Positions 1-64,000 of a DNA stretch of 64,000 nucleotides are shown one piece after another. Position 1 is the stretch's first letter; the number at the start of each line of letters is the position of its first letter. This DNA is from Candidatus Stahliibacteriota bacterium (GTDB taxonomy: Bacteria > Hydrothermota > Tepidihabitantia > B3-TA06). The translations under genes were made by a program, and so were the position numbers. A model generated the notes under the pieces. The model saw only the letters and a list, made by a program, of their open reading frames with translations, searched no databases and was not told the DNA's origin. The DNA lies in the NCBI GenBank assembly GCA_004375895.1, contig SOJW01000040.1, positions 1-64,000 on the forward strand, written 5' to 3'.

Positions 1-311
1 TGATGGTGGATGAGGATAAAAGGATTACCGCCATCTCAAAGGAACTCGATCCAAAGGTAAGTGAAGGGGAGTATATAGGGCTTGCCAGATTCGGGAAGGG
101 GTTTTCTAAGGCGTTCTTTGAGAAGATGGACGAGATGATTGATGCGGGTCAAAGGGACGTTTGGTATGAGCAAGCGATAGCCCGGATACTGGATGAACAC
201 CCCCTCTACGCCTTGAGCACCAAAGGATTGCCCTGGATAGAAGTAGACACCTTTGAAGATTTAGCTCGCGCTGAAGAGGTGGCGAGAGCCATTGAAAGAG
301 AGGAGGCGTAG
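1..311 (+). CDS. Sugar/polyol-phosphate nucleotidyltransferase, C-terminal part (5' end outside window)
   Basis: The frame is open to the left edge, so this is the last roughly 100 residues of a longer gene; the in-window ATG is probably internal. The visible tail (motifs such as DVWYEQAIARIL and PWIEVDTFEDLARAEE) is typical of the C-terminus of small MobA/LicC-type NTP transferases, which make CDP-choline, CDP-inositol or similar activated head groups. The TAG stop is followed directly by the ATG of the G1P dehydrogenase gene, so the two are cotranscribed. That pairing suggests polar head-group or lipid work. The NTP-binding N-terminus is not visible, so the substrate cannot be named. Confidence 0.6.
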   Translation, partial: MVDEDKRITAISKELDPKVSEGEYIGLARFGKGFSKAFFEKMDEMIDAGQRDVWYEQAIARILDEHPLYALSTKGLPWIEVDTFEDLARAEEVARAIEREEA

Positions 312-1349
312 ATGCCTATCTTTGGAAGCAACGTCTCCTTGCCTATAATGGTGAGGATCGAGGAGAGTCTTTTAGATAAAGTAAACGAGCTCCTCCACGA
401 ATCCAACCTGCTCTTTACCAGACCATTGATCATCGTCATGAAGGAAGTACGTTCCATGGCGGATAGGGTCTCTTCCAGATTCAAGGAACCGCACGTTCAC
501 GAGATAGAAGACAACTCCTATCCCCAGGTCGAAGCGGTTGAGGCGGCTATTGATGAACTTCGACCCGACGTGCTCATCGGGGTAGGCGGAGGCCGGGTGG
601 TAGACGTTGCCAAGTTCGCAGGTTCCCGTCGCATACTGCCAGTGGTGAGCGTGCCCACCTCGCTTTCAAACGACGGGATCTCATCACCTGTAGCGGTGAT
701 TCTTTTCCGCAAAGGCACTCGCAGCATTGGGGTGAATATGCCAACAGCGGTGCTTGTGGAGCTTGAGGCTGTAAGCAGCGCGCCGCAGAGAAACCTCAAG
801 GCAGGTTTGGGGGATCTTCTGTCCAACATCTCCGCAACCAACGACTGGCTTCTGGCTTATCGCCGCACCCATGAACACTACGACACGGTGGCCGCTCTTC
901 TGGCGCGCAAATCCGCATTTGAGATGCTGGATGCGAAGCGGGTGAATCTTGAGGAGATCTCGTTCTTGCGTATCCTCGCCGAGGGCCTGGTGCTCTCCGG
1001 GATCGCAATGGGCATCGCGGGAACCAGCAGGCCATGCAGCGGAGCAGAGCATCTTTTAAGTCATGCCTGTGATGAGCTTTATGAGTGCGAATCGTTACAC
1101 GGCGAACAGGTGGCGATGTTCGCGCTCTTTACCTCTATATTACAGAAGGAGCCCTCCGCCTCAGCCCAGGCGAAGTTCCTGCGAGCCAACGAGTTGATTG
1201 CCGCCCCTAAGGATATAGGGATAGGGTTCGAGGAGTTCACAAAGATCGTCGCACACGCCCCTTCCACCCGTCCCGGCCGGTACACGGTGCTCGATGAGGT
1301 CTCGGAAGCCGATATCGAGAATGCCTACCGCAAAGCGTACGGACAATAA
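312..1349 (+). CDS. egsA: sn-Glycerol-1-phosphate dehydrogenase (archaeal/AraM-type)
   Basis: NAD(P)-dependent reduction of dihydroxyacetone phosphate to sn-glycerol-1-phosphate, the archaeal-type lipid backbone. At 345 aa it has the family's usual length. The dinucleotide-binding glycine run GVGGGRVVDVAK lies near residues 90-101, followed by VPTSLSNDGISSP. Metal ligands are visible as D168 (GLGDLLS), H247 (SGAEHLLSH) and H263 (LHGEQVAMF), as in the iron-containing ADH/G1PDH superfamily. The Shine-Dalgarno sequence GAGGAGG overlaps the end of the preceding NTP transferase gene, indicating one operon. In Bacillus the homologue AraM makes heptaprenylglyceryl phosphate precursors; candidate FCB-group bacteria also carry it with archaeal lipid genes. 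No GGGP synthase is in view. The family call is firm and the lipid role is inferred. Confidence 0.9.
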   Translation: MPIFGSNVSLPIMVRIEESLLDKVNELLHESNLLFTRPLIIVMKEVRSMADRVSSRFKEPHVHEIEDNSYPQVEAVEAAIDELRPDVLIGVGGGRVVDVAKFAGSRRILPVVSVPTSLSNDGISSPVAVILFRKGTRSIGVNMPTAVLVELEAVSSAPQRNLKAGLGDLLSNISATNDWLLAYRRTHEHYDTVAALLARKSAFEMLDAKRVNLEEISFLRILAEGLVLSGIAMGIAGTSRPCSGAEHLLSHACDELYECESLHGEQVAMFALFTSILQKEPSASAQAKFLRANELIAAPKDIGIGFEEFTKIVAHAPSTRPGRYTVLDEVSEADIENAYRKAYGQ

Positions 1350-1350
1350 C

Positions 1351-2784
1351 TTATGATCTCTCTGCGTGAACGCTTTTGCCCTGCCGAGTGGTAACCTGTC
1401 TTCGTCGACGTTGAGATTGCAACGGTGTTCGATGGGGGAGTTTAGGGAAGAAAAACTGTTTGCGGTCGTCAATGGATAAGGTATTAATGGGGCCCTTTAC
1501 TAGGTTTTGCCACAGGAAGCGTGGTCCCTGCGCGCGCAGTTCCTCCCAGAAGAGCCGTTTAAGACCGCTGCGGTAAACGTCAAAGGGTCTGTTAAGGAAG
1601 GCTCTTACGGACTTTGCAAGATAATGCATTTGGGTAGATGATATAAGAGGATGTTTCCAAACTAGATGTTTAACATCGTAGTGGCGATAGGTACGATCGA
1701 AGATGCCGTATTTTGAGTCCAACTCATCCCACAGTTGAGTTTGGGGAAAGGGTGTGATGATGTTTGCAGTATGAGCATCAAAACCTACCTTTTTGAGTTG
1801 AATAGCATCCTCAATAGTCTCCTCTGCGGTCATATTCTCGTAACCTACCATGAAGGCTGCTATCCGGTACATACCCGGTTTTTCACGGGTGCGGCGGGCG
1901 AATTCCAACACCTGCCAAACCTTCTGTTTTTTCCGTACGATGTCCAGCGCATCCTGTTTCAGGGACTCTACCCCGATTGAAGGCAGGCGCAGACCTCGTT
2001 CATACCAGGTATCAAGATTAGCAAGAAAAATCGATGCACGAGACAGAGCCCACCAGCGGAACTTATAACGGGCTAAGAGATTGGTGATTTTATCTGCAAA
2101 CTTAGGGTAGATGCCGAATAGCTCGTCCAAAACCACTATCTCACTGATTCCCAGTTTGTGGTAGTATTCGAGTACCCGTTTGATGCTTGTAAAGTTGATT
2201 GTGAAATGCCTCTTTACAAACGCTGTGTTCTGACAAAAAGTGCACTCGAACGGGCATCCGTGGGCGGTATAGATCATGCCAAAAGTCAGGTGGCGAAGAG
2301 CCGGGAAGAGGGAAAAGTGAACCATCATTGCCGGATGCTCTACCTCGTTATCGGGTACACAGCGCCCAAAAACCCTGGCAATTTTATCTTCTGCGGATCC
2401 GATAAAGACACGATCCACCAGTGAGGGAATACTGTAGTCAAGCGCTCCGTAGTTGCCGGCCCATATTTCTTTTATCCCATGACGTCTGGCTTCTTCGATC
2501 ATCCGTATAATCTCACCGATCTGTTTCTGGTAGAAGCTGAATCCGACCACGTCCCAGCCTTCTTTTAACTTTTCTACATACTCATACCACAAGGGGTGTT
2601 CAAGTATTTCAACCTGAGGTACGTTTTGTTTAATGAAACGCAGTCCGGGACTTATCCTGCAGAAGGAACGTGCTCTGGGGAATTTAAAGGCGCTTACAAT
2701 ACCACTGACACTGAAATAATCGTTCTTATAGCGTCGGTAAGAGGTGCATAAGAGCACTTTTGGATTTGTAGAAAGTCCTTTCAT
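1351..2784 (-). CDS. Radical SAM protein, copy A
   Basis: Iron-sulfur SAM-radical enzyme of unknown substrate. The CxxxCxxC cluster motif (GCPFECTFC) sits near residues 177-184, after an N-terminal Rossmann-like region resembling the B12-binding half of B12/radical SAM proteins but with no clear cobalamin-binding DxHxxG. The ORF track begins 18 nt upstream, but the strong SD GGAGGAGG lies between that ATG and the next one (2784), so I place the start at 2784 (MKGLSTNPK). Copy B downstream is a clear paralog in the same orientation. Copy A has an extra basic tail of about 30 residues (QSQRRRRQ...) missing from copy B. It has its own promoter and a long hairpin-containing leader. Confidence 0.85.
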   Translation of the reverse strand: MKGLSTNPKVLLCTSYRRYKNDYFSVSGIVSAFKFPRARSFCRISPGLRFIKQNVPQVEILEHPLWYEYVEKLKEGWDVVGFSFYQKQIGEIIRMIEEARRHGIKEIWAGNYGALDYSIPSLVDRVFIGSAEDKIARVFGRCVPDNEVEHPAMMVHFSLFPALRHLTFGMIYTAHGCPFECTFCQNTAFVKRHFTINFTSIKRVLEYYHKLGISEIVVLDELFGIYPKFADKITNLLARYKFRWWALSRASIFLANLDTWYERGLRLPSIGVESLKQDALDIVRKKQKVWQVLEFARRTREKPGMYRIAAFMVGYENMTAEETIEDAIQLKKVGFDAHTANIITPFPQTQLWDELDSKYGIFDRTYRHYDVKHLVWKHPLISSTQMHYLAKSVRAFLNRPFDVYRSGLKRLFWEELRAQGPRFLWQNLVKGPINTLSIDDRKQFFFPKLPHRTPLQSQRRRRQVTTRQGKSVHAERS

Positions 2785-2825
2785 GAAGGCCTCCTCCTTC
2801 ATACTTAGGTCTTTCTCTTGAAAGA

Positions 2826-2863
2826 TGCACTCTCTTTTGCCCGATTTGCAAAAAGAGATTGCA
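2826..2863. repeat. Hairpin in leader of radical SAM A (variant of the GCGATC/GGAGCA family)
   Basis: A near-perfect inverted repeat, TGCACTCTCTTTTGCC...GCAAAAAGAGATTGCA, lies within the predicted 5' leader of radical SAM copy A. The A/T core of the stem and the TGCA ends resemble the dispersed hairpin family described at 10024 and elsewhere. It could be a repeat insertion or a leader regulatory hairpin. Confidence 0.6.
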
Positions 2864-2877
2864 ATAGAAAGCCAATC

Positions 2878-2905
2878 ATATTACTGCAATATTTTAATAT
2901 GTCAA
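2878..2905 (-). promoter_or_regulatory. Promoter for radical SAM copy A
   Basis: On the minus strand: TTGACA, 16 bp, TAATAT. It gives a leader of roughly 85-90 nt before the chosen start and contains the hairpin at 2826-2863. The spacer sequence is recognisably similar to that of the copy B promoter, so the promoter was duplicated with the gene. Confidence 0.7.
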
Positions 2906-2946
2906 CCCCCTGGCCCCTAAAATCTCTACCCCTACTGTCCGACTTC
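2900..2946. repeat. 47-bp block shared with 5947-5994, abutting the -35 box
   Basis: This block (starting TGTCAACCCCCTGGCCCCT and ending CTGTCCGACTTC) matches the block at 5947-5994 with only a few substitutions and one indel. Both copies begin exactly at the -35 hexamer of a minus-strand promoter and run upstream of it. They may be a shared upstream regulatory element or the edge of a mobile repeat. Confidence 0.7.
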
Positions 2947-3087
2947 TATTGTCCTTCGGACAATTTAGAAGTTTCGGCCTTTAGCCAAAACTTCACCCCA
3001 CAAATCCGCATCGCATCAGGTCAAAACAGAAGGCAACGACGCGGTCGTCGCACTGCATAGAGAAGGAAATGTGTGTGGTGATTTATT

Positions 3088-3125
3088 GGGGTCCCCGCGC
3101 GACTGCGCAGCAGGCGTGTGGGGTG
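3088..3125 (+). repeat. GGGGTCCC hairpin repeat, copy 1
   Basis: GGGGTCCCC, then an inner imperfect palindrome around TGCGCAGCA, then GTGGGGTG. A second copy follows about 6 nt later. These occupy the gap between the two radical SAM genes, which contains no gene I can support. Confidence 0.7.
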
Positions 3126-3131
3126 TATATT

Positions 3132-3169
3132 GGGGTCCCCGCATGGATGCGTAGCAGACATGTGGGGTC
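3132..3169 (+). repeat. GGGGTCCC hairpin repeat, copy 2
   Basis: GGGGTCCCC, inner GATGCGTAGCAGA, TGTGGGGTC. Its end overlaps the stop codon of radical SAM copy B, so the family reaches right up to coding sequence. Confidence 0.7.
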
Positions 3170-4448
3170 AAAAGAAGACCTGCTTGCGGTCGTTGATGAA
3201 GAGGGCGGCAATCGGGCCTTTAATCAGGTTGCGCCAGATGAAGCCTGCGCCGTCCTGGCGAAGCCCGCCCCAGATGAGTCTCGAAAGACCCTTATAGATG
3301 AAGTCAATAGGCCTGACAAGAAGTTTTATTATGGTGTTTTGAAGGTAGTGCATCTGTGCCGGTGAGATGTGGGGATGGTTCCAGACCAGGTGTTGTAATT
3401 TGTAATGACTGTAGTCGTGGTCAAAGATACCGTAGCGGGAGCTTAGCTTGTCCCACAACGGTGTCTGAGGGAAGGGTGTGATGACGGATACGGCGTGGGC
3501 GTCAAAGCCCGCCTGTTTGAGGCGAGCAGCATCTTCTAATGTCTGCTCAGCGGTCATGTCCTCGTGTCCGGTCATAAAGTAGCCTATCCGATACATGCCG
3601 TGCTTTTCGCTCGAGCGGCGGCAGAACTCGTAGATCTCCTCAGTGTTCTGTCGCTTATTCATCCCGTCAAGAGAAGTTTGCAGCATGGACTCCACGCCGA
3701 CAGATGGGATGCGCAGCCCGCGTTCATGCCACGTATCCAGATAGCGCACAAACAGCGAGGCGCGCGACTGAGCCCACCAGCGGAACTTGTAACGGGCAAA
3801 CAGACGGGTAAGCTTATCCGTAAACTCGGGGTAGATGCCGAAGAGTTCATCCATGGGAAACAGGTAGGTGACCCCCAGCTTCTTGTAGTAGCGCAGAACT
3901 CGCTCGATGCTTTCGAGGTTGATCGTGAAGCGGTGGCGTTCGAAGACAGGGGTCTGACAGAATGAGCACTTGTAAGGACAGCCGTGCGCGGTGTATAACA
4001 GGCCGAACGTAGCGTCGCGTATACCGGGGATGAGGGAGAAATGAACCATCATCACCGGATGCTGGATATCTTCGGGCCGGACCCGATAGCCGAAGACCTG
4101 GGCGATTTCATCCTCCGCAGGTCCGATAAAGACACGATCCACCAGTGAGGGAATACTGTAGTCAAGCGCTCCGTAGTTGCCGGCCCATATCTCGCGCACC
4201 CCATGACGCCGAGCCTCGGCCACCATCCTGCGAATCTCGCCGATCTCGTTCTGGTAGAAGCTGAACCCAACCACGTCCCAGCCTTCGCGGAGCCTGGCAA
4301 CGTACTCACGCCACATGGGATACTCAAGTATCTCAACTTCAGGTACGTTCTGCTTGATGAAGCGCAGCCCGGGGCTTACCCTGCGCGGCGCGTTTGCGAT
4401 GACAATGTAGTCGCCCCGAAAGCGTCGGTAGACGGTGCATAGGAGCAC
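3168..4448 (-). CDS. Radical SAM protein, copy B (start uncertain)
   Basis: Paralog of copy A with the same layout: N-terminal Rossmann-like region, then CxxxCxxC (GCPYKCSFC) and a radical SAM barrel. The substrate is unknown. The tracked start is GTG 4448, but similarity to copy A continues upstream in frame (TKGISTNPK against MKGLSTNPK). There the ATG of copy A is replaced by ACG at 4475-4473, and I find no in-frame ATG further up. Translation may start at GTG 4448, at a non-canonical codon (CTG or ACG near 4475), or the gene may be impaired. A 69-bp stretch (4122-4190) is identical to copy A, against much lower identity around it. Confidence 0.8.
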   Translation of the reverse strand: MLLCTVYRRFRGDYIVIANAPRRVSPGLRFIKQNVPEVEILEYPMWREYVARLREGWDVVGFSFYQNEIGEIRRMVAEARRHGVREIWAGNYGALDYSIPSLVDRVFIGPAEDEIAQVFGYRVRPEDIQHPVMMVHFSLIPGIRDATFGLLYTAHGCPYKCSFCQTPVFERHRFTINLESIERVLRYYKKLGVTYLFPMDELFGIYPEFTDKLTRLFARYKFRWWAQSRASLFVRYLDTWHERGLRIPSVGVESMLQTSLDGMNKRQNTEEIYEFCRRSSEKHGMYRIGYFMTGHEDMTAEQTLEDAARLKQAGFDAHAVSVITPFPQTPLWDKLSSRYGIFDHDYSHYKLQHLVWNHPHISPAQMHYLQNTIIKLLVRPIDFIYKGLSRLIWGGLRQDGAGFIWRNLIKGPIAALFINDRKQVFF

Positions 4449-4542
4449 CTTGGGATTGGTTGAGATGCCCTTCGTCAGAGCCGCCCTACCATAACTTCTC
4501 CCTGACCCTGGAAAAGCAAAATCGTAATCATAATGTTAACGT

Positions 4543-4570
4543 ATGCTACTGAAATGTTTCAATCTGTCAA
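4543..4570 (-). promoter_or_regulatory. Promoter for radical SAM copy B
   Basis: On the minus strand: TTGACA, 16 bp, TAGCAT. The -10 box is weaker than in copy A, but the spacer (GATTGAAACATTTCAG against TATTAAAATATTGCAG) is clearly related to it. Confidence 0.6.
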
Positions 4571-4575
4571 CCTAT

Positions 4576-4613
4576 GGGGTCTGGGCACGACTGCGTAGCA
4601 GACGTATTGGGTG
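4576..4613 (+). repeat. GGGGTCCC hairpin repeat, copy 3 (degenerate)
   Basis: GGGGTCTGGG followed by ACTGCGTAGCAGA and ATTGGGTG. It is a decayed member of the family at 3088, located next to the -35 box of the copy B promoter. Confidence 0.55.
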
Positions 4614-4670
4614 TAGTAAGATGTGGGGGAGTTTCAAGGAAGTCGGTCAAGTGAATAATATAAGCGACTT

Positions 4671-5402
4671 TTACGTGCATTCCGATTCGCGCTCCGCTCT
4701 TTCGGATAGCTCGGCGAATTGAATCGCCCGAAGATAGTAATCTTGATATTTTGGATTTATATTCATCCCGGCAAGATGTTCGTATAGCGAATGCGTATAC
4801 ATCTTTCGCCACTGGCGAGGCCAATCCAATACAAAACCTGGTATGTATTGGGTATTACCTGGCTTACGGTGGGCCGTATAATATAGCACATGTTCTGCCC
4901 TAAAGTAATGCTTGAAAGGGTATTCAGCAAAGGATGGTCCAAACGAGACGCCGAGCCACAGTTGTGTCTTTTCAACACGATCGGCTTCGACTAAAGGGTA
5001 GCCGAGGTATGTTCGTGTTCTGTTGTTCATATAGGCTTCACCAAGGGATATCCCACCGCGGAGTGGTATCCGCATGTTGAGCACTTCGCAAAAGAATTCT
5101 GCGCAGATACTACAGAACGTCCAGAAACGTGCTCTATCGTATATTGCCCAAAAGAGAATGGTATCACTAAAATAAGTTTTGTTGACGACCAATTCGGCTA
5201 AAGCAGTGCCTGTTATGGGGTAACCCTCTTCCGACTCACCGAGTGGTATTGTTGCATCAATTATCAAGCAGTTTCGCCTGCGCCTGACCACTTGAGTCAG
5301 TTGGTTGTATGCAAGTGTAAGATTTCTCAACCCATAAGAGCGAACTCGTTCCCCGAAGCCTAGTACATCAAATAATGCAACAACTGTGAGACGGTTATTC
5401 AC
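4671..5402 (-). CDS. Divergent class III nucleotidyl cyclase-like protein
   Basis: At 243 aa it is about the size of one cyclase domain. The order of motifs follows class III adenylate/guanylate cyclases: LFDVLGFGERV near the N-terminus (first metal Asp), YFSDTILFW (second Asp), LRGGISLGEAYMN (for RIGIHxG), and YLGYPLVEADRVEKT (for GxxVNxAARLE). There is no transmembrane or HAMP part, so it should be soluble. The start is GTG, overlapping the TGA of the winged-helix gene (GTGA), so the two are translationally coupled. Whether it makes a cyclic nucleotide is not shown; several substituted positions could mean a non-catalytic relative. The operon layout suggests a signalling or regulatory pair. 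Confidence 0.6.
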   Translation of the reverse strand: MNNRLTVVALFDVLGFGERVRSYGLRNLTLAYNQLTQVVRRRRNCLIIDATIPLGESEEGYPITGTALAELVVNKTYFSDTILFWAIYDRARFWTFCSICAEFFCEVLNMRIPLRGGISLGEAYMNNRTRTYLGYPLVEADRVEKTQLWLGVSFGPSFAEYPFKHYFRAEHVLYYTAHRKPGNTQYIPGFVLDWPRQWRKMYTHSLYEHLAGMNINPKYQDYYLRAIQFAELSERAERESECT

Positions 5403-5896
5403 CCTTTGAATTTACGTCGCAAGCTGGCGTTTACATGAGTGATATGAATGCCTTGAAGAGAAGAATCTATCTTGATTTCACCTCGCGATGCTAGATTCTT
5501 GAGGATATGTTGAATTATTATGCGTGGTGTACTTAATGCCTGCGCTATGAGAGCATCATTGAGAGCTTCGTTTTGGACGATTTGAGTACATGTTCGATTT
5601 TCAAGAGAATCATAATCGGGGTAAAACTGCTGCAGGTAGGCTTCAAAGCCAATTTCTTCAAAGAACATTACAGGGTTTTTAGGGTATCTGTCGAATCGAA
5701 TATATCCGTGGTTTTCCAGTATTTCAAAGGAATCTTCGATGTCATTTAGTGTGACCTGAGGATAATTTTCTTGAAGCACATCGAGTATCCCTTTGCCTTC
5801 AATGTTAGGAAGTACTCCGTCTTTCAAGGTGGCGTCTCCTGCCATTCTTAAAATCACCGTATCCAACTGTTCTGGTGCGAGGTTGTTATTTCCCAT
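5399..5896 (-). CDS. Winged-helix-like DNA-binding protein
   Basis: A 165-residue protein with no transmembrane segment. The C-terminal half (ALNDALIAQALSTPRIIIQHILKNLASRGEIKID) reads as a winged helix-turn-helix, and the N-terminal half may hold a second one (VTLNDIEDSFEILENHGYIRFD). The track starts at 5935, but AGGAGG stands 4 nt before the ATG at 5896 (MGNNNLAPEQ), so I use that. It is upstream of, and overlaps, the cyclase-like gene. A regulator or adaptor role is inferred from fold and context only; no exact family is recognised. Confidence 0.6.
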   Translation of the reverse strand: MGNNNLAPEQLDTVILRMAGDATLKDGVLPNIEGKGILDVLQENYPQVTLNDIEDSFEILENHGYIRFDRYPKNPVMFFEEIGFEAYLQQFYPDYDSLENRTCTQIVQNEALNDALIAQALSTPRIIIQHILKNLASRGEIKIDSSLQGIHITHVNASLRRKFKG

Positions 5897-5924
5897 TCTT
5901 CCTCCTGTGAATGAAATCGATTTT

Positions 5925-5952
5925 ATTATAAGCATTACTTATGAGGTGTCAA
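5925..5952 (-). promoter_or_regulatory. Promoter of winged-helix/cyclase-like operon
   Basis: Perfect TTGACA and TATAAT hexamers on the minus strand, separated by 16 bp, with an SD-containing leader of about 20 nt. The shared 47-bp block lies directly upstream. Confidence 0.85.
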
Positions 5953-5994
5953 CCCACTAGCCCCTGAAATCTCTTGTCCTTACTGCCCGACTTC
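5947..5994. repeat. Second copy of the 47-bp promoter-upstream block
   Basis: TGTCAACCCACTAGCCCCT...CTGCCCGACTTC, matching 2900-2946. The rest of the gap (5995-6082) holds small hairpins (GGAGCGAAGGCTC; CCCCGAAGGGG) and ACGGGTGTGTTACGGGT, but no gene. Confidence 0.65.
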
Positions 5995-6082
5995 GGCGGG
6001 TGTGTTATGTCCTAAAAGTTTGGAGCGAAGGCTCTAAATAATAAAAATGCCCCGAAGGGGTACGGGTGTGTTACGGGTAGGG

Positions 6083-6110
6083 TTGACATCATGGTTATCC
6101 GACCTAATAT
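6083..6110 (+). promoter_or_regulatory. Promoter of fbp-accD
   Basis: TTGACA, 16 bp, TAATAT, followed by a leader of about 33 nt with the SD AAGGAGGA before ATG 6150. Confidence 0.75.
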
Positions 6111-6149
6111 TGGGGTAAATTCTAATCTCACGGAAATCAAGGAGGATTA

Positions 6150-7241
6150 ATGAACGGAAAGTTAACCCTCTCCGTTATCAAGGCCGACGTCGGCGGCTAC
6201 GTGGGGCACTCGGCTTCTCACCCTGAGGTGCTGGCTAAAGCAGAAGCCATGCTGGATGCGGCTAAACGCGACGGAAAGTTAATTGACTTCTCGGTCCTCG
6301 CCTGTGGTGACGACCTTGAATTGATCATGACCCATACCCACGGCACCGATGCAGAGGCAATCCACAAGCTGGCCTGGGACACGTTCGTTGAAGGGACAGA
6401 GGTTGCCAAGAAACTGAAGTTGTATGGAGCGGGCCAAGACCTTTTAGCCGACGCGTTTTCCGGCAACGTTAAGGGCATGGGACCGGGTTGTGCGGAGATG
6501 GAGTTTGAAGAACGCCCCAGCGAACCGGTAATAATCTTCATGGCCGACAAGACCTCGCCCGGTGCGTGGAACTATCCTTTATACAAGATATTCGCCGACC
6601 CATTCAACACCGCAGGTCTGGTTATTGATCCCTCCATGCACGACGGTTTCATCTTCGAGATCAACGACCCTTACGAGAACAAGAAGGTAGGGCTCAACAC
6701 CCCGGAGGAGATGTATGATCTCCTGGCGCTGATCGGCAGCCACGAGCACTACGTTGTAGACACCATCTATCGCAAGGACGGGCTCCTGGCGGCCAAGGCG
6801 TCTACCCAGAAGCTGGCCCTGATCGCAGGCAAGTACGTGGGTAAGGACGATCCGGTGATGATCGTTCGCGCCCAGGCCGGTCTGCCAGCGGTGGGCGAGG
6901 TTCTGGAGCCGTTTTCATTCCCCCACGTGGTCTCAGGCTGGATGCGCGGCTCACACAACGGCCCTCTGATGCCTGTAAGCTTTGCCAATGCGACACCTAC
7001 TCGATTTGACGGGCCTCCGCGCGTGATCGCGGCAGGATTCCAGCTTGCCGAGGGTAAATTGATCGGCCCGCGCGACATGTTTGACGATCCCTCGTACGAT
7101 AAAGCCAGGGCCATGGCCAACGAGGTAGCCGATTACCTGCGCCGTCACGGTCCGTTCGAGCCGGGCAGACTGCCCGAGGCCGATATGGAGTACACCACCC
7201 TGCCGCAGGTGCTCGAGAAACTTACCGATCGGTTCTCCTAG
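6150..7241 (+). CDS. fbp: Fructose-1,6-bisphosphate aldolase/phosphatase (class V, archaeal type)
   Basis: Bifunctional gluconeogenic enzyme: condenses triose phosphates to FBP and dephosphorylates it to fructose-6-phosphate. At 363 aa it has family length. Hallmarks in order: SVIKADVGGYVGHSASHP at the N-terminus, DDLELIMTHTHG near residues 54-65, and DKTSPGAWNYPLYKIFADP near 133-151, the metal-rich active-site segments of the FBPA/P family. The family is standard in archaea and deep-branching, mostly autotrophic or thermophilic bacteria. The stop TAG overlaps the GTG of accD, so gluconeogenesis and fatty-acid entry share a transcript. Only the functional split between the two activities is untested. 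Confidence 0.92.
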   Translation: MNGKLTLSVIKADVGGYVGHSASHPEVLAKAEAMLDAAKRDGKLIDFSVLACGDDLELIMTHTHGTDAEAIHKLAWDTFVEGTEVAKKLKLYGAGQDLLADAFSGNVKGMGPGCAEMEFEERPSEPVIIFMADKTSPGAWNYPLYKIFADPFNTAGLVIDPSMHDGFIFEINDPYENKKVGLNTPEEMYDLLALIGSHEHYVVDTIYRKDGLLAAKASTQKLALIAGKYVGKDDPVMIVRAQAGLPAVGEVLEPFSFPHVVSGWMRGSHNGPLMPVSFANATPTRFDGPPRVIAAGFQLAEGKLIGPRDMFDDPSYDKARAMANEVADYLRRHGPFEPGRLPEADMEYTTLPQVLEKLTDRFS

Positions 7242-8101
7242 TGTTTTCACGCAAGAACCTGCGCCCCGCCCGTAACACCCGCAAGAAGACCAAGCTCAAG
7301 GACGGGCTGTGGCTCAAGTGCGAGAGCTGCGGCGAGATACTCTACCGCCGGGAACTCGATCAATCCTGCTGGATCTGCCCCAAGTGCAACTTCCACTTCC
7401 GGATCGGGCACCGTAAATACATAGAACTTCTCCTGGACGAAGGTGGACTGGAAGAGGTGGATAAAGGCCTGGTGCCTGTTGACCCTTTGCGCTTCCCCAA
7501 GTACAAGGAGAAATACAGATCCTCACGCAAGAAGACCGGCATGGAGGAGGGGATCGTTTCAGGCAGGGCTGTAATTCAAGGGATAGAGGTTATCTTCGCG
7601 GCCACGGACTTCGCGTTCATGGGTGGGAGCATGGGTTCTGTTGTGGGCGAAAGGGTTGCTCGTGCGGCAAGACTCGCTCTTGCCGAACATAAACCGTTCG
7701 TTATGCTTACCGCATCCGGAGGAGGCGCCAGAATGCAGGAAGGGATTTTCTCCCTCATGCAGATGCCCAAGACCTCGGCTGAGGTGGCCCTTCTAAAGCA
7801 GGCGCACATCCCCTACATCAATATCCTGACCCATCCGACGATGGCCGGTGTTATGGCCTCGTTCGCTTCCCTGGGCGACGTAATAATCGCCGAACCCGGT
7901 GCACTTCTGGGCTTTACCGGCCCCCGTGTGATCGAGCAGACTATAGGCGAGAAGCTTCCGCCCGGATTCCAGCGATCGGAGTTTTTATTGGAGCACGGTT
8001 TCGTGGACATCGTCTGCTCCCGCCGTGACCTCAGGGAGACCGTGGCCAGGATCCTGAGCCTTCTTGCCGAACCTCATAAGGAGCCGTCGACTCAAACCTG
8101 A
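7241..8101 (+). CDS. accD: Acetyl-CoA carboxylase carboxyltransferase subunit beta
   Basis: Transfers the carboxyl group from biotin to acetyl-CoA to make malonyl-CoA, together with AccA. The N-terminal four-cysteine zinc ribbon is intact (C27, C30, C46, C49 in KCESCG and CPKCNF). The crotonase-like carboxyltransferase fold follows, with the oxyanion-hole glycines of TASGGGARMQEGIFSLMQM. At 286 aa it has normal length. The start is GTG, overlapping the fbp stop in TAGTG. accA is not in the window. A clear terminator follows. Confidence 0.95.
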   Translation: MFSRKNLRPARNTRKKTKLKDGLWLKCESCGEILYRRELDQSCWICPKCNFHFRIGHRKYIELLLDEGGLEEVDKGLVPVDPLRFPKYKEKYRSSRKKTGMEEGIVSGRAVIQGIEVIFAATDFAFMGGSMGSVVGERVARAARLALAEHKPFVMLTASGGGARMQEGIFSLMQMPKTSAEVALLKQAHIPYINILTHPTMAGVMASFASLGDVIIAEPGALLGFTGPRVIEQTIGEKLPPGFQRSEFLLEHGFVDIVCSRRDLRETVARILSLLAEPHKEPSTQT

Positions 8102-8116
8102 TCGAGAAATTAATTT

Positions 8117-8143
8117 AAAAAGCGGTCCGAAGGGCCGCTTTTT
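8117..8143 (+). terminator. Rho-independent terminator after accD
   Basis: AAAAAGCGG, loop TCCGAAGGG, CCGCTTTTT: a symmetric A/T-flanked stem 15 nt after the accD stop. Confidence 0.85.
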
Positions 8144-8229
8144 AAGAAGACGCAACCCTAGCGCACTTCTTTTGCTCGTCCAAGCAGGGTCGAAAAATCA
8201 GACCAGTCGGGCTTTCTTTGCGGAACCAA

Positions 8230-8257
8230 TTGACTAATGGTCTTGAAGCGGTATAAT
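8230..8257 (+). promoter_or_regulatory. Leaderless-type promoter of nucleoside kinase
   Basis: TTGACT, 16 bp, TATAAT, then only 7 nt to ATG 8265. Transcription should begin at or next to the start codon; no SD is present. Confidence 0.8.
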
Positions 8258-8264
8258 CCACCCC

Positions 8265-9938
8265 ATGATTAAGATCAAGCTGGGACGCGACGCAACAAGA
8301 GAGGTAAAGAAGGGAACGCCGATCACCGAACTGGTTCCAGCGGACCAGCCGGTTATCGCAGCCAAGCTGGAGGGCAAGCTGGTCGGCCTCAATACCCCGC
8401 TCACCGAAGACGCGAAGATCGAGTTCGTTATCGCCACCGATCCTGATGGGCTGCGGGTTCATCAGGAGAGCCTTATCTTCGTTTTGACCATGGCCGCCAA
8501 ACGCACCTTTCCGGAGGCTAGACCTGTGGTTGAGCACTCCACCTCCAAGGGATTCTACTGCACCTTACGGATGGAGCGCACCATGGAGAAGCGCGACGTG
8601 GAGCTACTTCAGGCCCAGATGCTCGGTCTTGTGGCCGACGATGCGCCCATCCGCATGAAACACGCCAGCCGAGATCAAGTAACCGCCATCTGTAAAAAGA
8701 ACAATAACTCCTCCAAGCTGGCGCTCCTGGAATACTCCGACAAGGAAAGCTACGTGATTCATCAATGCGACGATTTCTCCGACTGGACACGTGGGCCTTT
8801 GGTCTCATCCACCGGCTCACTGGCCTCCTTCGAGCTGCGTTACTACCCACCCGGCTTCATCCTGCACTTCCCTACGCCTGAAAGCTTCCCTGAGCTTCCA
8901 CCCTTCGTGGAGCAGCCAAAGCTCTTCCTTGTGTTCCATCACTACGAGGAGTGGGGCGAGGCGCTGGGGATCTCAGATATCGGGCAACTCAACCGTCTCA
9001 TAAGGGGCGGCAAAGGGTTGGAGCTTGTGAACGTGGCCGAGGCTCTGCACGAGAAGTCGATCGCCCGCATAGCGGACGAGATAGCAGGAACACCGATACT
9101 TCCACGCATGGTGCTCATAGGAGGACCTTCATCAGCGGGAAAGACTACGTTCGCCAAGCGCCTGGCTGTGCATCTGCGGGTTAACGGTTTGCGCCCCCAG
9201 CCGCTTTCGATGGACGACTACTTCTTTGATCGCTCACGCACCCCACTCGACGAAGAGGGTAAACCCGACTTCGAAGTCCTTGAAGCAGTTGATCTTGAAC
9301 TCTTCAACCAGCAGCTTGTGCTTCTTCTGGAAGGTAAAACCATAGATAGACCTCGCTTCGACTTTGAACGTGGCAGGCGTTATTTCGACGGAGCCACCCT
9401 GAGCCTGGCCCAGGACGAGATACTCATAGTGGAGGGTATCCACGCCCTTAACCCCCGCCTGACCGCAGCCGTGCCAAAACATCTCAAGTTCAAGATCTAC
9501 GTCTCGGCGCTGACCCAACTCAACTACCATGATCAACGCATCATCTCCACATCGGACACAAGGATGCTGAGGCGGATGCTACGTGACTACCGATACCGGG
9601 CTCATACACCTACCAAAACCCTCCAGCGTTGGTCCAAGGTGCGCAGGGGCGAGGAACGATACGTCTTTCCCTACCAGGAGACGGCGGACGAGATGTTCAA
9701 CTCAGCTTTGATATACGAGCTCTCGGTGATGCGCAACAAAGCCATGAAACTTCTTCATACGGTCCGCACCAAGGGTCTTAAAGCGGAGGCGGAACGCATA
9801 ATATCGCTTTTGGAATTCGTTACCCCAATGGACGATGCCGCGGTACCTCCAGCTTCTATCCTGCGCGAGTTCATAGGCTCAAGCGTCTTCCGCACCCGTC
9901 CCGTAACACCCGTAACACCCGTAACACACCACCCGTAA
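8265..9938 (+). CDS. TGS-domain uridine/nucleoside kinase fusion
   Basis: N-terminal TGS domain (residues 1-60), then a ThrRS/AlaX-like second domain, then a uridine kinase/phosphoribulokinase-type P-loop kinase with Walker A GGPSSAGKTTFAK near residues 285-297 and the substrate segment SMDDYFFDR. This architecture, with a threonyl-tRNA-synthetase-like front on Udk, is a known bacterial nucleoside kinase type; it probably phosphorylates uridine or cytidine in pyrimidine salvage. The gene has its own promoter with no leader. Its extreme C-terminus (RPVTPVTPVTHHP) is encoded by a tandem CCCGTAACA repeat that runs across the stop codon, suggesting recent extension of the frame by repeat DNA. Confidence 0.85.
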   Translation: MIKIKLGRDATREVKKGTPITELVPADQPVIAAKLEGKLVGLNTPLTEDAKIEFVIATDPDGLRVHQESLIFVLTMAAKRTFPEARPVVEHSTSKGFYCTLRMERTMEKRDVELLQAQMLGLVADDAPIRMKHASRDQVTAICKKNNNSSKLALLEYSDKESYVIHQCDDFSDWTRGPLVSSTGSLASFELRYYPPGFILHFPTPESFPELPPFVEQPKLFLVFHHYEEWGEALGISDIGQLNRLIRGGKGLELVNVAEALHEKSIARIADEIAGTPILPRMVLIGGPSSAGKTTFAKRLAVHLRVNGLRPQPLSMDDYFFDRSRTPLDEEGKPDFEVLEAVDLELFNQQLVLLLEGKTIDRPRFDFERGRRYFDGATLSLAQDEILIVEGIHALNPRLTAAVPKHLKFKIYVSALTQLNYHDQRIISTSDTRMLRRMLRDYRYRAHTPTKTLQRWSKVRRGEERYVFPYQETADEMFNSALIYELSVMRNKAMKLLHTVRTKGLKAEAERIISLLEFVTPMDDAAVPPASILREFIGSSVFRTRPVTPVTPVTHHP

Positions 9939-9941
9939 CAC
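9899..9941 (+). repeat. CCCGTAACA tandem repeat spanning the kinase stop codon
   Basis: Four units of CCCGTAACA (one separated by ACACCA) encode the PVTPVT tail and pass through the TAA. The complementary motif ACGGGTGTGTTACGGGT occurs at 6062-6077 before the fbp promoter. Confidence 0.7.
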
Positions 9942-9972
9942 TACCAAGAAGAAACGCACTAGCTAATGCTTC

Positions 9973-9997
9973 CTTAAAGCTGCGCAGCAGCTTTAAG
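9973..9997. repeat. Hairpin CTTAAAGCTGCGCAGCAGCTTTAAG
   Basis: A perfect inverted repeat after the kinase gene. It could terminate transcription, although no T-run follows. It is the first of three hairpins in this 230-bp gap. Confidence 0.65.
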
Positions 9998-10023
9998 GGG
10001 CAAAGAAAGATACAGTCTCCCCT

Positions 10024-10054
10024 GCGATCTTTTCGCCTATGGCGAAAAGGAGCA
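10024..10054 (+). repeat. GCGATC/GGAGCA covarying hairpin, copy A
   Basis: GCGATCTTTTCGCC-TAT-GGCGAAAAGGAGCAT. Constant outer flanks and a TTTT/AAAA stem core; the inner arm CGCC/GGCG differs from other copies with matching changes on both sides. Confidence 0.85.
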
Positions 10055-10063
10055 TTTATTTAG

Positions 10064-10102
10064 GGGGTCCCCATCGGGTCGTGTAACGACCCGATGGGGT
10101 GT
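10064..10102 (+). repeat. GGGGTCCC hairpin repeat, copy 4
   Basis: GGGGTCCCC, inner stem ATCGGGTCGT/ACGACCCGAT with a GTA loop, then GGGGTGT. This is the best-preserved stem in the family, lying just upstream of the rpmH promoter. Confidence 0.75.
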
Positions 10103-10107
10103 AACGT

Positions 10108-10135
10108 TTGACTTCCCATTATTTCACACTATAAT
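10108..10135 (+). promoter_or_regulatory. Promoter of rpmH operon
   Basis: TTGACT, 16 bp, TATAAT, then a leader of about 26 nt with the SD AAAGGAG. It should drive rpmH-rnpA-yidD-yidC-khpB-mnmE. Confidence 0.85.
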
Positions 10136-10167
10136 CCTACTCGCAGTTTGACGAAAGGAGAATGTTC

Positions 10168-10305
10168 ATGCCGAAAAGGACCTATCAACCAAGCAACCTT
10201 AAGCGCAAACGCAAGCATGGCTTCCGTAAACGCAACTCGACCTCCACAGGTCGGGCAGTGCTGAAGCGTCGCCGTGCCAAGGGCCGCAAACGCTTATCGG
10301 CGTGA
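10168..10305 (+). CDS. rpmH: 50S ribosomal protein L34
   Basis: A 45-residue basic protein missed by the ORF track: [20 protein letters not shown], then KGRKRLSA. It is a complete, typical L34. An ATG also occurs 6 nt upstream, but AAAGGAG is correctly spaced (7 nt) from the ATG at 10168, and L34 begins MPKRT. Its TGA overlaps the GTG of rnpA. Confidence 0.97.
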
Positions 10306-10655
10306 GGTTGAAGTTGAATACCGCTCGCTCTGAAAGTCTGCCGCGCTCTGAGATTCTTCGTGGTGATAGAGGTATAAGGGCCGTCCTGGCCGCCGCGCCG
10401 CTGTCCAGTGGAGCCCTCATGGCTTATTTCATTGAGGGGCCACGCCGCAGGGTAGCTTTCTTTGTTCCGAAAGGCATCGGGAAGGCGGTGGCTCGAAATC
10501 GTTATAAGCGCCGCATGCGTGAGATATACAGGCGAATGAAGAGAAAATTCCCAGAGGGCGTGATCATCTTCAGGTTAAAAAACGAGGCTGAGAAGGATGA
10601 GCTTTGCCGGTCTTTCCTCCTATGCGCCCAAAAACTGAGGGGGAAGGATGCGTAG
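10302..10655 (+). CDS. rnpA: Ribonuclease P protein component
   Basis: Protein subunit of RNase P, which matures tRNA 5' ends. At 117 aa it carries the RNR signature [16 protein letters not shown] near residues 65-80. It is AlaVal-rich before that and basic throughout. The GTG start overlaps the rpmH stop by 4 nt, the conserved rpmH-rnpA coupling seen across bacteria. It overlaps yidD by 8 nt downstream. Confidence 0.93.
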
Positions 10656-10857
10656 GGTGCTTATCTGGCTCATTCGTGCCTACCAGATCATCTTTGCCGG
10701 AGCCCCGCGCAGTTGCCGCTTCGAACCCACTTGTTCAGAGTATGCAATCCAGGCGATAAAGCACTACGGTGCCTTCAAAGGAACGGCCAAGGCCGCATGG
10801 AGGATTCTGCGCTGCAACCCGTGGAATCCTGGCGGGTATGACCCTGTGAGGTGGTGA
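10648..10857 (+). CDS. yidD: Membrane protein insertion efficiency factor
   Basis: A 69-residue UPF0161 protein: short amphipathic N-terminus, then [16 protein letters not shown] and the tail [12 protein letters not shown], all diagnostic of YidD. It assists YidC/Sec-dependent insertion at the inner membrane. It overlaps rnpA by 8 nt and is followed directly by yidC. Confidence 0.95.
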
Positions 10858-10858
10858 C

Positions 10859-12628
10859 GTGAGTGATGGACAACAAAAAAGAAGCAATATCTGGTCGACG
10901 ATCATTGTTGTGGTGTTGGTTGCAGGGATGTTGCTTATATTTAACTTTTTAAGGAAAGGCTCAGGTGGATGTATGGGTGAGCCGGCAGGTGAACAATCAA
11001 CGCCTGCTGCGGCTGCAGTTGGAGCAGGCACCAAAGAACCAACCACCGGCAGGGGATCGGAGGAGCGAGCACAGGATGGGCATAAAGCGGATTCAATAAC
11101 ACTTGAGAACGAACACCTCAAGCTTTCATTCCTTGCATGGCCATATCATCCAGGCTTCAGGATCACGAGGGTGGAAATCAAGGACTTCACCCGCAAGAAA
11201 GAAGCCACAAGTACTGAACGAATACCAGTCAACCTTCTTGAGGAGTCAGGTTTTGAGGTGCTGGGCAAGAAGGACACCACCCTTGAGGTCCTCAAGCTTG
11301 GTGATCGAAGTGATAGCTCGGTGACCTTTATTTGGGAGGATACACTGGGTAAGGAAAAGCGCATTACTGTGATTCTGGCCGAGCGGGAGTTAGCGGTTAT
11401 CCAGTCGGATTCGCTTGCTGCGCTCCTCTTCCGTTGTCCAGCCGGGCTTGTGCCGACCGAAGCGTTCTACGAGTATGATTCTAAAAAGAGAGCTTGGATT
11501 TACAATGGGGATAAGACAGAAATCGGTCTTTACCAGGTCTACTACCGGGATGGCCAGAGGGAGGTTAACTATCTGAACGCCAAGCGGATCGGCCAACTAA
11601 AGAAAGGCAACCGCGAGATCGAGCCCGGCCCTTACGAGTGGGTGGCGCTTCGTTCCAAGTACTTTACCGCAATCATATTGCCATCAGAACCTGTGGTTGG
11701 AAAGATAATCCCCAGCGTAACCAAGAAGCAACGTATCGGTCTCTCATTCGACATTGAAGGAGGCCGCGAGTTCAGGCTTTACTTCGGCCCTCAGGACTAC
11801 AACATCCTGACAAAGATGGGGCACAAACTGAACCGGATTGTCGAGCTGGGTGGCTCGGCTTTCCGCTGGCTTGGTGTCATAATCCTCAAGATATTCCAGT
11901 TCCTGAACCACGTTATAAAGAACTACGGGGTAGTAATCATCGTCTTCTCTATACTTATCAAACTCATCTTCCTGCCGCTTTCACAGGTGCAACAGCGTTC
12001 AATGCAGAAGATGCAGGTGCTGCAGCCCAAGCTTAAGGAACTCCAGGAGCGGTTCAAGGACGATAAAAAACGCCTGAACGAGGAAACCATGAAGCTGTAC
12101 AAACTTCACGGGGCGTCGCCGTTCAAGGGCTGCCTGCCCATGCTCATCCAGCTGCCTGTATTCTTCGGGCTTTACGCGGTGCTTCGCAGCGCCATTAGCC
12201 TGCGCGGCGCGCCCTTTGTCAAGCTGTTCACGGTAACTATTGTCAAGAACCCCGAAAAGGCCATCAACATCTTTAACTTCATTAGAATCCCCGCCGGCGA
12301 ATTAACGTGGCTGGCGGATCTGTCTCAGCACGATCCCTTCTACATCCTTCCGGTACTGATGGGCGTGGCCTCTGTAATCCAGAGCCTGCGAACCGCCACC
12401 GACCCACGAAATCGCCTAATGACCTTCATAATGCCGATTTTGATTACTGTAATCTTCCTTAACTTCCCTGCAGGACTACAGTTATACTGGTTTGTTTTTA
12501 ATCTCCTCTCCATTCTGGAGTTTGCGATTTTCAGGAGAGGGGCACGATCTGGAGGAACTCAATGGCAGAAGGACCGAACCAGCAAGATGCCTTCGGTGAA
12601 AAACTTGCCGAAGTCCTCTCGCAGATAG
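10859..12628 (+). CDS. yidC: Membrane protein insertase YidC
   Basis: Inserts membrane proteins with or without Sec. Of the Gram-negative long type (589 aa): an N-terminal membrane segment (residues about 12-28), a low-complexity A/G-rich linker, a periplasmic beta domain, then the five-helix core beginning near residue 350 (NYGVVIIVFSILIKLIFLPL), with the hydrophilic hairpin QQRSMQKMQVLQPKLKELQE. The GTG start follows yidD by 1 nt. The last 67 nt overlap khpB in another frame, so the C-terminal tail (QKDRTSKMPSVKNLPKSSRR) is basic, as is common for a ribosome-contacting tail. Confidence 0.95.
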   Translation: MSDGQQKRSNIWSTIIVVVLVAGMLLIFNFLRKGSGGCMGEPAGEQSTPAAAAVGAGTKEPTTGRGSEERAQDGHKADSITLENEHLKLSFLAWPYHPGFRITRVEIKDFTRKKEATSTERIPVNLLEESGFEVLGKKDTTLEVLKLGDRSDSSVTFIWEDTLGKEKRITVILAERELAVIQSDSLAALLFRCPAGLVPTEAFYEYDSKKRAWIYNGDKTEIGLYQVYYRDGQREVNYLNAKRIGQLKKGNREIEPGPYEWVALRSKYFTAIILPSEPVVGKIIPSVTKKQRIGLSFDIEGGREFRLYFGPQDYNILTKMGHKLNRIVELGGSAFRWLGVIILKIFQFLNHVIKNYGVVIIVFSILIKLIFLPLSQVQQRSMQKMQVLQPKLKELQERFKDDKKRLNEETMKLYKLHGASPFKGCLPMLIQLPVFFGLYAVLRSAISLRGAPFVKLFTVTIVKNPEKAINIFNFIRIPAGELTWLADLSQHDPFYILPVLMGVASVIQSLRTATDPRNRLMTFIMPILITVIFLNFPAGLQLYWFVFNLLSILEFAIFRRGARSGGTQWQKDRTSKMPSVKNLPKSSRR

Positions 12629-13047
12629 TCTCGCTTGCTGGTTTCCGCGCGCGCATAGAATGGCGTAAACGCAGTGAGAACGAATACTACGTCAACGCCC
12701 GTACGCGGCGCTGGGATGGTCTGCTCATAGGTCGGTTGGGCGAGACCCTGCGGGCGCTTCAGCTGGTGGTGCAGTCAATACTACAGCACCGTTACGGGAA
12801 GACGCCAAACGTTATAGTTGACGTCGGCGGTTACAAGCAGCGGCGTGAGAACTTCCTTCGAAAGAAGTCCATGGCCATAGCCAAGATAGTAAAAGAGACC
12901 GGCCGTGAGATGATGCTTGATCCATTGACTGACAAGGAACGCAAACTGGCAGAGCAAACCCTGGCCGGTATAGAGGGCGTGCGCTCCTACACCATAGGCA
13001 CCGGCTATCGAAAGAACGTAATCATTGCACCCGTTGATGCTCCTTGA
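12562..13047 (+). CDS. khpB: KH-R3H RNA-binding protein (KhpB/Jag)
   Basis: Single-stranded nucleic-acid-binding protein that partners KhpA in RNA regulation and often affects cell wall elongation. At 161 aa it has a KH-II domain (residues about 30-95, with GRLGETLRALQLVVQSIL) and an R3H domain (GGYKQRRENFLRKKSMAIAK near residues 93-112). The usual Jag-N domain is absent, so this is a short form. It overlaps yidC by 67 nt and ends inside mnmE, a tightly packed conserved order. Confidence 0.88.
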   Translation: MAEGPNQQDAFGEKLAEVLSQIVSLAGFRARIEWRKRSENEYYVNARTRRWDGLLIGRLGETLRALQLVVQSILQHRYGKTPNVIVDVGGYKQRRENFLRKKSMAIAKIVKETGREMMLDPLTDKERKLAEQTLAGIEGVRSYTIGTGYRKNVIIAPVDAP

Positions 13048-14371
13048 ACGCCTTCAAGATGTTATAGTTGCTCCAGCCACCCCTGGTGGCCGCAGTGCGT
13101 TGGCAATAGTGCGGGTCTCAGGACCCAAGACGCTAAGGATGTGTGATCAGATCTTTAAGGGGCGTAAACGTTTGATCGGAGCACGAGGGCATCAGTTGCT
13201 CAACGGATTCATCGTCGAGGGAGAGGAGATCGTAGATGAGGCCCTAGCCGCGGTTTACCGGGCTCCTCACAGCTATACCACCGAGGATACGGTCGAGTTC
13301 TCGCTCCACGGCAACCCGCTTATAGTGGAGCGGGTAACCGATCTTTTGATCGGGATCGGCGCTCGCCTGGCTCGTCCCGGGGAGTTTACCGAACGCGCTT
13401 TTCTTCACGGCAGGCTGGATGTAACCCAAGCTGAAGCGGTGCTTGCCACGATCGAGGCCCGAACCCTGAAGGGTATCAAGGCCGCTCTGGCACAACTACG
13501 AGGGGATCTTGCAAAAGAACTAGAGGGTCTTTCAGACCGGGTACGCTGGCTCCTAACCCTCCTCCAGGCTCAACTTGAGTTCCCTGAAGAGGACATCCAA
13601 GAGGAGTCCCTTGAGCCCATGTTGGAGGAGCTCATCGCAGACACCAAAAGGCTAGAGCGGGCGTTTCGCCGGGGGCGCAGCCAGCGTAAGGGCTTGGCGG
13701 TCATGATCCTCGGACGTCCTAACGTCGGCAAATCTACCCTCTTCAATGCCCTTCTGGGTGAAGAACGTTCTATCGTAACCCCTGTGCCCGGAACAACCAG
13801 GGATCTTGTAACCGGAACCCTACGTCTCCCCACAGGGCAGGTTCGCCTCTTCGACGGCGCAGGGATTGGAATCGCAGAATCGCTTCCCGATCAGTGCGCT
13901 GTCCGACGTGCAATAGGGGCGGTCAATCGTGCGGATTTCCTCTTGGTTATCCTTGATGCGACCTCAGGGTTTGTCCCGGCAGACGCTGAACTCCTGAAGC
14001 TTTTAAGGAAAAAACCAGGCATGATCGTATGGAACAAAACAGACGCCGTGAAGGAGGTCCCTTCCTTAGAAAACGTCTCCGGCGAGCCTATAGGGATCTC
14101 TGCCTTGAAGAGAAAGAATCTCTCCCCTCTCCTGGATCGCTTAAAGGAAGAAGCCTCAAGCCAGGGGGAGACGTTCTTTGCCAATCGCTTTCAGGAAGAG
14201 CGTCTGGAGCATCTGGCCGTGCATCTGCGGTCTGCTTTGGACGCGCAGTATCTGGATATGAGGGCAAAGGAACTGCGCGAGGCGCTTGCCGATGTCACAG
14301 GCACTGACCGCTCGGCTCTTGACCAACGCATACTTGAAGAGATCTTTTCACGCTTCTGCGTAGGAAAGTAG
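13037..14371 (+). CDS. mnmE: tRNA modification GTPase MnmE
   Basis: With MnmG it installs the 5-aminomethyl-type modification on wobble U34. An N-terminal formyl-THF-binding domain (VIVAPATPGGRSALAIVRVSGP) precedes an alpha-helical domain with an inserted G domain: G1 GRPNVGKST near residue 224, GTTRD, DGAG in place of the usual DTAG, and NKTD. The C-terminus FCVGK is the required CxGK motif. The track starts at TTG 13025; the ATG at 13037 (MLLERLQDVIVAPATP) matches the family better. Overlap with khpB continues the operon. Confidence 0.94.
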   Translation: MLLERLQDVIVAPATPGGRSALAIVRVSGPKTLRMCDQIFKGRKRLIGARGHQLLNGFIVEGEEIVDEALAAVYRAPHSYTTEDTVEFSLHGNPLIVERVTDLLIGIGARLARPGEFTERAFLHGRLDVTQAEAVLATIEARTLKGIKAALAQLRGDLAKELEGLSDRVRWLLTLLQAQLEFPEEDIQEESLEPMLEELIADTKRLERAFRRGRSQRKGLAVMILGRPNVGKSTLFNALLGEERSIVTPVPGTTRDLVTGTLRLPTGQVRLFDGAGIGIAESLPDQCAVRRAIGAVNRADFLLVILDATSGFVPADAELLKLLRKKPGMIVWNKTDAVKEVPSLENVSGEPIGISALKRKNLSPLLDRLKEEASSQGETFFANRFQEERLEHLAVHLRSALDAQYLDMRAKELREALADVTGTDRSALDQRILEEIFSRFCVGK

Positions 14372-14384
14372 GAGGTTATCTAAA

Positions 14385-14786
14385 GTGTATAGACGTGTGC
14401 TTTGCTATGTTGAGGCGGACGAAACCCGCCTCGAGGAACTTGAGGGGCTCCTGGATCTGGCTTCCCAGCTGCAGAGCCGCCTGATCGTGTTGGCGGTCTT
14501 GCCAGAGGAACCCGAAGAGTCGACAAAGGAAGAGAAGGAAAAACGGGATCTCCTCGAAGACAGAATATGGAATTTCCTGTATCAGATCGAGGACGTGGCA
14601 TTCGGAAGGGAACTTAAGATCTCACTTATGCTGGAGGAAGGCAAGCCGGAAGAGACCATCGCCTCGGTGGTTAAGAGCTACGAGGCAGACCTCTGTGTCA
14701 CCTTCCCCTATAAAGAACTTGATGCCGAGCTTCTTTTGCAAAAACTCGGCCCAACTCCCCTGCTCATTTTTAACCAGGAGGGATGA
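14385..14786 (+). CDS. UspA-like universal stress protein
   Basis: A 133-residue alpha/beta protein in the Usp pattern: N-terminal strand RRVLCYVEAD, a central strand RLIVLAVLP, and a late strand ADLCVTFP with LLIFNQEG at the end. The ATP-binding GxxGxxxxG loop is not clear, so it may be a non-ATP-binding member. The start is GTG with the SD AGGAGG at 14370-14375, overlapping the mnmE stop region; it overlaps the ptsN-like gene by 4 nt. Confidence 0.55.
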   Translation: MYRRVLCYVEADETRLEELEGLLDLASQLQSRLIVLAVLPEEPEESTKEEKEKRDLLEDRIWNFLYQIEDVAFGRELKISLMLEEGKPEETIASVVKSYEADLCVTFPYKELDAELLLQKLGPTPLLIFNQEG

Positions 14787-15241
14787 TGATTAGTATATCA
14801 GAGGCTATCCGAGAAGAAGGAATTGTGCTTGATCTTAAGGCACAGGAAAAGGTTGCCGTAATCAAGGAACTGGTCTCGGTCATGGTAGATCTGGGGTTAA
14901 TCCAGGACGAAGAAACATTCCTTGTCGACATCCTTAAGCGGGAGAACCTGGAAAGCACAGGTATTGGTCTTGGTGTAGCAATACCCCATGCCAGGACAAC
15001 CGCGACCAGTGAACTTCTTCTTGCCTTTGGCCGCTCCGCCAAGGGGGTTGACTTCAACTCGCTCGACGGCAAACCATCCCACCTTATCTTCCTTATAGCT
15101 GCACCCGAGGAGAAGAAATCACACTACATCATGGCGCTTGCCAGGCTTTCAAAGATACTGCGTAAGGAAGAGATGCGCACCAGGCTGTCAAAAGCAGCTA
15201 CTCCGGCAGAGGTCATGGAAATCCTCAAAGAGGCCGAGTAA
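14783..15241 (+). CDS. PTS EIIA (fructose/nitrogen type) domain protein
   Basis: A single PTS EIIA type 2 domain of 152 aa with the phospho-histidine segment GLGVAIPHARTT near residues 62-74. It resembles PtsN/EIIA-Ntr, a regulatory phosphocarrier, more than a transport subunit: no EIIB or EIIC lies nearby. Two adjacent ATGs follow GGAGG; either could be the start. It is cotranscribed with the UspA-like gene (4-nt overlap) and followed by a strong terminator. Confidence 0.85.
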   Translation: MMISISEAIREEGIVLDLKAQEKVAVIKELVSVMVDLGLIQDEETFLVDILKRENLESTGIGLGVAIPHARTTATSELLLAFGRSAKGVDFNSLDGKPSHLIFLIAAPEEKKSHYIMALARLSKILRKEEMRTRLSKAATPAEVMEILKEAE

Positions 15242-15266
15242 GGCAATCACAACCCATGCGCTGGAA

Positions 15267-15294
15267 AGAAACGACCCTAGGTCGTTTCTTTTTT
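15267..15294 (+). terminator. Rho-independent terminator after EIIA gene
   Basis: AAGAAACGACC, loop CTA, GGTCGTTTCTTTTTT. The T-run is on the plus strand and the A-rich left arm could also serve the converging minus-strand operon. Confidence 0.9.
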
Positions 15295-15299
15295 ATAAA

Positions 15300-15881
15300 T
15301 CAGGGCTGAGGTCGAACGTCAAGCAGGATACGCTTGGCAAGAACCGCCTCGGAACCGAATATCTCCTCGGCCTTGTCGTAGAGTGAAATGAACAACTGAA
15401 GAAAATACTCGCGGATCGCTTCTGGTGCAGGGAATGGCTCTGAGATATGAGGGGTGATCCCTTCCCAGCTAAGTCCAGGCAAGGCATCGTTAAGCTCGCC
15501 AGTCTCTTTCAGGATGGAATCGATCTCGTTCTCCCAAAAATCAGCGTCATGCTCGACGTCAGAGAAAAGATCTACAAAAAGCGCCAGGCGATCCGCTTGA
15601 TGCTCTAGATACCTTTTCAGCGTCTCGCTGCTGTAGAGGAAACCCGTTTGCACAAGCCAGGCTATCGAGTGAAGTCCGATCTCGTAGTCTAGCCCCGAGG
15701 CCAGGATTGCCTCGCGAGCACTACGTTTGCCGTCAACCGCCTCAAGGATCAGTCTGTCTTGCTTGCGCAGAGCCTTGGGGGTCAGCTTGCTCTCTTGGCT
15801 GCTCCTGAACAACTTGGCCTCAAGGGAGCCTATGACAGCCAAAGCCTTCCGAGCACCAAAGGTCAGTCTTCGTTTATTCAT
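15300..15881 (-). CDS. Uncharacterised protein, last gene of suf-yceD operon
   Basis: A 193-residue soluble, mostly helical acidic protein that I do not recognise. Its first 35 residues are basic (MNKRRLTFGARKALAVIG) and the middle contains SKLTPKALRKQDRLILEAVDGKRSAREA, which reads like a DUF4388/winged-helix-type segment. The track begins at TTG 15887; AAGGAGG is 7 nt from the ATG at 15881, so I use that. It overlaps yceD by 8 nt. rpmF, the usual gene after yceD, is absent here. Confidence 0.6.
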   Translation of the reverse strand: MNKRRLTFGARKALAVIGSLEAKLFRSSQESKLTPKALRKQDRLILEAVDGKRSAREAILASGLDYEIGLHSIAWLVQTGFLYSSETLKRYLEHQADRLALFVDLFSDVEHDADFWENEIDSILKETGELNDALPGLSWEGITPHISEPFPAPEAIREYFLQLFISLYDKAEEIFGSEAVLAKRILLDVRPQP

Positions 15882-16392
15882 CCACAAGCCTCCTTAGCTT
15901 TTCAAAGGTGGAGGGGTTTCCTTGGATATTGCACTTGCAATTTTCACGATTCAGGTTGGCGCCGCACGAAGGGCAAAGTCCCCGGCAATCCTCGCTGCAC
16001 AGCGGCGCAATCGGCAAAGCTAGAAGAAACATATCCCTCACGATGTCCCTCAGATCAAGCACTTCTGAGTAAAACTCCAGATCGGTTGCATCCTGCTCAT
16101 CTGCATCTTCTTTATTCTTCACCTCGGGCAGGAAGGTCACATCGGCCGAGGCGCAAATATCCTGCCGCATCGACTCACCGCATCGTGAACACGAAAGCTT
16201 CAGGCTGGTTTCGAGATCAAGATGAGCATCGATCCTGTCACCGGTGCGTTCAAGAACGATCTCGCAACGCAGGGGCACAGAAAAGGTATACTCGGCAAGA
16301 TCGAGTTCATCTATATCCGCCTCGATCTCGAAGCGGCTGGAGCCCTCTACAAGCTGGGTGGGCAGAAATACCAGCGAGTCGTTGCGGCTCAT
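15874..16392 (-). CDS. yceD: YceD/DUF177 family protein (23S rRNA accumulation)
   Basis: 172 aa. The N-terminal beta-rich part is followed by LKLSCSRCGESMRQ, and the C-terminal part shows the family's EFYSEVLDLRDIVRDMFLLALP and the cysteine cluster CSEDCRGLCPSCGANLN. In other bacteria YceD supports 23S rRNA levels and is cotranscribed with rpmF (L32); here the position of rpmF is taken by an unknown gene. Its ATG overlaps the stop of the NifU-like gene (ATGA), so it is coupled to Fe-S assembly genes. Confidence 0.88.
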   Translation of the reverse strand: MSRNDSLVFLPTQLVEGSSRFEIEADIDELDLAEYTFSVPLRCEIVLERTGDRIDAHLDLETSLKLSCSRCGESMRQDICASADVTFLPEVKNKEDADEQDATDLEFYSEVLDLRDIVRDMFLLALPIAPLCSEDCRGLCPSCGANLNRENCKCNIQGNPSTFEKLRRLVDE

Positions 16393-16784
16393 GAGTCTAG
16401 AACCTCCATCATCCCGAGGACTAAAAGTTCCCTCGCGCGCTTGAAGTGTTCGAACCCTTCCGGGCTCGAGCCGCCCAGAAGCTCCTCGTAGGAGGCAAGA
16501 TCGAGTGCCGCGACCGCCTCACGATCCTTACCTGCGGCTGATCTGCACAGGATATCCGCGGCCACGAACATATGAGGGTCGCAAAGCGCGCACATGAATC
16601 TTATCTTGCTAAGACGCTTCCCATCCAGTTTCCCGTAGAGAAAAAGCTGATCTTTATTGCCCTTACGGGGACAAAGCTCTCCCTTGATTTCCACCTCGGC
16701 GCCTTCTATCTTCCCCATAAGGCTTTCACCCGGATTTGAAAACAGCTCCTTAAAGTAACGAATAATTACAGGCTCTTCCGCCAA
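16389..16784 (-). CDS. NifU/SufU-like Fe-S scaffold protein (divergent)
   Basis: A 131-residue protein with the IscU/NifU-N layout: an early Cys (GELCPRKGNKDQLFLYGKLD), then CALCDPHMFVAADILCRSAAGK, the place where scaffolds have FxGxGCxxxxAxxS. Three cysteines could hold a nascent cluster. It begins 1 nt after the sufS stop, strongly supporting a SufS-SufU pair. Divergence is high, and it might instead be a sulfur-acceptor or zinc protein of the same fold. Confidence 0.65.
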   Translation of the reverse strand: MAEEPVIIRYFKELFSNPGESLMGKIEGAEVEIKGELCPRKGNKDQLFLYGKLDGKRLSKIRFMCALCDPHMFVAADILCRSAAGKDREAVAALDLASYEELLGGSSPEGFEHFKRARELLVLGMMEVLDS

Positions 16785-16785
16785 C

Positions 16786-18114
16786 TCAGCCCCCTGTAAG
16801 GGTCGGCAGTTCGGCTATCTCCTCAAGTATCTGGCTCATCGTAGAGGCAAAGAGCTCAACCTCTTCAAGCGTATTGTAGAGATAGAAAGAGGCACGGAAG
16901 AGTGTGGGACGAAAACCCGGCCAGATGCTGTCAAACTGGGGCTCGTGTGCGTGATACCAGGAGTGGACGCAGAAGGTTCCCTTACGGATCATGATGTTGG
17001 CTCTCCCGTCAAGCTTCTCGTCAATGTCAGGTTCGGAATCCGAGAACCGGGTCGCAGGTTTTAGCAGATAGAAGGTGCATATCCCTGAACGTTCCCCAGG
17101 ATCGCTGGGGCCAAGGATACGGATCTCGGGAAATTCGGAAAGCTTCGCTGTAAGTGCACGGTTGAGCACCCGTTCATGTTCCGCGATACGCTCAGACCCG
17201 ACCTCGGCAAGGAAGCGCGCGGCCGCACCTGCGCCGATGATGCCGGCGTAGTTCTGCAAACCGGCCTCGAACTTATAGGGCGAGCGGAAGTAGCGAGGAT
17301 GTCCAAAGAGATGGGTGTCTTCTACCGTGCCTCCACCAACAAGGAAGGGCTGGATCACCTCTTCATCGTTGAGGATCTCCTTTCGTCCGTACAGCACCCC
17401 CACACCCGTAGGTCCGCACATCTTGTGGATAGAGAAGGCGATAAAGTCAACACCCAGTTCTTGCACATTAACCCGTTTGTGCGGCACGCTCTGCGCGGCG
17501 TCAAGGAAAACTAAGGCATCAGGATTATGTGCCTTCGTGAGCTTAACTACCTCTTTTATTGTCGCGTCAGGGATAGCGGTTCCGTCAAGGTTAGAGCTGT
17601 GACAAAGACTCACCATACGCACCTTGCCTTGCTCTTCGTCAAGAATCTTACGGAACTCCTGGAGGCTGAAGCGGCTTTGCTCGTCCGAAGGGATAGGCCG
17701 GTGTTTGGCGACGATACCCCGTTCTGCAAGCTTCTGCCATGGGCAGAGGTTTGAGTTGTGCTCCTTGTCGGTGGTTAAAACAACGTCTTCAGGATTCCAT
17801 CGCAGCGACTGAGCCACCAGATTGATCGCCTCGGTGGTGTTCTTGGTGAATACGATCTCCTTGATGCTAGATGCGCCGATAAGCTGTCTTATGGCCTTCC
17901 TGGACTCCTCGACCCCCTTATCCACCTGGGCAGCGAACCAGTGGGTGCTGCGCTCGCCACAAGCCGGATATCGGTTGTAGTAATCAAGGATAGCATCAAT
18001 AACCGGCTGAGGTTTAAGCGTCATGCAGGCGTTGTCGAAATAGATCGGCGGTAGCCCTCCTCGCTCCTGATTTAAGGATGGAAACAGATTCCGGTAATCT
18101 TTGAGTTCAGACAT
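16786..18114 (-). CDS. sufS: Cysteine desulfurase (SufS/CsdA group)
   Basis: PLP enzyme that takes sulfur from cysteine for Fe-S cluster assembly. The PLP lysine lies in SIHKMCGPTGVGVLYG (about K230), the phosphate-binding segment is FTKNTTEAINLVAQSL, and the catalytic cysteine is in RKGTFCVHSWYH (about C380), which matches the group II loop RxGxxC. At 442 aa it is slightly longer than usual. It is first in a four-gene operon with no leader: the promoter -10 box ends 6 nt before the ATG. Confidence 0.92.
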   Translation of the reverse strand: MSELKDYRNLFPSLNQERGGLPPIYFDNACMTLKPQPVIDAILDYYNRYPACGERSTHWFAAQVDKGVEESRKAIRQLIGASSIKEIVFTKNTTEAINLVAQSLRWNPEDVVLTTDKEHNSNLCPWQKLAERGIVAKHRPIPSDEQSRFSLQEFRKILDEEQGKVRMVSLCHSSNLDGTAIPDATIKEVVKLTKAHNPDALVFLDAAQSVPHKRVNVQELGVDFIAFSIHKMCGPTGVGVLYGRKEILNDEEVIQPFLVGGGTVEDTHLFGHPRYFRSPYKFEAGLQNYAGIIGAGAAARFLAEVGSERIAEHERVLNRALTAKLSEFPEIRILGPSDPGERSGICTFYLLKPATRFSDSEPDIDEKLDGRANIMIRKGTFCVHSWYHAHEPQFDSIWPGFRPTLFRASFYLYNTLEEVELFASTMSQILEEIAELPTLTGG

Positions 18115-18120
18115 CCCCTA

Positions 18121-18148
18121 ATCATAATAAAGATTAGCCGCCTGTCAA
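18121..18148 (-). promoter_or_regulatory. Leaderless-type promoter of sufS operon
   Basis: Minus-strand TTGACA, 16 bp, TATGAT, then TAGGGG and ATG. Its -35 lies about 10 bp from the -35 of the divergent promoter at 18159. Confidence 0.8.
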
Positions 18149-18158
18149 TTGAGGAGAC

Positions 18159-18186
18159 TTGACATCTTAGGGGGTTGAGTTAGGAT
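18159..18186 (+). promoter_or_regulatory. Promoter of secreted protein 18206
   Basis: TTGACA, 16 bp, TAGGAT, then a short leader with AAAGGAGG before ATG 18206. It is divergent from the sufS promoter. Confidence 0.7.
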
Positions 18187-18205
18187 AGAGCAAAGGAGGC
18201 GACTG

Positions 18206-19897
18206 ATGAAAAAAGTGGTGTTGATTATGGGAGGGCTGATTTTATGCGGCTCACTTTGGGCAACCGCTCCGATGAGAGAAGGTCCATACCCCAGGGTAGT
18301 AATTCCCTCTCCACTGATGCAGGACACCACAAATCCCTTAAAGCTTCGCTTCAACTACCTTTACGAGTTCGCCCAGATAGCCGGGTTCTGCGCGGATTGG
18401 CAGCTTAACGATCCGGACTCGGCAGATCACGGCGGGATGATAGAGGCGGAGTCGGGAGAACTCTGGGACGTTATCCAGACCGACAACACCCTGGAGGCGA
18501 TCTGGGTGTGGTGTAGATATGGTGAGCTGACCGGGGATACCGGTCGCTTTCGTGATAACATCGAGAAGGCGTGGTTCTACTGCGAGAACTATCCGGCATG
18601 GGAGGAGGAGGGAGATCCAGGCAAAGACTACTACCGCGCTCACAACTGTGCCTGGGGGCTGGCAGCAGAGGAACGCTATCGTGCTGTCTATAACGACGAG
18701 GGCTGGACATGGTACCGGGATTCATGCGCGGAGTTCATAAAAAGCCATCCTTTGGGAACCACCTGGAACATAGACCGCTTCGTGAAGGGCTGGTGTGCCG
18801 GATGGCTCTATCACTACGGTGTCCAGATGGATGATGCCGAGGCTCGCGACAGTGCATGTTCTTTTGCGGATACCCTTCTTGGATGGATAGACAATATGAC
18901 TCCCCGGTATGCACTCACCGACGAGGCTTGGGCGATGTCTGCTGGAACCGTGGTGTGGGGTATCTCGAACTCGGCTTTTCAGCGCGATACCCTTAGAGGC
19001 AAAGAATGGATCGAGGTAAACGGCCCCTACCTTGACACCTTCCAGGAATGGAAGAAGGTTGACTACTTCTCGTGGGACAACGCCTGGAACGTTGCCTACG
19101 CAAACGGGCACGGAGCGATGTACGATATATCGCACGATGCGACCTACGCACGCCACCACAAGTGGCTGACACATAAATTGCTTTCTTATGACACCGACAA
19201 TGACGGCGGTATCATGGCCACCACCCAGGACGCGGACACCACCGACATGAGCTGGGTCTCGGCCTATCTCTGCATGATGGGGCTGGATCGGTTGATCGAA
19301 AAGGTTTGTGACTATGATGCAGGCGCGCTGGAACTTGTAGGGATCTGTGATGGAGATCAGATAGAGCCTGGTAGGAGAATGGATCTGGTTGCTGTGGTTT
19401 CCAACTACGGCCGAGCCCTCCTCAGCAACGTAAAGGTAACGCTTTCAGGAGACGCCTGGGGTTCGGCCACCTCTGATCTACCCTTTCTGGGTATGGACAC
19501 GATAACCCTGGTTACAGACTGGCTTGTGCCTGATTCTGCTGTTCTCACCCTGGCCCTGTCTCATCCCCAGGACGAAGATCACGCTAACGACACATTAATC
19601 GTAAGCTTGAACAAAGCGGCAGGTGTGCTGGAAAAGCAAATCGCTTCTCTCCCCCTACGTTTGGAGGTTAAAAGCTTGACGAATTCTTCATGCCGCATCA
19701 GTTACGCCTTTCCATACGGAAGCAAAGGAAAGCTTGTGCTATACGACGTCCTAGGTAGCCGCATAAAGCAAGAGCACCTGAAAGATCCTGAAGGACAACT
19801 CATGTGGGATCTCTCGGATGTATCGCCAGGCGTCTACTTCCTACATCTCAAGGTTGGTGAAAGAACTACCTGCGAGCGGTTTATCCTTTTGCGTTGA
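18206..19897 (+). CDS. Secreted alpha-barrel-like protein with T9SS/FlgD-like C-terminal domain
   Basis: 563 aa with a Sec signal (MKKVVLIMGGLILCGSLWA). Residues about 40-385 are rich in Trp and Tyr helical hairpins (WQLNDPDSADHGGM, AHNCAWGLAAEERYRAVY, SWDNAWNVAYANGHGAMYD), the pattern of an (alpha/alpha)6 barrel such as glycosidase or lyase domains; no catalytic family can be named. A CARDB-like Ig domain follows (VGICDGDQIEPGRRMDLVAVVSNYG), then an 80-residue ending with YDVLGSRIKQ, SPGVYFLHLKVG and RFILLR, which is the type A sorting/FlgD-like domain. The protein is probably exported across the outer membrane. Confidence 0.75.
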   Translation: MKKVVLIMGGLILCGSLWATAPMREGPYPRVVIPSPLMQDTTNPLKLRFNYLYEFAQIAGFCADWQLNDPDSADHGGMIEAESGELWDVIQTDNTLEAIWVWCRYGELTGDTGRFRDNIEKAWFYCENYPAWEEEGDPGKDYYRAHNCAWGLAAEERYRAVYNDEGWTWYRDSCAEFIKSHPLGTTWNIDRFVKGWCAGWLYHYGVQMDDAEARDSACSFADTLLGWIDNMTPRYALTDEAWAMSAGTVVWGISNSAFQRDTLRGKEWIEVNGPYLDTFQEWKKVDYFSWDNAWNVAYANGHGAMYDISHDATYARHHKWLTHKLLSYDTDNDGGIMATTQDADTTDMSWVSAYLCMMGLDRLIEKVCDYDAGALELVGICDGDQIEPGRRMDLVAVVSNYGRALLSNVKVTLSGDAWGSATSDLPFLGMDTITLVTDWLVPDSAVLTLALSHPQDEDHANDTLIVSLNKAAGVLEKQIASLPLRLEVKSLTNSSCRISYAFPYGSKGKLVLYDVLGSRIKQEHLKDPEGQLMWDLSDVSPGVYFLHLKVGERTTCERFILLR

Positions 19898-20228
19898 ACT
19901 CCTGCCACGCGGGAAGGATGACTTTGTAGTAATAGTCTTCGGCCAAGCGTTTACGGTCGAAGCGCTCACCCACTTTTCTTGCCTGCTTTGACATCGCACG
20001 TAATCGAGCCGGATTTCTTAATAGAGCTGCAGTCTCTTCGGCTAGTCGTTTAGGGTCTTGATCCATTATTCCAGCACCATTGCCTACAATCAATTTACCA
20101 CTTTCTATATAAAACTCAGGATACATCAATCCAATTACTGGAAGTCCAGCAGCTAAGTATTCATGCTCTTTTGCTCCAACCGCTCCTATGCAAGTTGTAC
20201 ACCGCTGAATGAGAGAGTTGAAACACAA
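19881..20228 (-). pseudogene. Truncated glycosyltransferase (C-terminal fragment)
   Basis: About 105 residues closely matching the C-terminus of the glycosyltransferase at 21712-22986: EYLAAGLPVIGLMYPEFY against EYLAAGLPVVGLLDPGFY, and RFDRKRLAEDYYYKVILPAWQEF against RFDRKRLAEEYYYNVILPAWREF. Similarity starts abruptly near GAVGAKEHEYL, with unrelated sequence upstream, and no N-terminal Rossmann domain exists. The break is next to the AT-rich glycosyltransferase gene at 20320, so the original gene was cut by that insertion or by a deletion. Its last codons overlap the end of the secreted-protein gene on the other strand. Confidence 0.85.
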
Positions 20229-20286
20229 CCCGAAAACAAGTTTGTTATGAAACTGTTAAACAAAACAGCGTTGCGTAAGCCTTTAG

Positions 20287-20314
20287 TTGACTTACACCTA
20301 CCGTTCAGTATAAT
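20287..20314 (+). promoter_or_regulatory. Leaderless-type promoter of GT4 gene 20320
   Basis: TTGACT, 16 bp, TATAAT, then 5 nt to the GTG start codon. Confidence 0.75.
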
Positions 20315-20319
20315 ACTTT

Positions 20320-21528
20320 GTGGTTAAACCTTTAAGACTAGGCGTTTTCCTTGATCACAGCCATCTAAGTGACGGGCGCTTTACCGTAACGCAAGATGAA
20401 GCTTTAAAGTTCATAGAAGGTTTGAACCTAGCTGAATCTATTACACAGGCAGTTTCGATAATCCCTGTTGAAAAATTAGATCCGGAAAAGTACAATATAG
20501 TCCTCGAGCAAAGAGGCGTAACTGTGATCCCTTTACCAAGTTGGAGAAACGCTGCCGAAAACGTTCTGTCTTTGTTTTGTGACTTCAGATCTCATTTTGC
20601 TAAAGCTCGTTTATTCGTAGAGAACTGTGACGTAATTTGGTTAAGAATTCCCTCGATGATTGGTCTGTTCTTTTGGTGGGTTGCGAGAAAAAAACGAAAA
20701 CCACTAATTCTTCATGTGGTCAGCAACCTCCTTCTAGCGTCGAAACGATCTAAATATAAAGGGATAGTAAAAGTTTTAGCTCATTTGTTTTTTTTAATTT
20801 ATCATCTAGCTGTTAAAATAATGACTCGTTATGGCCTTGTATTAACAGCCGGGGAAGAATTGAAGAGACTTTACTCGAATCCGTTACATCCCGCATTTTC
20901 AATAGACGACATTCTTATCAAGGAGAAGGATCTACAATCTGTAAAGAAAAAGAGCGGACAAGCGAAGGAAATACTATTTGTGGGAAGGTTTGCTTACGGT
21001 AAAGGGATAGATATTTTAATAGATGCAGTTGGAAATCTAAAATCTGAGTTTCCTGAAATACGTCTTGCGATGGCAGGGGATGGTATTTTATTGGAGGAGA
21101 TGCGTCAACGAGTAGCGACGCAAGGGTTGAATAAGCACGTGAAAATCCTGGGGTTCGTCTCCGCGAGCGGGCCGCTACAAGAGCTTTACAAAAAAACCGA
21201 TATCGCTGTACTACCATCTGATAGTTATCCTGAAGGATTCCCAAGGGTAATTTTAGAGCTTTGGTCAGCCGGGTTACCTCTCATTGCAACTCGTCTAGCC
21301 GGGATACCTTATCGGGTTAAAGATGGCGTCAACGGTTTACTCGTTACCCCAGGGAATCTCAAAGAGTTAACTGATGCAATACGCAAGTTGATTGTCGATG
21401 CGGATTTACGACATCGACTTGCGGAGGGTGGTTCTCGGACTGTAAAAAGATTTACCTTTGAACATCAGGTAGATATTATCAAAAGACTCGTAAAGAGATA
21501 TTATCCGGGGATCTACGATCCTGTTTAA
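20320..21528 (+). CDS. GT4-family glycosyltransferase
   Basis: 402 aa, GT-B fold. The donor-binding C-terminal domain is clear: ILFVGRFAYGKGIDILIDA near residue 220, DIAVLPSDSYPEGFPRVILELWSAGLPLIA with the EGFPRVxLE version of the ExxxxxxE motif, and a GVNGLLV loop. It transfers an activated sugar to a glycan or lipid acceptor, most likely in surface polysaccharide synthesis. The gene is visibly AT-richer than its neighbours, opposite in strand to the rest of the polysaccharide cluster, and lies between a truncated GT and an intact paralog of that GT, all consistent with horizontal acquisition. The start is GTG with no leader. Confidence 0.85.
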   Translation: MVKPLRLGVFLDHSHLSDGRFTVTQDEALKFIEGLNLAESITQAVSIIPVEKLDPEKYNIVLEQRGVTVIPLPSWRNAAENVLSLFCDFRSHFAKARLFVENCDVIWLRIPSMIGLFFWWVARKKRKPLILHVVSNLLLASKRSKYKGIVKVLAHLFFLIYHLAVKIMTRYGLVLTAGEELKRLYSNPLHPAFSIDDILIKEKDLQSVKKKSGQAKEILFVGRFAYGKGIDILIDAVGNLKSEFPEIRLAMAGDGILLEEMRQRVATQGLNKHVKILGFVSASGPLQELYKKTDIAVLPSDSYPEGFPRVILELWSAGLPLIATRLAGIPYRVKDGVNGLLVTPGNLKELTDAIRKLIVDADLRHRLAEGGSRTVKRFTFEHQVDIIKRLVKRYYPGIYDPV

Positions 21529-21711
21529 ACCAACACGCTACTTCAGGTTGAGATGCAGAACGAGTATGTTGCTTTAACCGGTAAAAATATCACCATGCTT
21601 AGTGGGTTTTAGGAAGTGGGAGAAGCGCTGACCTGCAGAGAGAACCTGAATCCTGATATATCCAGTCGCCCGGCGGCGTTTGCTTTATAAGGCCTGTGAT
21701 TGGCTACTCGG
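21529..21711. other. Intergenic gap, no gene seen
   Basis: 183 bp between two convergent glycosyltransferase genes. A short frame interrupted by stops may be a remnant, but I recognise nothing in it and see no good terminator. Confidence 0.5.
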
Positions 21712-22986
21712 CTAAAAATCAGAGATAGATTGTCTTGCGTTGAATTCCCTCCACGCAGGAAGGATTACATTGTAGTAGTATTCTTCGGCAAGACGCTTTC
21801 GGTCGAAACGCATACCCACTTCCCGGGCCCGTTTGGACATCTCGCGGAGCCGGGCAGGGTCTTTTAATAGGTCCACAGTCTTGCGAGCAAGACTTTCTGG
21901 ATCAGGATCTATGATGCCTGCACCATTATCAAGTATCAAACGTTTGGTTTCAACGTAAAAACCAGGATCAAGCAAACCAACGACCGGTAAACCCGCTGCA
22001 AGATATTCGTAGTCTTTCGCGCTAGCCACTCCTTTATGGCTATATACTTCAGGAAATAGGGAATCAATTCCTAATCTCGCTTTTCCAAGATAGTCCGGAA
22101 TCTGCCGTAAAGAAGTCATCCTTTCAAATTCTACGTTCTTACTTAAATCAAACTGTCTTAGACCAAGAATAAACTGACTTCCTAACGCCGTCTCAAGAAT
22201 ATCCGAAAGAAAGAGTAATTTCAGTCTGGGATAAATATCCCTGAGGCAGTGTAAAAACTTAAGCATTAAGACTGGATTTCTTACGGGTATTAATGTTCCT
22301 GAGTAAACAAGGTCAAACTCCTTCTTCACCCGAAGCGCCTTTTCGAAAAGCCTCACATCGCTTCCGTTAGGGATCAAAAAGATTGGCTTTCGCCGATAGC
22401 TGAGGGTTTTTATCAACTCCTTCCGTAACCAATCGGTCACTGTTGCAATTCGTGACGCTTTGCAGAAAAGATGGTAAGAAACGAATCGCATAGAAAGGTT
22501 AAAGATGCGACGCACAAAAGAGCCTTCTTTGAGCGGGAACATCGCAGCAGGTAAGTCCCGTATATCAACAACCAGCGGGCATCCCAGACGACGGGATAAG
22601 AGATAGCCTTCCAGTATCTGCCATGTTGGTGGAAAACTTGCAAAAATAACGTCCACCTTCAAGCCTCGCACGAGGTGCAGCAACTTCGGGAATCTAGAGG
22701 GAAGCTTCAGAAAATCCATGCGTGGTCCAGTAAGAGGAAATGCTATTCGAGAGTAACCCTCGTCGGAGTTCCCAGACTTATGTGTAACTACTGTCACATA
22801 AGCGAGGTTGCTCCAATATCTCGCCAGAGAGTGAATGCGTGAGGATGCTGCCTTGTGGCTGGGGGGGAAATGTTTCTGCTCTACCAGGATGAGGATGTGA
22901 GGCTTACCCTTGTCTTCGCCAACCAAATCTTTGGGGATTCGAGAGAATGGTGTTCCTTTCGAAGCAGAGAGAGCGTACTCGGACAT
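21712..22986 (-). CDS. GT4-family glycosyltransferase
   Basis: A 424-residue GT-B enzyme: HILILVEQKHFPPSHKAASSRIHSLARYW at the N-terminus resembles WbuB-type transferases, and the C-terminal domain has FDLVYSGTLIPVRNPVLMLKFL and KDYEYLAAGLPVVGL. It likely adds a sugar during O-antigen or exopolysaccharide assembly, given the downstream flippase and WecB genes. The track starts at TTG 23022, but this TTGACA is a -35 box: with TACAAT 17 bp further and ATG 7 nt after it, the true start is 22986 (MSEYALSASKG). Its truncated paralog lies at 19881. Confidence 0.85.
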   Translation of the reverse strand: MSEYALSASKGTPFSRIPKDLVGEDKGKPHILILVEQKHFPPSHKAASSRIHSLARYWSNLAYVTVVTHKSGNSDEGYSRIAFPLTGPRMDFLKLPSRFPKLLHLVRGLKVDVIFASFPPTWQILEGYLLSRRLGCPLVVDIRDLPAAMFPLKEGSFVRRIFNLSMRFVSYHLFCKASRIATVTDWLRKELIKTLSYRRKPIFLIPNGSDVRLFEKALRVKKEFDLVYSGTLIPVRNPVLMLKFLHCLRDIYPRLKLLFLSDILETALGSQFILGLRQFDLSKNVEFERMTSLRQIPDYLGKARLGIDSLFPEVYSHKGVASAKDYEYLAAGLPVVGLLDPGFYVETKRLILDNGAGIIDPDPESLARKTVDLLKDPARLREMSKRAREVGMRFDRKRLAEEYYYNVILPAWREFNARQSISDF

Positions 22987-22993
22987 GGCAAGA

Positions 22994-23022
22994 ATTGTAT
23001 CCCTATCGATAACCATTGTCAA
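22994..23022 (-). promoter_or_regulatory. Leaderless-type promoter of GT4 gene 22986
   Basis: Minus-strand TTGACA, 17 bp, TACAAT, 7 nt, ATG. The ORF-track start codon (TTG) is the first triplet of the -35 hexamer. Confidence 0.75.
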
Positions 23023-23034
23023 TTTTTGAGATCT

Positions 23035-24531
23035 TCAGCTTTTGTTCCTGTTGCGCCTGAGCAGCTTGAGAATGAAATTGCGTTCAGAGGGCAGCAGAAA
23101 TCCGAGAAGGAAAAGGATCCCCAGGTAAGCCGCACTCCCCAGACCAAGCTTTAAAAGAAACCCTACCAGCGGAGAGGAAACATGCCAGAAGTAAGAAGCA
23201 GCGGTTATCCCTGCAGATATTAAGGCGATGAGAACAATCCTTTTTGTCTCAAAGGGTATTTTCATTAGACGACGGCTGAAAAAGAACATTGACAAGGCCA
23301 TCGCCCCATAGGAGGCGGCGGAAGCGATGGCCGCTCCCAAAAGCCCTATACGTGGCAGCAAAATCACGTTGGCCCCTACCGCTACACCCGCTCCAATAAA
23401 CGTAACCAGCGTAAAGTAAATTGTCTTCCGTTGAAGATGGCAGGCGGTACCAAGAATAAAGTAGACCGCATAGAGACAAACCCCAAGAACCAGGAGAGGA
23501 ACAAGAGGAGCACCCTGCCAGTACTCGGGGCGCTTTGCAATGAGACGTAGTATCTCGGAGGCCGCTCCCCCAAGTATCACAAGAGCCCATCCCGCGAGGA
23601 AAAGAAAGTAAGTCAAGACACGTGAGATTATATCCGGAAGGTCAGGTTGCTCCTTGACGGAAAATGCGTAAGGCAACCACGCCAAGGAAAGGGGAACGAC
23701 TAAAATAAAAGATACAATGTTGTGAAAATTTAAGGCAAATGCGAAGATACCCACATCTGTATGAGTAAGATAGAGTGGGATGAAGAGAAGTCGATCCAAC
23801 ATCCCTCTTCCCCAGAAGAAAAGAGAGGTAGGGATCAGGGGCAAAGAGTAAGCCAGCATACTCTTTAAGCTTGCAAAAGAAAATTTAATCCCTCGAGAAT
23901 AGATATAGACAAAAGCTGAAGTAACGAGAAGAACAGGCACAACAAGCAAAACATCTACCTCATAAAGCCCCTGTAGCCCTCGTCCGAGAACCACGAGAAA
24001 AACGATGGTCAGAGCCACGCGCACAAGGCTGGTGGAGATAGTAAAAATACTGTACATCCCCGGTCGTTTTTCACTGCGCAGCAAGGCAAGAAAAATTAAA
24101 ACCGCAGGATTGCCCACCGTATAGATCCCGAACAGACGCAGGATCGACCTCAACTCCGCTGACTCAAGCCCCATTATTCTCTGAACGATGGAAGAATGAG
24201 ACAGAAGTGGTGCAAAAACAAGAAGCAAACCGCCAAACAGCAATGAAGCCACTAAGGTGTAGGTAAACGCCGTGGAGACAAGCCGTCGGCGCTCCTCTTC
24301 ACTCGTAGCCTTGTAGTAATCGGCGATCACAGCCTGGTTGAGTGCAAACAGAATAATTATCTGCAGAAATCTGTAAAAAGCTGTGGTGATGGAACGCACT
24401 CCGTAAAGATCTGCCGCAAGGTACGCTACATAAAGAGGAGCAAGCAAAACGCGAATGATCTGGTTGCTGGCGTTGCCTATCCCGTAGATCAGTGTATCTT
24501 TGGAGAGAAGTTTTAGATCACTAAGTTTCAT
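23035..24531 (-). CDS. Polysaccharide/lipid-linked oligosaccharide flippase (Wzx-like, MATE/MVF fold)
   Basis: 499 aa with about 12-14 hydrophobic segments, starting LKLLSKDTLIYGIGNASNQIIRVLLAPLY as usual for polysaccharide biosynthesis C-type flippases, and a charged Arg/Lys-rich C-terminus. It would move undecaprenyl-linked units across the inner membrane. The track start (24576) lies inside wecB; the ATG at 24531 overlaps the wecB TGA (ATGA) and aligns with the family N-terminus, so I choose it. Confidence 0.87.
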   Translation of the reverse strand: MKLSDLKLLSKDTLIYGIGNASNQIIRVLLAPLYVAYLAADLYGVRSITTAFYRFLQIIILFALNQAVIADYYKATSEEERRRLVSTAFTYTLVASLLFGGLLLVFAPLLSHSSIVQRIMGLESAELRSILRLFGIYTVGNPAVLIFLALLRSEKRPGMYSIFTISTSLVRVALTIVFLVVLGRGLQGLYEVDVLLVVPVLLVTSAFVYIYSRGIKFSFASLKSMLAYSLPLIPTSLFFWGRGMLDRLLFIPLYLTHTDVGIFAFALNFHNIVSFILVVPLSLAWLPYAFSVKEQPDLPDIISRVLTYFLFLAGWALVILGGAASEILRLIAKRPEYWQGAPLVPLLVLGVCLYAVYFILGTACHLQRKTIYFTLVTFIGAGVAVGANVILLPRIGLLGAAIASAASYGAMALSMFFFSRRLMKIPFETKRIVLIALISAGITAASYFWHVSSPLVGFLLKLGLGSAAYLGILFLLGFLLPSERNFILKLLRRNRNKS

Positions 24532-25637
24532 GCAGCTTGATTTTCTAAGAAGCCAAGCATCTCGCGGCACATGCATTCTGCCGCCCTGCCGCCGCCGAAA
24601 CTTTCGATATCCGGAGATTGTGTTGGGATCGTTTCTTCCCTAATTCCCTCAAGTATCCGTTCCGGATCGATCCCCACGAGGCGATTCCACCTATCCTTTA
24701 AGGTCTCGGGCCACTCGGTCTCCTCCCGAAGCGTAAGACAGGGACGGGAAAGGAAGTATGCTTCGCGCTGCACGCCGCCAGAATCCGTAAGGATCAAGGA
24801 AGCATGTTCCTCCAGCAAAAGCATATCGAGATACGGCAAAGGGGCGATGATATCGATATGGTCGAGTTCGCTACTGGAAAGCTTCTTCAGGGTCTTGGCC
24901 GTCCGGGGATGGCAGGGAAAAATGATACGGGGGTGATTGTCGTGAGCGAGACACTTAATGACCCTTCTCAGGCAGTGCTCCTCGTCGACGTTCGCGGGAC
25001 GATGCATCGTGAGGAGCCAGAAAGGTTCTTCTTCGATATCCAATTTCTTAAGGATGTTGGACTTTTCGCGAGCTATAGGGAGGAAGTGCTGGAGGGTATC
25101 CAGAAGAATGTCCCCGGTGTGAATCACCTCCTCGATCCGTCCTTCGCTTTTAAGATTGGCGACCGCGGTAGGGGTTGGACAGAACAAAATTTCCGAAACC
25201 GCATCGGTTACTATGCGATTTATTTCTTCCGGCATCCGGCGGTTGAAGCTGCGCAGCCCTGACTCCACATGAGCTACCGGAATGTGGAGCTTTACCGCGG
25301 CTAAGGCTCCGGCGAGCGTTGAGTTGGTGTCGCCGTAAACTATGACCAGATCAGGCTTCTCATCCATAAGCACCTTCTCAATCCCAATCATCGCATCGCC
25401 GGTCTGACGGGCGTGGGTTCCTGAACCTACCCCAAGATCGAAGTCAGGACGGTAGTTGAGTTCGTCGAAGAAGACCTGGGCCATGTCAGGACTGTAGTGC
25501 TGACCTGTGTGAAGCTGCAGGTGTTTTATCTCCTGCTTATCTTTGAAGGTCTTGGCAAGCATCGCCGCCTTGATGAACTGGGGACGAGCCCCGACTACCG
25601 AGAGGAGCTTTCTCTGCACTCCAGAACCATCAGGCAT
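24528..25637 (-). CDS. wecB: UDP-N-acetylglucosamine 2-epimerase (non-hydrolysing)
   Basis: Converts UDP-GlcNAc to UDP-ManNAc for surface polysaccharide synthesis. 369 aa with the full set of family motifs: GARPQFIKAAML, GDTNSTLAGALAA, HVESGLRSFNRRMPEEINR, TMHRPANVD and LTDSGGVQREA. It is coupled to the flippase by an ATGA overlap. The promoter lacks a leader. No wecC partner is in view. Confidence 0.93.
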   Translation of the reverse strand: MPDGSGVQRKLLSVVGARPQFIKAAMLAKTFKDKQEIKHLQLHTGQHYSPDMAQVFFDELNYRPDFDLGVGSGTHARQTGDAMIGIEKVLMDEKPDLVIVYGDTNSTLAGALAAVKLHIPVAHVESGLRSFNRRMPEEINRIVTDAVSEILFCPTPTAVANLKSEGRIEEVIHTGDILLDTLQHFLPIAREKSNILKKLDIEEEPFWLLTMHRPANVDEEHCLRRVIKCLAHDNHPRIIFPCHPRTAKTLKKLSSSELDHIDIIAPLPYLDMLLLEEHASLILTDSGGVQREAYFLSRPCLTLREETEWPETLKDRWNRLVGIDPERILEGIREETIPTQSPDIESFGGGRAAECMCREMLGFLENQAA

Positions 25638-25642
25638 ATTGA

Positions 25643-25670
25643 ATCATAAAGGGGATTGGTGATATGTCAA
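25643..25670 (-). promoter_or_regulatory. Leaderless-type promoter of wecB
   Basis: Minus-strand TTGACA, 16 bp, TATGAT, then 5 nt to ATG 25637. It is divergent from the lptF promoter. Confidence 0.8.
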
Positions 25671-25695
25671 TACGCACAACTGGGGTGCACCTTCG

Positions 25696-25724
25696 TTGAC
25701 AGAACACTGGAAGCGAGGTATTAT
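25696..25724 (+). promoter_or_regulatory. Leaderless-type promoter of lptF
   Basis: TTGACA, 17 bp, TATTAT, 5 nt, ATG 25730. Confidence 0.75.
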
Positions 25725-25729
25725 CCAGT

Positions 25730-26935
25730 ATGTGGAAATTCTCGCGCTACGTTCTGCGGCAGTACATCGTCCCTCTTGTGTTTGCCTGGGCGGTCCTTAC
25801 CGGCGTATTCCTTATGGACAGGCTGTTTTTGCTCGTTGATCTCATCATCCGTAAAGGGCTGGCTTTGCAACACGTGTTCGAGATACTGCTTTACACCCTG
25901 CCCTTTGTCATGGCTATGTCTGTCCCCCTTGCCGCCCTTGCAGGAGCGATGATGACCTTTGGCCGATTGGCGCAGGACAACGAGATCCTCGCCTTGCGCT
26001 CGGCGGGGGTACGGCTCTTTTCGGTCTTTGTGCCCATGCTTGGATTTACCGCCCTGCTTGCAGGACTCATGGTGTTCTTCAACCTCTATGTGCTGCCTGA
26101 AGCCAACCACCGCGTAAGGAACATGCTCGCAGACGTCTCAAGCAAGAAGCCAACGGCGCGTCTTGAGGAGGGGCTATTTAACGAAGACTTTCCAGGCTAC
26201 ACCATCTACATTGGTCGAAAGGACGAGCGCCGCTCCAAGATCTACGATGTGATGGTATATGTAAAGAAGAGCACGGTTCCCACGATGATCACAGCACCAC
26301 AGGGTAAACTTGAGGTCACCGCGGATGAACGCTACATGATAATGACTCTCTACGGGAGCGAGATCCATGAACAGGTGGGGGATAACTACCGGCGCATCCA
26401 GTCGGACACGCAGGTAATCAACCTTGAGATAAACACCGAACTTGTAAGGCGGGAACGCAGCAGGCGCTCGGAAAGGGAGATGACACTGCCGATGCTTACA
26501 GCGGATATAGACAAACATAGAAAGAGGATAGAAGGATACGAAGCAGAACTCGCAGAAGTAGGAAGCAACAAGATTAAACGTGAGGAGCTCGATCGTCGCA
26601 TAGCCAGCCTGGGGCGAAGGATCAACCGCCTGCGGGCTGAGATCCACAAATCCATTGCCTTTGCGATTGCGGGAATCATCTTCCTCTGCTTCGGTTCAGC
26701 CCTTGGAGGCAAGCTTCGCCGAGGCGGGATTGGACTTGCGATCGTGTTGAGTCTTATCTTCTTCGCATTCTACTACATCCTTCTCATAGGAGGGGAGAAT
26801 CTTGCCAAGTCAGGCAAGCTGACCGCATGGATCGCGATGTGGATGCCTAACCTCATCTTCCTTCCATTCACTGTTGAGATCTTTGGAGAGGTGTTTTTCG
26901 AGAGCTCCCTCTTTTTGTGGAGGCTGCGCAGATGA
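25730..26935 (+). CDS. lptF: LPS export permease, LptF-like (YjgP/YjgQ)
   Basis: Inner-membrane half of the LptB2FG transporter that extracts LPS. 401 aa: N-terminal hydrophobic segments (YVLRQYIVPLVFAWAVLTGVF, then LLYTLPFVMAMSVPLAALAGAMM), a large periplasmic beta-jellyroll region, then three C-terminal segments. An unusually long charged coiled stretch (RRERSRRSEREMTLPMLTAD to about residue 300) precedes the C-terminal membrane helices. It forms an operon with the second permease by ATGA overlap. It implies an outer membrane with LPS or a similar lipid. Confidence 0.88.
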   Translation: MWKFSRYVLRQYIVPLVFAWAVLTGVFLMDRLFLLVDLIIRKGLALQHVFEILLYTLPFVMAMSVPLAALAGAMMTFGRLAQDNEILALRSAGVRLFSVFVPMLGFTALLAGLMVFFNLYVLPEANHRVRNMLADVSSKKPTARLEEGLFNEDFPGYTIYIGRKDERRSKIYDVMVYVKKSTVPTMITAPQGKLEVTADERYMIMTLYGSEIHEQVGDNYRRIQSDTQVINLEINTELVRRERSRRSEREMTLPMLTADIDKHRKRIEGYEAELAEVGSNKIKREELDRRIASLGRRINRLRAEIHKSIAFAIAGIIFLCFGSALGGKLRRGGIGLAIVLSLIFFAFYYILLIGGENLAKSGKLTAWIAMWMPNLIFLPFTVEIFGEVFFESSLFLWRLRR

Positions 26936-28014
26936 ACCGCATCGATCGCTTCCTTGCGCGAGAGTTCATCCTCTTTGCCTTGCTGGGGTTGGTGACCGTC
27001 GTGGTTATCTACGATCTAATCAACCTTATTGAACGAATGGGTTACTTCCTGCGCCACAAGTCCGCTGCAGTGGAGATATTGCTTTACTACGTCTACGATC
27101 TTCCTGCAACGATTGAACTTCTTCTGCCAGTGGGTTTTGCATTGGGGGTGTTCATAGTGATTGGACGTCTTATCCGCTCAAACGAGCTTGTCCCACTTCT
27201 CGCCTGTGGGGTGAATCTCTACCGCTTGTTCGCGGTTTTCATTGCCGTATCTGCAGCTGTGGCCGCACTGGCCTTCCTCCAGAGCGAGTTAGTGGCGCCT
27301 CGCACCAAGACCCGTTTTGTGGAATACAAGACCGAGACCATTGAAAAGCGCAAAGCCAAACGCAAGCAGATAAAGAACCGGATCTTCTATATCTCGGAGA
27401 GTGGGCGTGTCTACTACATCCGCCAACTTCGTCTTCCCGACAGCCTCGCTCTGGACTGGGTAATATGGGAACTTGGCCCTAAACGCAAGATAGAACGCAG
27501 TATTCGTATAAGGAGCGCAAGATACTCCTCAAGCCAAGGCTGGAAGGGAGAGCAGGTTGAGATTCATGACTTCAGTGGGAGGCAAACAATCTTCACAAGT
27601 TACCCCAGCCGAATTATGTCTGAGGTTACGGAAACACCTGCAGAGCTTGGGGTTCGCACCAAGGGAACCGATGAGATGGGGGTTGGTGAACTTAGAGACT
27701 ACATACAACGCATGAGAGCTGCGGGATCAAACGTGGCGGTGGAGCTTGTCGAGTACCACTTCCGCTTCTCCTCCCCTTTGATTATTGTGATCGTAACGGT
27801 GATCTCACTTGCTGCGGCTACCATGCTCAGAAGGGGGAATATAACCCTGGGGCTCGGCCTGGGGCTTCTTGTGAGTTTCCTTTACTGGGGTGCGCTCCAG
27901 GCGTCACGGGCCTTCGGTTACGCCGGCGCTTTGCCGCCGTGGCTTGCCGCCTGGCTACCGAATATCTTGTTTTCTGGTCTTTCAGGTGTATTATTGGCAA
28001 AAGTCAAACGCTAA
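26932..28014 (+). CDS. lptG: LPS export permease, LptG-like
   Basis: 360 aa. Same YjgP/YjgQ layout as the upstream gene: RIDRFLAREFILFALLGLVTVVVIYDL, a periplasmic domain (RNRIFYISESGRVYYI...) and C-terminal helices (SPLIIVIVTVISLAAATML). The track starts at GTG 26917; GGAGG is 8 nt from ATG 26932, which also overlaps the lptF stop (ATGA). The ATPase LptB and the rest of the Lpt bridge are not nearby. Confidence 0.87.
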   Translation: MNRIDRFLAREFILFALLGLVTVVVIYDLINLIERMGYFLRHKSAAVEILLYYVYDLPATIELLLPVGFALGVFIVIGRLIRSNELVPLLACGVNLYRLFAVFIAVSAAVAALAFLQSELVAPRTKTRFVEYKTETIEKRKAKRKQIKNRIFYISESGRVYYIRQLRLPDSLALDWVIWELGPKRKIERSIRIRSARYSSSQGWKGEQVEIHDFSGRQTIFTSYPSRIMSEVTETPAELGVRTKGTDEMGVGELRDYIQRMRAAGSNVAVELVEYHFRFSSPLIIVIVTVISLAAATMLRRGNITLGLGLGLLVSFLYWGALQASRAFGYAGALPPWLAAWLPNILFSGLSGVLLAKVKR

Positions 28015-28027
28015 GCTGGAGGTTTGT

Positions 28028-29089
28028 ATGAAGAGGTTAGGACTTTGCCTCACATTTATCTTGGCTCTTGCAGGCTGCGGTAAGAAACCGGTGCATATAA
28101 TCTACGAAGGCGATCCTATTGCTACCGATACCTTCGGAGGCCGTATATTTACAATAGCCTCGGATCCTTCAAGCGCGGGCCTGGCCATAGGATTCTCCGA
28201 CAGCCTTGTTATGATATGGGATCCGGTTGAACGCAAATCCATAAAGAAAATTCGCCGACACCGCCACATCATCAACGACGTGGCCTTCTCACCCGACGGC
28301 AATCTCCTGGCGGTGGCAGGCGCTGATGAGGTATTAACCGTCAACGACTTGCGTACGGACCAACTCCTCGATTCGATAGTGCTCTTCAATGGTGCGGTGA
28401 CCAGCGTGGACTTCTCATCCGACGGCCGCTTCCTGGCCGCCGGCTTCACCGGCAGTGATGTGGAGGTCTGGGACGTGGCTAAACGCGAACGTTTCGGCGA
28501 GTTCGATGGACACACCGGGGTAGTCACCGATCTGAGGTTCAGACCCGGAACATCCGAGCTCTACACCGCAGGACGCGACAGCCTATTCTATATTGCAGAT
28601 GTGGAGGACACCATCTCCTTCAAATCCAAACAGAACTACGGCTACCTCATAGTGATCGCCTTCTCTCCGGACGGGGAGTACTTCGGCACCGGAGGCACCG
28701 ATAAACTCATAAAGGTATGGAGATGGCTGGGGGAAGAACTCAGCTCCATAGGTTGGTACCAGAGCGATCTCGGAAATGTGCTTGACCTTATCTTCTTGCC
28801 CGACGGCTCAAGGATGGTGGCTGTGGACCAGGAAGGACAGGTTGTCTTCCTAAAGCGCACCGAGCCGGTTGATACAACTAAGGAGAAGGGGCTTGCAAGC
28901 GGAGGGGCATTCAGACTTGGCATCGTTGAAGTCGGACGCTTCAAGGCGCATGATGGAGCCATCCGTGCCTGTGCAATCTCGGCTGACGGCAGCAAGCTTT
29001 ACACAGGCGGCGATGACCGCACGCTCAAGGTGTGGGATACAGAGGCCATCCTTGCCCAACTGAAAGCCAAGGCACCTGAGGAGAAGTAA
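28028..29089 (+). CDS. WD40-repeat lipoprotein
   Basis: A 353-residue beta-propeller. The lipobox LALAGC puts the lipidated cysteine at residue 17. About seven WD/Trp-Asp-like repeats are visible (VMIWDPVERKSIKKI, VEVWDVAKRERFGEF, IKVWRWLGEELSSI, LKVWDTEAILAQL). The track starts at 27890 inside lptG; GGAGG is correctly placed before ATG 28028. It follows lptG closely and may be cotranscribed. It could be a periplasmic or outer-membrane scaffold; no partner is evident. Confidence 0.85.
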   Translation: MKRLGLCLTFILALAGCGKKPVHIIYEGDPIATDTFGGRIFTIASDPSSAGLAIGFSDSLVMIWDPVERKSIKKIRRHRHIINDVAFSPDGNLLAVAGADEVLTVNDLRTDQLLDSIVLFNGAVTSVDFSSDGRFLAAGFTGSDVEVWDVAKRERFGEFDGHTGVVTDLRFRPGTSELYTAGRDSLFYIADVEDTISFKSKQNYGYLIVIAFSPDGEYFGTGGTDKLIKVWRWLGEELSSIGWYQSDLGNVLDLIFLPDGSRMVAVDQEGQVVFLKRTEPVDTTKEKGLASGGAFRLGIVEVGRFKAHDGAIRACAISADGSKLYTGGDDRTLKVWDTEAILAQLKAKAPEEK

Positions 29090-29227
29090 GCTCTTAAACT
29101 CACGAACCTAAAGGCTGCGGGGAGCATCCCAGATGGTTAGTGGTTGGCCGCTATCCAAGCAAAGAAAGAAAATACCCTAACCACATTGAACTCCCCTCAA
29201 AAGGACCCTGGATACGCCTGGCTTGAT

Positions 29228-29785
29228 CTAGTCTTTCTTCCCCTCGATCCGACGAGCCAGGGAGCCAAGCTCATCTATCTTCGGTTGAATATTCTCTATC
29301 TCTTCACGAGGGATACCCTTTTCTTCGAAATCCTTCACCGCACGCTTCAGGCTCCAGAGCTTCATCAGAAAAACATTAAGCGCCCGTTTGCGTCTGCCTT
29401 CGGCCTTCTCTGCCTCCTCGTCTTCTTCCTCACCACGGGCCGCCTCGATCTCCTCAAGCTCGGCGGAGACCGCATCCCCTAAGGCCTCGATATGACGCAG
29501 TAAGCGCTTGGCATCCCCACGGGAAAGATCGTGTTCCAGAAGCACCACAGCCCCGGTAAGGCTCATGGTGCGAACGCCGCCCTCGCGCTTTAATAGGGTG
29601 TCAGGAACGACCACTGTATCCACCACAACCACCGTGTCGACTATCGTATCCACCGCGTGCTGCTCGCTGGTATCCTCTGAGGTCTCATCCTGGATTATGA
29701 CCACTATCTTCTCTTCCCTCGCTTTCCGGCAAAAAATCGCTACCAGAAGCAAAGATAAGGGAAGAAGCAAAACTAACTTCCTCAT
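29228..29785 (-). CDS. Uncharacterised exported helical protein
   Basis: 185 aa. It has a hydrophobic N-terminus (MRKLVLLLPLSLLLVAIFC; the sequence before the Cys is not a good lipobox), a Thr/Val/Asp repeat region (VDTIVDTVVVVDTVVVPDT), then a charged coiled coil with an acidic run (ARGEEEDEEAEKAEGRRKR). The family is not recognised. Its ATG overlaps the stop of the HAMP-cyclase gene (ATGA), so the two probably act in one envelope-associated signalling unit. Confidence 0.65.
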   Translation of the reverse strand: MRKLVLLLPLSLLLVAIFCRKAREEKIVVIIQDETSEDTSEQHAVDTIVDTVVVVDTVVVPDTLLKREGGVRTMSLTGAVVLLEHDLSRGDAKRLLRHIEALGDAVSAELEEIEAARGEEEDEEAEKAEGRRKRALNVFLMKLWSLKRAVKDFEEKGIPREEIENIQPKIDELGSLARRIEGKKD

Positions 29786-31104
29786 GTCTTAACCTCCTTG
29801 GGTTGAAGTAGTTCAAATACCTCTATCTCGGCATCTCCGTAATCTTCTATTCTTATGCGCCGTGGAAGGAACGTCAAACGCTCGCCCACAAGCTCACGAG
29901 TACGAGCGGATACAAGTATCTCGCCCTGCATAGCCGACTCCTGCAACCGCTCGGCGAAGTTGACGCTCTCCCCTATGATTGTATACTCCATCCTGCGGGA
30001 AGAGCCGATGTTGCCTGCAATGGCCGTACCGGTATGTATCCCCATCCCCATCTGGATCTGGACCTTGCCTTCGTTCTCACGCTGGAAATTCAGACTGGCG
30101 ATTACACGTTTTATCTCAAGGGCTGCCTGACATGCCCGCAAAGCGTAGTCACTCTGAGACAGAGGTGCATTCCAAAAAGCGAGGAAGCCATCGCCTATAA
30201 ACTTATCCAGCACCCCTTCATTCTCGATTATCACGTCAATTATTGGGGCGAAGTAGTGGTTGAGCAAAGCTATGATCTCCTCGGGGGACATATGCTGGGA
30301 AAACTTAGTGAAGCCGCGGATGTCGGCAAAGAGAATCGAGACCTCTCGCCGATCACCCTTAAGATTAACGAATTCCTTTTCGGAGAGTATCTTCTCCGCA
30401 ACCTGACGGGTCACGTATCGTTTGAAGATACCCTTAACGAACTCCCCCTCTTCCAGCCCGCGCATCATCCAGTTGAACGCCTCACTCAAGACACCAACCT
30501 CGTCTCTTGAGGTGATGCTGACCCGGGTAGAGAGATTCCCTCGTCCCACCTCCTGCATCGCAGAGGCAAGTGACCGCAGGGGCTTTGTGCTTTGCCTGAC
30601 GAAGAGAAGGACAAGCGCTATCCCGACCACAAACGCGGCTGCCCCTACAACAACAATCCGCCAGACAAAACCCCATATCCCACGCTCAAGGTTGGCCAAC
30701 GAATAAACAAGGTCTATGGTATATGCCACCTTGTTTGTCTGCGGGTCTTGTATCTCAGTATGGTAACGTCTAGTACGCCCTCCCTCCGGCGTCTCGCGCT
30801 TCTCGCTTAAAACCGTACCGTCTGATGCTATAGCGATCTCCGTAAGCTCAAGATCGTACCCTGCTGCGCTAAACCGTCTGGTTAAGAGATCGGAGATATA
30901 AGCTTCAAGCTCCTCGGAAGCCATATACTTATGTGCAAGATCTATGGAGTTGATTACGTCAAGCACCCTGTATTGGGCATCGCGTTCCTTAGCCTGGATA
31001 AAGAAGTGGGCCGACATCACCAGTACCCCGGCCAGCAGTAGGGCGTAAAGCGCGCTAAAGATTATAACCAGCTTACATGCAAGCCCCATGCCCTGCCTTT
31101 TCAT
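29782..31104 (-). CDS. Membrane-bound HAMP-adenylate/guanylate cyclase
   Basis: 440 aa. A transmembrane segment at residues about 12-33, an extracytoplasmic sensor region, a second transmembrane segment near 150-170, a HAMP linker (STKPLRSLASAMQEVGRGNLS), then a class III cyclase domain: VSILFADIRGFTKFS and FIGDGFLAFW supply the metal aspartates, and GMGIHTGTAIAGNIGS and IGESVNFAERLQ complete the site. It probably makes cAMP from ATP in response to a periplasmic signal; no downstream CRP is in view. The promoter lacks a leader. Confidence 0.9.
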   Translation of the reverse strand: MKRQGMGLACKLVIIFSALYALLLAGVLVMSAHFFIQAKERDAQYRVLDVINSIDLAHKYMASEELEAYISDLLTRRFSAAGYDLELTEIAIASDGTVLSEKRETPEGGRTRRYHTEIQDPQTNKVAYTIDLVYSLANLERGIWGFVWRIVVVGAAAFVVGIALVLLFVRQSTKPLRSLASAMQEVGRGNLSTRVSITSRDEVGVLSEAFNWMMRGLEEGEFVKGIFKRYVTRQVAEKILSEKEFVNLKGDRREVSILFADIRGFTKFSQHMSPEEIIALLNHYFAPIIDVIIENEGVLDKFIGDGFLAFWNAPLSQSDYALRACQAALEIKRVIASLNFQRENEGKVQIQMGMGIHTGTAIAGNIGSSRRMEYTIIGESVNFAERLQESAMQGEILVSARTRELVGERLTFLPRRIRIEDYGDAEIEVFELLQPKEVKT

Positions 31105-31110
31105 TATTAT

Positions 31111-31138
31111 AGCATACTCCCCATTAAGAACTTGTCAA
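31111..31138 (-). promoter_or_regulatory. Leaderless-type promoter of HAMP-cyclase
   Basis: Minus-strand TTGACA, 16 bp, TATGCT, 6 nt, ATG 31104. A second TATAAT lies between this -10 and the ATG but is too far from the -35. Confidence 0.7.
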
Positions 31139-31166
31139 GACTACAAGCCAAGATGCAGTAAAACGA

Positions 31167-31194
31167 TTGACAAATCCTCCAGGTGGGATATGAT
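31167..31194 (+). promoter_or_regulatory. Promoter of gene 31219
   Basis: TTGACA, 16 bp, TATGAT. The ATG is 25 nt downstream and has an SD (GGAGG). The tracked start codon at 31183 falls inside this promoter. Confidence 0.75.
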
Positions 31195-31218
31195 TTAGGC
31201 ATAAAAGACGGAGGCAAG

Positions 31219-31689
31219 ATGAAGCATGTGCTTTTAGTGGTCTTGGTGTGTTCAACTGTCTTCTCAGGAGCAGCATTAGCCGCCTATTCAGACCACGGGA
31301 ATATAGGGGCAGGTGTTGTTTTGGGAAAACCTACAGGACTCTCAGGCAAGTTCTGGCTCTCGAGGAAGGATGCTATTGACGCTGCACTCGGTTGGAACTT
31401 CGAGGAGGATCTGTTCGCCCTGCAGGCGGGATACCTGTACAACCATCCTATAGATGTGTCGTCAGGATTCCTCGCTGTCTACATAGGAGCAGGCGGATTA
31501 TTTGAAGCCGTATCTCCATCAGACGAACGACCAATTGACAAGATTTACCTCTCTGGAAGAATCCCGCTGGGTCTTGAGTATATCTACGAACTGATAAGCT
31601 TCTTTGTCGAGGTCGATCCGCTTCTGCTCCTATATCCTGGCCTGGGCTTCGAGTTCGGTGGTGGGGTGGGCTTCAGGTTCTATTTCTAA
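31219..31689 (+). CDS. Small exported, probably beta-barrel protein
   Basis: 156 aa with a Sec signal (MKHVLLVVLVCSTVFSGAALA). The mature part alternates hydrophobic and polar residues with many Gly and aromatic residues (AGVVLGKPTGLSGKFWLSRK, GFEFGGGVGFRFYF), ending in a terminal Phe, as outer-membrane barrel proteins do. No exact family. The track begins at 31183; GACGGAGGCAAG precedes ATG 31219. Followed by a clear terminator. Confidence 0.7.
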   Translation: MKHVLLVVLVCSTVFSGAALAAYSDHGNIGAGVVLGKPTGLSGKFWLSRKDAIDAALGWNFEEDLFALQAGYLYNHPIDVSSGFLAVYIGAGGLFEAVSPSDERPIDKIYLSGRIPLGLEYIYELISFFVEVDPLLLLYPGLGFEFGGGVGFRFYF

Positions 31690-31705
31690 TTTAAGAAAGT
31701 AAATA

Positions 31706-31733
31706 AAGGAGCGACCTAAAGGTCGCTCCTTAC
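31706..31733. terminator. Bidirectional terminator between converging genes
   Basis: AAGGAGCGACC, loop TAAA, GGTCGCTCCTT. It serves the plus-strand barrel-like gene and possibly the minus-strand Ig-like lipoprotein gene. Confidence 0.8.
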
Positions 31734-31787
31734 TTATCTTAAATCCGCGACACCGATTGCGTGGTCCAGCTTTGACTAACAGTGAAG

Positions 31788-32876
31788 CTACTCTTCACCA
31801 ACGACAAAGCGCCAGGCCTTCAACCCCGTTGTATCTTGAGTTGCCTCCCATAAGTCCGTGGGAACCGGTCGCCAGTAGTAGGTAACACCCGCCGATACCT
31901 GGACCGAATACTCCGCAGCCGTCATCAAACTATCCAGCTTCCCCAAATCCGAGACAAAAACTGTCGTATCCTTTTCTGGATCGGGCGCGAAGTAGAGATC
32001 GTAGATAAGTGGATCACCGTCCGGATCATTGGGGCTCCAGAGCAGCTTTAGGGAGCCGCCGGATGGAGGATCTATAGGTGCGAAAGTGTCAGGGGGGGTT
32101 GGCCCATAGGTTGACGGGGTTCTATTGGTATCGCGAGCAAAGTGGAAGACCTCACTTTCAGTCTCCAGGCCATAGGGATCTCGGGTCAAGATCATCCAGT
32201 AATAATCCTGCTTGGGCTCAAGAGAGGTGGTGTCGTGTTCCCACTGAGAGGTTCCCCAGCTGCCGGTATCAGGAACGGTAGCGGATTTGGTGTAATATAC
32301 CGAGTCCATATTGCTGGCGCTTCCTTCGCCGAACCAGACCACATAGGTGAGCTCTTGTACTGGGTACTCGTCAGGATCACTACCTTGCCATCTCAGGATC
32401 ACAGAAGCCGTCTTAACTATCGCCTCATCTGTGGGAATCAGCAAATCAGCCTTGTTGGGAGGATCGTTGGGGATCCTGATGAGGTAGGAAAGTGTCTCGG
32501 AGACCCCTTCGTTTCTAGCCGCATCATACGCCTTTGCACTGATGGTGTATACAACGTTGTCCTCAAGCTCTTGAGTCTGCCACTTGTAGACGTATTCATT
32601 CTCCCCTTCCCCGTTTGGCTCTGTCATGGGTTGTCCCACGTGTTCATCGTTTACAAAGAACCTTACCGTATCTACACCGACGTCGTCAGTGGCTGTTGCG
32701 ATTACTTCCACTATTCCTTTGATGCTGTCACTGAAAAGCTCTGAGCGGTAGTTGTCAGTTGCCTTAACGGTAATCGATATCTCAGGGGGGGTGGTGTCTT
32801 CCGGCTTACAGCCTACGAACACTCCCATAACCACAACCAACATCAAAGTACCCAGAACCACAAAGGTCTTCTTCAT
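31788..32876 (-). CDS. Ig/fibronectin-like repeat lipoprotein
   Basis: 362 aa with a lipobox (VFVGC, lipidated Cys 23). Three beta-sandwich modules follow: an Ig-like domain typical of bacterial surface proteins (TPPEISITVKATDNYRSEL), and two FN3-like ones (DEAIVKTASVILRWQGSDPDEYP; PPSGGSLKLLWSPNDPDGDP). The recurring YYW segments (QDYYWMILTRDPYG, VTYYWRPVPTDLW) match interiors of such domains. A surface-exposed structural or adhesive role is likely; no enzyme domain. Confidence 0.78.
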   Translation of the reverse strand: MKKTFVVLGTLMLVVVMGVFVGCKPEDTTPPEISITVKATDNYRSELFSDSIKGIVEVIATATDDVGVDTVRFFVNDEHVGQPMTEPNGEGENEYVYKWQTQELEDNVVYTISAKAYDAARNEGVSETLSYLIRIPNDPPNKADLLIPTDEAIVKTASVILRWQGSDPDEYPVQELTYVVWFGEGSASNMDSVYYTKSATVPDTGSWGTSQWEHDTTSLEPKQDYYWMILTRDPYGLETESEVFHFARDTNRTPSTYGPTPPDTFAPIDPPSGGSLKLLWSPNDPDGDPLIYDLYFAPDPEKDTTVFVSDLGKLDSLMTAAEYSVQVSAGVTYYWRPVPTDLWEATQDTTGLKAWRFVVGEE

Positions 32877-32916
32877 TATGCACCTCCTAACGTGCTTTAT
32901 TTCATCCTAATACTAA

Positions 32917-32944
32917 AGAATACCCGTGGAGTAAAGCTTGTCAA
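32917..32944 (-). promoter_or_regulatory. Promoter of Ig-like lipoprotein
   Basis: Minus-strand TTGACA, 16 bp, TATTCT, then a leader of about 35 nt with TAGGAGGTG before ATG 32876. Confidence 0.75.
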
Positions 32945-32955
32945 GACCTGCGGGC

Positions 32956-32983
32956 TTGACTTCCTGCTTTAATCAGTTATATT
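32956..32983 (+). promoter_or_regulatory. Promoter of tRNA-Leu
   Basis: TTGACT, 16 bp, TATATT, ending 10 nt before the mature tRNA 5' end. Confidence 0.7.
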
Positions 32984-32993
32984 TATGATCGTT

Positions 32994-33075
32994 GCCGGGG
33001 TGGTGGAATTGGCAGACACGTACGTTTGAGGGGCGTATGGGTAACTCCGTGCGGGTTCAAGTCCCGCCCCCGGCA
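32994..33075 (+). tRNA. tRNA-Leu (GAG)
   Basis: The acceptor GCCGGGG pairs with CCCCGGC. Anticodon stem TACGT/GCGTA with loop TTGAGGG gives anticodon GAG, which reads CUU/CUC. The long variable arm and T-arm GCGGG-TTCAAGT-CCCGC fit a class II leucine tRNA. The 3' CCA is not encoded (ACTT follows), so it must be added after transcription. Two inverted hairpins follow as a probable terminator. Confidence 0.95.
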
Positions 33076-33084
33076 CTTAAATCC

Positions 33085-33111
33085 TCCTTTTGTCCTTCGG
33101 ACAAAAGATCG
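33085..33111 (-). repeat. Covarying hairpin family, copy B' (after tRNA-Leu)
   Basis: TCCTTTTGTCC-TTC-GGACAAAAGATCG: the stem arms GTCC/GGAC differ from other copies, while TCC/GATCG flanks are retained. Confidence 0.75.
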
Positions 33112-33160
33112 GAAAAAGATAGATCGACGGGCTGGCAAAGCCAGTCCTTTCGTTTTTTCT

Positions 33161-33192
33161 GCGATCTTTTCTGCGTAGCAGAAAAGGAGCAT
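33161..33192 (+). repeat. Covarying hairpin family, copy B
   Basis: GCGATCTTTTCTGC-GTA-GCAGAAAAGGAGCAT. It is inverted relative to copy B'; the two flank the hairpin GGGCTGGCAAAGCCAGTCC, and the set separates tRNA-Leu from the converging peptidase gene. Confidence 0.85.
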
Positions 33193-33217
33193 ATCATTAG
33201 CCTTCTTTCTCTTGCTC

Positions 33218-33592
33218 CTAATAACCGAGTCTTCTGAGCTCTACGTCACTCAGCCCGAAGAAGTGGCCGATCTCGTGAAGCACAACACGGCGCAGGAGTG
33301 CCTTGATCTCTACAGGAGTCCTGGCGTAGCGTTCAATCAGAGATTTGTAGATAACGATCCGATCCGGCCAAAGACCGTAACCCGTGGCTCCGCGACGCCG
33401 CAGCGGAACGCCGTGATAGAAACCCAACACCCTCCCCCCTATAAACGAGGGTGGATCAGCGGCATCCGGGTAATCCTTGACCGCGATAACGATGTTACGC
33501 TCATCGAGCGCCTTGCGAAACTCCTCGGGCAAACCGTCGATTGTCTCCTGCACGATCCGCTCGAACTCCTCGTAGCTCAGCTTGGAATTCAT
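33218..33592 (-). CDS. Zincin-like metallopeptidase (DUF1025 type)
   Basis: 124 aa. The sequence RRVVLHEIGHFFGLSDVEL near the C-terminus carries HExxH with the downstream Asp of the small MPN-like/DUF1025 metallopeptidase family, and the segment FIGGRVLGFYHGVPL is typical of it. The track ORF is longer (33814) only because its frame stays open inside the recombinase gene; ATG 33592 overlaps the recombinase TGA (ATGA) and begins MNSKLSYEEFERIV as the family does. Its substrate is unknown. Confidence 0.8.
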   Translation of the reverse strand: MNSKLSYEEFERIVQETIDGLPEEFRKALDERNIVIAVKDYPDAADPPSFIGGRVLGFYHGVPLRRRGATGYGLWPDRIVIYKSLIERYARTPVEIKALLRRVVLHEIGHFFGLSDVELRRLGY

Positions 33593-34533
33593 GGCCGCGG
33601 ATGGAAGGTCTTGTAGACCTCGCGCAGGTAGGAGCGGTCCACGTGGGTGTATATCTCGGTTGTGGAGATGCTTGCATGCCCAAGCATCTCCTGAACTGCC
33701 CGCAGGTCGGCTCCGCCTTCCAGAAGATGGGTGGCAAAGGAGTGGCGGAAGGTGTGAGGGGTGACGCGGCGCTTGATCCCTGCCGCCTGAACGTAGGAAT
33801 GAATGATTCTCCACGCACCCATGCGAGAAAGTGGCCCCCCACCGCGAACGTTCAAAAAGAGCACGTCTCGTGCCTGACTGTGCGTGCGAAGCAACTTAAA
33901 GCGACCCAGATCAATGTAGCGGCGAACCGCACGGATCGCAGGCTCGCCTAGAGGAACCACCCGTTCCTTATCACCCTTGCCGATGACCCGAAGAAAGCCT
34001 TCGTCTAGATAGATATCCCCCAGACGCAGGCCGATCAGCTCGGATATGCGCAGCCCTGCCCCATAAAGTACCTCAAGCATGGTGTGGTCGCGCAACGCCA
34101 GGGCGGTGGAACGCTCGGAATCCGCGGATCTCTGGGCGTTCAAAGCGGCCTCAAGCACCCTTTTTACCTCATCCACCGAGAGCACCTGGGGCAGCTTACG
34201 AGGCAGCCTGGGCCCGGAGATATTCTCACCAGGGTCATGAGAGAGCTTACCAGTATCGTTGAGGTAGCGCAAAAACATACGTATGGCTGATAGCTTGCGA
34301 GCCACCGAACGGGGAGCAAGCTCTGCCTCGGCAAGGCGTGAAAGGTACTCCCGGAGAAGGGCAGAGGTTACATCGAGGATCCTCTTGCCTTTCTCTCTGA
34401 GAAAAGAGATGAACTGGCCGAGGTCACGCCCGTAAGCATCCACCGAATTCGGAGAGAGCCCACGTTCCGCAACAAGGTAGTTAAGGAACTCCTCAAGCAG
34501 AGGGTCGTCTTTCTTCTTATCAGCGTATATCAA
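33589..34533 (-). CDS. xerD: Site-specific tyrosine recombinase XerC/XerD
   Basis: 314 aa, the usual Xer length. SAM-like N-terminal domain (FLNYLVAERGLSPNSVDAYGRDLGQF), then a catalytic domain with Arg in YGAGLRISELIGL, HxxR in HTFRHSFATHLLEGGADLRA, His in MLGHASISTT and the nucleophile in EIYTHVD. It likely resolves chromosome dimers at dif; C versus D cannot be told apart by eye. It sits between the beta-CASP nuclease gene (14-nt overlap) and the peptidase gene (ATGA). Confidence 0.9.
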   Translation of the reverse strand: MIYADKKKDDPLLEEFLNYLVAERGLSPNSVDAYGRDLGQFISFLREKGKRILDVTSALLREYLSRLAEAELAPRSVARKLSAIRMFLRYLNDTGKLSHDPGENISGPRLPRKLPQVLSVDEVKRVLEAALNAQRSADSERSTALALRDHTMLEVLYGAGLRISELIGLRLGDIYLDEGFLRVIGKGDKERVVPLGEPAIRAVRRYIDLGRFKLLRTHSQARDVLFLNVRGGGPLSRMGAWRIIHSYVQAAGIKRRVTPHTFRHSFATHLLEGGADLRAVQEMLGHASISTTEIYTHVDRSYLREVYKTFHPRP

Positions 34534-35911
34534 AGGTTTGTTCTACCTCAGGAATCTGGATGTTCTCATAGCCCAACTCCCAGACAGCCTCGGCAAGTGC
34601 TTTAGATTGGTCCTCATCCCCATGCACAAGAAAAACCTGTTTCACCTTCTTCGGGTTATAAGCGCGGAAGAACTCCAGAAGATCGTTTTGATCCGCATGA
34701 GCCGAGTACTCGTTGAGAACCTCCACCTGACAGTTCAAGGGATACTCCTCTCCATAGAGACGAACCACCTCAGCCCCCTCCACGATACGCCGACCCAGGG
34801 TGCCTGGTGCCTGGAAGCCGGTGATCAAAACCAGGTTCTTCTCGTCAGGGACGATTTTTTTTAGATGGTGGACAACACGTCCGCCCTCGCACATGCCGGA
34901 GGCGGCGATGATCACGCAGGGACCCTTGATGTCGTTAAGCGCTTTAGACTCGGCAACCGTCTTCACGTAACGCAAACGGAAGAAACCGAAGGGGTCTTTA
35001 TCCTGATCGAGATACTCACGTGTCTCATCGTCGAAACACTCAGGATGCTTTCGGAAGACCCCGGTAGCCTCAAGCGAGAGGGGCGAATCGACCCATATCG
35101 GCATCTGGGGCAGCCTCCCCTCATCCATAAGCTGATGCATGACGAACACAAGCGACTGGGTCCGGCCGACCGAGAAGGCCGGAACGACTATCTTGGCCTT
35201 ACGGTCATAGGCATCTTGAAGGATCTTCTGCAAACATTCTTTTGCTTCTTCAACCGGAGGATGTACCCTGCCCCCGTAGGTTGATTCCGAGATGATGACG
35301 TCAGGATCAGGGACGCGCTCCGGATCGCGCACCACAGGCAGATCAGGCTGGCCCAGATCACCGGTGAAGAGAATACGTCTCCCGTCGATCTCATAGAGCA
35401 CCTGGGCCGACCCAAGAATGTGCCCTGCGTCATAAAAGGTCACGTGGATGCCACGAGCCAACTCACGCCTCTCGTGGTAATGCAGGGGAAGAAATTGCTT
35501 CGCCGCAGTCTGGGCCTCTTCGACAGTGTAGAGCGGCTCTACCAGAGGCTCTCCCCGTCTGGCGTGTTTCTTGTTCACGTACTCGACGTCACGCTCCTGG
35601 ATCTCAGCCGAGTCAAGAAGCATTATCTTTGCAAGATCAATCGTGGCAGGTGTAGCATATATTAGACCCTTGTATCCATCTGCCACCAGCCTGGGGATGT
35701 TGCCTGAATGATCGATATGGGTGTGTGAAAAAACCATAGCGTCTGCATTAAGGGCCGCCTGAGGCACTCGGCTGTTGATCTCAAATGCCTTTTTGCGATG
35801 GCCCTGGAACATTCCGAACTCGGTAAGGACTGAAGCTTTGCGCGTGCGCAGGACGAACTTGGAGCCTGTAACCGTCCTCGCCGCACCGAAGAAGGTCAAT
35901 TTCAAGGACAT
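34520..35911 (-). CDS. Beta-CASP metallo-beta-lactamase ribonuclease
   Basis: 463 aa, full MBL plus beta-CASP plus C-terminal RMMBL. Zinc motifs: FSHTHIDHSGNIPRLV near residue 60, DAGHILGSAQVL and GDLGQPDLP. Beta-CASP signatures: SESTYGG, PAFSVGRTQSLVF, ASGMCEGGRVVHHLK, and HGDEDQSKALA at the end. It matches the Ysh1/CPSF-73-like bacterial exonuclease group that processes RNA. No KH domain is present, unlike archaeal CPSF. The promoter shows a leaderless start. Confidence 0.9.
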   Translation of the reverse strand: MSLKLTFFGAARTVTGSKFVLRTRKASVLTEFGMFQGHRKKAFEINSRVPQAALNADAMVFSHTHIDHSGNIPRLVADGYKGLIYATPATIDLAKIMLLDSAEIQERDVEYVNKKHARRGEPLVEPLYTVEEAQTAAKQFLPLHYHERRELARGIHVTFYDAGHILGSAQVLYEIDGRRILFTGDLGQPDLPVVRDPERVPDPDVIISESTYGGRVHPPVEEAKECLQKILQDAYDRKAKIVVPAFSVGRTQSLVFVMHQLMDEGRLPQMPIWVDSPLSLEATGVFRKHPECFDDETREYLDQDKDPFGFFRLRYVKTVAESKALNDIKGPCVIIAASGMCEGGRVVHHLKKIVPDEKNLVLITGFQAPGTLGRRIVEGAEVVRLYGEEYPLNCQVEVLNEYSAHADQNDLLEFFRAYNPKKVKQVFLVHGDEDQSKALAEAVWELGYENIQIPEVEQTFDIR

Positions 35912-35915
35912 TGCC

Positions 35916-35943
35916 TAGTTTACATAAAATCAGATCGGATGCA
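35916..35943 (-). promoter_or_regulatory. Probable leaderless promoter of beta-CASP operon
   Basis: Minus-strand TTGCAT, 16 bp, TAAACT, 4 nt, ATG 35911. It is weaker than the other promoters listed. Confidence 0.5.
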
Positions 35944-35985
35944 AGGTCCCCCTCCCGATAAAGATAACTGGAGCTGGCCGGTTCC

Positions 35986-36591
35986 TTAAATCCCCCTAAG
36001 CCTCTTACCAGTAAACCCGAAAGGCACGGTGGCCCTGGTAGCGACAATAATCGTTCCCTTTGAACTCAACTCACCCTTCAAGGATCCTTTCTCGAGATGT
36101 GTCTTCAAGACAGCCTCAACGTCGGTCTTGGTCATCCCTTCGAAATGTACCTCGAACTTGGTCGCATACCAGAGTCTTTGCGCCAGAAAACAGTTCTTGA
36201 GTCTCTTACCTGCCTGCGTTTCTAGAAATTTCTCGATTGCCTGGGCTTTCTTTATTAGGGTGTTGGGGTCGTTAAATTCCTTCACCCTGACGTCTTCAAC
36301 TTCGTAAGTGACTGAGCTAGCGTGCTGCAAACCTCCTGAGATGTTCAAACCGAAGTTCTTTGCGCTCGCTTTACCCTTAAGGCTCAATCTGCGGGTGAAG
36401 TTACCTACCACTATGCTGGCGTCGTCAGAGGAAGCCGCCCACTCCGCCTTATCAAGCAGATCATCCAACCTGCCCTCCTCAAATAATCCCCGCCTATCTG
36501 GACATAAGATAGAAGCCGGGTGCAGCCTTCTGGTCGCCACCGGCAAGGAACGTATCCCGTTGCGCTTCAAATATTGCATGTAGGTTGCCAT
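35986..36591 (-). CDS. Uncharacterised protein, possibly bacterial gasdermin-like
   Basis: 201 aa, soluble, no signal peptide. The N-terminus (YLKRNGIRSLPVATRRLHPASIL, then FEEGRLDDLL) resembles the opening of bacterial gasdermins, which have a YLKxxGYxxLxVPxxxIxPLxLL-like start. Further along, SSVTYEVEDVRVKEF fits their strand containing FxFxxV, and the end VPFGFTGKRLRGI resembles their closing FGFKAxRL strand. Unlike typical bacterial gasdermins, no C-terminal inhibitory peptide remains after it, and no caspase- or trypsin-like protease gene is adjacent. The similarity is by eye and modest. It has a perfect-consensus promoter and a strong SD (AAGGAGG). If wrong, it is simply an orphan protein. 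Confidence 0.35.
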   Translation of the reverse strand: MATYMQYLKRNGIRSLPVATRRLHPASILCPDRRGLFEEGRLDDLLDKAEWAASSDDASIVVGNFTRRLSLKGKASAKNFGLNISGGLQHASSVTYEVEDVRVKEFNDPNTLIKKAQAIEKFLETQAGKRLKNCFLAQRLWYATKFEVHFEGMTKTDVEAVLKTHLEKGSLKGELSSKGTIIVATRATVPFGFTGKRLRGI

Positions 36592-36614
36592 TATCTCCTC
36601 CTTTGGTGAAACTT

Positions 36615-36642
36615 ATTATAGATTTTTTTCGTCAAATGTCAA
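36615..36642 (-). promoter_or_regulatory. Consensus promoter of gasdermin-like gene
   Basis: Minus-strand TTGACA, 16 bp, TATAAT, both perfect, followed by a leader with AAGGAGG. It should be transcribed strongly and constitutively. Confidence 0.85.
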
Positions 36643-36701
36643 GTTATTTGCAGGTTTGTTTGTCTCCAATACCTCGTTTTAATGGAACCTCTGGCCATAC
36701 C

Positions 36702-36729
36702 TTGACTATGCCCGAATTCTCGCTATTCT
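36702..36729 (+). promoter_or_regulatory. Leaderless-type promoter of coiled-coil gene
   Basis: TTGACT, 16 bp, TATTCT, 6 nt, ATG 36736. Confidence 0.75.
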
Positions 36730-36735
36730 TTTAGT

Positions 36736-37602
36736 ATGCCGAAGTTTACACCTAAAGCGAAGAAGGAGCAAAAAGAAAAACAGGCCCCCAAGCCGCCTGA
36801 GAAGAAAGAAGAACCCAAGCCTGCGGACGAGGAGCTTGAAAAACTGCGTGAACTAGAACGCAAGTTCGGTAAGGCAGGTGGTAGGGAACCCCCAAAAGAG
36901 GGGAAGAAGGAAGAAAAGCAACCCTGGGGGGGGCAGGAAAAGGTATGGGAAAAGATAGAGGGTTCAAAGAGGGGAGAGCAAGGGAAAACCTCGGATAGCC
37001 GTGAGCGAATCATCCGGCATGAGGCAACCCGTCATTACAGGCCGCCTGAGGGGATGATAGGGCGTGGCGAACCCGAATACATCCCCCCCGAGAAGCTTGA
37101 GAAGTGCAAGCGTGAGCTGGCAATGACCGAAGCGCGGCTGCGCACCCTGGAGCGCGAAGAGCATGATATCAACAAGCGGCTTGAGTACCTGCGCAAGGAG
37201 CACTCGGCCATGGAGATGGCTATAAAGGAGAAGACCTACCTTGAGCGGGAGATAGCCGAGCTGCGCGAGGACCGCGACCGGATAAAGTCCAAATTGGACG
37301 AACTCAAGGAGATGGAGGGCGAGCTGGAGAAAAAAACCTGGGAGGAACTTAAGCGCTCGCCCGCCATAGGTGCCAAGATCTCAGCGCTGGAGCGGCGCAT
37401 CCACGAGCTTGAGGGCCAGATCATTGAACTCAACGAGCAGCGTTTGAAGGCGGCAGGCGCTCCTATGGAAACCCCTGAACCGAAGCCCGCTCCCAAACCC
37501 CGGCCCAAGGTAGAGAAACCCGTAACACCAGCACCTCAGCCCAAGCAGGAAGAAAAGAAGAAACCGCCTACCAAGAAGAAAAAACCCCGCCTGACGTTTT
37601 AA
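36736..37602 (+). CDS. Disordered/coiled-coil charged protein
   Basis: 288 aa with no recognised family. Residues 1-110 are Lys/Glu/Pro-rich and disordered; about 125-235 form a long coiled coil (RELAMTEARLRTLEREEHDINKRLEYL, LEREIAELREDRDRIKSKLDELKE); the tail is Pro/Lys-rich (PKPAPKPRPKVEKP...KKKPRLTF) and strongly basic. No signal peptide. It might bridge nucleic acid or act as a structural linker; that is speculation. The upstream promoter abuts the ATG. Confidence 0.7.
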   Translation: MPKFTPKAKKEQKEKQAPKPPEKKEEPKPADEELEKLRELERKFGKAGGREPPKEGKKEEKQPWGGQEKVWEKIEGSKRGEQGKTSDSRERIIRHEATRHYRPPEGMIGRGEPEYIPPEKLEKCKRELAMTEARLRTLEREEHDINKRLEYLRKEHSAMEMAIKEKTYLEREIAELREDRDRIKSKLDELKEMEGELEKKTWEELKRSPAIGAKISALERRIHELEGQIIELNEQRLKAAGAPMETPEPKPAPKPRPKVEKPVTPAPQPKQEEKKKPPTKKKKPRLTF

Positions 37603-37706
37603 TGCACCCCAAAGCAAACTATGTGGAACAGCCTCTCCAGGCTGTCTGTGATATCACGCACAGGCTGGAGAGCCTGTGCTACACGCTCGCAGGGACCCCG
37701 AGTAAT

Positions 37707-37743
37707 ACCCCAACCAAACGCTTCGCGTTTGGCCGGGGACCCC
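37707..37743 (-). repeat. GGGGTCCC hairpin repeat, copy 5
   Basis: On the minus strand: GGGGTCCCCGGCCAAACGC-GAA-GCGTTTGGTTGGGGT. A second partial GGGGTCCC lies just beyond it. Confidence 0.7.
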
Positions 37744-37764
37744 GAAAGAAAAATCCCACCCCTT

Positions 37765-37999
37765 CGTCATCGCGAGGAGCGTAGCGACGCGGCGATCTCA
37801 TATATCTTGCCGCGCAGAAAAGAAGCTGCGACCTTTATTCTCCCGCTAACAGAAAAGAGGGCAAACTCTCCGATTGTCAAGAAATGCAAAGGTATTCTTT
37901 TGCTTTAGCGTCGTGCCACATATGAGATTGTTCCGCAAGCGTCACCCTCCGGAGCTTCGTCCTCCATCGCCTTCGGCTCTGTAGTTCTCGCAATGACGA
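37765..37999. repeat. Element with inverted ends CGTCATCGCGAG / CTCGCAATGACGA
   Basis: About 235 bp with imperfect inverted ends, the left one continuing GAGCGTAGCGACGCGGCGATCTCATAT and the right one preceded by ATATGAGATTGTTCCGC. The ends match the widespread non-coding CGTCATTGCGAGGAGCG-type repeat seen in many environmental genomes. No ORF in it is convincing. Confidence 0.6.
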
Positions 38000-38092
38000 G
38001 TGGTGTTTTACTCGCTTTATGAACAGACAAGAGTGTCTGTTCTACCTTCACCCCCTCCTTTATCCTCCCCCATCAAGGGGGAGGTAATATTG

Positions 38093-38123
38093 TGCTCCTT
38101 TTCGCTTACGCGAAAAGATCGCA
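38093..38123 (-). repeat. Covarying hairpin family, copy C
   Basis: TGCTCCTTTTCGC-TTAC-GCGAAAAGATCGCA, reverse orientation, flanked on both sides by CCCCTCC/GGGGGAGG units. Confidence 0.85.
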
Positions 38124-38223
38124 GAAAAATAAAGACGATACATTAACCCCCGCAAAGGAGCGAAGCTACTTTGTGGGGGGGCAATCACCCCTCCCTTGAT
38201 GGGAGGGGGTAGGGGGAGGGTGG

Positions 38224-39477
38224 TTATTCGTACCTTATTGCGTCTATCGGATTCAGCTTGGAGGCCTTCTGCGCCGGGTAGATGCCGAAGAAGATTCCCA
38301 CCGCGGCTGAGAAGCCGAAGCCCAACGCTATCGTCCACCATGGCGATGCGGCGTCAAGAAATTTGACCAGGACCGAAACAAGTCGGGCGATCCCTATACC
38401 CACTATGATGCCTATAAGTCCACCCAGCAGCGCAAGCACCACCGCCTCCATAAGGAACTGGATCATGATGTCACGATCCCGCGCGCCCACCGCCTTGCGG
38501 ATGCCGATCTCGCGGGTGCGCTCGGCTACCGAAACCAGCATGATGTTCATGATGCCGATACCGCCCACGATGAGCGAGATTGCGGCTATCCCCACCATTA
38601 CGATCCACAGGGTTGAGGTAATTCCCTGCAGGGCGGTCATAATCATCTGCTGGGTATTCAGGCCGAAGTCGTTATCCTGGTCGTAGCGTAAACCACGCCG
38701 CAGACGCAAAAGCTCTTCCACATCCTCCATCGCCTTCTCAAGCACCACCCCGGGCTTGGGCAACGCCTCGATGCTCAAACCACCCCAGATGGCGCGCCAA
38801 CCCCGGGGCAAGGGGTTGTATTTGAGATAGGTGGAGACAGGGATAATAATCACGTTGTCCTGGGTCTGACCGAACATGGCACCCTTCTCTTCAAGCACTC
38901 CCACTACGAAGTAACGGTGACCGTCCACGTCCAGCGTCTGCCCCAGCGGATTCTCCGCGCCGAACAGGTTCTCGGCGATATAGGAACCTATTACGCAAAC
39001 CAGACGGCGGTGAAGCCTATCCTCACGGGTGATGAACCGCCCCTGGTCCACCACCCAGTTACCGGTAAGATCCCCGCCCTCGGCAGTACCCTTCAGTTGG
39101 CAGTTCTGGGCCTCATTACCCAGACGTTTAATGGTGCCTACCCCCTTACCTATGCTGGGAACAGCAGCCTCGATGCTAGGAAGTTTGGCAAGAGCTTCCG
39201 CATCTTCGACAGTGAAGTTGGGGCGTTTGCGAAGCTCCTCGAAGTCAAGTCGATGCTGCCCAGGACCGACCTGCCATTCCATCTTCTGGATGTAGATGGT
39301 GCTCGAGCCCAGGGAGGAGAACTCTTCTTGTATCTTTCGGTTAAGACCTTCTAAAAGAGAAAGGATGGTGATCACCGTCATCACCCCGATGATTATCCCC
39401 AGGGTAGTGAGGAAGGAGCGAGATTTATGATGCCGCAGGGTGACCACCGACAGCCCCAGGAGGGCGAGGAAGCTCAT
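38224..39477 (-). CDS. MacB-like ABC transporter permease
   Basis: 417 aa: N-terminal membrane helix (SFLTTLGIIIGVMTVITILSLL), a periplasmic MacB_PCD domain, and three C-terminal FtsX helices (TLWIVMVGIAAISLIVGGIGIMNIMLVSV, with the typical ERTREIGIRKAVGARDRDI loop). It does not carry its own ATPase, so it pairs with the separate ATPase gene upstream, linked by ATGA overlap. Exports a peptide, lipid or drug through the TolC-like channel, using the adaptor in the same operon. Confidence 0.92.
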   Translation of the reverse strand: MSFLALLGLSVVTLRHHKSRSFLTTLGIIIGVMTVITILSLLEGLNRKIQEEFSSLGSSTIYIQKMEWQVGPGQHRLDFEELRKRPNFTVEDAEALAKLPSIEAAVPSIGKGVGTIKRLGNEAQNCQLKGTAEGGDLTGNWVVDQGRFITREDRLHRRLVCVIGSYIAENLFGAENPLGQTLDVDGHRYFVVGVLEEKGAMFGQTQDNVIIIPVSTYLKYNPLPRGWRAIWGGLSIEALPKPGVVLEKAMEDVEELLRLRRGLRYDQDNDFGLNTQQMIMTALQGITSTLWIVMVGIAAISLIVGGIGIMNIMLVSVAERTREIGIRKAVGARDRDIMIQFLMEAVVLALLGGLIGIIVGIGIARLVSVLVKFLDAASPWWTIALGFGFSAAVGIFFGIYPAQKASKLNPIDAIRYE

Positions 39478-40193
39478 ACTATCCTCCCGTCCAATAGATG
39501 TAAGGTGCGCCTGGCGTGTTTGGCGACAGTGTCGTCATGCGTAACTACTATAACGGTCCTTCCCTGTTCGTTGAGTTCATCCAGGAGTGCCATTATCTCT
39601 TCCTCGGTCTTGGTGTCCAGATTTCCGGTCGGTTCGTCGGCCAGAAGTATGGCGGGGTCGTTGGCAAGTCCGCGGGCTATGGCTATACGCTGCGACTCAC
39701 CCCCTGACAGCTCGTTCGGACGGTGATGCCCGCGGTCCACAAGACCTACCTTGGCGAGCATTTCTGCCACGATCTCCTTCCTGCGATCGATAGGGACGCT
39801 TGAGTAGAGAAGCGGGAGTTCGACGTTCTGGGCCGCAGTAAGACGCGGAAGCAGGTTATATTGCTGGAACACGAAACCCACCTCCCGGTTGCGCACCCTT
39901 GCGAGTTGATCGGAATCGTAGCGGGATATCTCCTGTCCCTTGAGGAAGTACTCGCCATAGGTAGGGACGTCAAGACAGCCAAGGATGTGCATGAGGGTGG
40001 ACTTGCCGGAACCTGAGGGTCCCATGATGGCCACGTACCCACCCTCATAAATCTCAAGGTTAATCTCCTTGAGCGCCTCCACCGCGACAGGGCCGCCGTC
40101 GTAGGTCTTCGATAGACCCTGAAGCCTGATTAACGGCTCTACGTCCGGACCCTTACTCTTCTTACCTGGGGGCCGTCGGATCTTTCCTGCCAT
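39474..40193 (-). CDS. ABC transporter ATP-binding protein (MacB/LolD-like)
   Basis: 239 aa with a complete ATPase: Walker A GPSGSGKST, Q-loop VFQQYNLL, signature LSGGESQRIAIAR, Walker B ILLADEPTGNLD and the H-loop VVTHD. The first about 20 residues (AGKIRRPPGKKSKGP) are basic and encoded within the 55-nt overlap with the adaptor gene. It drives the mechanotransmission-type MacB permease. Confidence 0.94.
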   Translation of the reverse strand: MAGKIRRPPGKKSKGPDVEPLIRLQGLSKTYDGGPVAVEALKEINLEIYEGGYVAIMGPSGSGKSTLMHILGCLDVPTYGEYFLKGQEISRYDSDQLARVRNREVGFVFQQYNLLPRLTAAQNVELPLLYSSVPIDRRKEIVAEMLAKVGLVDRGHHRPNELSGGESQRIAIARGLANDPAILLADEPTGNLDTKTEEEIMALLDELNEQGRTVIVVTHDDTVAKHARRTLHLLDGRIV

Positions 40194-41305
40194 TCGGTTT
40201 CTCCTTTGCTGGGTTTAACCTCGTCTCCGTCTTGAAGTGTTCTCAGCACCTTGTATGGACCGATGATCACAGTCTGGCCTTCCTTTATACCTTCGATGAT
40301 CTCTATGAAGCGTCCGTCCGAGATCCCGGTCTCTATAGAAACCAGTTTAGCCTTTCCGTCTTCAAGAACGAACACCGTCTCCGAGAGCTTCCCCTCGACT
40401 TCACGTCTGCCTATGGCCTGCAGGGGACAGGTGATTACATCCTCGCGCATGGCGGTGGTTATGTCGGCAGAAACACTCATACCAGGCCGCTGTGCAGGGT
40501 CAATATCCACAAGGTCGAGGATCACTTCAAAGTCAGTTACCCCTTCTGCGGCGGAGGTTAGGTTCGTGGAGGGCATGTAACTGATGCTTCTCACCGCGGC
40601 CGCAAATGCGGTGTCAGGCATCGCATCAAGTTTAACCTGTGTGCGCTGGCCGGTCCGCAGATCGACAACGTCGGATTCATCCACATCCACCCTTGCCTGC
40701 ATGGCGGCTAGGTCGGCAATCGTCATCATAATGGTTCCGGGGTTGTTCATGGTGCCCATCATCACCGCCTCACCCTCCTCGATGTTCAAGCGAACCACCC
40801 TGCCGGAGATGGGGGCGTAGATACGGGTCTTGGCCAGTCTGTCCTCGCTCTGATCGAGCTGCGCCTTTGCCACCTCAAATGCGGTTCTGACCCGCTCAAA
40901 CTCAGCGGTGGATATAAGAGTGTCTCGATAGAGAGCTTCTCCTCGTTTGTATGCGGCAGAAGCTTCATCGAAGTTGGCCCGGCTAAGGTCGCGGCTGGAA
41001 AGCAACGCGGCGTCGTCAAGCACGCAGAGAAGCTCGCCCTTGCGAACCTCTTGTCCTTCCTTCACGTAGAGCCTGGAGACGCGGGCAAGGATCTCTGCAG
41101 AGATATCCACCTGATTGGCGGCGCGAAGCTCGCCTGTGGCGGAGACGGTGGAAACTATCCTGCGTTTGCCAAGCTCGGTAACCGTGACCTGAGGTGTCCT
41201 GGGGAGCCTGCACTGAACGACACAGACGATTATCAAAACAAACACCACCCTTGCGGGGATGCCAAGCCTTAAGGCTAATCTACGTTTCCTCTTCTTCTTG
41301 TTCAT
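40139..41305 (-). CDS. MacA-like periplasmic adaptor (HlyD family)
   Basis: 388 aa. A membrane anchor (ALRLGIPARVVFVLIIVCVVQC), then the biotinyl-lipoyl half motif VSRLYVKEGQEVRKGELLCVLDD, an alpha-hairpin (SSRDLSRANFDEASAAYKRGEALY), the second lipoyl half (IYAPISGRVVRLNIEEGEAVMMG) and beta-barrel domains. It connects the ABC permease to the TolC-like protein. It is linked to tolC by an ATGA overlap. Confidence 0.92.
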   Translation of the reverse strand: MNKKKRKRRLALRLGIPARVVFVLIIVCVVQCRLPRTPQVTVTELGKRRIVSTVSATGELRAANQVDISAEILARVSRLYVKEGQEVRKGELLCVLDDAALLSSRDLSRANFDEASAAYKRGEALYRDTLISTAEFERVRTAFEVAKAQLDQSEDRLAKTRIYAPISGRVVRLNIEEGEAVMMGTMNNPGTIMMTIADLAAMQARVDVDESDVVDLRTGQRTQVKLDAMPDTAFAAAVRSISYMPSTNLTSAAEGVTDFEVILDLVDIDPAQRPGMSVSADITTAMREDVITCPLQAIGRREVEGKLSETVFVLEDGKAKLVSIETGISDGRFIEIIEGIKEGQTVIIGPYKVLRTLQDGDEVKPSKGETEWQERSDGPQVRRVRVRT

Positions 41306-42573
41306 TTAACCTCCAGTGAAGTTCCCAAAAAGTAGTTAAGCTCTGCGCGGCTGGACCAGTAATCCGCTTTTGCCTGGACCAATGCTCGCTCTGCCTGAAC
41401 AAGCTCAGCCTCCACCTGGAGTAGATCAGCCAATGAGGAGGCCCCCAACTCGTAGCTGCGGAGGCTGAGGCGGTAAACCTCGCTTGATAGTTCAACATTC
41501 TTGGATGCAACCTCCCATCCCTTGTAGGACGAGGACTGGGTAGCGAGTAGTGCGGCCAGACGCTGACGGAAGCTAAGCTCCTGCCGGGCCAGAGTTATCC
41601 TCGAGTTCTTACGCTCCAGCCGAGCCCGGTTGATGGAAAGTATCTTCCCTTTGAGATCAGCTATGGGGAAGCCTATTGCGAGGCCGTAATTCGTAACCCC
41701 ATCGTCCCAATCCGAGAACGCGGGAAGGATCTCTTCCTGGATGAAGTTCTTCGAGGCGGTTAGAGAAAGGGAAGGCAGGATCGAAGCCCACGACCCCAAG
41801 TATGTGAGCTCGGAGGCTTTAACCTGCCGCAGGAGCACGTCGAAGTCCGGGTTCTCGGCTAATATGGCGGCGGAGATAACTGTGGTGGGCAGGGAATAAG
41901 GTTCCTCTACTTGCGGGAGTTTGTCAGCCTCTATGGGCTGCCACTGGGAAAAACCTATGAGATCTGAAAGGATGCGTTGGTTGTTCTCAAGCGAAGTACG
42001 AGCTGAGACGAGTTCCATCTCCGCCGAGAGGAGACTCGCTTCCGCCCTCAACTTATCAGCCTTGTTTGCTGCCCCCAGTTCAAAGCGTTTGGCAACGATC
42101 CGCAGGTTCTCTCTACCACGGTTGTCCCGCCCCTCGGCACTGGCCACCAACGCCTGGGAGGCGGCAAGGTTGTAGTAGAAGTTCTGGACATCCAGGATCA
42201 GCTTGGCCATACTCTGACGAGCCTGTGCACGGGAGACTCCGTTCTGTTGTATGCCTCCGATCAGGCCAAAGATGACGGTAGCATCAACCACAGGTTGGGA
42301 CAGGGAGAACTGAGAGGCCCACATTCCATCACCCAGGTCGGCGAGAGAGGAGTCAGTGGTTGATGAAGATGCAGCGAGGCGAGGCAGTAGTCCTCCCGCG
42401 CCCTCGACCAGAGACTGCGCCCCTTTAGCCTTCTGGATATTCGTCTCATCTACGGCCAAACTTTGTTCCAACGCGATCTCAAGCGCCTCATCCAAGCTGA
42501 GCTTTAGACGAGCAGGCTCAGACTCGACGGACAGGAGCGTTGCCAGTAGCAAAATGAGACCTGTGATGGTCAC
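41302..42573 (-). CDS. TolC-family outer membrane efflux protein
   Basis: 423 aa. Signal peptide (ITGLILLLATLLSVES), then two OEP repeats with long amphipathic helices, beginning KLSLDEALEIALEQSLAVDE, as in TolC/CusC. The C-terminal repeat ends ASSLADLLQVEAELVQAERALVQAKADYWSSRAELNYFLG. The start is GTG 42573; the SD sits close to it (AAGGA), so initiation is not fully certain. First gene of the tolC-macA-ATPase-macB operon. Confidence 0.9.
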   Translation of the reverse strand: MTITGLILLLATLLSVESEPARLKLSLDEALEIALEQSLAVDETNIQKAKGAQSLVEGAGGLLPRLAASSSTTDSSLADLGDGMWASQFSLSQPVVDATVIFGLIGGIQQNGVSRAQARQSMAKLILDVQNFYYNLAASQALVASAEGRDNRGRENLRIVAKRFELGAANKADKLRAEASLLSAEMELVSARTSLENNQRILSDLIGFSQWQPIEADKLPQVEEPYSLPTTVISAAILAENPDFDVLLRQVKASELTYLGSWASILPSLSLTASKNFIQEEILPAFSDWDDGVTNYGLAIGFPIADLKGKILSINRARLERKNSRITLARQELSFRQRLAALLATQSSSYKGWEVASKNVELSSEVYRLSLRSYELGASSLADLLQVEAELVQAERALVQAKADYWSSRAELNYFLGTSLEVK

Positions 42574-42741
42574 TCCTTGGTTTAAAATTAAACGATTACA
42601 GCAAGAGTTTTGTCTGCTTGCCAGTATCCTTTTCTATACCCATTAGACACCGGGATTATTCAAAAGTAAAACCTTTCTCTGTCCAACTGGGTTACTGACT
42701 ATACACACTAGACGCAGGAACCCCTCAAAGGTTACATACCT

Positions 42742-42773
42742 TGCTCCTTTTCTCCTGCGGAGAAAAGATCGCA
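42742..42773 (-). repeat. Covarying hairpin family, copy D
   Basis: TGCTCCTTTTCTCC-TGC-GGAGAAAAGATCGCA. Confidence 0.85.
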
Positions 42774-42872
42774 TTATCCTCCATTGATAGTATTGATCGC
42801 GGCCTTGCGCAGCAAGGACGTGGGGTGTAAAGTGGGGGCAACCCGCGGGTCGCCCCCATCAGATTTTGTCTC

Positions 42873-42905
42873 TGCGACCTTTCTCCCTACGGGAGAAAGG
42901 AGCAT
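42873..42905 (+). repeat. Covarying hairpin family, copy E
   Basis: TGCGACCTTTCTCCC-TAC-GGGAGAAAGGAGCAT. Here the TTTT core is CTTTC and the partner arm changes to GAAAG to match. The copy ends about 2 nt before the stop of the PorV-like gene. Confidence 0.85.
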
Positions 42906-42907
42906 CC

Positions 42908-43987
42908 TTAAAACGCTATCCCGAGCGATGCGCGATGAACCGGTGCTAAATACCAGTGCCACTCGAAGCTGTAGTCAACCCCTACCTCGTAGCTTCCAAT
43001 AGGAATCTTGACACCGAGCCCTGCCGAAGGACCACGGCTGTTGCGGTTAGAAAGCACCTCACGAACGATAGTGGCTGCATCAACGGATGTGTTGTCCTCT
43101 TCGCCTCCAAGCTCAGGTGCGGTGTTGAGTCCGAGACCCAGGCGCAGGAAGAGCGTCTCGTTGAGCCCATACTCCAGGCCGATGGCACCCTTGGCAGGCT
43201 GGTCCGATATATGAGCGAAATCCGCTGTCATTGTAAGACGTGAGGGTGGGCCTTCAACAAGGTCTATGGCCGCACCACCGGCAAACGTGAAGGGCATGTG
43301 GAACGGCTCGGATTTGTAGGTGGATGGTATATCCTCGGTTTGAAGGGTGTCTTTGTTGGTGTTGAAGATCAACCCTTCACCTTTGTAGGTCATGTCCGGA
43401 CCAAAGTGCTGCACCACGAATCCCAACCTGAGGTCGCGGATACCCACATTATAGGTAGCGCCGACATCTAGCGCGAATCCCCAGGCCGCAACTCTGTGCA
43501 GGGTAAGATCGATGACTTTAAAGGTGATACCAGCCGAGAACTTCTCGGTCATCTTGCGTCCATAGGAGACACCAACTGCGTAGTTGTTGGCCGTGTAGTA
43601 ATTGTCCGTACCGTGTTGATGCTCATAGGTTGTGATTTCAATCGGGCCGGAAAGATGTGCAAGAACCTGGAAACCTATCGCATCGAGCTCGCTTAACGGA
43701 ACCACGAGGGCAAGGTTCTCTTCAAGCATACCGGCAAAAAGGATCGCCTGACCGAAGCTCCCAGCTATCCGGTCCATCCTTGCTATCCCGGCCGGGTTCC
43801 AGAATAAAGCGTCCGGTCCATCGGCCAAGGCCGTATAGGCACAACCCATAGCGATGGGACGAGCACCGCCACCCATCGTAAGGAAGGACACTGAGGCCCC
43901 GGATCCGCCCAGACGGGCCGATAGCGGCGTTGCGATCACCGCCAGCGCCAGGACGCTGAGGATAAGGATTCTTCTCTTTGTCTTCAT
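42908..43987 (-). CDS. PorV/PorQ-like outer-membrane beta-barrel protein
   Basis: 359 aa with a signal peptide (ILILSVLALAVIATPLSA). It opens with SFLTMGGGARPIAMGCAYTALADGPDALFWNPAGIA, the signature of the PorV/UPF0164 family (FadL-like barrels). In Bacteroidetes PorV shuttles T9SS cargo to the surface. Here it is the third gene after a TonB receptor and a large protein with a T9SS-like C-terminal domain, so a secretion role is plausible. SD TAGGAGG. Confidence 0.82.
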   Translation of the reverse strand: MKTKRRILILSVLALAVIATPLSARLGGSGASVSFLTMGGGARPIAMGCAYTALADGPDALFWNPAGIARMDRIAGSFGQAILFAGMLEENLALVVPLSELDAIGFQVLAHLSGPIEITTYEHQHGTDNYYTANNYAVGVSYGRKMTEKFSAGITFKVIDLTLHRVAAWGFALDVGATYNVGIRDLRLGFVVQHFGPDMTYKGEGLIFNTNKDTLQTEDIPSTYKSEPFHMPFTFAGGAAIDLVEGPPSRLTMTADFAHISDQPAKGAIGLEYGLNETLFLRLGLGLNTAPELGGEEDNTSVDAATIVREVLSNRNSRGPSAGLGVKIPIGSYEVGVDYSFEWHWYLAPVHRASLGIAF

Positions 43988-43996
43988 CTATTCCTC

Positions 43997-46900
43997 CTAC
44001 CTGACGATGGCAAACTTGCCAACTTTGGTCTTCTTCTTGCCATCTGCGGTTTCGGTCTCAACCTGCCAGATATACAACCCGCTCGTGCAGTCCAGTCTTT
44101 CGTCGGTTCGCAGGTTCCACTCCTCGGAGCCTGCAGTTCCATACAGGCCTACTCCATCGTGTTCAATCGTACGAATAAGTAGGCCTGCCGTGTTGAAGAT
44201 CCTGATTGTGCACGTAAGGGGTAGACCCTGGAAGATCACGTGGCGGTCATACTGGCTGAGATCCCAGGGGGCACGGACATAGTAAGGGTTGGGGACGACA
44301 CGAATCTCATCCAGCAACGAATCTATGTCCTCTTCACTCATCTGGATGGCAAACGTGGTGTAGCGGAAGCGATCCTCTTCGGTGGTAGCTTTGAGCGTCT
44401 TTATGAGGAACTTCTCTCCAGACACAGGCGGTGAAACCAACGCTACTGTATCAGTTATGATGGAGTCAACTACGTCGTCAGTCTTGAAAGTGTCGATCTT
44501 GATCTGAGTAACCGTGTCCTTGAAGAAGAATGTGAATGCCTCGTCACCCGGCTTCATCTCTGGCCAGTAGATGATGAACTTATCTCCGTTTACGATGGGA
44601 TCACCGGATCCACCACGCCATAAGGCACGTACTGAGTCACCTGTATTGTAGTCCTCAACCTTTACAAGTTCAGGGGGTTCAACTATGGTAATCAGGAAAT
44701 CCATCGTTACAGGAACAGGCCTTCCTTGAATTTCGCCGGTCCAGTCAATATTGAAATGCATGTCGGTAGGGGTGAGTGAATCCTTCTCAAGCCATCCGGT
44801 GTAAAGGGTATCAATCAACTCCTCGACATCCAAAGTATCCATGGAAACCGCTGCTACCTGAACCAGCACTCCGTCGATTATCGGACCGCTCAGCTCACCG
44901 CCGTGCACCAGGAAGCTGTCGAGAACAAGGGAGTCGGCATCAACGTCCTTGAAGTAGGCGTACTTGATGATGTACAAGGTGTCAATCGTCACATCCGATC
45001 CTTCAATAATGGTATCGATCCTAGTCACCGCGCGGAAGCCTACCTCGTACTCGTGACCTGTGATCTCATCCGGGGAGACGAGGCTGTCTTTCACCAGCGC
45101 ACTGCCGTCGCCAGCAACACGAATTACCGGCCCGACCATCGCATCCTGCCAGCCCATCGGGTTGGTGCGAGGAACCGCCCAGTATGTCTTGCCCGTCTTG
45201 CCGCCTTCAAGCGACTCCACACCTTCTGTGGGCTGCTGACGTGAATAGGAGGTAACGGAGTAGTAGTAGATCTGACCGTTGCGAACATCCTCATCGATGT
45301 AGTAGTGACGCACGCCGGCCTGTCCGCCGAGCTGCTCTTTGACGTAGGTTTTAATGGAGAAGACCTCACCGTGGATTGGTTCAAGGATATCCCCGGTGGC
45401 GCCGGAGTCAGGGTTAGAGATACGATACTGCCCGCCGTCTATGAAGATTATATCCCCGGACTCGTAGGGATAGTGGTCCTTGCCATCGCCGCCGCCGGTA
45501 ATGGGCTCTGCATTCGTAACCGAGGTAAGACCCTCAATATCGTCAACGATGGTAGTGATCTGACCGGCCGTGACGTTGCCTATAGTACCTGCTAGCCCTG
45601 CTTCGACATCCACGTCCACCGTGGTTCCCGCAGAATCAATCGCCGCATCTTGCGTAGTCTCGAACTCTACGTATCCGAAGACAGGGTTGTCGGCATCGGT
45701 GGCGACGATCGTAGCTTTGGGGATCTGTGTGCTACCGGCACCCGTAAAGGTCACTTTACCCTTGGCCCTTACCGCTGTAGAGAGAGCCTTGGAGGTGCCG
45801 TTGATTTCGTCAAGCACGCAGTAACCGCCTTCGTCAAGGGCGTCGGGGTTGTAGGACAGCATTCTCTGATCCGCAATATCATAAACGATGTAGTAGGTGT
45901 AGCCCCTGTCCGTCTGGAAGGTGATGGTGTAGGTGTTGGGCTCGAATCCGTACTCGGCTGGCTCCTTTGGATATGATTCGTTATAGTAGAGACCAAGGAA
46001 CTCTATCGTGGCCTTACTTGGCCCGGAGGTATGTTCGACAACCGCCGTATCGGGATTCTCCGAATCCTTCAGATCGTAGTCGCCAAGAAGTTGCCAGGTC
46101 TCTGAGAGCCCTGAAAGACTCTTATAGATCCGGTAACCTTCAAAGGTCGGCTGCCCACTCATAGGATCGATATAGTGCTCAGGTTCACTGCCCCAGGTAA
46201 GATAAACCATGCTGTCACCAGGAATCACTGAAAGAGAAGGATTCGGAGGAGGTGCGTAACCGAAGTAACCGTTCTCGAACTGAACCTTAGCAGACTTGGC
46301 CTTCTCTTTGAGTTCATCAAAGGAGTAGGCGACAATAACCGCGATGGTTAATTCTACCTCCTCACCAGGCTCCAGGTAGGGATAAGGGCCGCAGTTCAGA
46401 AGCATGCGGACGTCGTTGGGCTTATCATAAGTCCAAAACTCCGTATGGGCCATGTAAGCGTACTTGAGGCTGTCCTGACCCTCGAAGTCTATCTCATAAC
46501 CGTTCGGCCAGGTCTCGAAGCCTGTGAGTCCGATATCCAGAGGGGTATCGAGGAAAACAGCACCTATGTATCCTGCCGGGGTAACCCAGCCTTCCTCCGA
46601 GCCGTTGGCATCGTAGGTGTAACCCATGTTGAGTTCCTGATCGAACCCGATCAGATCGTCCCAGAAACCGTCGTCGCCCGGACTTTGACCTCCTTCCCCG
46701 ATGTCGTTGTCCATGAAGAAGGAGAAGTAGACCGAATCCAGCGCGAAGTTGTTCATGTTCTTAATCTTGTAGTTGATGAAGATGTAGGAGTCGTTGTACT
46801 CGTAGTTCCAGGCGTAGGTGCGCTGCTCAATTCGCAGCCCCTGCCCACGCAAATCGTAGGCACCTGTTGAGAGTATCCATATGCACGTGGCGTCACTCAC

Positions 46901-47629
46901 GGGAATCCAGTCCCCACCGCAGGCGTAGCCATCCTGCTGGGAGATGATGTCTCCGTTTCCAAAGGGGCCAGGGCTGACCTCAGGCATCCCTATCGCTCGG
47001 CGGCGAGGGTTGATAGAAGCACTGTCCGTAAACGGCCATAGAACCTGGTAGTCAAGGGGTGTAGTTCCGGGGATGGCAAAAAGCCTTCCGCCTTCACCGT
47101 CATATCCGTAGCCCTCAGGGATGGTCATATCACTGAAGTAAAGCCCGAGGTTACTGATATTTCCAAACCCGCCGGCGTCTTCCATCTCCGGGGCGGCCAT
47201 AGCTCCAATGTCCGAGTTAAAGGCACCCTTGGAGACGTTATAGACCATCTCGTCTCCAACCGGGTAGTGGCTGCCGACCCACAGACCCCAGGCATAGGTG
47301 TAGAACTGCTCCGAGCCTTTGGGATACTCGGCGTTCCTGCCTCTCGTGTCAGGGTAAAGCCTGCTAGACGCTATGGGGAATTCCCCTCTGTATTCGTGTT
47401 CGTCTGCGGCGTGGCGGGCAAAGGTGCCGCCCTGAAGGGTGTTGCTGACCAAGAAGTCTGAGATGTTTCCTGCGTCTACCCACCATATCATCCACCGGGA
47501 CGCCGCCTTATCGGTCTGGATGGTCAAGAGACGGTTCTGGGGTGCAAGCTGAGTGGGGGTATCTCTGGCCAAAAGGGGCATGGTAAGGATCAGCAGACCG
47601 GCTAAAACAAGGATTGGTTTTCTTTTCAT
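43997..47629 (-). CDS. Large secreted protein with FlgD/T9SS-like C-terminal domain
   Basis: 1210 aa. Signal peptide (PILVLAGLLILTMPLLA). The central region has fibronectin-like modules (NPSLSVIPGDSMVYLTWGSEPEHY) and a likely beta-sandwich core (TYAWNYEYNDSYIFINYKIKNMNNFALDSVYFSFFMDNDIG) seen in many uncharacterised FCB surface proteins. The last 70 residues (TCTIRIFNTAGLLIRTIEHDG to KVGKFAIVR) are the FlgD-Ig/T9SS-type sorting domain. Two ATGs lie near the SD AGAGGAGG; the second (47629) is better spaced. It sits between the TonB receptor and PorV genes with short gaps: one operon. Confidence 0.78.
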   Translation of the reverse strand: MKRKPILVLAGLLILTMPLLARDTPTQLAPQNRLLTIQTDKAASRWMIWWVDAGNISDFLVSNTLQGGTFARHAADEHEYRGEFPIASSRLYPDTRGRNAEYPKGSEQFYTYAWGLWVGSHYPVGDEMVYNVSKGAFNSDIGAMAAPEMEDAGGFGNISNLGLYFSDMTIPEGYGYDGEGGRLFAIPGTTPLDYQVLWPFTDSASINPRRRAIGMPEVSPGPFGNGDIISQQDGYACGGDWIPVSDATCIWILSTGAYDLRGQGLRIEQRTYAWNYEYNDSYIFINYKIKNMNNFALDSVYFSFFMDNDIGEGGQSPGDDGFWDDLIGFDQELNMGYTYDANGSEEGWVTPAGYIGAVFLDTPLDIGLTGFETWPNGYEIDFEGQDSLKYAYMAHTEFWTYDKPNDVRMLLNCGPYPYLEPGEEVELTIAVIVAYSFDELKEKAKSAKVQFENGYFGYAPPPNPSLSVIPGDSMVYLTWGSEPEHYIDPMSGQPTFEGYRIYKSLSGLSETWQLLGDYDLKDSENPDTAVVEHTSGPSKATIEFLGLYYNESYPKEPAEYGFEPNTYTITFQTDRGYTYYIVYDIADQRMLSYNPDALDEGGYCVLDEINGTSKALSTAVRAKGKVTFTGAGSTQIPKATIVATDADNPVFGYVEFETTQDAAIDSAGTTVDVDVEAGLAGTIGNVTAGQITTIVDDIEGLTSVTNAEPITGGGDGKDHYPYESGDIIFIDGGQYRISNPDSGATGDILEPIHGEVFSIKTYVKEQLGGQAGVRHYYIDEDVRNGQIYYYSVTSYSRQQPTEGVESLEGGKTGKTYWAVPRTNPMGWQDAMVGPVIRVAGDGSALVKDSLVSPDEITGHEYEVGFRAVTRIDTIIEGSDVTIDTLYIIKYAYFKDVDADSLVLDSFLVHGGELSGPIIDGVLVQVAAVSMDTLDVEELIDTLYTGWLEKDSLTPTDMHFNIDWTGEIQGRPVPVTMDFLITIVEPPELVKVEDYNTGDSVRALWRGGSGDPIVNGDKFIIYWPEMKPGDEAFTFFFKDTVTQIKIDTFKTDDVVDSIITDTVALVSPPVSGEKFLIKTLKATTEEDRFRYTTFAIQMSEEDIDSLLDEIRVVPNPYYVRAPWDLSQYDRHVIFQGLPLTCTIRIFNTAGLLIRTIEHDGVGLYGTAGSEEWNLRTDERLDCTSGLYIWQVETETADGKKKTKVGKFAIVR

Positions 47630-47647
47630 CGTCATTCCTCCTCTGGC

Positions 47648-50600
47648 CTAAAAGCTCACACGGATGCCGAAGCGCAGCTCACGCGGACTACCGAACATCG
47701 CCGGATTCTCTGTCACACGGCGCTCCCAGTCAGCAACGTCGGCCTCCCAGTATTCGTATGTATCTGCGAAACCGTAGTTCGCGTAGTTGCGGTAGGTGAC
47801 TTCTTCGTAGACAGGTCGTTTACCATCATCGTCAGGAAAACCGGTGCCGCTGTAGACCTTCGCCACGTTGCGCCAGTCAAAGAGGTTGCGAACATCTACA
47901 TACGCTCCCAGCTTGAGCTTCTTTCCGAGAGGGAACCACTTCTCCAGCTTGGCATCCATGGTCTTCGTGCCCGGCATACGCCGGCTGCCCATGGGTATTA
48001 TGTTACCGCGGGAGTCGGTTCCCCAGTAGGGCTGTCCTGAAGCGTAGTTGAACTGAACGTTCAGGTTGGTCATTCTTAAAGCCTTAACTGAGAAGTCCGG
48101 ATCGAGATAGAAGTTTACGTTCGTCTTTAGCGAGTGGGTGATGTCAAACTCCAACGGGTACTCATGCTTCGGTGGCTCCAGAGCGGTGCCGCGATAGCGG
48201 TAGTAGAACTCCCGGCCTGAAGAACCGGTACCCTTGGCATCCATGAAGGAGTAGGTTATATTCCAGGAAAGGAAGCGTGGTGCCCGACGCACCAAACCCA
48301 CATCGAACCCTTTGGTCTTGGCAAAGTCCTCGATCACATACACGGTGTAGGTTGCAAGTTTACCTTTGTAGATGGTGTTCACACTGCGAGTGGCCAGAAG
48401 GTTCTCCTGATCCTTGTAGTAGCCCTTAAGTTCAAACGCCATGTTCTTGGATATGAGGTACTTGTATCCCGCCTGGTAGAAGATCGTCTTTAAAGGCGGC
48501 AGGTTGGGGTTACCCAAGAGAGGCACACCTACGGTGATATCGGCTTCCAGGTTCTCATAAAGATCCCGCAGGTTGACCGGCTGGAAGAAGTGACCGTAGG
48601 AGGCATACATCATGGATTTTTCAGAGACCGCGAAGGAGATCGAAAGACGAGGGCTGAACTGGAATTTAGGCTTTGCCCGTTCCTTACCGACGTCGATGTT
48701 CTCAGGATCAACAAAGTAGTCGGATGCGGGATGGAAGTAGTCGAAGCGAACACCGGCGTGAAGCTCCATGTCCTCGTATTTGACCTTGTCCTGAACGTAG
48801 GCTGCAGCGATGATCGGTTCCTTGTGGTAGGTATCGTTGTAGGGATTCTCGTTGACGAACTGAATCTCTTTGTAGTCGAGGAAATGGTAGTTCCCGCTGA
48901 CCCCGGCCTTGAACCAGTGAACCTCGTTGGGGTTCCAGTCAACAGCAACATCCGCTATGTACTTGGTGGTGTTACGCTCCGCCCAGGCGGGTAAAAAGTA
49001 ATAACGGAAGCGCCTGAATACGGGCTCGGAGTTATAACGAACGTAGTACAGGTTCCCTGAGCTCTCAAGGCTGTCCTCGTAGGGATTGTCCACGTCCAGT
49101 GTATCGAACAGTGTGTCGCCGTTCTCGATAACGGTATCCACGGGTGCTCGCCAGTCACGGTACTTATCGTAGTACTGTTTGTATAGGTCAAAGTCAAAGG
49201 GGTGGTAGTGCACGCCTACTGTATCCCCGTTTTCATCAAGCGTGGGTCGCCACTCGTTGACCTCGTACCAGCGCCAGTTGAGTGCCTCAAGCTGCTCTTT
49301 CCAGCCTACCCACCGGAAGGCATCGTCCTTATCTATAAGGTAACCGCTTTGTTGGATGTATTCGTTGTGGTAGAACCAGACCGCTGAGTCAGGGTCAGAA
49401 GTGATGCCTGAGTAGCGCTTCCGGATGTCGGGGAAGAAGACCTCCCGGAAATCTTCCTCCTCATCATCCCATACGAGTATCAGGGTGTCGGAAGGGAAAT
49501 AGAAGCTCATAGAATCGGCGTTGTAGAGCCTTCTGAATACCAATACCGAGTCTACAAAGGTGGTATCGCCGACGCTGTTAATGATGGTGTCGGTTTGAGT
49601 GGTATCCCATTCCCACCATTTCTGACCGTAGGCCCAGGTAACCCAGGCCATCAGCTGACGACCGATCATGCGGAACTCGTTGTAGCCTGCGCCATCCATG
49701 TAAGAAGTCTTGGTGTGGGTGTTGAATGTACCCACGTTGACAGTGTAGGCTATCTTGTCAATGCGCTGGTTGACCTTGAGATTCAACTGGTAGTTGTCCT
49801 GGTTAACCATGGGTCCCTTCTGTAACCAGATGCCCTTCGAGTAAACATGGCTATAGCCATGACGCCAGGTGTTCGAGTAGTTGCCTGAGAGGGTGAACTT
49901 CGCCCCGCCCGTGAACGGACGCCAGGCAAGCTTAAGCGTCCCGTTCTTGCGGTGCTGATCGTTGAACGGAAGCCTATCTTCATGCTCCAGGATGTTCCCA
50001 GAGATGAAGAAAGAGGAGCGCGGCAGACCCAAGGGTCCACCAAGGGACAAGGACCCCTTGTTGTGCCACATATCCTCGTTAGGAGCCTTGATCGGGTCTT
50101 TGCTCAACCTCAGGTGGGCGTCGGTCTCATACTCCACCGTGCCCTCGAATCTCTGGCTACCTTCGCGGGTGACGATGTTGATCACCGCCGACATGGCATC
50201 GCCGTACTCGGCATTAAAGGTGCCGGTGTTGATGGTAATCTCCTGGATGGCGGTGTTGTCGATGTAGACGCCCGATTGACCTGTAACAGGATCGTTGGCG
50301 TTGATACCGTCAACCACGTAGACTACCTCGTTGGCTCGACCGCCCTGGATGTGCAGACCAGCCGAGTATCCACTCGCAGTCTCGGTGGCTCCGGCAACAA
50401 GCCTTACGACGTCCTCGTAGTTATCCACCGGCCTACGTGCGATCTCCTCGTGCTCTATGGGAGGTGGTTCCGTGGTGAGAAGTTCCCGCTCGGCCGTAAT
50501 AATCTGCTCAGGCATCCCGATGGCGCCGGGCTTTAGCCTTGCGTCCTGTTTGGTAACCTGGTCGGCCGTAACCTTGACGTTTTTTACCAGGACGGTCTGG

Positions 50601-50857
50601 TAGCCAATCATCGAGAACTCAAGGGCGTATGTGCCGGCACGAAGGTTAGAGATCACGTAGGTTCCATCCGTCCCGGTCGCAGCACCAGTGACAGGTTCCC
50701 CATCTTGTTGCACGGTCACGTTCACAATGGGAAGTGGTTCCCCTGTTTCGGCGTCTCTTACCCGCCCGGTGATCTTCCCCATGATACCGGCCATCAAAAA
50801 ACAGGGAATAAGAAGTAACACCAGGACGAGAAAAACGCCCCTTACTTTTATTCTCAT
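47648..50857 (-). CDS. TonB-dependent receptor with carboxypeptidase-regulatory-like domain
   Basis: 1069 aa. A signal peptide is followed by a CarboxypepD_reg-like domain (GKITGRVRDAETGEPLPIVNVTVQ, to about residue 110), a plug domain (VDNYEDVVRLVAGATETASG... VYVVDGINANDPVTGQ) and a long barrel ending LRFGIRVSF with terminal Phe. This is the SusC/Oar-like layout and imports large nutrients or handles surface proteins. No SusD follows, so a glycan system is not supported; the partner is a large secreted protein. The transcript has a leader of about 235 nt. Confidence 0.92.
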   Translation of the reverse strand: MRIKVRGVFLVLVLLLIPCFLMAGIMGKITGRVRDAETGEPLPIVNVTVQQDGEPVTGAATGTDGTYVISNLRAGTYALEFSMIGYQTVLVKNVKVTADQVTKQDARLKPGAIGMPEQIITAERELLTTEPPPIEHEEIARRPVDNYEDVVRLVAGATETASGYSAGLHIQGGRANEVVYVVDGINANDPVTGQSGVYIDNTAIQEITINTGTFNAEYGDAMSAVINIVTREGSQRFEGTVEYETDAHLRLSKDPIKAPNEDMWHNKGSLSLGGPLGLPRSSFFISGNILEHEDRLPFNDQHRKNGTLKLAWRPFTGGAKFTLSGNYSNTWRHGYSHVYSKGIWLQKGPMVNQDNYQLNLKVNQRIDKIAYTVNVGTFNTHTKTSYMDGAGYNEFRMIGRQLMAWVTWAYGQKWWEWDTTQTDTIINSVGDTTFVDSVLVFRRLYNADSMSFYFPSDTLILVWDDEEEDFREVFFPDIRKRYSGITSDPDSAVWFYHNEYIQQSGYLIDKDDAFRWVGWKEQLEALNWRWYEVNEWRPTLDENGDTVGVHYHPFDFDLYKQYYDKYRDWRAPVDTVIENGDTLFDTLDVDNPYEDSLESSGNLYYVRYNSEPVFRRFRYYFLPAWAERNTTKYIADVAVDWNPNEVHWFKAGVSGNYHFLDYKEIQFVNENPYNDTYHKEPIIAAAYVQDKVKYEDMELHAGVRFDYFHPASDYFVDPENIDVGKERAKPKFQFSPRLSISFAVSEKSMMYASYGHFFQPVNLRDLYENLEADITVGVPLLGNPNLPPLKTIFYQAGYKYLISKNMAFELKGYYKDQENLLATRSVNTIYKGKLATYTVYVIEDFAKTKGFDVGLVRRAPRFLSWNITYSFMDAKGTGSSGREFYYRYRGTALEPPKHEYPLEFDITHSLKTNVNFYLDPDFSVKALRMTNLNVQFNYASGQPYWGTDSRGNIIPMGSRRMPGTKTMDAKLEKWFPLGKKLKLGAYVDVRNLFDWRNVAKVYSGTGFPDDDGKRPVYEEVTYRNYANYGFADTYEYWEADVADWERRVTENPAMFGSPRELRFGIRVSF

Positions 50858-51092
50858 GTTGAACCTCCTAGCTTAAGCTGGATGGTTTGCTCAACATACT
50901 CTATGTTAACTGGGGTCGGAATACTCCGATTGGTGGAGATTGAAGCACCTCCTTTTCTTTCGTGTGAGTTTACACTTTGGCATGCAATCATAATACCCGT
51001 CCATTTTTCCGGGCCACCCTAGAAAGCCCGACATTAACCTGCTCCAAAAGGTTACACGGGGAGACAATTCGACTCCTTCGTGCATCCCTTTT
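50858..51092 (-). other. Long 5' leader of the TonB receptor operon
   Basis: About 235 nt between the promoter and ATG. It contains possible hairpins (GTCGGGCTTTCTAGGGTGGCCCGG) and an SD-like AAAAGGAGGTG far upstream of the real SD (TAGGAGG). I could not match it to a cobalamin, c-di-GMP or other riboswitch. It could be a regulatory RNA. Confidence 0.4.
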
Positions 51093-51098
51093 TACTTG

Positions 51099-51126
51099 AG
51101 TATAGGTTTCTTTCCCAACTTGTCAA
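51099..51126 (-). promoter_or_regulatory. Promoter of TonB receptor operon
   Basis: Minus-strand TTGACA, 16 bp, TATACT, with the start codon about 240 nt downstream. Confidence 0.8.
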
Positions 51127-51193
51127 GAGGTAAGAAGGGTTAATCTAACTGGAATTTCGCCTCAAAAAACGCGCTCATCTGCCAGTACGTAGG

Positions 51194-51221
51194 TTGACGT
51201 ATCCTCCTCGAGGAGTATTCT
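51194..51221 (+). promoter_or_regulatory. Leaderless-type promoter of lipoprotein 51229
   Basis: TTGACG, 16 bp, TATTCT, 7 nt, ATG 51229. Confidence 0.7.
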
Positions 51222-51228
51222 AGGGGTT

Positions 51229-51999
51229 ATGGGACGGAAATCTCTTCTTCAAGCAAGTGTCGCAATGATTGTGCTGATTGCGGCAATCTCCTGCACGCCT
51301 CCGGCACAGATCCAGCCCTTCCTTTGGATCAAGTGGATCAAGGCGCTGGAAGGCGACGGGAGGGTCACGGTCCAGTTCTGGCTCACCGAGGAAACCCTAC
51401 TTGATCAGGGCGGCCGATACGGCTACTTCACGCTGCTTCGTGCCGAAGGCGAGGGAAAATTTATCGAGGTAGCCGAGTTATGCCCAATAAATCCCCTGCG
51501 CGTCACCTGGTGCTGGACCGATTCTTCGGTTACGAACGGTAAAAGCTACCGCTATCTAGTGCACGCGATCTTTGCGGTCTTCGATGACCCTGAGGCTGAA
51601 GGCTACTCGGACACGTTAACGGTCACTCCCCAGGCTGGTCTTGCCGACCCTCGCCCCCAACCCCCGGAAAGCCTTAGACATATGCCTTTATTCGAAGACA
51701 CCGTCACCCTTCTCTGGGCAGAGCCTTCTGAACACGACAGCCTCTACTACCTTCTATATTACTCCCCTGCCATCCACGATTTCACCACCTACGAGGAAAA
51801 CCTGGATGGCGCGGGCCACGAGTGGGACCCGACCGGAGGCGATCTTGGAGTGCACCCGGTTCGGTTGGACTCGGCAAGGTATACCTTCTATTGCGACCGC
51901 GACGATAAGACACGCTCCTATCGGATAATCTACTTCGTGGATTCTGTGATGAGCTACCCCTCCGAGATCTTGGAGATAGAACATACCTGGCAGCCATAG
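51229..51999 (+). CDS. Fibronectin-like lipoprotein
   Basis: 256 aa with a lipobox (AAISC, Cys 22). Two FN3-like beta-sandwiches: KALEGDGRVTVQFWLTEETLLDQGGRYGYFTLLRAEGEG..., and RHMPLFEDTVTLLWAEPSEHDSLYYLLYYSP. No enzyme motif. Lipid-anchored on the envelope. A monocistronic unit with a leaderless promoter. Confidence 0.7.
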   Translation: MGRKSLLQASVAMIVLIAAISCTPPAQIQPFLWIKWIKALEGDGRVTVQFWLTEETLLDQGGRYGYFTLLRAEGEGKFIEVAELCPINPLRVTWCWTDSSVTNGKSYRYLVHAIFAVFDDPEAEGYSDTLTVTPQAGLADPRPQPPESLRHMPLFEDTVTLLWAEPSEHDSLYYLLYYSPAIHDFTTYEENLDGAGHEWDPTGGDLGVHPVRLDSARYTFYCDRDDKTRSYRIIYFVDSVMSYPSEILEIEHTWQP

Positions 52000-52221
52000 G
52001 GTCTTCTTTCGATTGCCCTCCGGATCCCTTTCGGCACGAGGCCACCCAAGAGAGATATTTTGAGGAAGGAGTATCACCCCCAGTCAAGCCATCGAACGAC
52101 GGAAGCCGGACTCGCATGAATCCCAATTCAACACCCTCAGTATTGATGGAATCAGTTGTTTAATAAAGGCATCGCCGCTTGATTATTTCAAGATATCCAC
52201 TCCGAAGTCTGTGAGGACAAC

Positions 52222-53373
52222 TCAACGTCTAGCTGTCTCGGTCCACACCGAGTAGTCCTTGCCCCTCAACAGGTTAAAGAAAGCTACTATCGAGGCCCAT
52301 GCGGAAAGGATGAAGTACCAGATGGAGCTAACCAATGGTACATTAAGCTTGCGTTTGGAAACCCACGCCCCAAGGGCACCTGCCAGATAGAACAGGACCT
52401 GGCAGCCGAAGAGTATCTGCCAGAAAAGCGAGGTGGTCACAAGGAAGGCGTTGCTAATAAAGATGAGTATCATGAACACCGGCAGGAGCCAGCGCAAAAT
52501 CTTATGTGACCATGTCTGCCATGAAAGTACGGGGAAGCGGAAGGGATTAAGGTAACGGCCGTTGCGAGCCAGACTCCAGAGCGCCAGGGTGATTGTCCTT
52601 ACCCGACGAGCAAAAAGCGAGGTGGTGGTAGCGGGCGAGAAATCCCTTGCCGAAACCCTGTCGAGTAGCAACACCTTTTTCCCCTGTTCCAGAACCTGAA
52701 GCGGAGCGAGGAAGTCGGCGTCCAGCCGAGGATCTTCTACATTAAAGAGCGCAGGACGGACGGCATAGATCGCTCCGATCACCCCAATCAATCGTCCCAG
52801 AAGACTCTCTGCCTTCCGGGTAAGCATCTCGAAGCGCCAGTAAATCCCTTCGTTACGGCTGATACCCGACTCACCTACGTTCACGTAGTGGATGGTGCCG
52901 GTAGTGGCACCCACCTTGGGATCGGCAAACGGAGCGACAAGCTCATTGAGATGGTGCGGTTCAAGGAGTGCGTCTGCGTCCGTTACCACGAAGATGTCCG
53001 CTTCGCATTGTGCAAGTGCCCTTGCAAGGCCCGCACTCTTGCCCGAACGGCGGGGATTCTCCAATACCCGAAGGATTCCTTCACGCTCGGCACGCCTGAG
53101 AATCTCAAGTGTCTCAGGGGTGGCTGCGTCTGAAACCGCCACCACATCAAGCTTCTCACTCGGATAATCCAAGGCAAGACAGTTCTTGATCTTCTCCTCC
53201 AGCCTCTTACCCTCCCAGCAGCAGGCAAATACAAACATAACACTGGGTAGCTCTTTATAGGTACAACTCCTTTTCCTGCGTCCTCGGGCCGCGGCCATGG
53301 AAAGAAGAATCAAGGGATACCCAAAGAAGGAGTAAAGCAAAAGGAAAGCGGCGCATAGGAACAGGACAGTCAT
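52222..53373 (-). CDS. GT2-family membrane glycosyltransferase
   Basis: 383 aa. N-terminal membrane helix (TVLFLCAAFLLLYSFFGYPLILL), then a GT-A domain with DIFVVTDADALLEPHHL (the DxD motif) and an acceptor motif around RLDADFLAPLQVLEQGKKVLLL, then three C-terminal helices; chitin-synthase/cellulose-synthase-like architecture. It would extend a polysaccharide. The track starts at 53451; AGGAG precedes ATG 53373 and the family start is a membrane helix, so I shorten it. It lies directly after the deletion-fused pseudogene region, so this is a partly decayed surface-glycan locus. Confidence 0.83.
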   Translation of the reverse strand: MTVLFLCAAFLLLYSFFGYPLILLSMAAARGRRKRSCTYKELPSVMFVFACCWEGKRLEEKIKNCLALDYPSEKLDVVAVSDAATPETLEILRRAEREGILRVLENPRRSGKSAGLARALAQCEADIFVVTDADALLEPHHLNELVAPFADPKVGATTGTIHYVNVGESGISRNEGIYWRFEMLTRKAESLLGRLIGVIGAIYAVRPALFNVEDPRLDADFLAPLQVLEQGKKVLLLDRVSARDFSPATTTSLFARRVRTITLALWSLARNGRYLNPFRFPVLSWQTWSHKILRWLLPVFMILIFISNAFLVTTSLFWQILFGCQVLFYLAGALGAWVSKRKLNVPLVSSIWYFILSAWASIVAFFNLLRGKDYSVWTETARR

Positions 53374-53384
53374 TGTCTTAACTC

Positions 53385-53947
53385 CTAAAAGCTCGGGGTG
53401 GTGAAGGCGGCAACACAGTAAAGCCTGACCCTGCGCAGAGGGACCCTCCATGTCCAGGCTCTGGGAAAGCTTATGATCACCTTGCTGGTGGCAGACTCTC
53501 GCATCTTCTTAAGGATAGGCAATGGCTCTTTGACGTAATCAAACGATCCGATGCCAATCATGGTTTCCGCTTCCCTGTCACAGAGATCTTCCTGAAGGGA
53601 GAGACCCTCCCGTAATCAGGATGGAATCCTTCCTCTTCGATCTCCCTTACGAGACCTGGAACCTGCTCGGCGATCCACCCCAGAACGAAAAACGTGGCTT
53701 TGGTGTTATGTATGGAGAGGAGTTTCAATATAAGCCTGGTACTTTGATCTATACGCAGCTCCTGGATGTCCCAATCTTCCCGTCTGACCACATCCCTTAG
53801 GTTATAAACACAGAACCAATCTTCCAGGTCAATTGAGATACCGTTTCTCATCTTTAACCTTTGCAGCCCCATCTGGGTTCTCGATGGACTGAGTTCCACT
53901 AAAATCTTGCCTACTACCCTGCTCTCACTCAACTTAGACCTATCCAT
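53385..53947 (-). pseudogene. Deletion-fused remnants: polysaccharide deacetylase 5' end and methyltransferase 3' end
   Basis: The first about 110 residues (NGISIDLEDWFCVYNLRDVVR... TKATFFVLGWIAEQVPGLVREIEEEGFHP) are the N-terminus of an XrtA-type polysaccharide deacetylase (DUF3473-like), which then breaks. From about 53620 another frame carries ETMIGIGSFDYVKEPLPILKKMRESATSKVIISFPRAWTWRVPLRRVRL, the C-terminal part of a SAM-dependent methyltransferase, ending at 53385. Catalytic deacetylase residues are missing. A deletion of about one to two kilobases between two neighbouring genes explains it. The start is leaderless (promoter 53954). Confidence 0.75.
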
Positions 53948-53953
53948 CGTCTA

Positions 53954-53982
53954 AGTATAGCCAAAATCCCGGAGGGGGTCAA
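53954..53982 (-). promoter_or_regulatory. Leaderless-type promoter of deacetylase remnant
   Basis: Minus-strand TTGACC, 17 bp, TATACT, 6 nt, ATG 53947. Confidence 0.65.
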
Positions 53983-54248
53983 GCCGAAGTAATATATTTT
54001 CTGGTTCGAAGATGGTAACGTTGGTTAACGTCCACAAGAACGAGGGGCTGAGAGACCTAAAACAAAGTCTGACGAAACAAACGAGAACCCCTGAGCTTTA
54101 ACCCTGAATGCTCTTAGCGAGGGAAGAGAACTAGATAATAAGTCTGTCTCTGTTCCGTTCAGGAACGCAACCTCGGATTAAGGGTCCTTGCCTTTGGCAA
54201 ATCCCCATCCTTCCTTTCCCATACTATTTTTCCCCAGCGCTCGGCGTT
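53983..54248. other. Gap with no gene seen
   Basis: 266 bp between the pseudogene promoter and the converging end of the LPP20-like gene. A short CTGAGA motif occurs, but I find no RNA structure, repeat or gene that I can support. Confidence 0.5.
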
Positions 54249-55016
54249 CTATTGCCGGTCGATGATGATGGTCACCATGCACTCGCAAAGCAAACGCAGG
54301 TTAAGCGGCGAATCCAGGATACGTTCTGCGTCCGCAGCGGAAAGGACGATGTCACAGCGATCACGCCCTGCGGCACGTTCGGCTATCAACCTCAAGGGGT
54401 TGAGTCCAAGCTCCCGGGTTTGGAGCGCGGCCCGCGGTGAGTATGCATAATGCACATAGCCGCGTTCCAACAAAACATCTCTATCCACGTTGCCCGCATC
54501 AAGGATTACGTTACCCTGTGGATCAAGGAGTCGCGGAAAGATACCCGGTCGGAAACCTGTGCCTCGCGCGTCGATAATGAAGCCGGTGCTGGGTATGGAG
54601 CTCAGGTTGTTCTGTTCTGGGCCGGTTGAGGCATCCGGTTCTTGCTCATGCAAAGTAGAAGGTTGCATGGGACGCGGGATGAGTTCTTCGAGGAAGGGAC
54701 CAACCAGGCTTATTACATACTCGTTCTGGACCTCTCCTGCGGTGGAGTAGCGAGTAGAAACGACTTGTGGATATGAGAGCGCGGTTTGGAAATAATTCTG
54801 AGCATCTCGTGAGCGAGCCACCGCATCCCCTAGACTCAACTCCCCGTATAGGGGTATAGTCGCAAGCATTGAATCGAGGCTTGCCTCGAGCTCCCCCTTA
54901 TAGAACGTGTCGCTGGCGAGATTAACCGGTCCATAGAAGTGAACCGAGAGTTCGCTCCAATCCACCTCCAACTCAACACCGCCGATCAATAAGAATGCTA
55001 ACACAAACTGAGCCAT
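54249..55016 (-). CDS. LPP20/FlgT-like exported protein
   Basis: 255 aa. N-terminal signal-like segment (AQFVLAFLLIGGVELEV). The C-terminal half has TGFIIDARGTGFRPGIFPRLLDPQGNVILDAGNVDRDVLLERGYVHYA and a final LLCECMVTIIID, a widely distributed family (LPP20-like or uncharacterised) in deep-branching and deltaproteobacterial genomes. The function is not known. It begins 26 nt downstream of the tRNA-Gly gene, with no promoter between, so it may be read through from the tRNA promoter. Confidence 0.65.
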   Translation of the reverse strand: MAQFVLAFLLIGGVELEVDWSELSVHFYGPVNLASDTFYKGELEASLDSMLATIPLYGELSLGDAVARSRDAQNYFQTALSYPQVVSTRYSTAGEVQNEYVISLVGPFLEELIPRPMQPSTLHEQEPDASTGPEQNNLSSIPSTGFIIDARGTGFRPGIFPRLLDPQGNVILDAGNVDRDVLLERGYVHYAYSPRAALQTRELGLNPLRLIAERAAGRDRCDIVLSAADAERILDSPLNLRLLCECMVTIIIDRQ

Positions 55017-55041
55017 TCAGCCTCCAGTATTAGACACTTCA

Positions 55042-55114
55042 AGCGGACGACGGGACTTGAACCCGCGACCACAGGCTTGGGAAGCCTGTGCTCTACCAAC
55101 TGAGCTACATCCGC
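55042..55114 (-). tRNA. tRNA-Gly (CCC)
   Basis: Minus-strand cloverleaf: GCGGATG/CGTCCGC acceptor, D-arm GCTC-AGTTGGTA-GAGC, anticodon stem CAGGC/GCCTG with loop TTCCCAA (anticodon CCC, reading GGG) and T-arm GCGGG-TTCAAGT-CCCGT. CCA is not encoded. A strong promoter lies 13 nt upstream, abutting the left end of the insertion sequence. Confidence 0.95.
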
Positions 55115-55127
55115 ATCTTTCAAGAAA

Positions 55128-55155
55128 AGTATAGGCCAGAAAGCGGGTCTGTCAA
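55128..55155 (-). promoter_or_regulatory. Promoter of tRNA-Gly
   Basis: Minus-strand TTGACA, 16 bp, TATACT. The IS left end begins about 8 bp beyond the -35. Confidence 0.85.
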
Positions 55156-55906
55156 GAGGACGCATTGCCTCATCAAAAATCCACCTGAAGTTGAGTGGTT
55201 GCCTCACGTAAGAATCCACATGAACGAAGATCTGTATATGATCGTTTCCAAGAGCAACAATTATAGGAGGCGGTCATATGGCATTGACATTGCAAGCGAG
55301 GAAAGCCGTGACTAAAGAGACTTTCAAGCGCTACCAGAAAGCTCCTAAGAAGGAGAAGACGAGGATACTGGACGAGTTTGTGGCTTTGACTGGCTACACG
55401 AGACACCATGCCTCGTGGGTTTTAATGACCTGGGAGAAGCGCAGGCCCCCAAAGCGCACCAGGTCGAGGCCCCTTATCTACGACCGCAAGGTGTTTAAGG
55501 CACTGCGTAAGGTCTGGATAGTATGCGACTGTATCTGCGGCAAGCGCCTGGCTCCCTATCTTAAAGAGATATTGCCTATTCTTATATCATACGGTGAGTT
55601 AACGGTGGATGGCGAGACCAGGGATAAGCTGGTTAGGATAAGCGCTGCTACTATAGACCGGCTTCTGGCATCGGAGAAGGCGAAGTATAAACTAAAGCCC
55701 AGATCGAAGCCTGGAACCTCACTACTGAATCGGATACCGGTAAAGACGTTCTCACAGTGGGACAGGAGCAAGCCTGGTCAGGTTCAGGTGGATCTGGTAG
55801 AGCATAACGGAGGTATCACCAGAGGCGAATACGCCTGCAGCCTGGTTATGACCGATCCCTTCAGCGGCTGGACAGAGGTTCGTGCAGTAAAGAACAAGTT
55901 AATGTT

Positions 55907-55935
55907 ACTTTTTGCCCAAGGCCAAAAAATCCGCA
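55907..55935 (-). repeat. Hairpin inside transposase, variant unit
   Basis: ACTTTTTGCCCAAGGCCAAAAAATCCGCA: a diverged, reverse-oriented member of the GCGATC/GGAGCA family (TTTTTGcCC/GGcCAAAAA stem). Confidence 0.55.
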
Positions 55936-55974
55936 ACGGAAAACAGGTAAGACCAACCTGTGAGTTGTGCTTCC

Positions 55975-56009
55975 TGCGATCTTTTGTTCCGCAGGAACAA
56001 AAGGAGCAT
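55975..56009 (+). repeat. Covarying hairpin family, copy F (inside transposase gene)
   Basis: TGCGATCTTTTGTTCC-GCA-GGAACAAAAGGAGCAT. A full family member within coding sequence, read in frame as CDLLFRRNKRS-like residues in other frames and LRSFVPQEQKEH in the transposase frame. Confidence 0.85.
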
Positions 56010-56502
56010 AAAAGGCGTTACAAGAAGAATGATAACTTCTGCGTAGAGCAGAAGAACGGTAACGTAGTGAGAAGAGCCGTAGGTTACGGTCGTTACAGCG
56101 GGGAGCGGGAAGTGAGTATGCTGAACCGGTTGTACGAGTCTCTTAGATTATACGTAAACTACTTCCAGCCCATGATGAAGCTCGCCGAGAAGAGCAGGAT
56201 AGGAAGTAAGGTAAGTAAACGTTACGACGAGGCCAAGACACCTTATCGCAGGCTCCTTGAGTACACAGAAGTTTCTCCAGAGCTGAAGGAGTTTCTAAAC
56301 AGACGGTATGAGGCATTGAATCCAGCGGAGTTGAAAAGAGAAATAACACGTTATCAACAAGAACTATTTACATACTCTTCCCGCAGACGAGGTATAAGGA
56401 AACCTGAGATGGACAAAACCTTACTTTCAGGTAGAATTTAGGTGAGGCAACAGGTAATCATCTCAAGTGGATTTTTATGTGAGGCAACAGGAGAGAATTA
56501 AC

Positions 56503-56531
56503 TTGACAACCTGTATACTCGTCGATAAAAT
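56503..56531 (+). promoter_or_regulatory. Promoter of HEAT-repeat lipoprotein
   Basis: TTGACA, 17 bp, TAAAAT. It is just outside the right end of the insertion sequence. Confidence 0.65.
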
Positions 56532-56549
56532 AGTTTAATAGGGTGGATT

Positions 56550-58052
56550 ATGAATAAATCTAAGAACTTGCTCTCAATTATCCTTTTTATGATGACTCTC
56601 CTGCTTCTTGCCGGCTGTAACGTGGAGTCGCGTGCTCTGTGGCAGGTTCGCCATTCACCCAACCCTGAGAAGCGCATGCAAGCGGTCAAGAAGCTGGGAG
56701 AGATCGGGAATGAAGAGGCCGTTTCAGCGCTCATCAAGGCACTGGACGACAAGGATGTCAGGGTTTCCATCACCTCTATGGAGGAGTTAAGTGATCTTGA
56801 GGTTAAGGCAATTGATGACCTGTTAGGCGCTCTGGAACACCAATCCACCGAGGTTCGCAGGAGAGCTATCCAGGCTCTGGGCAGGATGTACGGTGAAGTG
56901 TTCCGATTGATCTATGAGCATAAGAGATTCGATCTTCTCTCCGGCAAGGAAGCCTACGTGGATCGAGTGGGGGTGGGACTGATAGAGAAGCTGGCAGATG
57001 CCGATTACTGCATACGAAAGGCCGCGTGTGATCTCCTTATCAAATGGAGTCGGTGGTGGAAACCCGATTCCACTGCGGCCCAGCCACTTATCCGGGCTTA
57101 CGCCGCTGTCGCATCTGAATCCTTTACGCAGAGTCCCCCGGTGATTGTCGATCCCATGAGTGAAGCCGTCTACCGTACTCCACATGATCGACGACGCGCA
57201 AGGTATCGGGTGATTATCGATCTCATGATGGAGACCGCCGACCCCCGGCTGGTTCCCTCCCTCATCGATGCGCTCGCCAACGAGGATTTCACGGTGAGTG
57301 ATTTAGCCACGAGTGCGCTGGGTCGGATCGGAGGAGATGAGGCGGTCAAGGCGCTTATCTCGATGCTGGACGACACCGGCTCCCACCACCATTACACGGC
57401 CACCCAGGCCCTGGCCAACATCGGGGACAGCGCCGCGATAGAAAGGCTGATCGAAGCCCTCGACGATGAAGATGTGTTTATAAGGCAGTATGCAGCTTCG
57501 GCTCTGGACGATGTGGATGACCGCCGTGCGGTGGATGCGTTGATCAAGGCGCTGGACGACGAATCTTGCCAAGTCAGGGGTGCGGCGGTTTTCTCGCTGG
57601 GCGTTATCCGAGACGACCGGGTGTTGCCCGCTCTCGTTGAGGCGCTTGATGATGATTCGGCCCATGTCCGCGCATCTGCGGCCTACTTCCTGGGCGTAAC
57701 CGGTGACGCGCGGGCATTTAAACCGCTGCGCCGCGCCATGTATGATGACAGTTCTATTGTCCAGGAAAGTGCTATACGGGCATTGGGAAGGCTGGGGGAC
57801 GGGCGGGCGTTTCAGCCTCTCATAAGCATAAGCACACTATCCCATCGTAAGCCGGGCATGAGGATTGCGGCTGCCGGAGCCCTGGGCGAATTGGGAGATC
57901 CACGTGCGGTTCCTTATCTTGAAAGATTGCTGGCCGACGAATATCTGGAAGTTCGCCATGCCGCGGCTAACGCTTTATGGAAGATTACCGGAAGGTCATA
58001 CGAGGTCTCTGAGGAGGGTGCGAGAACCTTTCCGAATGTCTGTTCGCATTGA
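56550..58052 (+). CDS. HEAT-repeat (PBS-lyase-like) lipoprotein
   Basis: 500 aa with a lipobox (LLLLAGC, Cys 23). From about residue 45 onward, around ten 30-residue HEAT units (PSLIDALANEDFTVSDLATSALGRIGG; DALIKALDDESCQVRGAAVFSLGVI; PALVEALDDDSAHVRASAAYFLGV) make an alpha-solenoid. A protein-binding scaffold on the envelope is the likely role. It is followed after 54 nt by another repeat lipoprotein, probably in one operon. Confidence 0.88.
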   Translation: MNKSKNLLSIILFMMTLLLLAGCNVESRALWQVRHSPNPEKRMQAVKKLGEIGNEEAVSALIKALDDKDVRVSITSMEELSDLEVKAIDDLLGALEHQSTEVRRRAIQALGRMYGEVFRLIYEHKRFDLLSGKEAYVDRVGVGLIEKLADADYCIRKAACDLLIKWSRWWKPDSTAAQPLIRAYAAVASESFTQSPPVIVDPMSEAVYRTPHDRRRARYRVIIDLMMETADPRLVPSLIDALANEDFTVSDLATSALGRIGGDEAVKALISMLDDTGSHHHYTATQALANIGDSAAIERLIEALDDEDVFIRQYAASALDDVDDRRAVDALIKALDDESCQVRGAAVFSLGVIRDDRVLPALVEALDDDSAHVRASAAYFLGVTGDARAFKPLRRAMYDDSSIVQESAIRALGRLGDGRAFQPLISISTLSHRKPGMRIAAAGALGELGDPRAVPYLERLLADEYLEVRHAAANALWKITGRSYEVSEEGARTFPNVCSH

Positions 58053-58105
58053 GGATTAGAGAAGAGGGGGGATTTACTTCACGATTGATGAAACTTGGAG
58101 GTTAA

Positions 58106-59416
58106 ATGAATATTAAATCTTTCTTAGCCTTTGCTTTAATTGCTTTAGGTCTTTGCTCCTGTGCCGTGATCAGGGGTATTAAAGGGCTGAAGGAGAGGCC
58201 CCAGGTTATCGAGATATTCGGCACCGAACACTACTACGAGATGGATGCCGGGGCGTGGGAGCCTGAGGAGGTTTACATCCCGTTGGGAGAGAATTTCCAG
58301 TTCTGGTATCTTTGGCAGGGGGAGAGTCAGATCACCTGGCGCACCGAGAACGGGGTCCTTTACCTTAACGGCGAGCCTGTGGGCGTGGATCTGAACAAAG
58401 CCTCTTCTTACAACATTCCCGACCCTTCCGCCATCCGCACTGTCACCACCAACTCCTCATCGACCAGAGGCCTTGATCGGTTCCCAAACCTTAACGCGGT
58501 GGTAATGCACTCCATAGGTCTAAGTGATCGGACCCTTAAAGAGCTCAGTGAATTTCCTGATCTAGGGCTCATCTCCCTTTCCTGTCCGCCTACTCCATCG
58601 GTTCCCTTTTCCCGGACTATCGAGGTAACCAATGAGGGTCTTGTTCACCTTAAGAATCTTCCCCGGCTCAAGGTGCTTTCCCTGGATGACACCAGGATAT
58701 CCAGTGCAGGGCTTATCCACCTCAGGGATGTCGAGAGTCTCAGGTTCTTATCCTTGCGAAACAATATATGTGACGATTATCTGGAGCATTTGGCGGCTCT
58801 GCCCAATCTCAAGGTTCTTTACCTGGATAACACTTATGTTACCTATACCGGCCTGGCAAAGCTTGCCCCGCTTACCGGGCTTAAGGCCCTGGGGCTGTCA
58901 CATACCACGGTGACCGATTCGGGACTTGCGATCATTAAAGGATTCCTGAATCTGCGCTGGCTCTTATTGTCCGAAACCCAGATAACCGATTCGGGTCTTC
59001 GCCATCTTTCCGGTCTGTCCGAATTGCGCTGGCTGGATATCTCCAACAACTTTCTAACCGATAACGCGTTTGTACACATTAAAGGGCTTGGAAAGATGAT
59101 ATGGATTGACCTTTCCGGCAACCGCGTCAGCGATGCGGCCCTTGACAACCTAAAGGGTATGAAGCACCTTCGCTGGATATGGCTTAGGAGTACTCAGATT
59201 ACTGACCAGGGTTTGGTCATCCTGTCTGAATTCAGAAACCTGCATGGGCTCGATCTGCGCAACTGCCGCCGCATCACCGACGCCGGCCTGCGTCATCTAA
59301 AGCGTTGCAAAAATTTGCGTATGGTTCGATTGTATGACACACGGGTATCAAAGAAAGGGATTGAAAGCCTCCGCAAAGCCCTACCCCACTGTGAGGTGAT
59401 TGCCGAACCGTGGTGA
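58106..59416 (+). CDS. Leucine-rich-repeat lipoprotein
   Basis: 436 aa. Signal with LGLCSC; the lipidated cysteine is 17 or 19. From about residue 160 a run of roughly ten LRRs of 24 residues (LSLDDTRISSAGLIHLRDVESL; LLLSETQITDSGLRHLSGLSEL; IWLRSTQITDQGLVILSEFRNL), of the bacterial/ribonuclease-inhibitor-like kind. A surface recognition or scaffold role is plausible. Preceded by the HEAT lipoprotein; both look like repeat-based binding proteins. Confidence 0.88.
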   Translation: MNIKSFLAFALIALGLCSCAVIRGIKGLKERPQVIEIFGTEHYYEMDAGAWEPEEVYIPLGENFQFWYLWQGESQITWRTENGVLYLNGEPVGVDLNKASSYNIPDPSAIRTVTTNSSSTRGLDRFPNLNAVVMHSIGLSDRTLKELSEFPDLGLISLSCPPTPSVPFSRTIEVTNEGLVHLKNLPRLKVLSLDDTRISSAGLIHLRDVESLRFLSLRNNICDDYLEHLAALPNLKVLYLDNTYVTYTGLAKLAPLTGLKALGLSHTTVTDSGLAIIKGFLNLRWLLLSETQITDSGLRHLSGLSELRWLDISNNFLTDNAFVHIKGLGKMIWIDLSGNRVSDAALDNLKGMKHLRWIWLRSTQITDQGLVILSEFRNLHGLDLRNCRRITDAGLRHLKRCKNLRMVRLYDTRVSKKGIESLRKALPHCEVIAEPW

Positions 59417-59429
59417 TAGGTTGGTTTGG

Positions 59430-59668
59430 GCTATACCCTGGGCAAGGGCAACATCACCGTATCCGACGAGGGCGAGCCGCGTGTCCGTTTCGAGCTCGCT
59501 GACGGCTCCAAAGGCATCGAGGTCTGCCTGACCGATGAAGCCAAGGCGCGAATAGCTTCTGCTAACGGCTGGGACGAAGCCGATCGGCTGGGCCGCCATA
59601 TGCTTACCGACCCTGAGGAAGAACTCTTTATAGTTAACCACGCCGTAGCTGCAACAGGTAACCCTTAA
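59430..59668 (+). pseudogene. Truncated FmdE-family fragment
   Basis: About 75 residues nearly matching the C-terminal half of the FmdE gene downstream (TLGKGNITVSDEGEPRVRFEL in both; MLTDPEEELF in both), but the N-terminal half with the metal/cofactor region is missing. Downstream flanks are also similar (CCTCCCAACATGGAGCTTGCACT against CCTCCCGGCATGGGGGCTGGCACT), so it is the remnant of a tandem duplication. The gap to the FmdE gene also holds GGGGTCCC copy 7. Confidence 0.85.
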
Positions 59669-59781
59669 TATCCTCCCAACATGGAGCTTGCACTATCTTA
59701 AGGAGTAAGCCAATGTAGCCTATTTTTGGTGTGGGATTTACGAGGGGGCTAACTTCCACATCTCTTGAGTTATATCTTATC

Positions 59782-59819
59782 GGGGTCCCAGCGGCGTTGT
59801 GAAGCAACGGCGTGGGGTG
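59782..59819 (+). repeat. GGGGTCCC hairpin repeat, copy 7
   Basis: GGGGTCCCAGCGGCGTTG-TGAAG-CAACGGCGTGGGGTGA. Confidence 0.75.
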
Positions 59820-59893
59820 ATTATTTCATCTTCTCCCGGCTGTAGGCTATAATCTCGGCGTAGCGGCAACTCCGCGTTGCCGTTTTATAATCC

Positions 59894-59921
59894 TTGACTA
59901 GAAAGCCCGCTCGCTTAGAAT
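59894..59921 (+). promoter_or_regulatory. Leaderless-type promoter of FmdE gene
   Basis: TTGACT, 16 bp, TAGAAT, 5 nt, ATG 59927. The TTG start listed in the ORF track (59894) is the -35 box itself. Confidence 0.75.
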
Positions 59922-59926
59922 CGGGG

Positions 59927-60364
59927 ATGCATAAAGAACTCTCGCACGAGGAGACGCTTGCGTTCCTTGCTCGCTTTCACGGACACATCGGGCCTTATCT
60001 GGTGCTTGGCTACCGGGCTGGGGTTATTGCTAATCGTATTCTGGGTGAAGACCCGTTCTGCAAGCGTGCCCATACCATGACCGGATTTAAGCCCCCGATT
60101 TCCTGCTTTACCGACGGTATTCAGCTCGGCTCGTGCTGCACCCTTGGCAAGGGCAACATCACCGTATCCGACGAGGGCGAGCCGCGTGTCCGCTTTGAGT
60201 TAAGGGATGGTTCCAGGTCTCTCGAAATCTCTCTGAGTGACGATGCCAAGGCACGGATAGCTACCGCCCACGACTGGGACGGTGCGGAACGGTTGGCACG
60301 CCAGATGCTTACCGACCCTGAGGAAGAACTCTTCATGCTCACCCACCATACGCCCAGCGGGTAA
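59927..60364 (+). CDS. FmdE-like protein (formylmethanofuran dehydrogenase subunit E family)
   Basis: 145 aa. The N-terminus FHGHIGPYLVLGYRAGVIAN and TMTGFKPPISCFTDGIQLGSCCTLGKGN are diagnostic of FmdE, a metal-binding family, often with a zinc finger that this short protein lacks. In archaea it accompanies formylmethanofuran dehydrogenase; in bacteria lone FmdE proteins have no settled function. The track start is rejected because it is the -35 box. It shares its transcription region with a converging MBL gene. Confidence 0.85.
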   Translation: MHKELSHEETLAFLARFHGHIGPYLVLGYRAGVIANRILGEDPFCKRAHTMTGFKPPISCFTDGIQLGSCCTLGKGNITVSDEGEPRVRFELRDGSRSLEISLSDDAKARIATAHDWDGAERLARQMLTDPEEELFMLTHHTPSG

Positions 60365-60467
60365 CCCTTCCTCTCCTCCCGGCATGGGGGCTGGCACTGT
60401 CTTGGAGGCAGGATAGCTTCGGTACGGGATGCACGGTGGGACTTCTAAATCCTTGGATTGCATCTTA

Positions 60468-61352
60468 TCATCGTAATAACGTTTCAGATTCCCCTTGCGC
60501 TGGCGCTGTGTTCGATGAATCTGTCTGCTCAAGGCTTGACAGATCAACAGTCCGGCCCGCGCCCAGCCTTAAGAATCTATTCTTGTAGTGCTGTGCAAAC
60601 AGCTCTATCGCTCGGTCGCCTGAGCAGTGGCAGGGTCCGGCGTATCGCACACCCAGTTCACTGAACTCCGAGATAATCCTTTTGATTTGCGCATCACTGT
60701 GTCCCAGGAGATGAAACCCGCCCATCACCAGCAACACCTCCTCACCTGTAAGCTCCTTTGCCTTCTTTACTATATTTACCACCCCGGGATGGGCGCAGCC
60801 GGTGATCACTATCAAACCTTTATCCGTGGGGATTGCAAGGGACTGTTCCTTTATCATGGTTCCCATCTCGCCGGTGGAGAGGGCGTGCTCAGAGATCTTA
60901 GCCGGTCCAGCTACTTCAACGACCTCTGCACCGTGTCCTTTTGCCTCGTTCTTGATACTCGGAGGGAAAGACCTCAGAACGTAAACAGTAACGTTGGGGT
61001 TTGCGGAAAGGAAGCTTGCCAGACCACCTACATGGTCCCCGTGCCCGTGGGAAAGCACAACCATGTCCACTTGCTTGGGATCGATCTCCAGCTTATTCAT
61101 ATTGGACATAAGTATCTCGCCGTCGCCGCCTGTATCGAAGAGGATCGTTTTATCCAATCCTTCGATCAAACAGGCAAACCCCCAGTCAGGCTCAAGACCC
61201 TCCTTCCATAACCGGTTGTCGTAGACGACGGTTATCTTGAGGCCCTCGATACCTACCGTCTCAATCTCTCCAGTCATGAGTTGCTCCTTTGAGCTTGCAC
61301 GGCAACTGGCGATCAACGCCGTTGCTAAGATCGCTAAGATAGCCCTTTTCAC
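60468..61352 (-). CDS. Exported MBL-fold hydrolase
   Basis: 294 aa with a lipobox-like start (LIASC, Cys 17). The MBL motif HGHGDHVGGLASFL near residue 103 and GCAHPGVVNIV match the family around 7,8-dihydropterin-6-methyl-4-(beta-D-ribofuranosyl)-aminobenzene-5'-phosphate synthase and related lipoprotein MBLs (Mfa-like). The substrate is unknown. Convergent with the FmdE gene; no shared promoter. Confidence 0.82.
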   Translation of the reverse strand: MKRAILAILATALIASCRASSKEQLMTGEIETVGIEGLKITVVYDNRLWKEGLEPDWGFACLIEGLDKTILFDTGGDGEILMSNMNKLEIDPKQVDMVVLSHGHGDHVGGLASFLSANPNVTVYVLRSFPPSIKNEAKGHGAEVVEVAGPAKISEHALSTGEMGTMIKEQSLAIPTDKGLIVITGCAHPGVVNIVKKAKELTGEEVLLVMGGFHLLGHSDAQIKRIISEFSELGVRYAGPCHCSGDRAIELFAQHYKNRFLRLGAGRTVDLSSLEQTDSSNTAPAQGESETLLR

Positions 61353-61391
61353 CTTTTCCTCCTCCTTGCTACGGAAGCCAAAAAGGATCCT

Positions 61392-61883
61392 CTAAAGCTT
61401 GGCCAGACGCTTCTCGAAGTCTCGAACCTTCCAGGTCTTGCGGATTTTTTCGACGGTGTGACCCTCGGCTTCAAGCTTCTCCGCGTAGGTTTCCATCCCG
61501 CCCGGGAACTTGGGATTGAGTTCACCCTTGGATTTAAGCACCCGCCAGTAGGGGGCGATCCGCTTGCGGCCAGCTGCCCGATCCTCCTCTGCGGCTTTAG
61601 CCACTATATTCAGGAAGATGCCGGTGGTCATCGGGCAGGCTGAGTCCGTGCCGAAATCCTCACACAGCCTGTCCATGATCGCAGATACCGTTGCCAGCTT
61701 GCCTTTCGGTATCTTGCGTACGATCCCGTCGATTATCATGGGTGTGGCAATGATCATCTTGCCCTGCCCGAACCTGGGCTGCATCTTCGGCGGGACATCA
61801 ACCACCTTCGGCTCAGCCGGGTTTTCCATCTTATCCCGCCAGGATTTCTTGGACTTCCAGGTGATCTTGGATTTGGACTTCAT
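61392..61883 (-). CDS. Alkyltransferase-like (MGMT-fold) protein
   Basis: 163 aa. An N-terminal Lys-rich tail precedes the MGMT DNA-binding domain: IPKGKLATVSAIMDRLCEDFG and AAEEDRAAGRKRIAPYWRVLKSKGELNPKFPGGMETYAEKLEAEG. The position of the reactive PCHR cysteine reads PYWR, so there is no alkyl-accepting cysteine. This is the alkyltransferase-like (ATL) arrangement, which binds alkylated guanine and hands it to nucleotide excision repair. The track starts at 61970; the SD AAAGGAGGT precedes ATG 61883. Confidence 0.8.
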   Translation of the reverse strand: MKSKSKITWKSKKSWRDKMENPAEPKVVDVPPKMQPRFGQGKMIIATPMIIDGIVRKIPKGKLATVSAIMDRLCEDFGTDSACPMTTGIFLNIVAKAAEEDRAAGRKRIAPYWRVLKSKGELNPKFPGGMETYAEKLEAEGHTVEKIRKTWKVRDFEKRLAKL

Positions 61884-61908
61884 GCTCTCTACCTCCTTTG
61901 ATCGGCTT

Positions 61909-61936
61909 ATACTATGCAAAACGAACAAGCTGTCAA
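61909..61936 (-). promoter_or_regulatory. Promoter of ATL-like gene
   Basis: Minus-strand TTGACA, 16 bp, TAGTAT, then a leader with SD. Confidence 0.75.
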
Positions 61937-61970
61937 TGATTCTCTCCTCGGCGTTATCTAACAACGACAT

Positions 61971-62229
61971 CTCTACCCCCTCCCTTGAGTGGAGGGGGTA
62001 GGGGGAGGGTGATTGGGCTCACCTCCTCTTTAATCCTCCCCCATCAAGGGGGAGGATTTTTACCACCACACCGTCCTTGCGGGACGACGAGGAGACCTCG
62101 AATAACATGTAGTGCGAGGCTTTAGCCTCGCTAGCGAACCTGAAGGTTCGCACTACACACTAGTTAACGCTCCTTTTCGCCCACGGCGAAAAGATCGCAG
62201 GGAAAAATCAATGAACGCAGTAGCGCCCT
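61971..62229. other. Repeat-rich gap, no gene
   Basis: Contains CCCCTCCCTTGAGTGGAGGGGGTAGGGGGAGGGTG, TCCTCCCCCATCAAGGGGGAGGA, GAGGCTTTAGCCTC and GAACCTGAAGGTTC hairpins flanked by AGTGCGA/TCGCACT, and covarying hairpin copy G. Similar repeats occur at 38041-38220. Confidence 0.75.
62169..62199 (-). repeat. Covarying hairpin family, copy G
   Basis: GCTCCTTTTCGCC-CAC-GGCGAAAAGATCGCA. The stem arms equal those of copy A while the loop differs (CAC against TAT in the same reading). Confidence 0.85.
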
Positions 62230-64000
62230 CTATTTTTTATTTCGGTTTTCACGGCGAAGGGGCGCATCGCCGGAGGTGTTAAGTATCTCCGCAACCACCT
62301 CCTCAAACTTCCTGGCTTTCCCCTTCTTTAGCATCGCTTCGAATTCCTCGGGTGATAGCTTGGATTTAAGCTCGGCAAGCAGGTTATCTGCTTTATCCCT
62401 GGTGTCTTTTTCTGCGCCAGGGTTCTCAATCACCACCGCGAGAAGTTCCAGCGCCCTATGGGGTTCATCCTTTTGGGCAAGCAGTTGTGCTGTTTCAACT
62501 AAAATGTCTGCTTCTGCCATCACGCGTTTTATTTTGGTTGCTAACTCTAAGGCATCCCGGAAGTAGCTGCCCGCTTCTTCATATTTGCCAAGAGCGCAGG
62601 CAACCTTGCCCAGGCCCTTCAGGGAGAAAGATTTCCCCCATGGATTGTCCATTCCCTTAGAAATTTCCAGACCCTCCTGATGGAACCTTCTTGCTTCCCC
62701 CCAGGCTCCCAGAGCAAAGGCCACATCGCCCATGTGGTTCAAGCAGAAGACCATACCTTCCCGGTCGCCGACTTCCCTGGAGATATCAAGCGCTTCTGAA
62801 AGGAGCCCTCGCGCTCTTTCGTACTCCTTCTTGTAGAGCGCGGCCTCGCTCATGTTTCCAAGAACGATATCCATCCCCCAGCGGTGCCCCAGCTCTTTGT
62901 AAATGGCAAGGCTTTCGGCATAGCAGCGGTTCGCCTCGTCATAGGCTCCCATCGCCAGAAGGGCGTTTCCCATGTTGTTGAGGGTCCTTGCCAGACCTCG
63001 GTAATTGCTCATCTTTCTGTGCACCGCAAGACTCTCTTCACTCTTTGCCCTTGCTTCTTCATACTCCCCCTGATTTATGGCAATACTGGCCAGGCCTGAG
63101 AGGGCATTGCCTATCTTAACCTCGTCGTCGATCTCGCGGCTCAGGACAAGGCTTTCGGCAATAAACTCGCGTGATTTATCGTACTCGCCAAGACGGTGAC
63201 AGATGGTTCCCAGGGCGCTAAGAACAAAGATGATCTCCTTTTTTGCATCGAGCTTACAGAAGACAGGAAGAGTTCTTTCAAGAAGCGACTTGCCCTCCTG
63301 GTAGTCTCCCAGTCGATAGGTGAACGCTGCTTCGAAGGCTCCGACCTTTGCAGGCACCAGACCTTCGCTTCCCTCGATCTCTGCCGCCGCCCAGGAAAAG
63401 AGATCCTTGCCTTCCGCGAAACGCCCTTGGTGTTCGTAGAACAAAGAGAGGCTCTCAAGATACTTGGCGATCGTCACGAGGTCCTTTTTCCCCACCGCCC
63501 AGCGGAATCCCGCACGGATGTTCTCGATCTCGGCTCTGATCTCCTCCAGGGCCTCCTTCTGCCTCGCGCCGGTAAGCTCGGGCTCCCTTTGATCCAGTGC
63601 CTGTCCCTGGTAGGCGGCGTGGAGGTCTTTTGTCTTCCCGTGCTCCTCGGTATCCTCTGCCAGCTTCTCCTCGGAGTATCGCCTTAAGACCTCCAGCATC
63701 TGGTAGCGGCCGGAGACGTCTTTTGTAATGAGCGACTTGTCTATCAGAAGCGAGAGCAGGGGCAGCGAGGCACCTGCAATCCGCTCTGCCGCTTGGCGGG
63801 AGAAACCAGCTCTGAATACCGAGAGCCTGCGGAACGCATCTTTCTCCTTCTCGTTCAGGAGCTTCCATGAGTAGTCGAAAACGAGCTTCAGGCTTCGGTG
63901 CCTTTCAGGAACGTCGCGAAGGGGGGTGGCCAGGAAATCGTAGCCTCGCTCGATCTCCTCGGCAATCTCGGCCAGGGAGAGTGCGCGCACCCATGAGGAG
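62230..64000 (-). CDS. Large TPR protein, STAND-ATPase-like, C-terminal part (5' end outside window)
   Basis: The frame is open to the right edge (GTG 63990 is internal), leaving at least 590 residues. The first about 110 visible residues (SLKLVFDYSWKLLNEKEKDAFRRLSVFRAGFSRQAAERI, SLITKDVSGRYQMLEVLRRYSEEKL) are the winged-helix end of an AfsR/NB-ARC-type STAND ATPase; thereafter at least eight TPRs of about 40 residues (GEYEEARAKSEESLAVHRKMSNYRGLARTLNNMGNALLAMGAYDEANR). Such proteins are regulators or signal hubs. The ATPase is out of view. Confidence 0.75.
   Translation of the reverse strand, partial: SSWVRALSLAEIAEEIERGYDFLATPLRDVPERHRSLKLVFDYSWKLLNEKEKDAFRRLSVFRAGFSRQAAERIAGASLPLLSLLIDKSLITKDVSGRYQMLEVLRRYSEEKLAEDTEEHGKTKDLHAAYQGQALDQREPELTGARQKEALEEIRAEIENIRAGFRWAVGKKDLVTIAKYLESLSLFYEHQGRFAEGKDLFSWAAAEIEGSEGLVPAKVGAFEAAFTYRLGDYQEGKSLLERTLPVFCKLDAKKEIIFVLSALGTICHRLGEYDKSREFIAESLVLSREIDDEVKIGNALSGLASIAINQGEYEEARAKSEESLAVHRKMSNYRGLARTLNNMGNALLAMGAYDEANRCYAESLAIYKELGHRWGMDIVLGNMSEAALYKKEYERARGLLSEALDISREVGDREGMVFCLNHMGDVAFALGAWGEARRFHQEGLEISKGMDNPWGKSFSLKGLGKVACALGKYEEAGSYFRDALELATKIKRVMAEADILVETAQLLAQKDEPHRALELLAVVIENPGAEKDTRDKADNLLAELKSKLSPEEFEAMLKKGKARKFEEVVAEILNTSGDAPLRRENRNKK

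Follow-up and report, generated by a model that had tools for sequence, protein, structure and literature searches.

A candidate CDP-glycerol pathway fed by sn-glycerol-1-phosphate in a candidate division WOR-3 bacterium and in actinobacteria

A gene for glycerol-1-phosphate dehydrogenase (G1PDH) in a bacterium is often taken to point to archaeal-like lipids, and such genes figure in arguments about the lipid divide. What, then, does such a gene do directly behind a nucleotidyltransferase (NTase) gene in a bacterium? The pair lies at the very start of the window, by which we mean the whole stretch of DNA analysed, the first 64,000 bases of an 80,615 bp contig (C45). The host is a metagenome-assembled genome (MAG) of candidate division WOR-3 (current NCBI phylum name Caldifarciminota), 2.2 Mb in 75 contigs and about 90% complete; a one-protein scan returned a single relative, the WOR-3 MAG JAFGSK01, which is the closest named relative found.

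Perhaps the first matter to settle is the identity of the dehydrogenase. Its open reading frame encodes 345 aa from an ATG start, with no internal stops, and the original prediction of a G1PDH with the expected metal ligands was borne out:

312-1349, forward strand: G1PDH of the EgsA/AraM superfamily, operon-type clade (Pfam, NCBIfam, PDB, alignment and tree)
813-815, forward strand: codon of metal ligand D168 (alignment to 4rgq, 5fb3 and 3ce9)
1050-1052, forward strand: codon of metal ligand H247, in SRPCSGAEHLLSH (alignment to solved G1PDHs)
1098-1100, forward strand: codon of metal ligand H263, in SLHGEQ (alignment to solved G1PDHs)

The protein matched Pfam Fe-ADH_2 at 2.6e-25, and its best NCBIfam model was PRK00843 (G1PDH) at 1.2e-71; the 241.6 bits obtained fall under that model's equivalog cut-off of 413 bits, so the match places the protein in the superfamily and not with the archaeal equivalog. 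In the PDB, the archaeal G1PDHs 4rgq, 4rfl and 5fb3 were matched at 1e-40 to 1e-41 and the best GldA-type chain only at 7e-15; the top match, 3ce9, is labelled a glycerol dehydrogenase and sits among the G1PDHs in our tree. The Asp/His/His metal site of Fe-ADH_2 is complete (D168/H247/H263), and the alignment places the G1PDH signatures SNDG and SRPxSGxEH in the window protein and not in GldA. These signatures, together with a rooted tree that leaves the window protein outside the GldA glycerol dehydrogenases (split 100/100), rule out a GldA identity. Values of dN/dS were low (~0.28 against genome G001 and ~0.12 against G003), which indicates that the gene is under purifying selection. On the evidence of its sequence, we regard the product as a confirmed, true member of the G1PDH family.

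The reading frame in front of G1PDH is the 3' end of an NTP transferase gene, as intact homologues (L028-L031) read through the same sequence. Since the window starts at the first base of C45, it is the end of the contig that truncates the gene. The remainder was located on contig C9 (L095, 4,430 bp), which ends inside the NTase gene and whose reverse complement shares 19 identical bases with the start of C45:

1-311 (ORF 3-311), forward strand: 3' part of the NTase gene, COG1213/LicC-like (intact homologues, PDB matches)
Contig C9, L095:3-533, reverse strand: 5' part of the NTase gene (19-bp exact overlap with C45)
301-306, forward strand: AGGAGG, Shine-Dalgarno-like, within the 3' end of NTase and 5 nt ahead of the G1PDH ATG

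Read toward the window, C9 carries a GT4 glycosyltransferase gene, a CDP-alcohol phosphotransferase (CDP-AP) gene and the NTase start; in this genome the operon thus lies on two separate contigs, and relatives confirm its arrangement. LicC, PntC and IMPCT use CTP to activate small phosphorylated alcohols or phosphonates. All three were PDB matches of a full-length NTase homologue (L028), PntC (6PD1) ahead of LicC (1JYK) and IMPCT (4JD0), and with its GxGxR...PK motifs the enzyme, half of which is encoded on C9, is of the COG1213/LicC type. The NTase stop codon TAG (309-311) abuts the G1PDH ATG, with AGGAGG just upstream; the two genes are apparently cotranscribed, as had been proposed. A promoter and terminator scan and RNA folding of region 1-1700 returned nothing exceeding shuffled controls.

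The order CDP-AP, NTase, G1PDH is intact in five WOR-3 genomes (G001, G003, G004, G006 and G007). Three of these, of the same genus as the host (G001, G003 and G004), each carry GT4, CDP-AP, NTase and G1PDH on a single contig; in G002 the contig begins inside CDP-AP. Genomes G006 and G007 have the three genes without GT4, and we therefore treat CDP-AP, NTase and G1PDH as the core module, which is conserved in two WOR-3 families (f1 and f2). In G008, from another family of the same order, the module lies on two contigs: the first ends with CDP-AP and the start of NTase, the second opens with the rest of NTase and G1PDH. No exact overlap was found, and the putative join is drawn from the matching gene fragments. 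Genome G005 (family f1, 96% complete) has neither G1PDH nor an operon-type CDP-AP. In G008 a PASTA-domain gene and an inositol-1-phosphate synthase gene come after G1PDH in the same orientation (L034:1632-3478), a possible hint of a link to inositol.

The operon CDP-AP carries the class I signature D1xxD2G1xxAx...G2xxxD3xxxD4: residues D77, D80, G81, A84, G94, D98 and D102 (own-protein alignment numbering), the four catalytic Asp among them, are invariant in 8 sequences, and the G001 protein scored 52.8 bits on PF01066. The residue after the conserved Ala is Lys in family f1 (AK for the signature AR) and Arg in G008 and Streptomyces. In enzymes of this class the substituted phosphate of a CDP-alcohol is passed on to a hydroxyl of the acceptor (PMC4634129). 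The nearest solved structures are AF2299 and AfDIPP synthase, whose RDxR motif, found also in the host's own NTase-CDP-AP fusion, is replaced by YDEQ or FDEQ in 7/7 operon-type CDP-APs; the RxxR Arg pair of the DIPP/PIP synthase subtype is absent from them. Because the corresponding Arg pair of PIP synthase binds the acceptor's phosphate (PMC4634129), this loss suggests a non-phosphorylated acceptor, a conclusion of moderate strength since the alignment is gapped near the motif. Those CDP-APs of six-TM size that have been characterised act on soluble acceptors, which counts against a lipid acceptor, and known lipid-acceptor CDP-APs have additional C-terminal helices, which makes a membrane lipid less certain here (PMC4634129). 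A single-sequence AlphaFold model of the CDP-AP (pLDDT 43.7) was too poor for use. The host's NTase-CDP-AP fusion, DIPP-synthase-like, lies on contig C62 (L096:5404-7999) and adjoins genes for inositol-1-phosphate synthase, thymidylate kinase and a CtpA-like protease; by its predicted function it is a second, inositol-type CDP-AP system of this genome.

The same three families meet again in actinobacteria. The annotated order in Streptomyces fungicidicus is a DUF5941 protein with a CDP-AP domain, a phosphocholine cytidylyltransferase family protein, an iron-containing alcohol dehydrogenase, a CDP-AP, a GT2 glycosyltransferase, an ABC permease and an ABC ATPase, and tblastn located the first five of these genes in Nonomuraea and Streptomyces sp. 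BHT-5-2 as well. This araM/tagGH/CDP-AP/NTase region appears in a 2026 synteny paper, which assigns no function to it (PMC13118837). The stand-alone Streptomyces CDP-AP (L107:11040-11819) has Ala at the fourth catalytic Asp and the neighbouring DUF5941 CDP-AP keeps all four; the two are possibly a non-catalytic and catalytic pair. With GldA as outgroup (100/100), the operon-type G1PDHs of WOR-3 and of the streptomycetes and Nonomuraea formed one group at 92/90, kept at 86/96 with GldA and the longest AraM and Nitratidesulfovibrio branches left out, and the archaeal, AraM and Clostridium-type G1PDHs placed elsewhere. Support for this clade is moderate, and a single clade of all WOR-3 G1PDHs was not rejected by AU tests (p 0.27 and 0.21). 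The sampling comprised two archaeal rows, few AraM rows and partial PDB rows. One long branch, a homologue on a Nitratidesulfovibrio vulgaris plasmid (L110:11989-13038), adjoins radical SAM and type III secretion genes, with neither NTase nor CDP-AP nearby.

The reading that we favour, as a reasonable though by no means secure one, is a three-enzyme CDP-alcohol pathway fed by sn-glycerol-1-phosphate (G1P). What was observed is genes, their order, conservation, signatures and co-occurrence; from the enzyme families we infer the chemistry, including every substrate and product. The proposed steps are as follows: G1PDH would reduce DHAP to G1P; the LicC/IMPCT-type NTase would use CTP to convert G1P to CDP-(sn-1)-glycerol, the enantiomer of what TagD/TarD makes; and the membrane CDP-AP would pass the sn-1-glycerophosphoryl group on to the hydroxyl of an acceptor that carries no phosphate, probably a glycan or glycolipid of the cell surface. 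Such an acceptor is suggested by the neighbouring genes, GT4 in the host's genus or GT2 and a TagGH-like ABC exporter in actinobacteria, which may serve to build or export it. This comes nearest to the original prediction's alternative of a G1P-based glycan head group, which among its readings fits the evidence best.

Stereochemistry would explain the use of a G1PDH. The TagD route yields sn-3 CDP-glycerol, and in the phosphatidylglycerol head group, hence also in lipoteichoic acid, the free glycerophosphate is of the sn-1 form (PMC7086022); with G1P as the starting point, CDP-glycerol would give sn-1 directly. If diacylglycerol were the acceptor, the head group of the product would have the sn-1' stereochemistry usual in phosphatidylglycerol, and this would explain a start from G1P and not G3P. 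Precedents exist for parts of the scheme: CpgD makes CDP-glycerate (PMC12275187), CDP-inositol serves as a head-group donor (discussed in PMC9246714), and a CDP-AP/NTase pair makes DIPP (4MND). Some caution is in order, as the substrate differs from one COG1213 enzyme to another, G1P is not accepted by CpgD (PMC12275187), and a protein annotated as G1PDH proved to be a glycolaldehyde reductase (PMC9700705). The missed PRK00843 cut-off, the AK for AR in family f1 and the moderate clade support also weigh against the proposed pathway.

Of the other uses to which the module could be put, the one that survives best, unlikely as we judge it, is a soluble compatible solute, glycero-phospho-inositol or diglycerol phosphate, formed by a DIPP-synthase-like CDP-AP acting on inositol-1-phosphate or glycerol phosphate. 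The closest solved CDP-APs and the six-TM size are what such an enzyme would lead one to expect, as is the gene order behind G1PDH in G008, but the acceptor-phosphate motif RDxR is replaced in all seven operon-type enzymes, which lowers the case for an inositol-phosphate acceptor, and the host keeps its separate DIPP-type fusion beside inositol-1-phosphate synthase.

We also think it rather improbable that the substrate of the dehydrogenase is some other aldehyde or ketone (phosphonoacetaldehyde, glycolaldehyde or another polyol phosphate) and that NTase and CDP-AP use the product of that reaction. G1PDH signatures are conserved, and the phosphonate Fe-ADH model PsrA gave an E value of 0.0086 against 1e-71 for the G1PDH model; these results stand against the resemblance of a LicC-like NTase with an Fe-ADH to the logic of phosphonate tailoring (PntC, PMC6697681), the rank of PntC as top PDB match of the NTase, and functional drift in the family (PMC9700705). 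A phosphonate pathway was considered and rejected: the sole PEP-mutase-family protein in the genome, encoded beside leuCD-like genes, reads as one of the KRCGH methylisocitrate-lyase type.

The remaining explanations concern membrane lipids. Direct acylation of G1P by PlsY and PlsC to ester phospholipids with a G1P backbone, the neighbouring genes being unrelated, is very unlikely: bacterial enzymes accept both enantiomers in vitro (PMC13400652) and the host has two PlsY genes, but PlsY adjoins gpsA and not G1PDH, and a conserved NTase/CDP-AP/G1PDH operon in two phyla would be left unexplained. The second PlsY-family gene lies away from gpsA, on contig C14 of the host genome (L123:5199-5741).

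The original prediction had looked to a mixed or archaeal-type phospholipid, and the genes expected of one were sought with little success. HMM searches found no PcrB (GGGP synthase) in the host MAG (~90% complete) nor in 8/8 other f1/f2 genomes, and CarS (CDP-archaeol synthase) was not found in the search of the host genome. The two stand-alone UbiA proteins of the host scored 59-62 bits on DGGGPS-like models, as against 191.5 in a PcrB-bearing relative, too weak to identify a DGGGP synthase; gpsA is present, directly after a PlsY gene. An ether lipid, in which G1P would feed GGGP and DGGGP synthases, is thus largely refuted and highly improbable for this genome, with no PcrB or CarS found, weak UbiA, gpsA and two PlsY genes set against the presence of a G1PDH in the family and of PcrB in stand-alone-G1PDH relatives. 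The accompanying description of an LPS-bearing bacterium stood, both genes on which it relied being located on the same segment:

25730-26935: lptF
26917-28014: lptG

The idea that several FCB bacteria carry G1PDH with archaeal lipid genes is weaker than it was first put, as published surveys report G1PDH in few FCB lineages (PMC6431249) and in none of four Cloacimonetes MAGs (PMC7852524).

Across the phylum, G1PDH was present in 65/147 genomes. Where G1PDH stands alone, PcrB accompanied it in 56/57 genomes; where it is of the operon type, in 0/8 (Fisher p 1.8e-9, uncorrected for kinship; the genomes are related, so that this is not a test of independent events). All 8 genomes with an operon-type CDP-AP beside G1PDH belong to f1/f2; the contrast is between these two families, of a single order, and about 17 further families. 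Based on this split, G1PDH occurs in two settings within one phylum, of which only one would accommodate G1P ether lipids. PcrB-bearing genomes with a stand-alone G1PDH (e.g. G009, G012 and G014) have strong DGGGPS-like UbiA proteins where sampled, and stand-alone-G1PDH WOR-3 are a candidate G1P-lipid lineage in their own right.

A G1PDH lineage with conserved NTase and CDP-AP partners and no detectable GGGPS implies that archaeal lipids should not be read from the presence of G1PDH alone. Each enzyme family is already known and the actinobacterial synteny is already in print; we found no characterised case of G1P feeding a cytidylyltransferase/CDP-AP pair in the part of the literature covered. 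The widest form of our proposal is a bacterial CDP-(sn-1)-glycerol pathway, enantiomeric to the teichoic-acid route, that puts the archaeal enantiomer of glycerol phosphate straight onto surface glycans or lipids, with the sn-1 stereochemistry of the LTA/PG type but without phosphatidylglycerol, occurs in two distant phyla and replaces the PcrB partnership in one WOR-3 order; we offer it tentatively, as possible rather than probable. If true, both mirror forms of CDP-glycerol exist in bacteria and sn-1 phosphoglycerol is placed on envelope molecules independently of phosphatidylglycerol. The streptomycete version makes the pathway testable in cultivable strains.

Several other features of the window were recorded. 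Two similar radical SAM proteins with HpnJ/BchE/PhpK-like matches (1351-2802 and 3168-4448, reverse strand) are encoded between G1PDH and an FBP aldolase/phosphatase gene; both are missing at this position from G003 and G004, and in G002 a DNA methyltransferase-like gene pair occupies it, which marks a variable spot. Two adjacent ORFs of 243 and 178 aa (4671-5935, reverse strand) have no Pfam or NCBIfam match, and a 1212-aa protein with a Baseplate_J domain (43997-47635, reverse strand) lies beside a 359-aa ORF without a Pfam match.

The proposed pathway resembles several known systems in part. In B. subtilis AraM/PcrB and archaeal EgsA/GGGPS a homologous enzyme makes G1P from DHAP, but there G1P is prenylated, whereas here no PcrB was found and the partners are NTase and CDP-AP. 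TagD/TarD of wall teichoic acid synthesis likewise supplies CDP-glycerol for surface phosphoglycerol; it differs in starting from sn-G3P, in its unrelated cytidylyltransferase (COG0615; PMC12275187) and in its transferase. Caulobacter CpgD is a COG1213 cytidylyltransferase whose CDP-C3 product serves as donor of a lipid head group, although its substrate is phosphoglycerate and G1P is not accepted (PMC12275187). The IPCT/DIPP synthase (4MND) and CDP-inositol lipid route shares the combination of a COG1213-type NTase, a class I CDP-AP and a CDP-polyol donor; its input is inositol-1-phosphate, and its CDP-AP keeps RDxR where YDEQ is found here. The Streptomyces region CNQ36_RS31075-31105 shares all three core families, its G1PDH being related to that of the window; it differs in its order (NTase-G1PDH-CDP-AP) and in the addition of a DUF5941-CDP-AP fusion, a GT2 and a TagGH-like ABC exporter.
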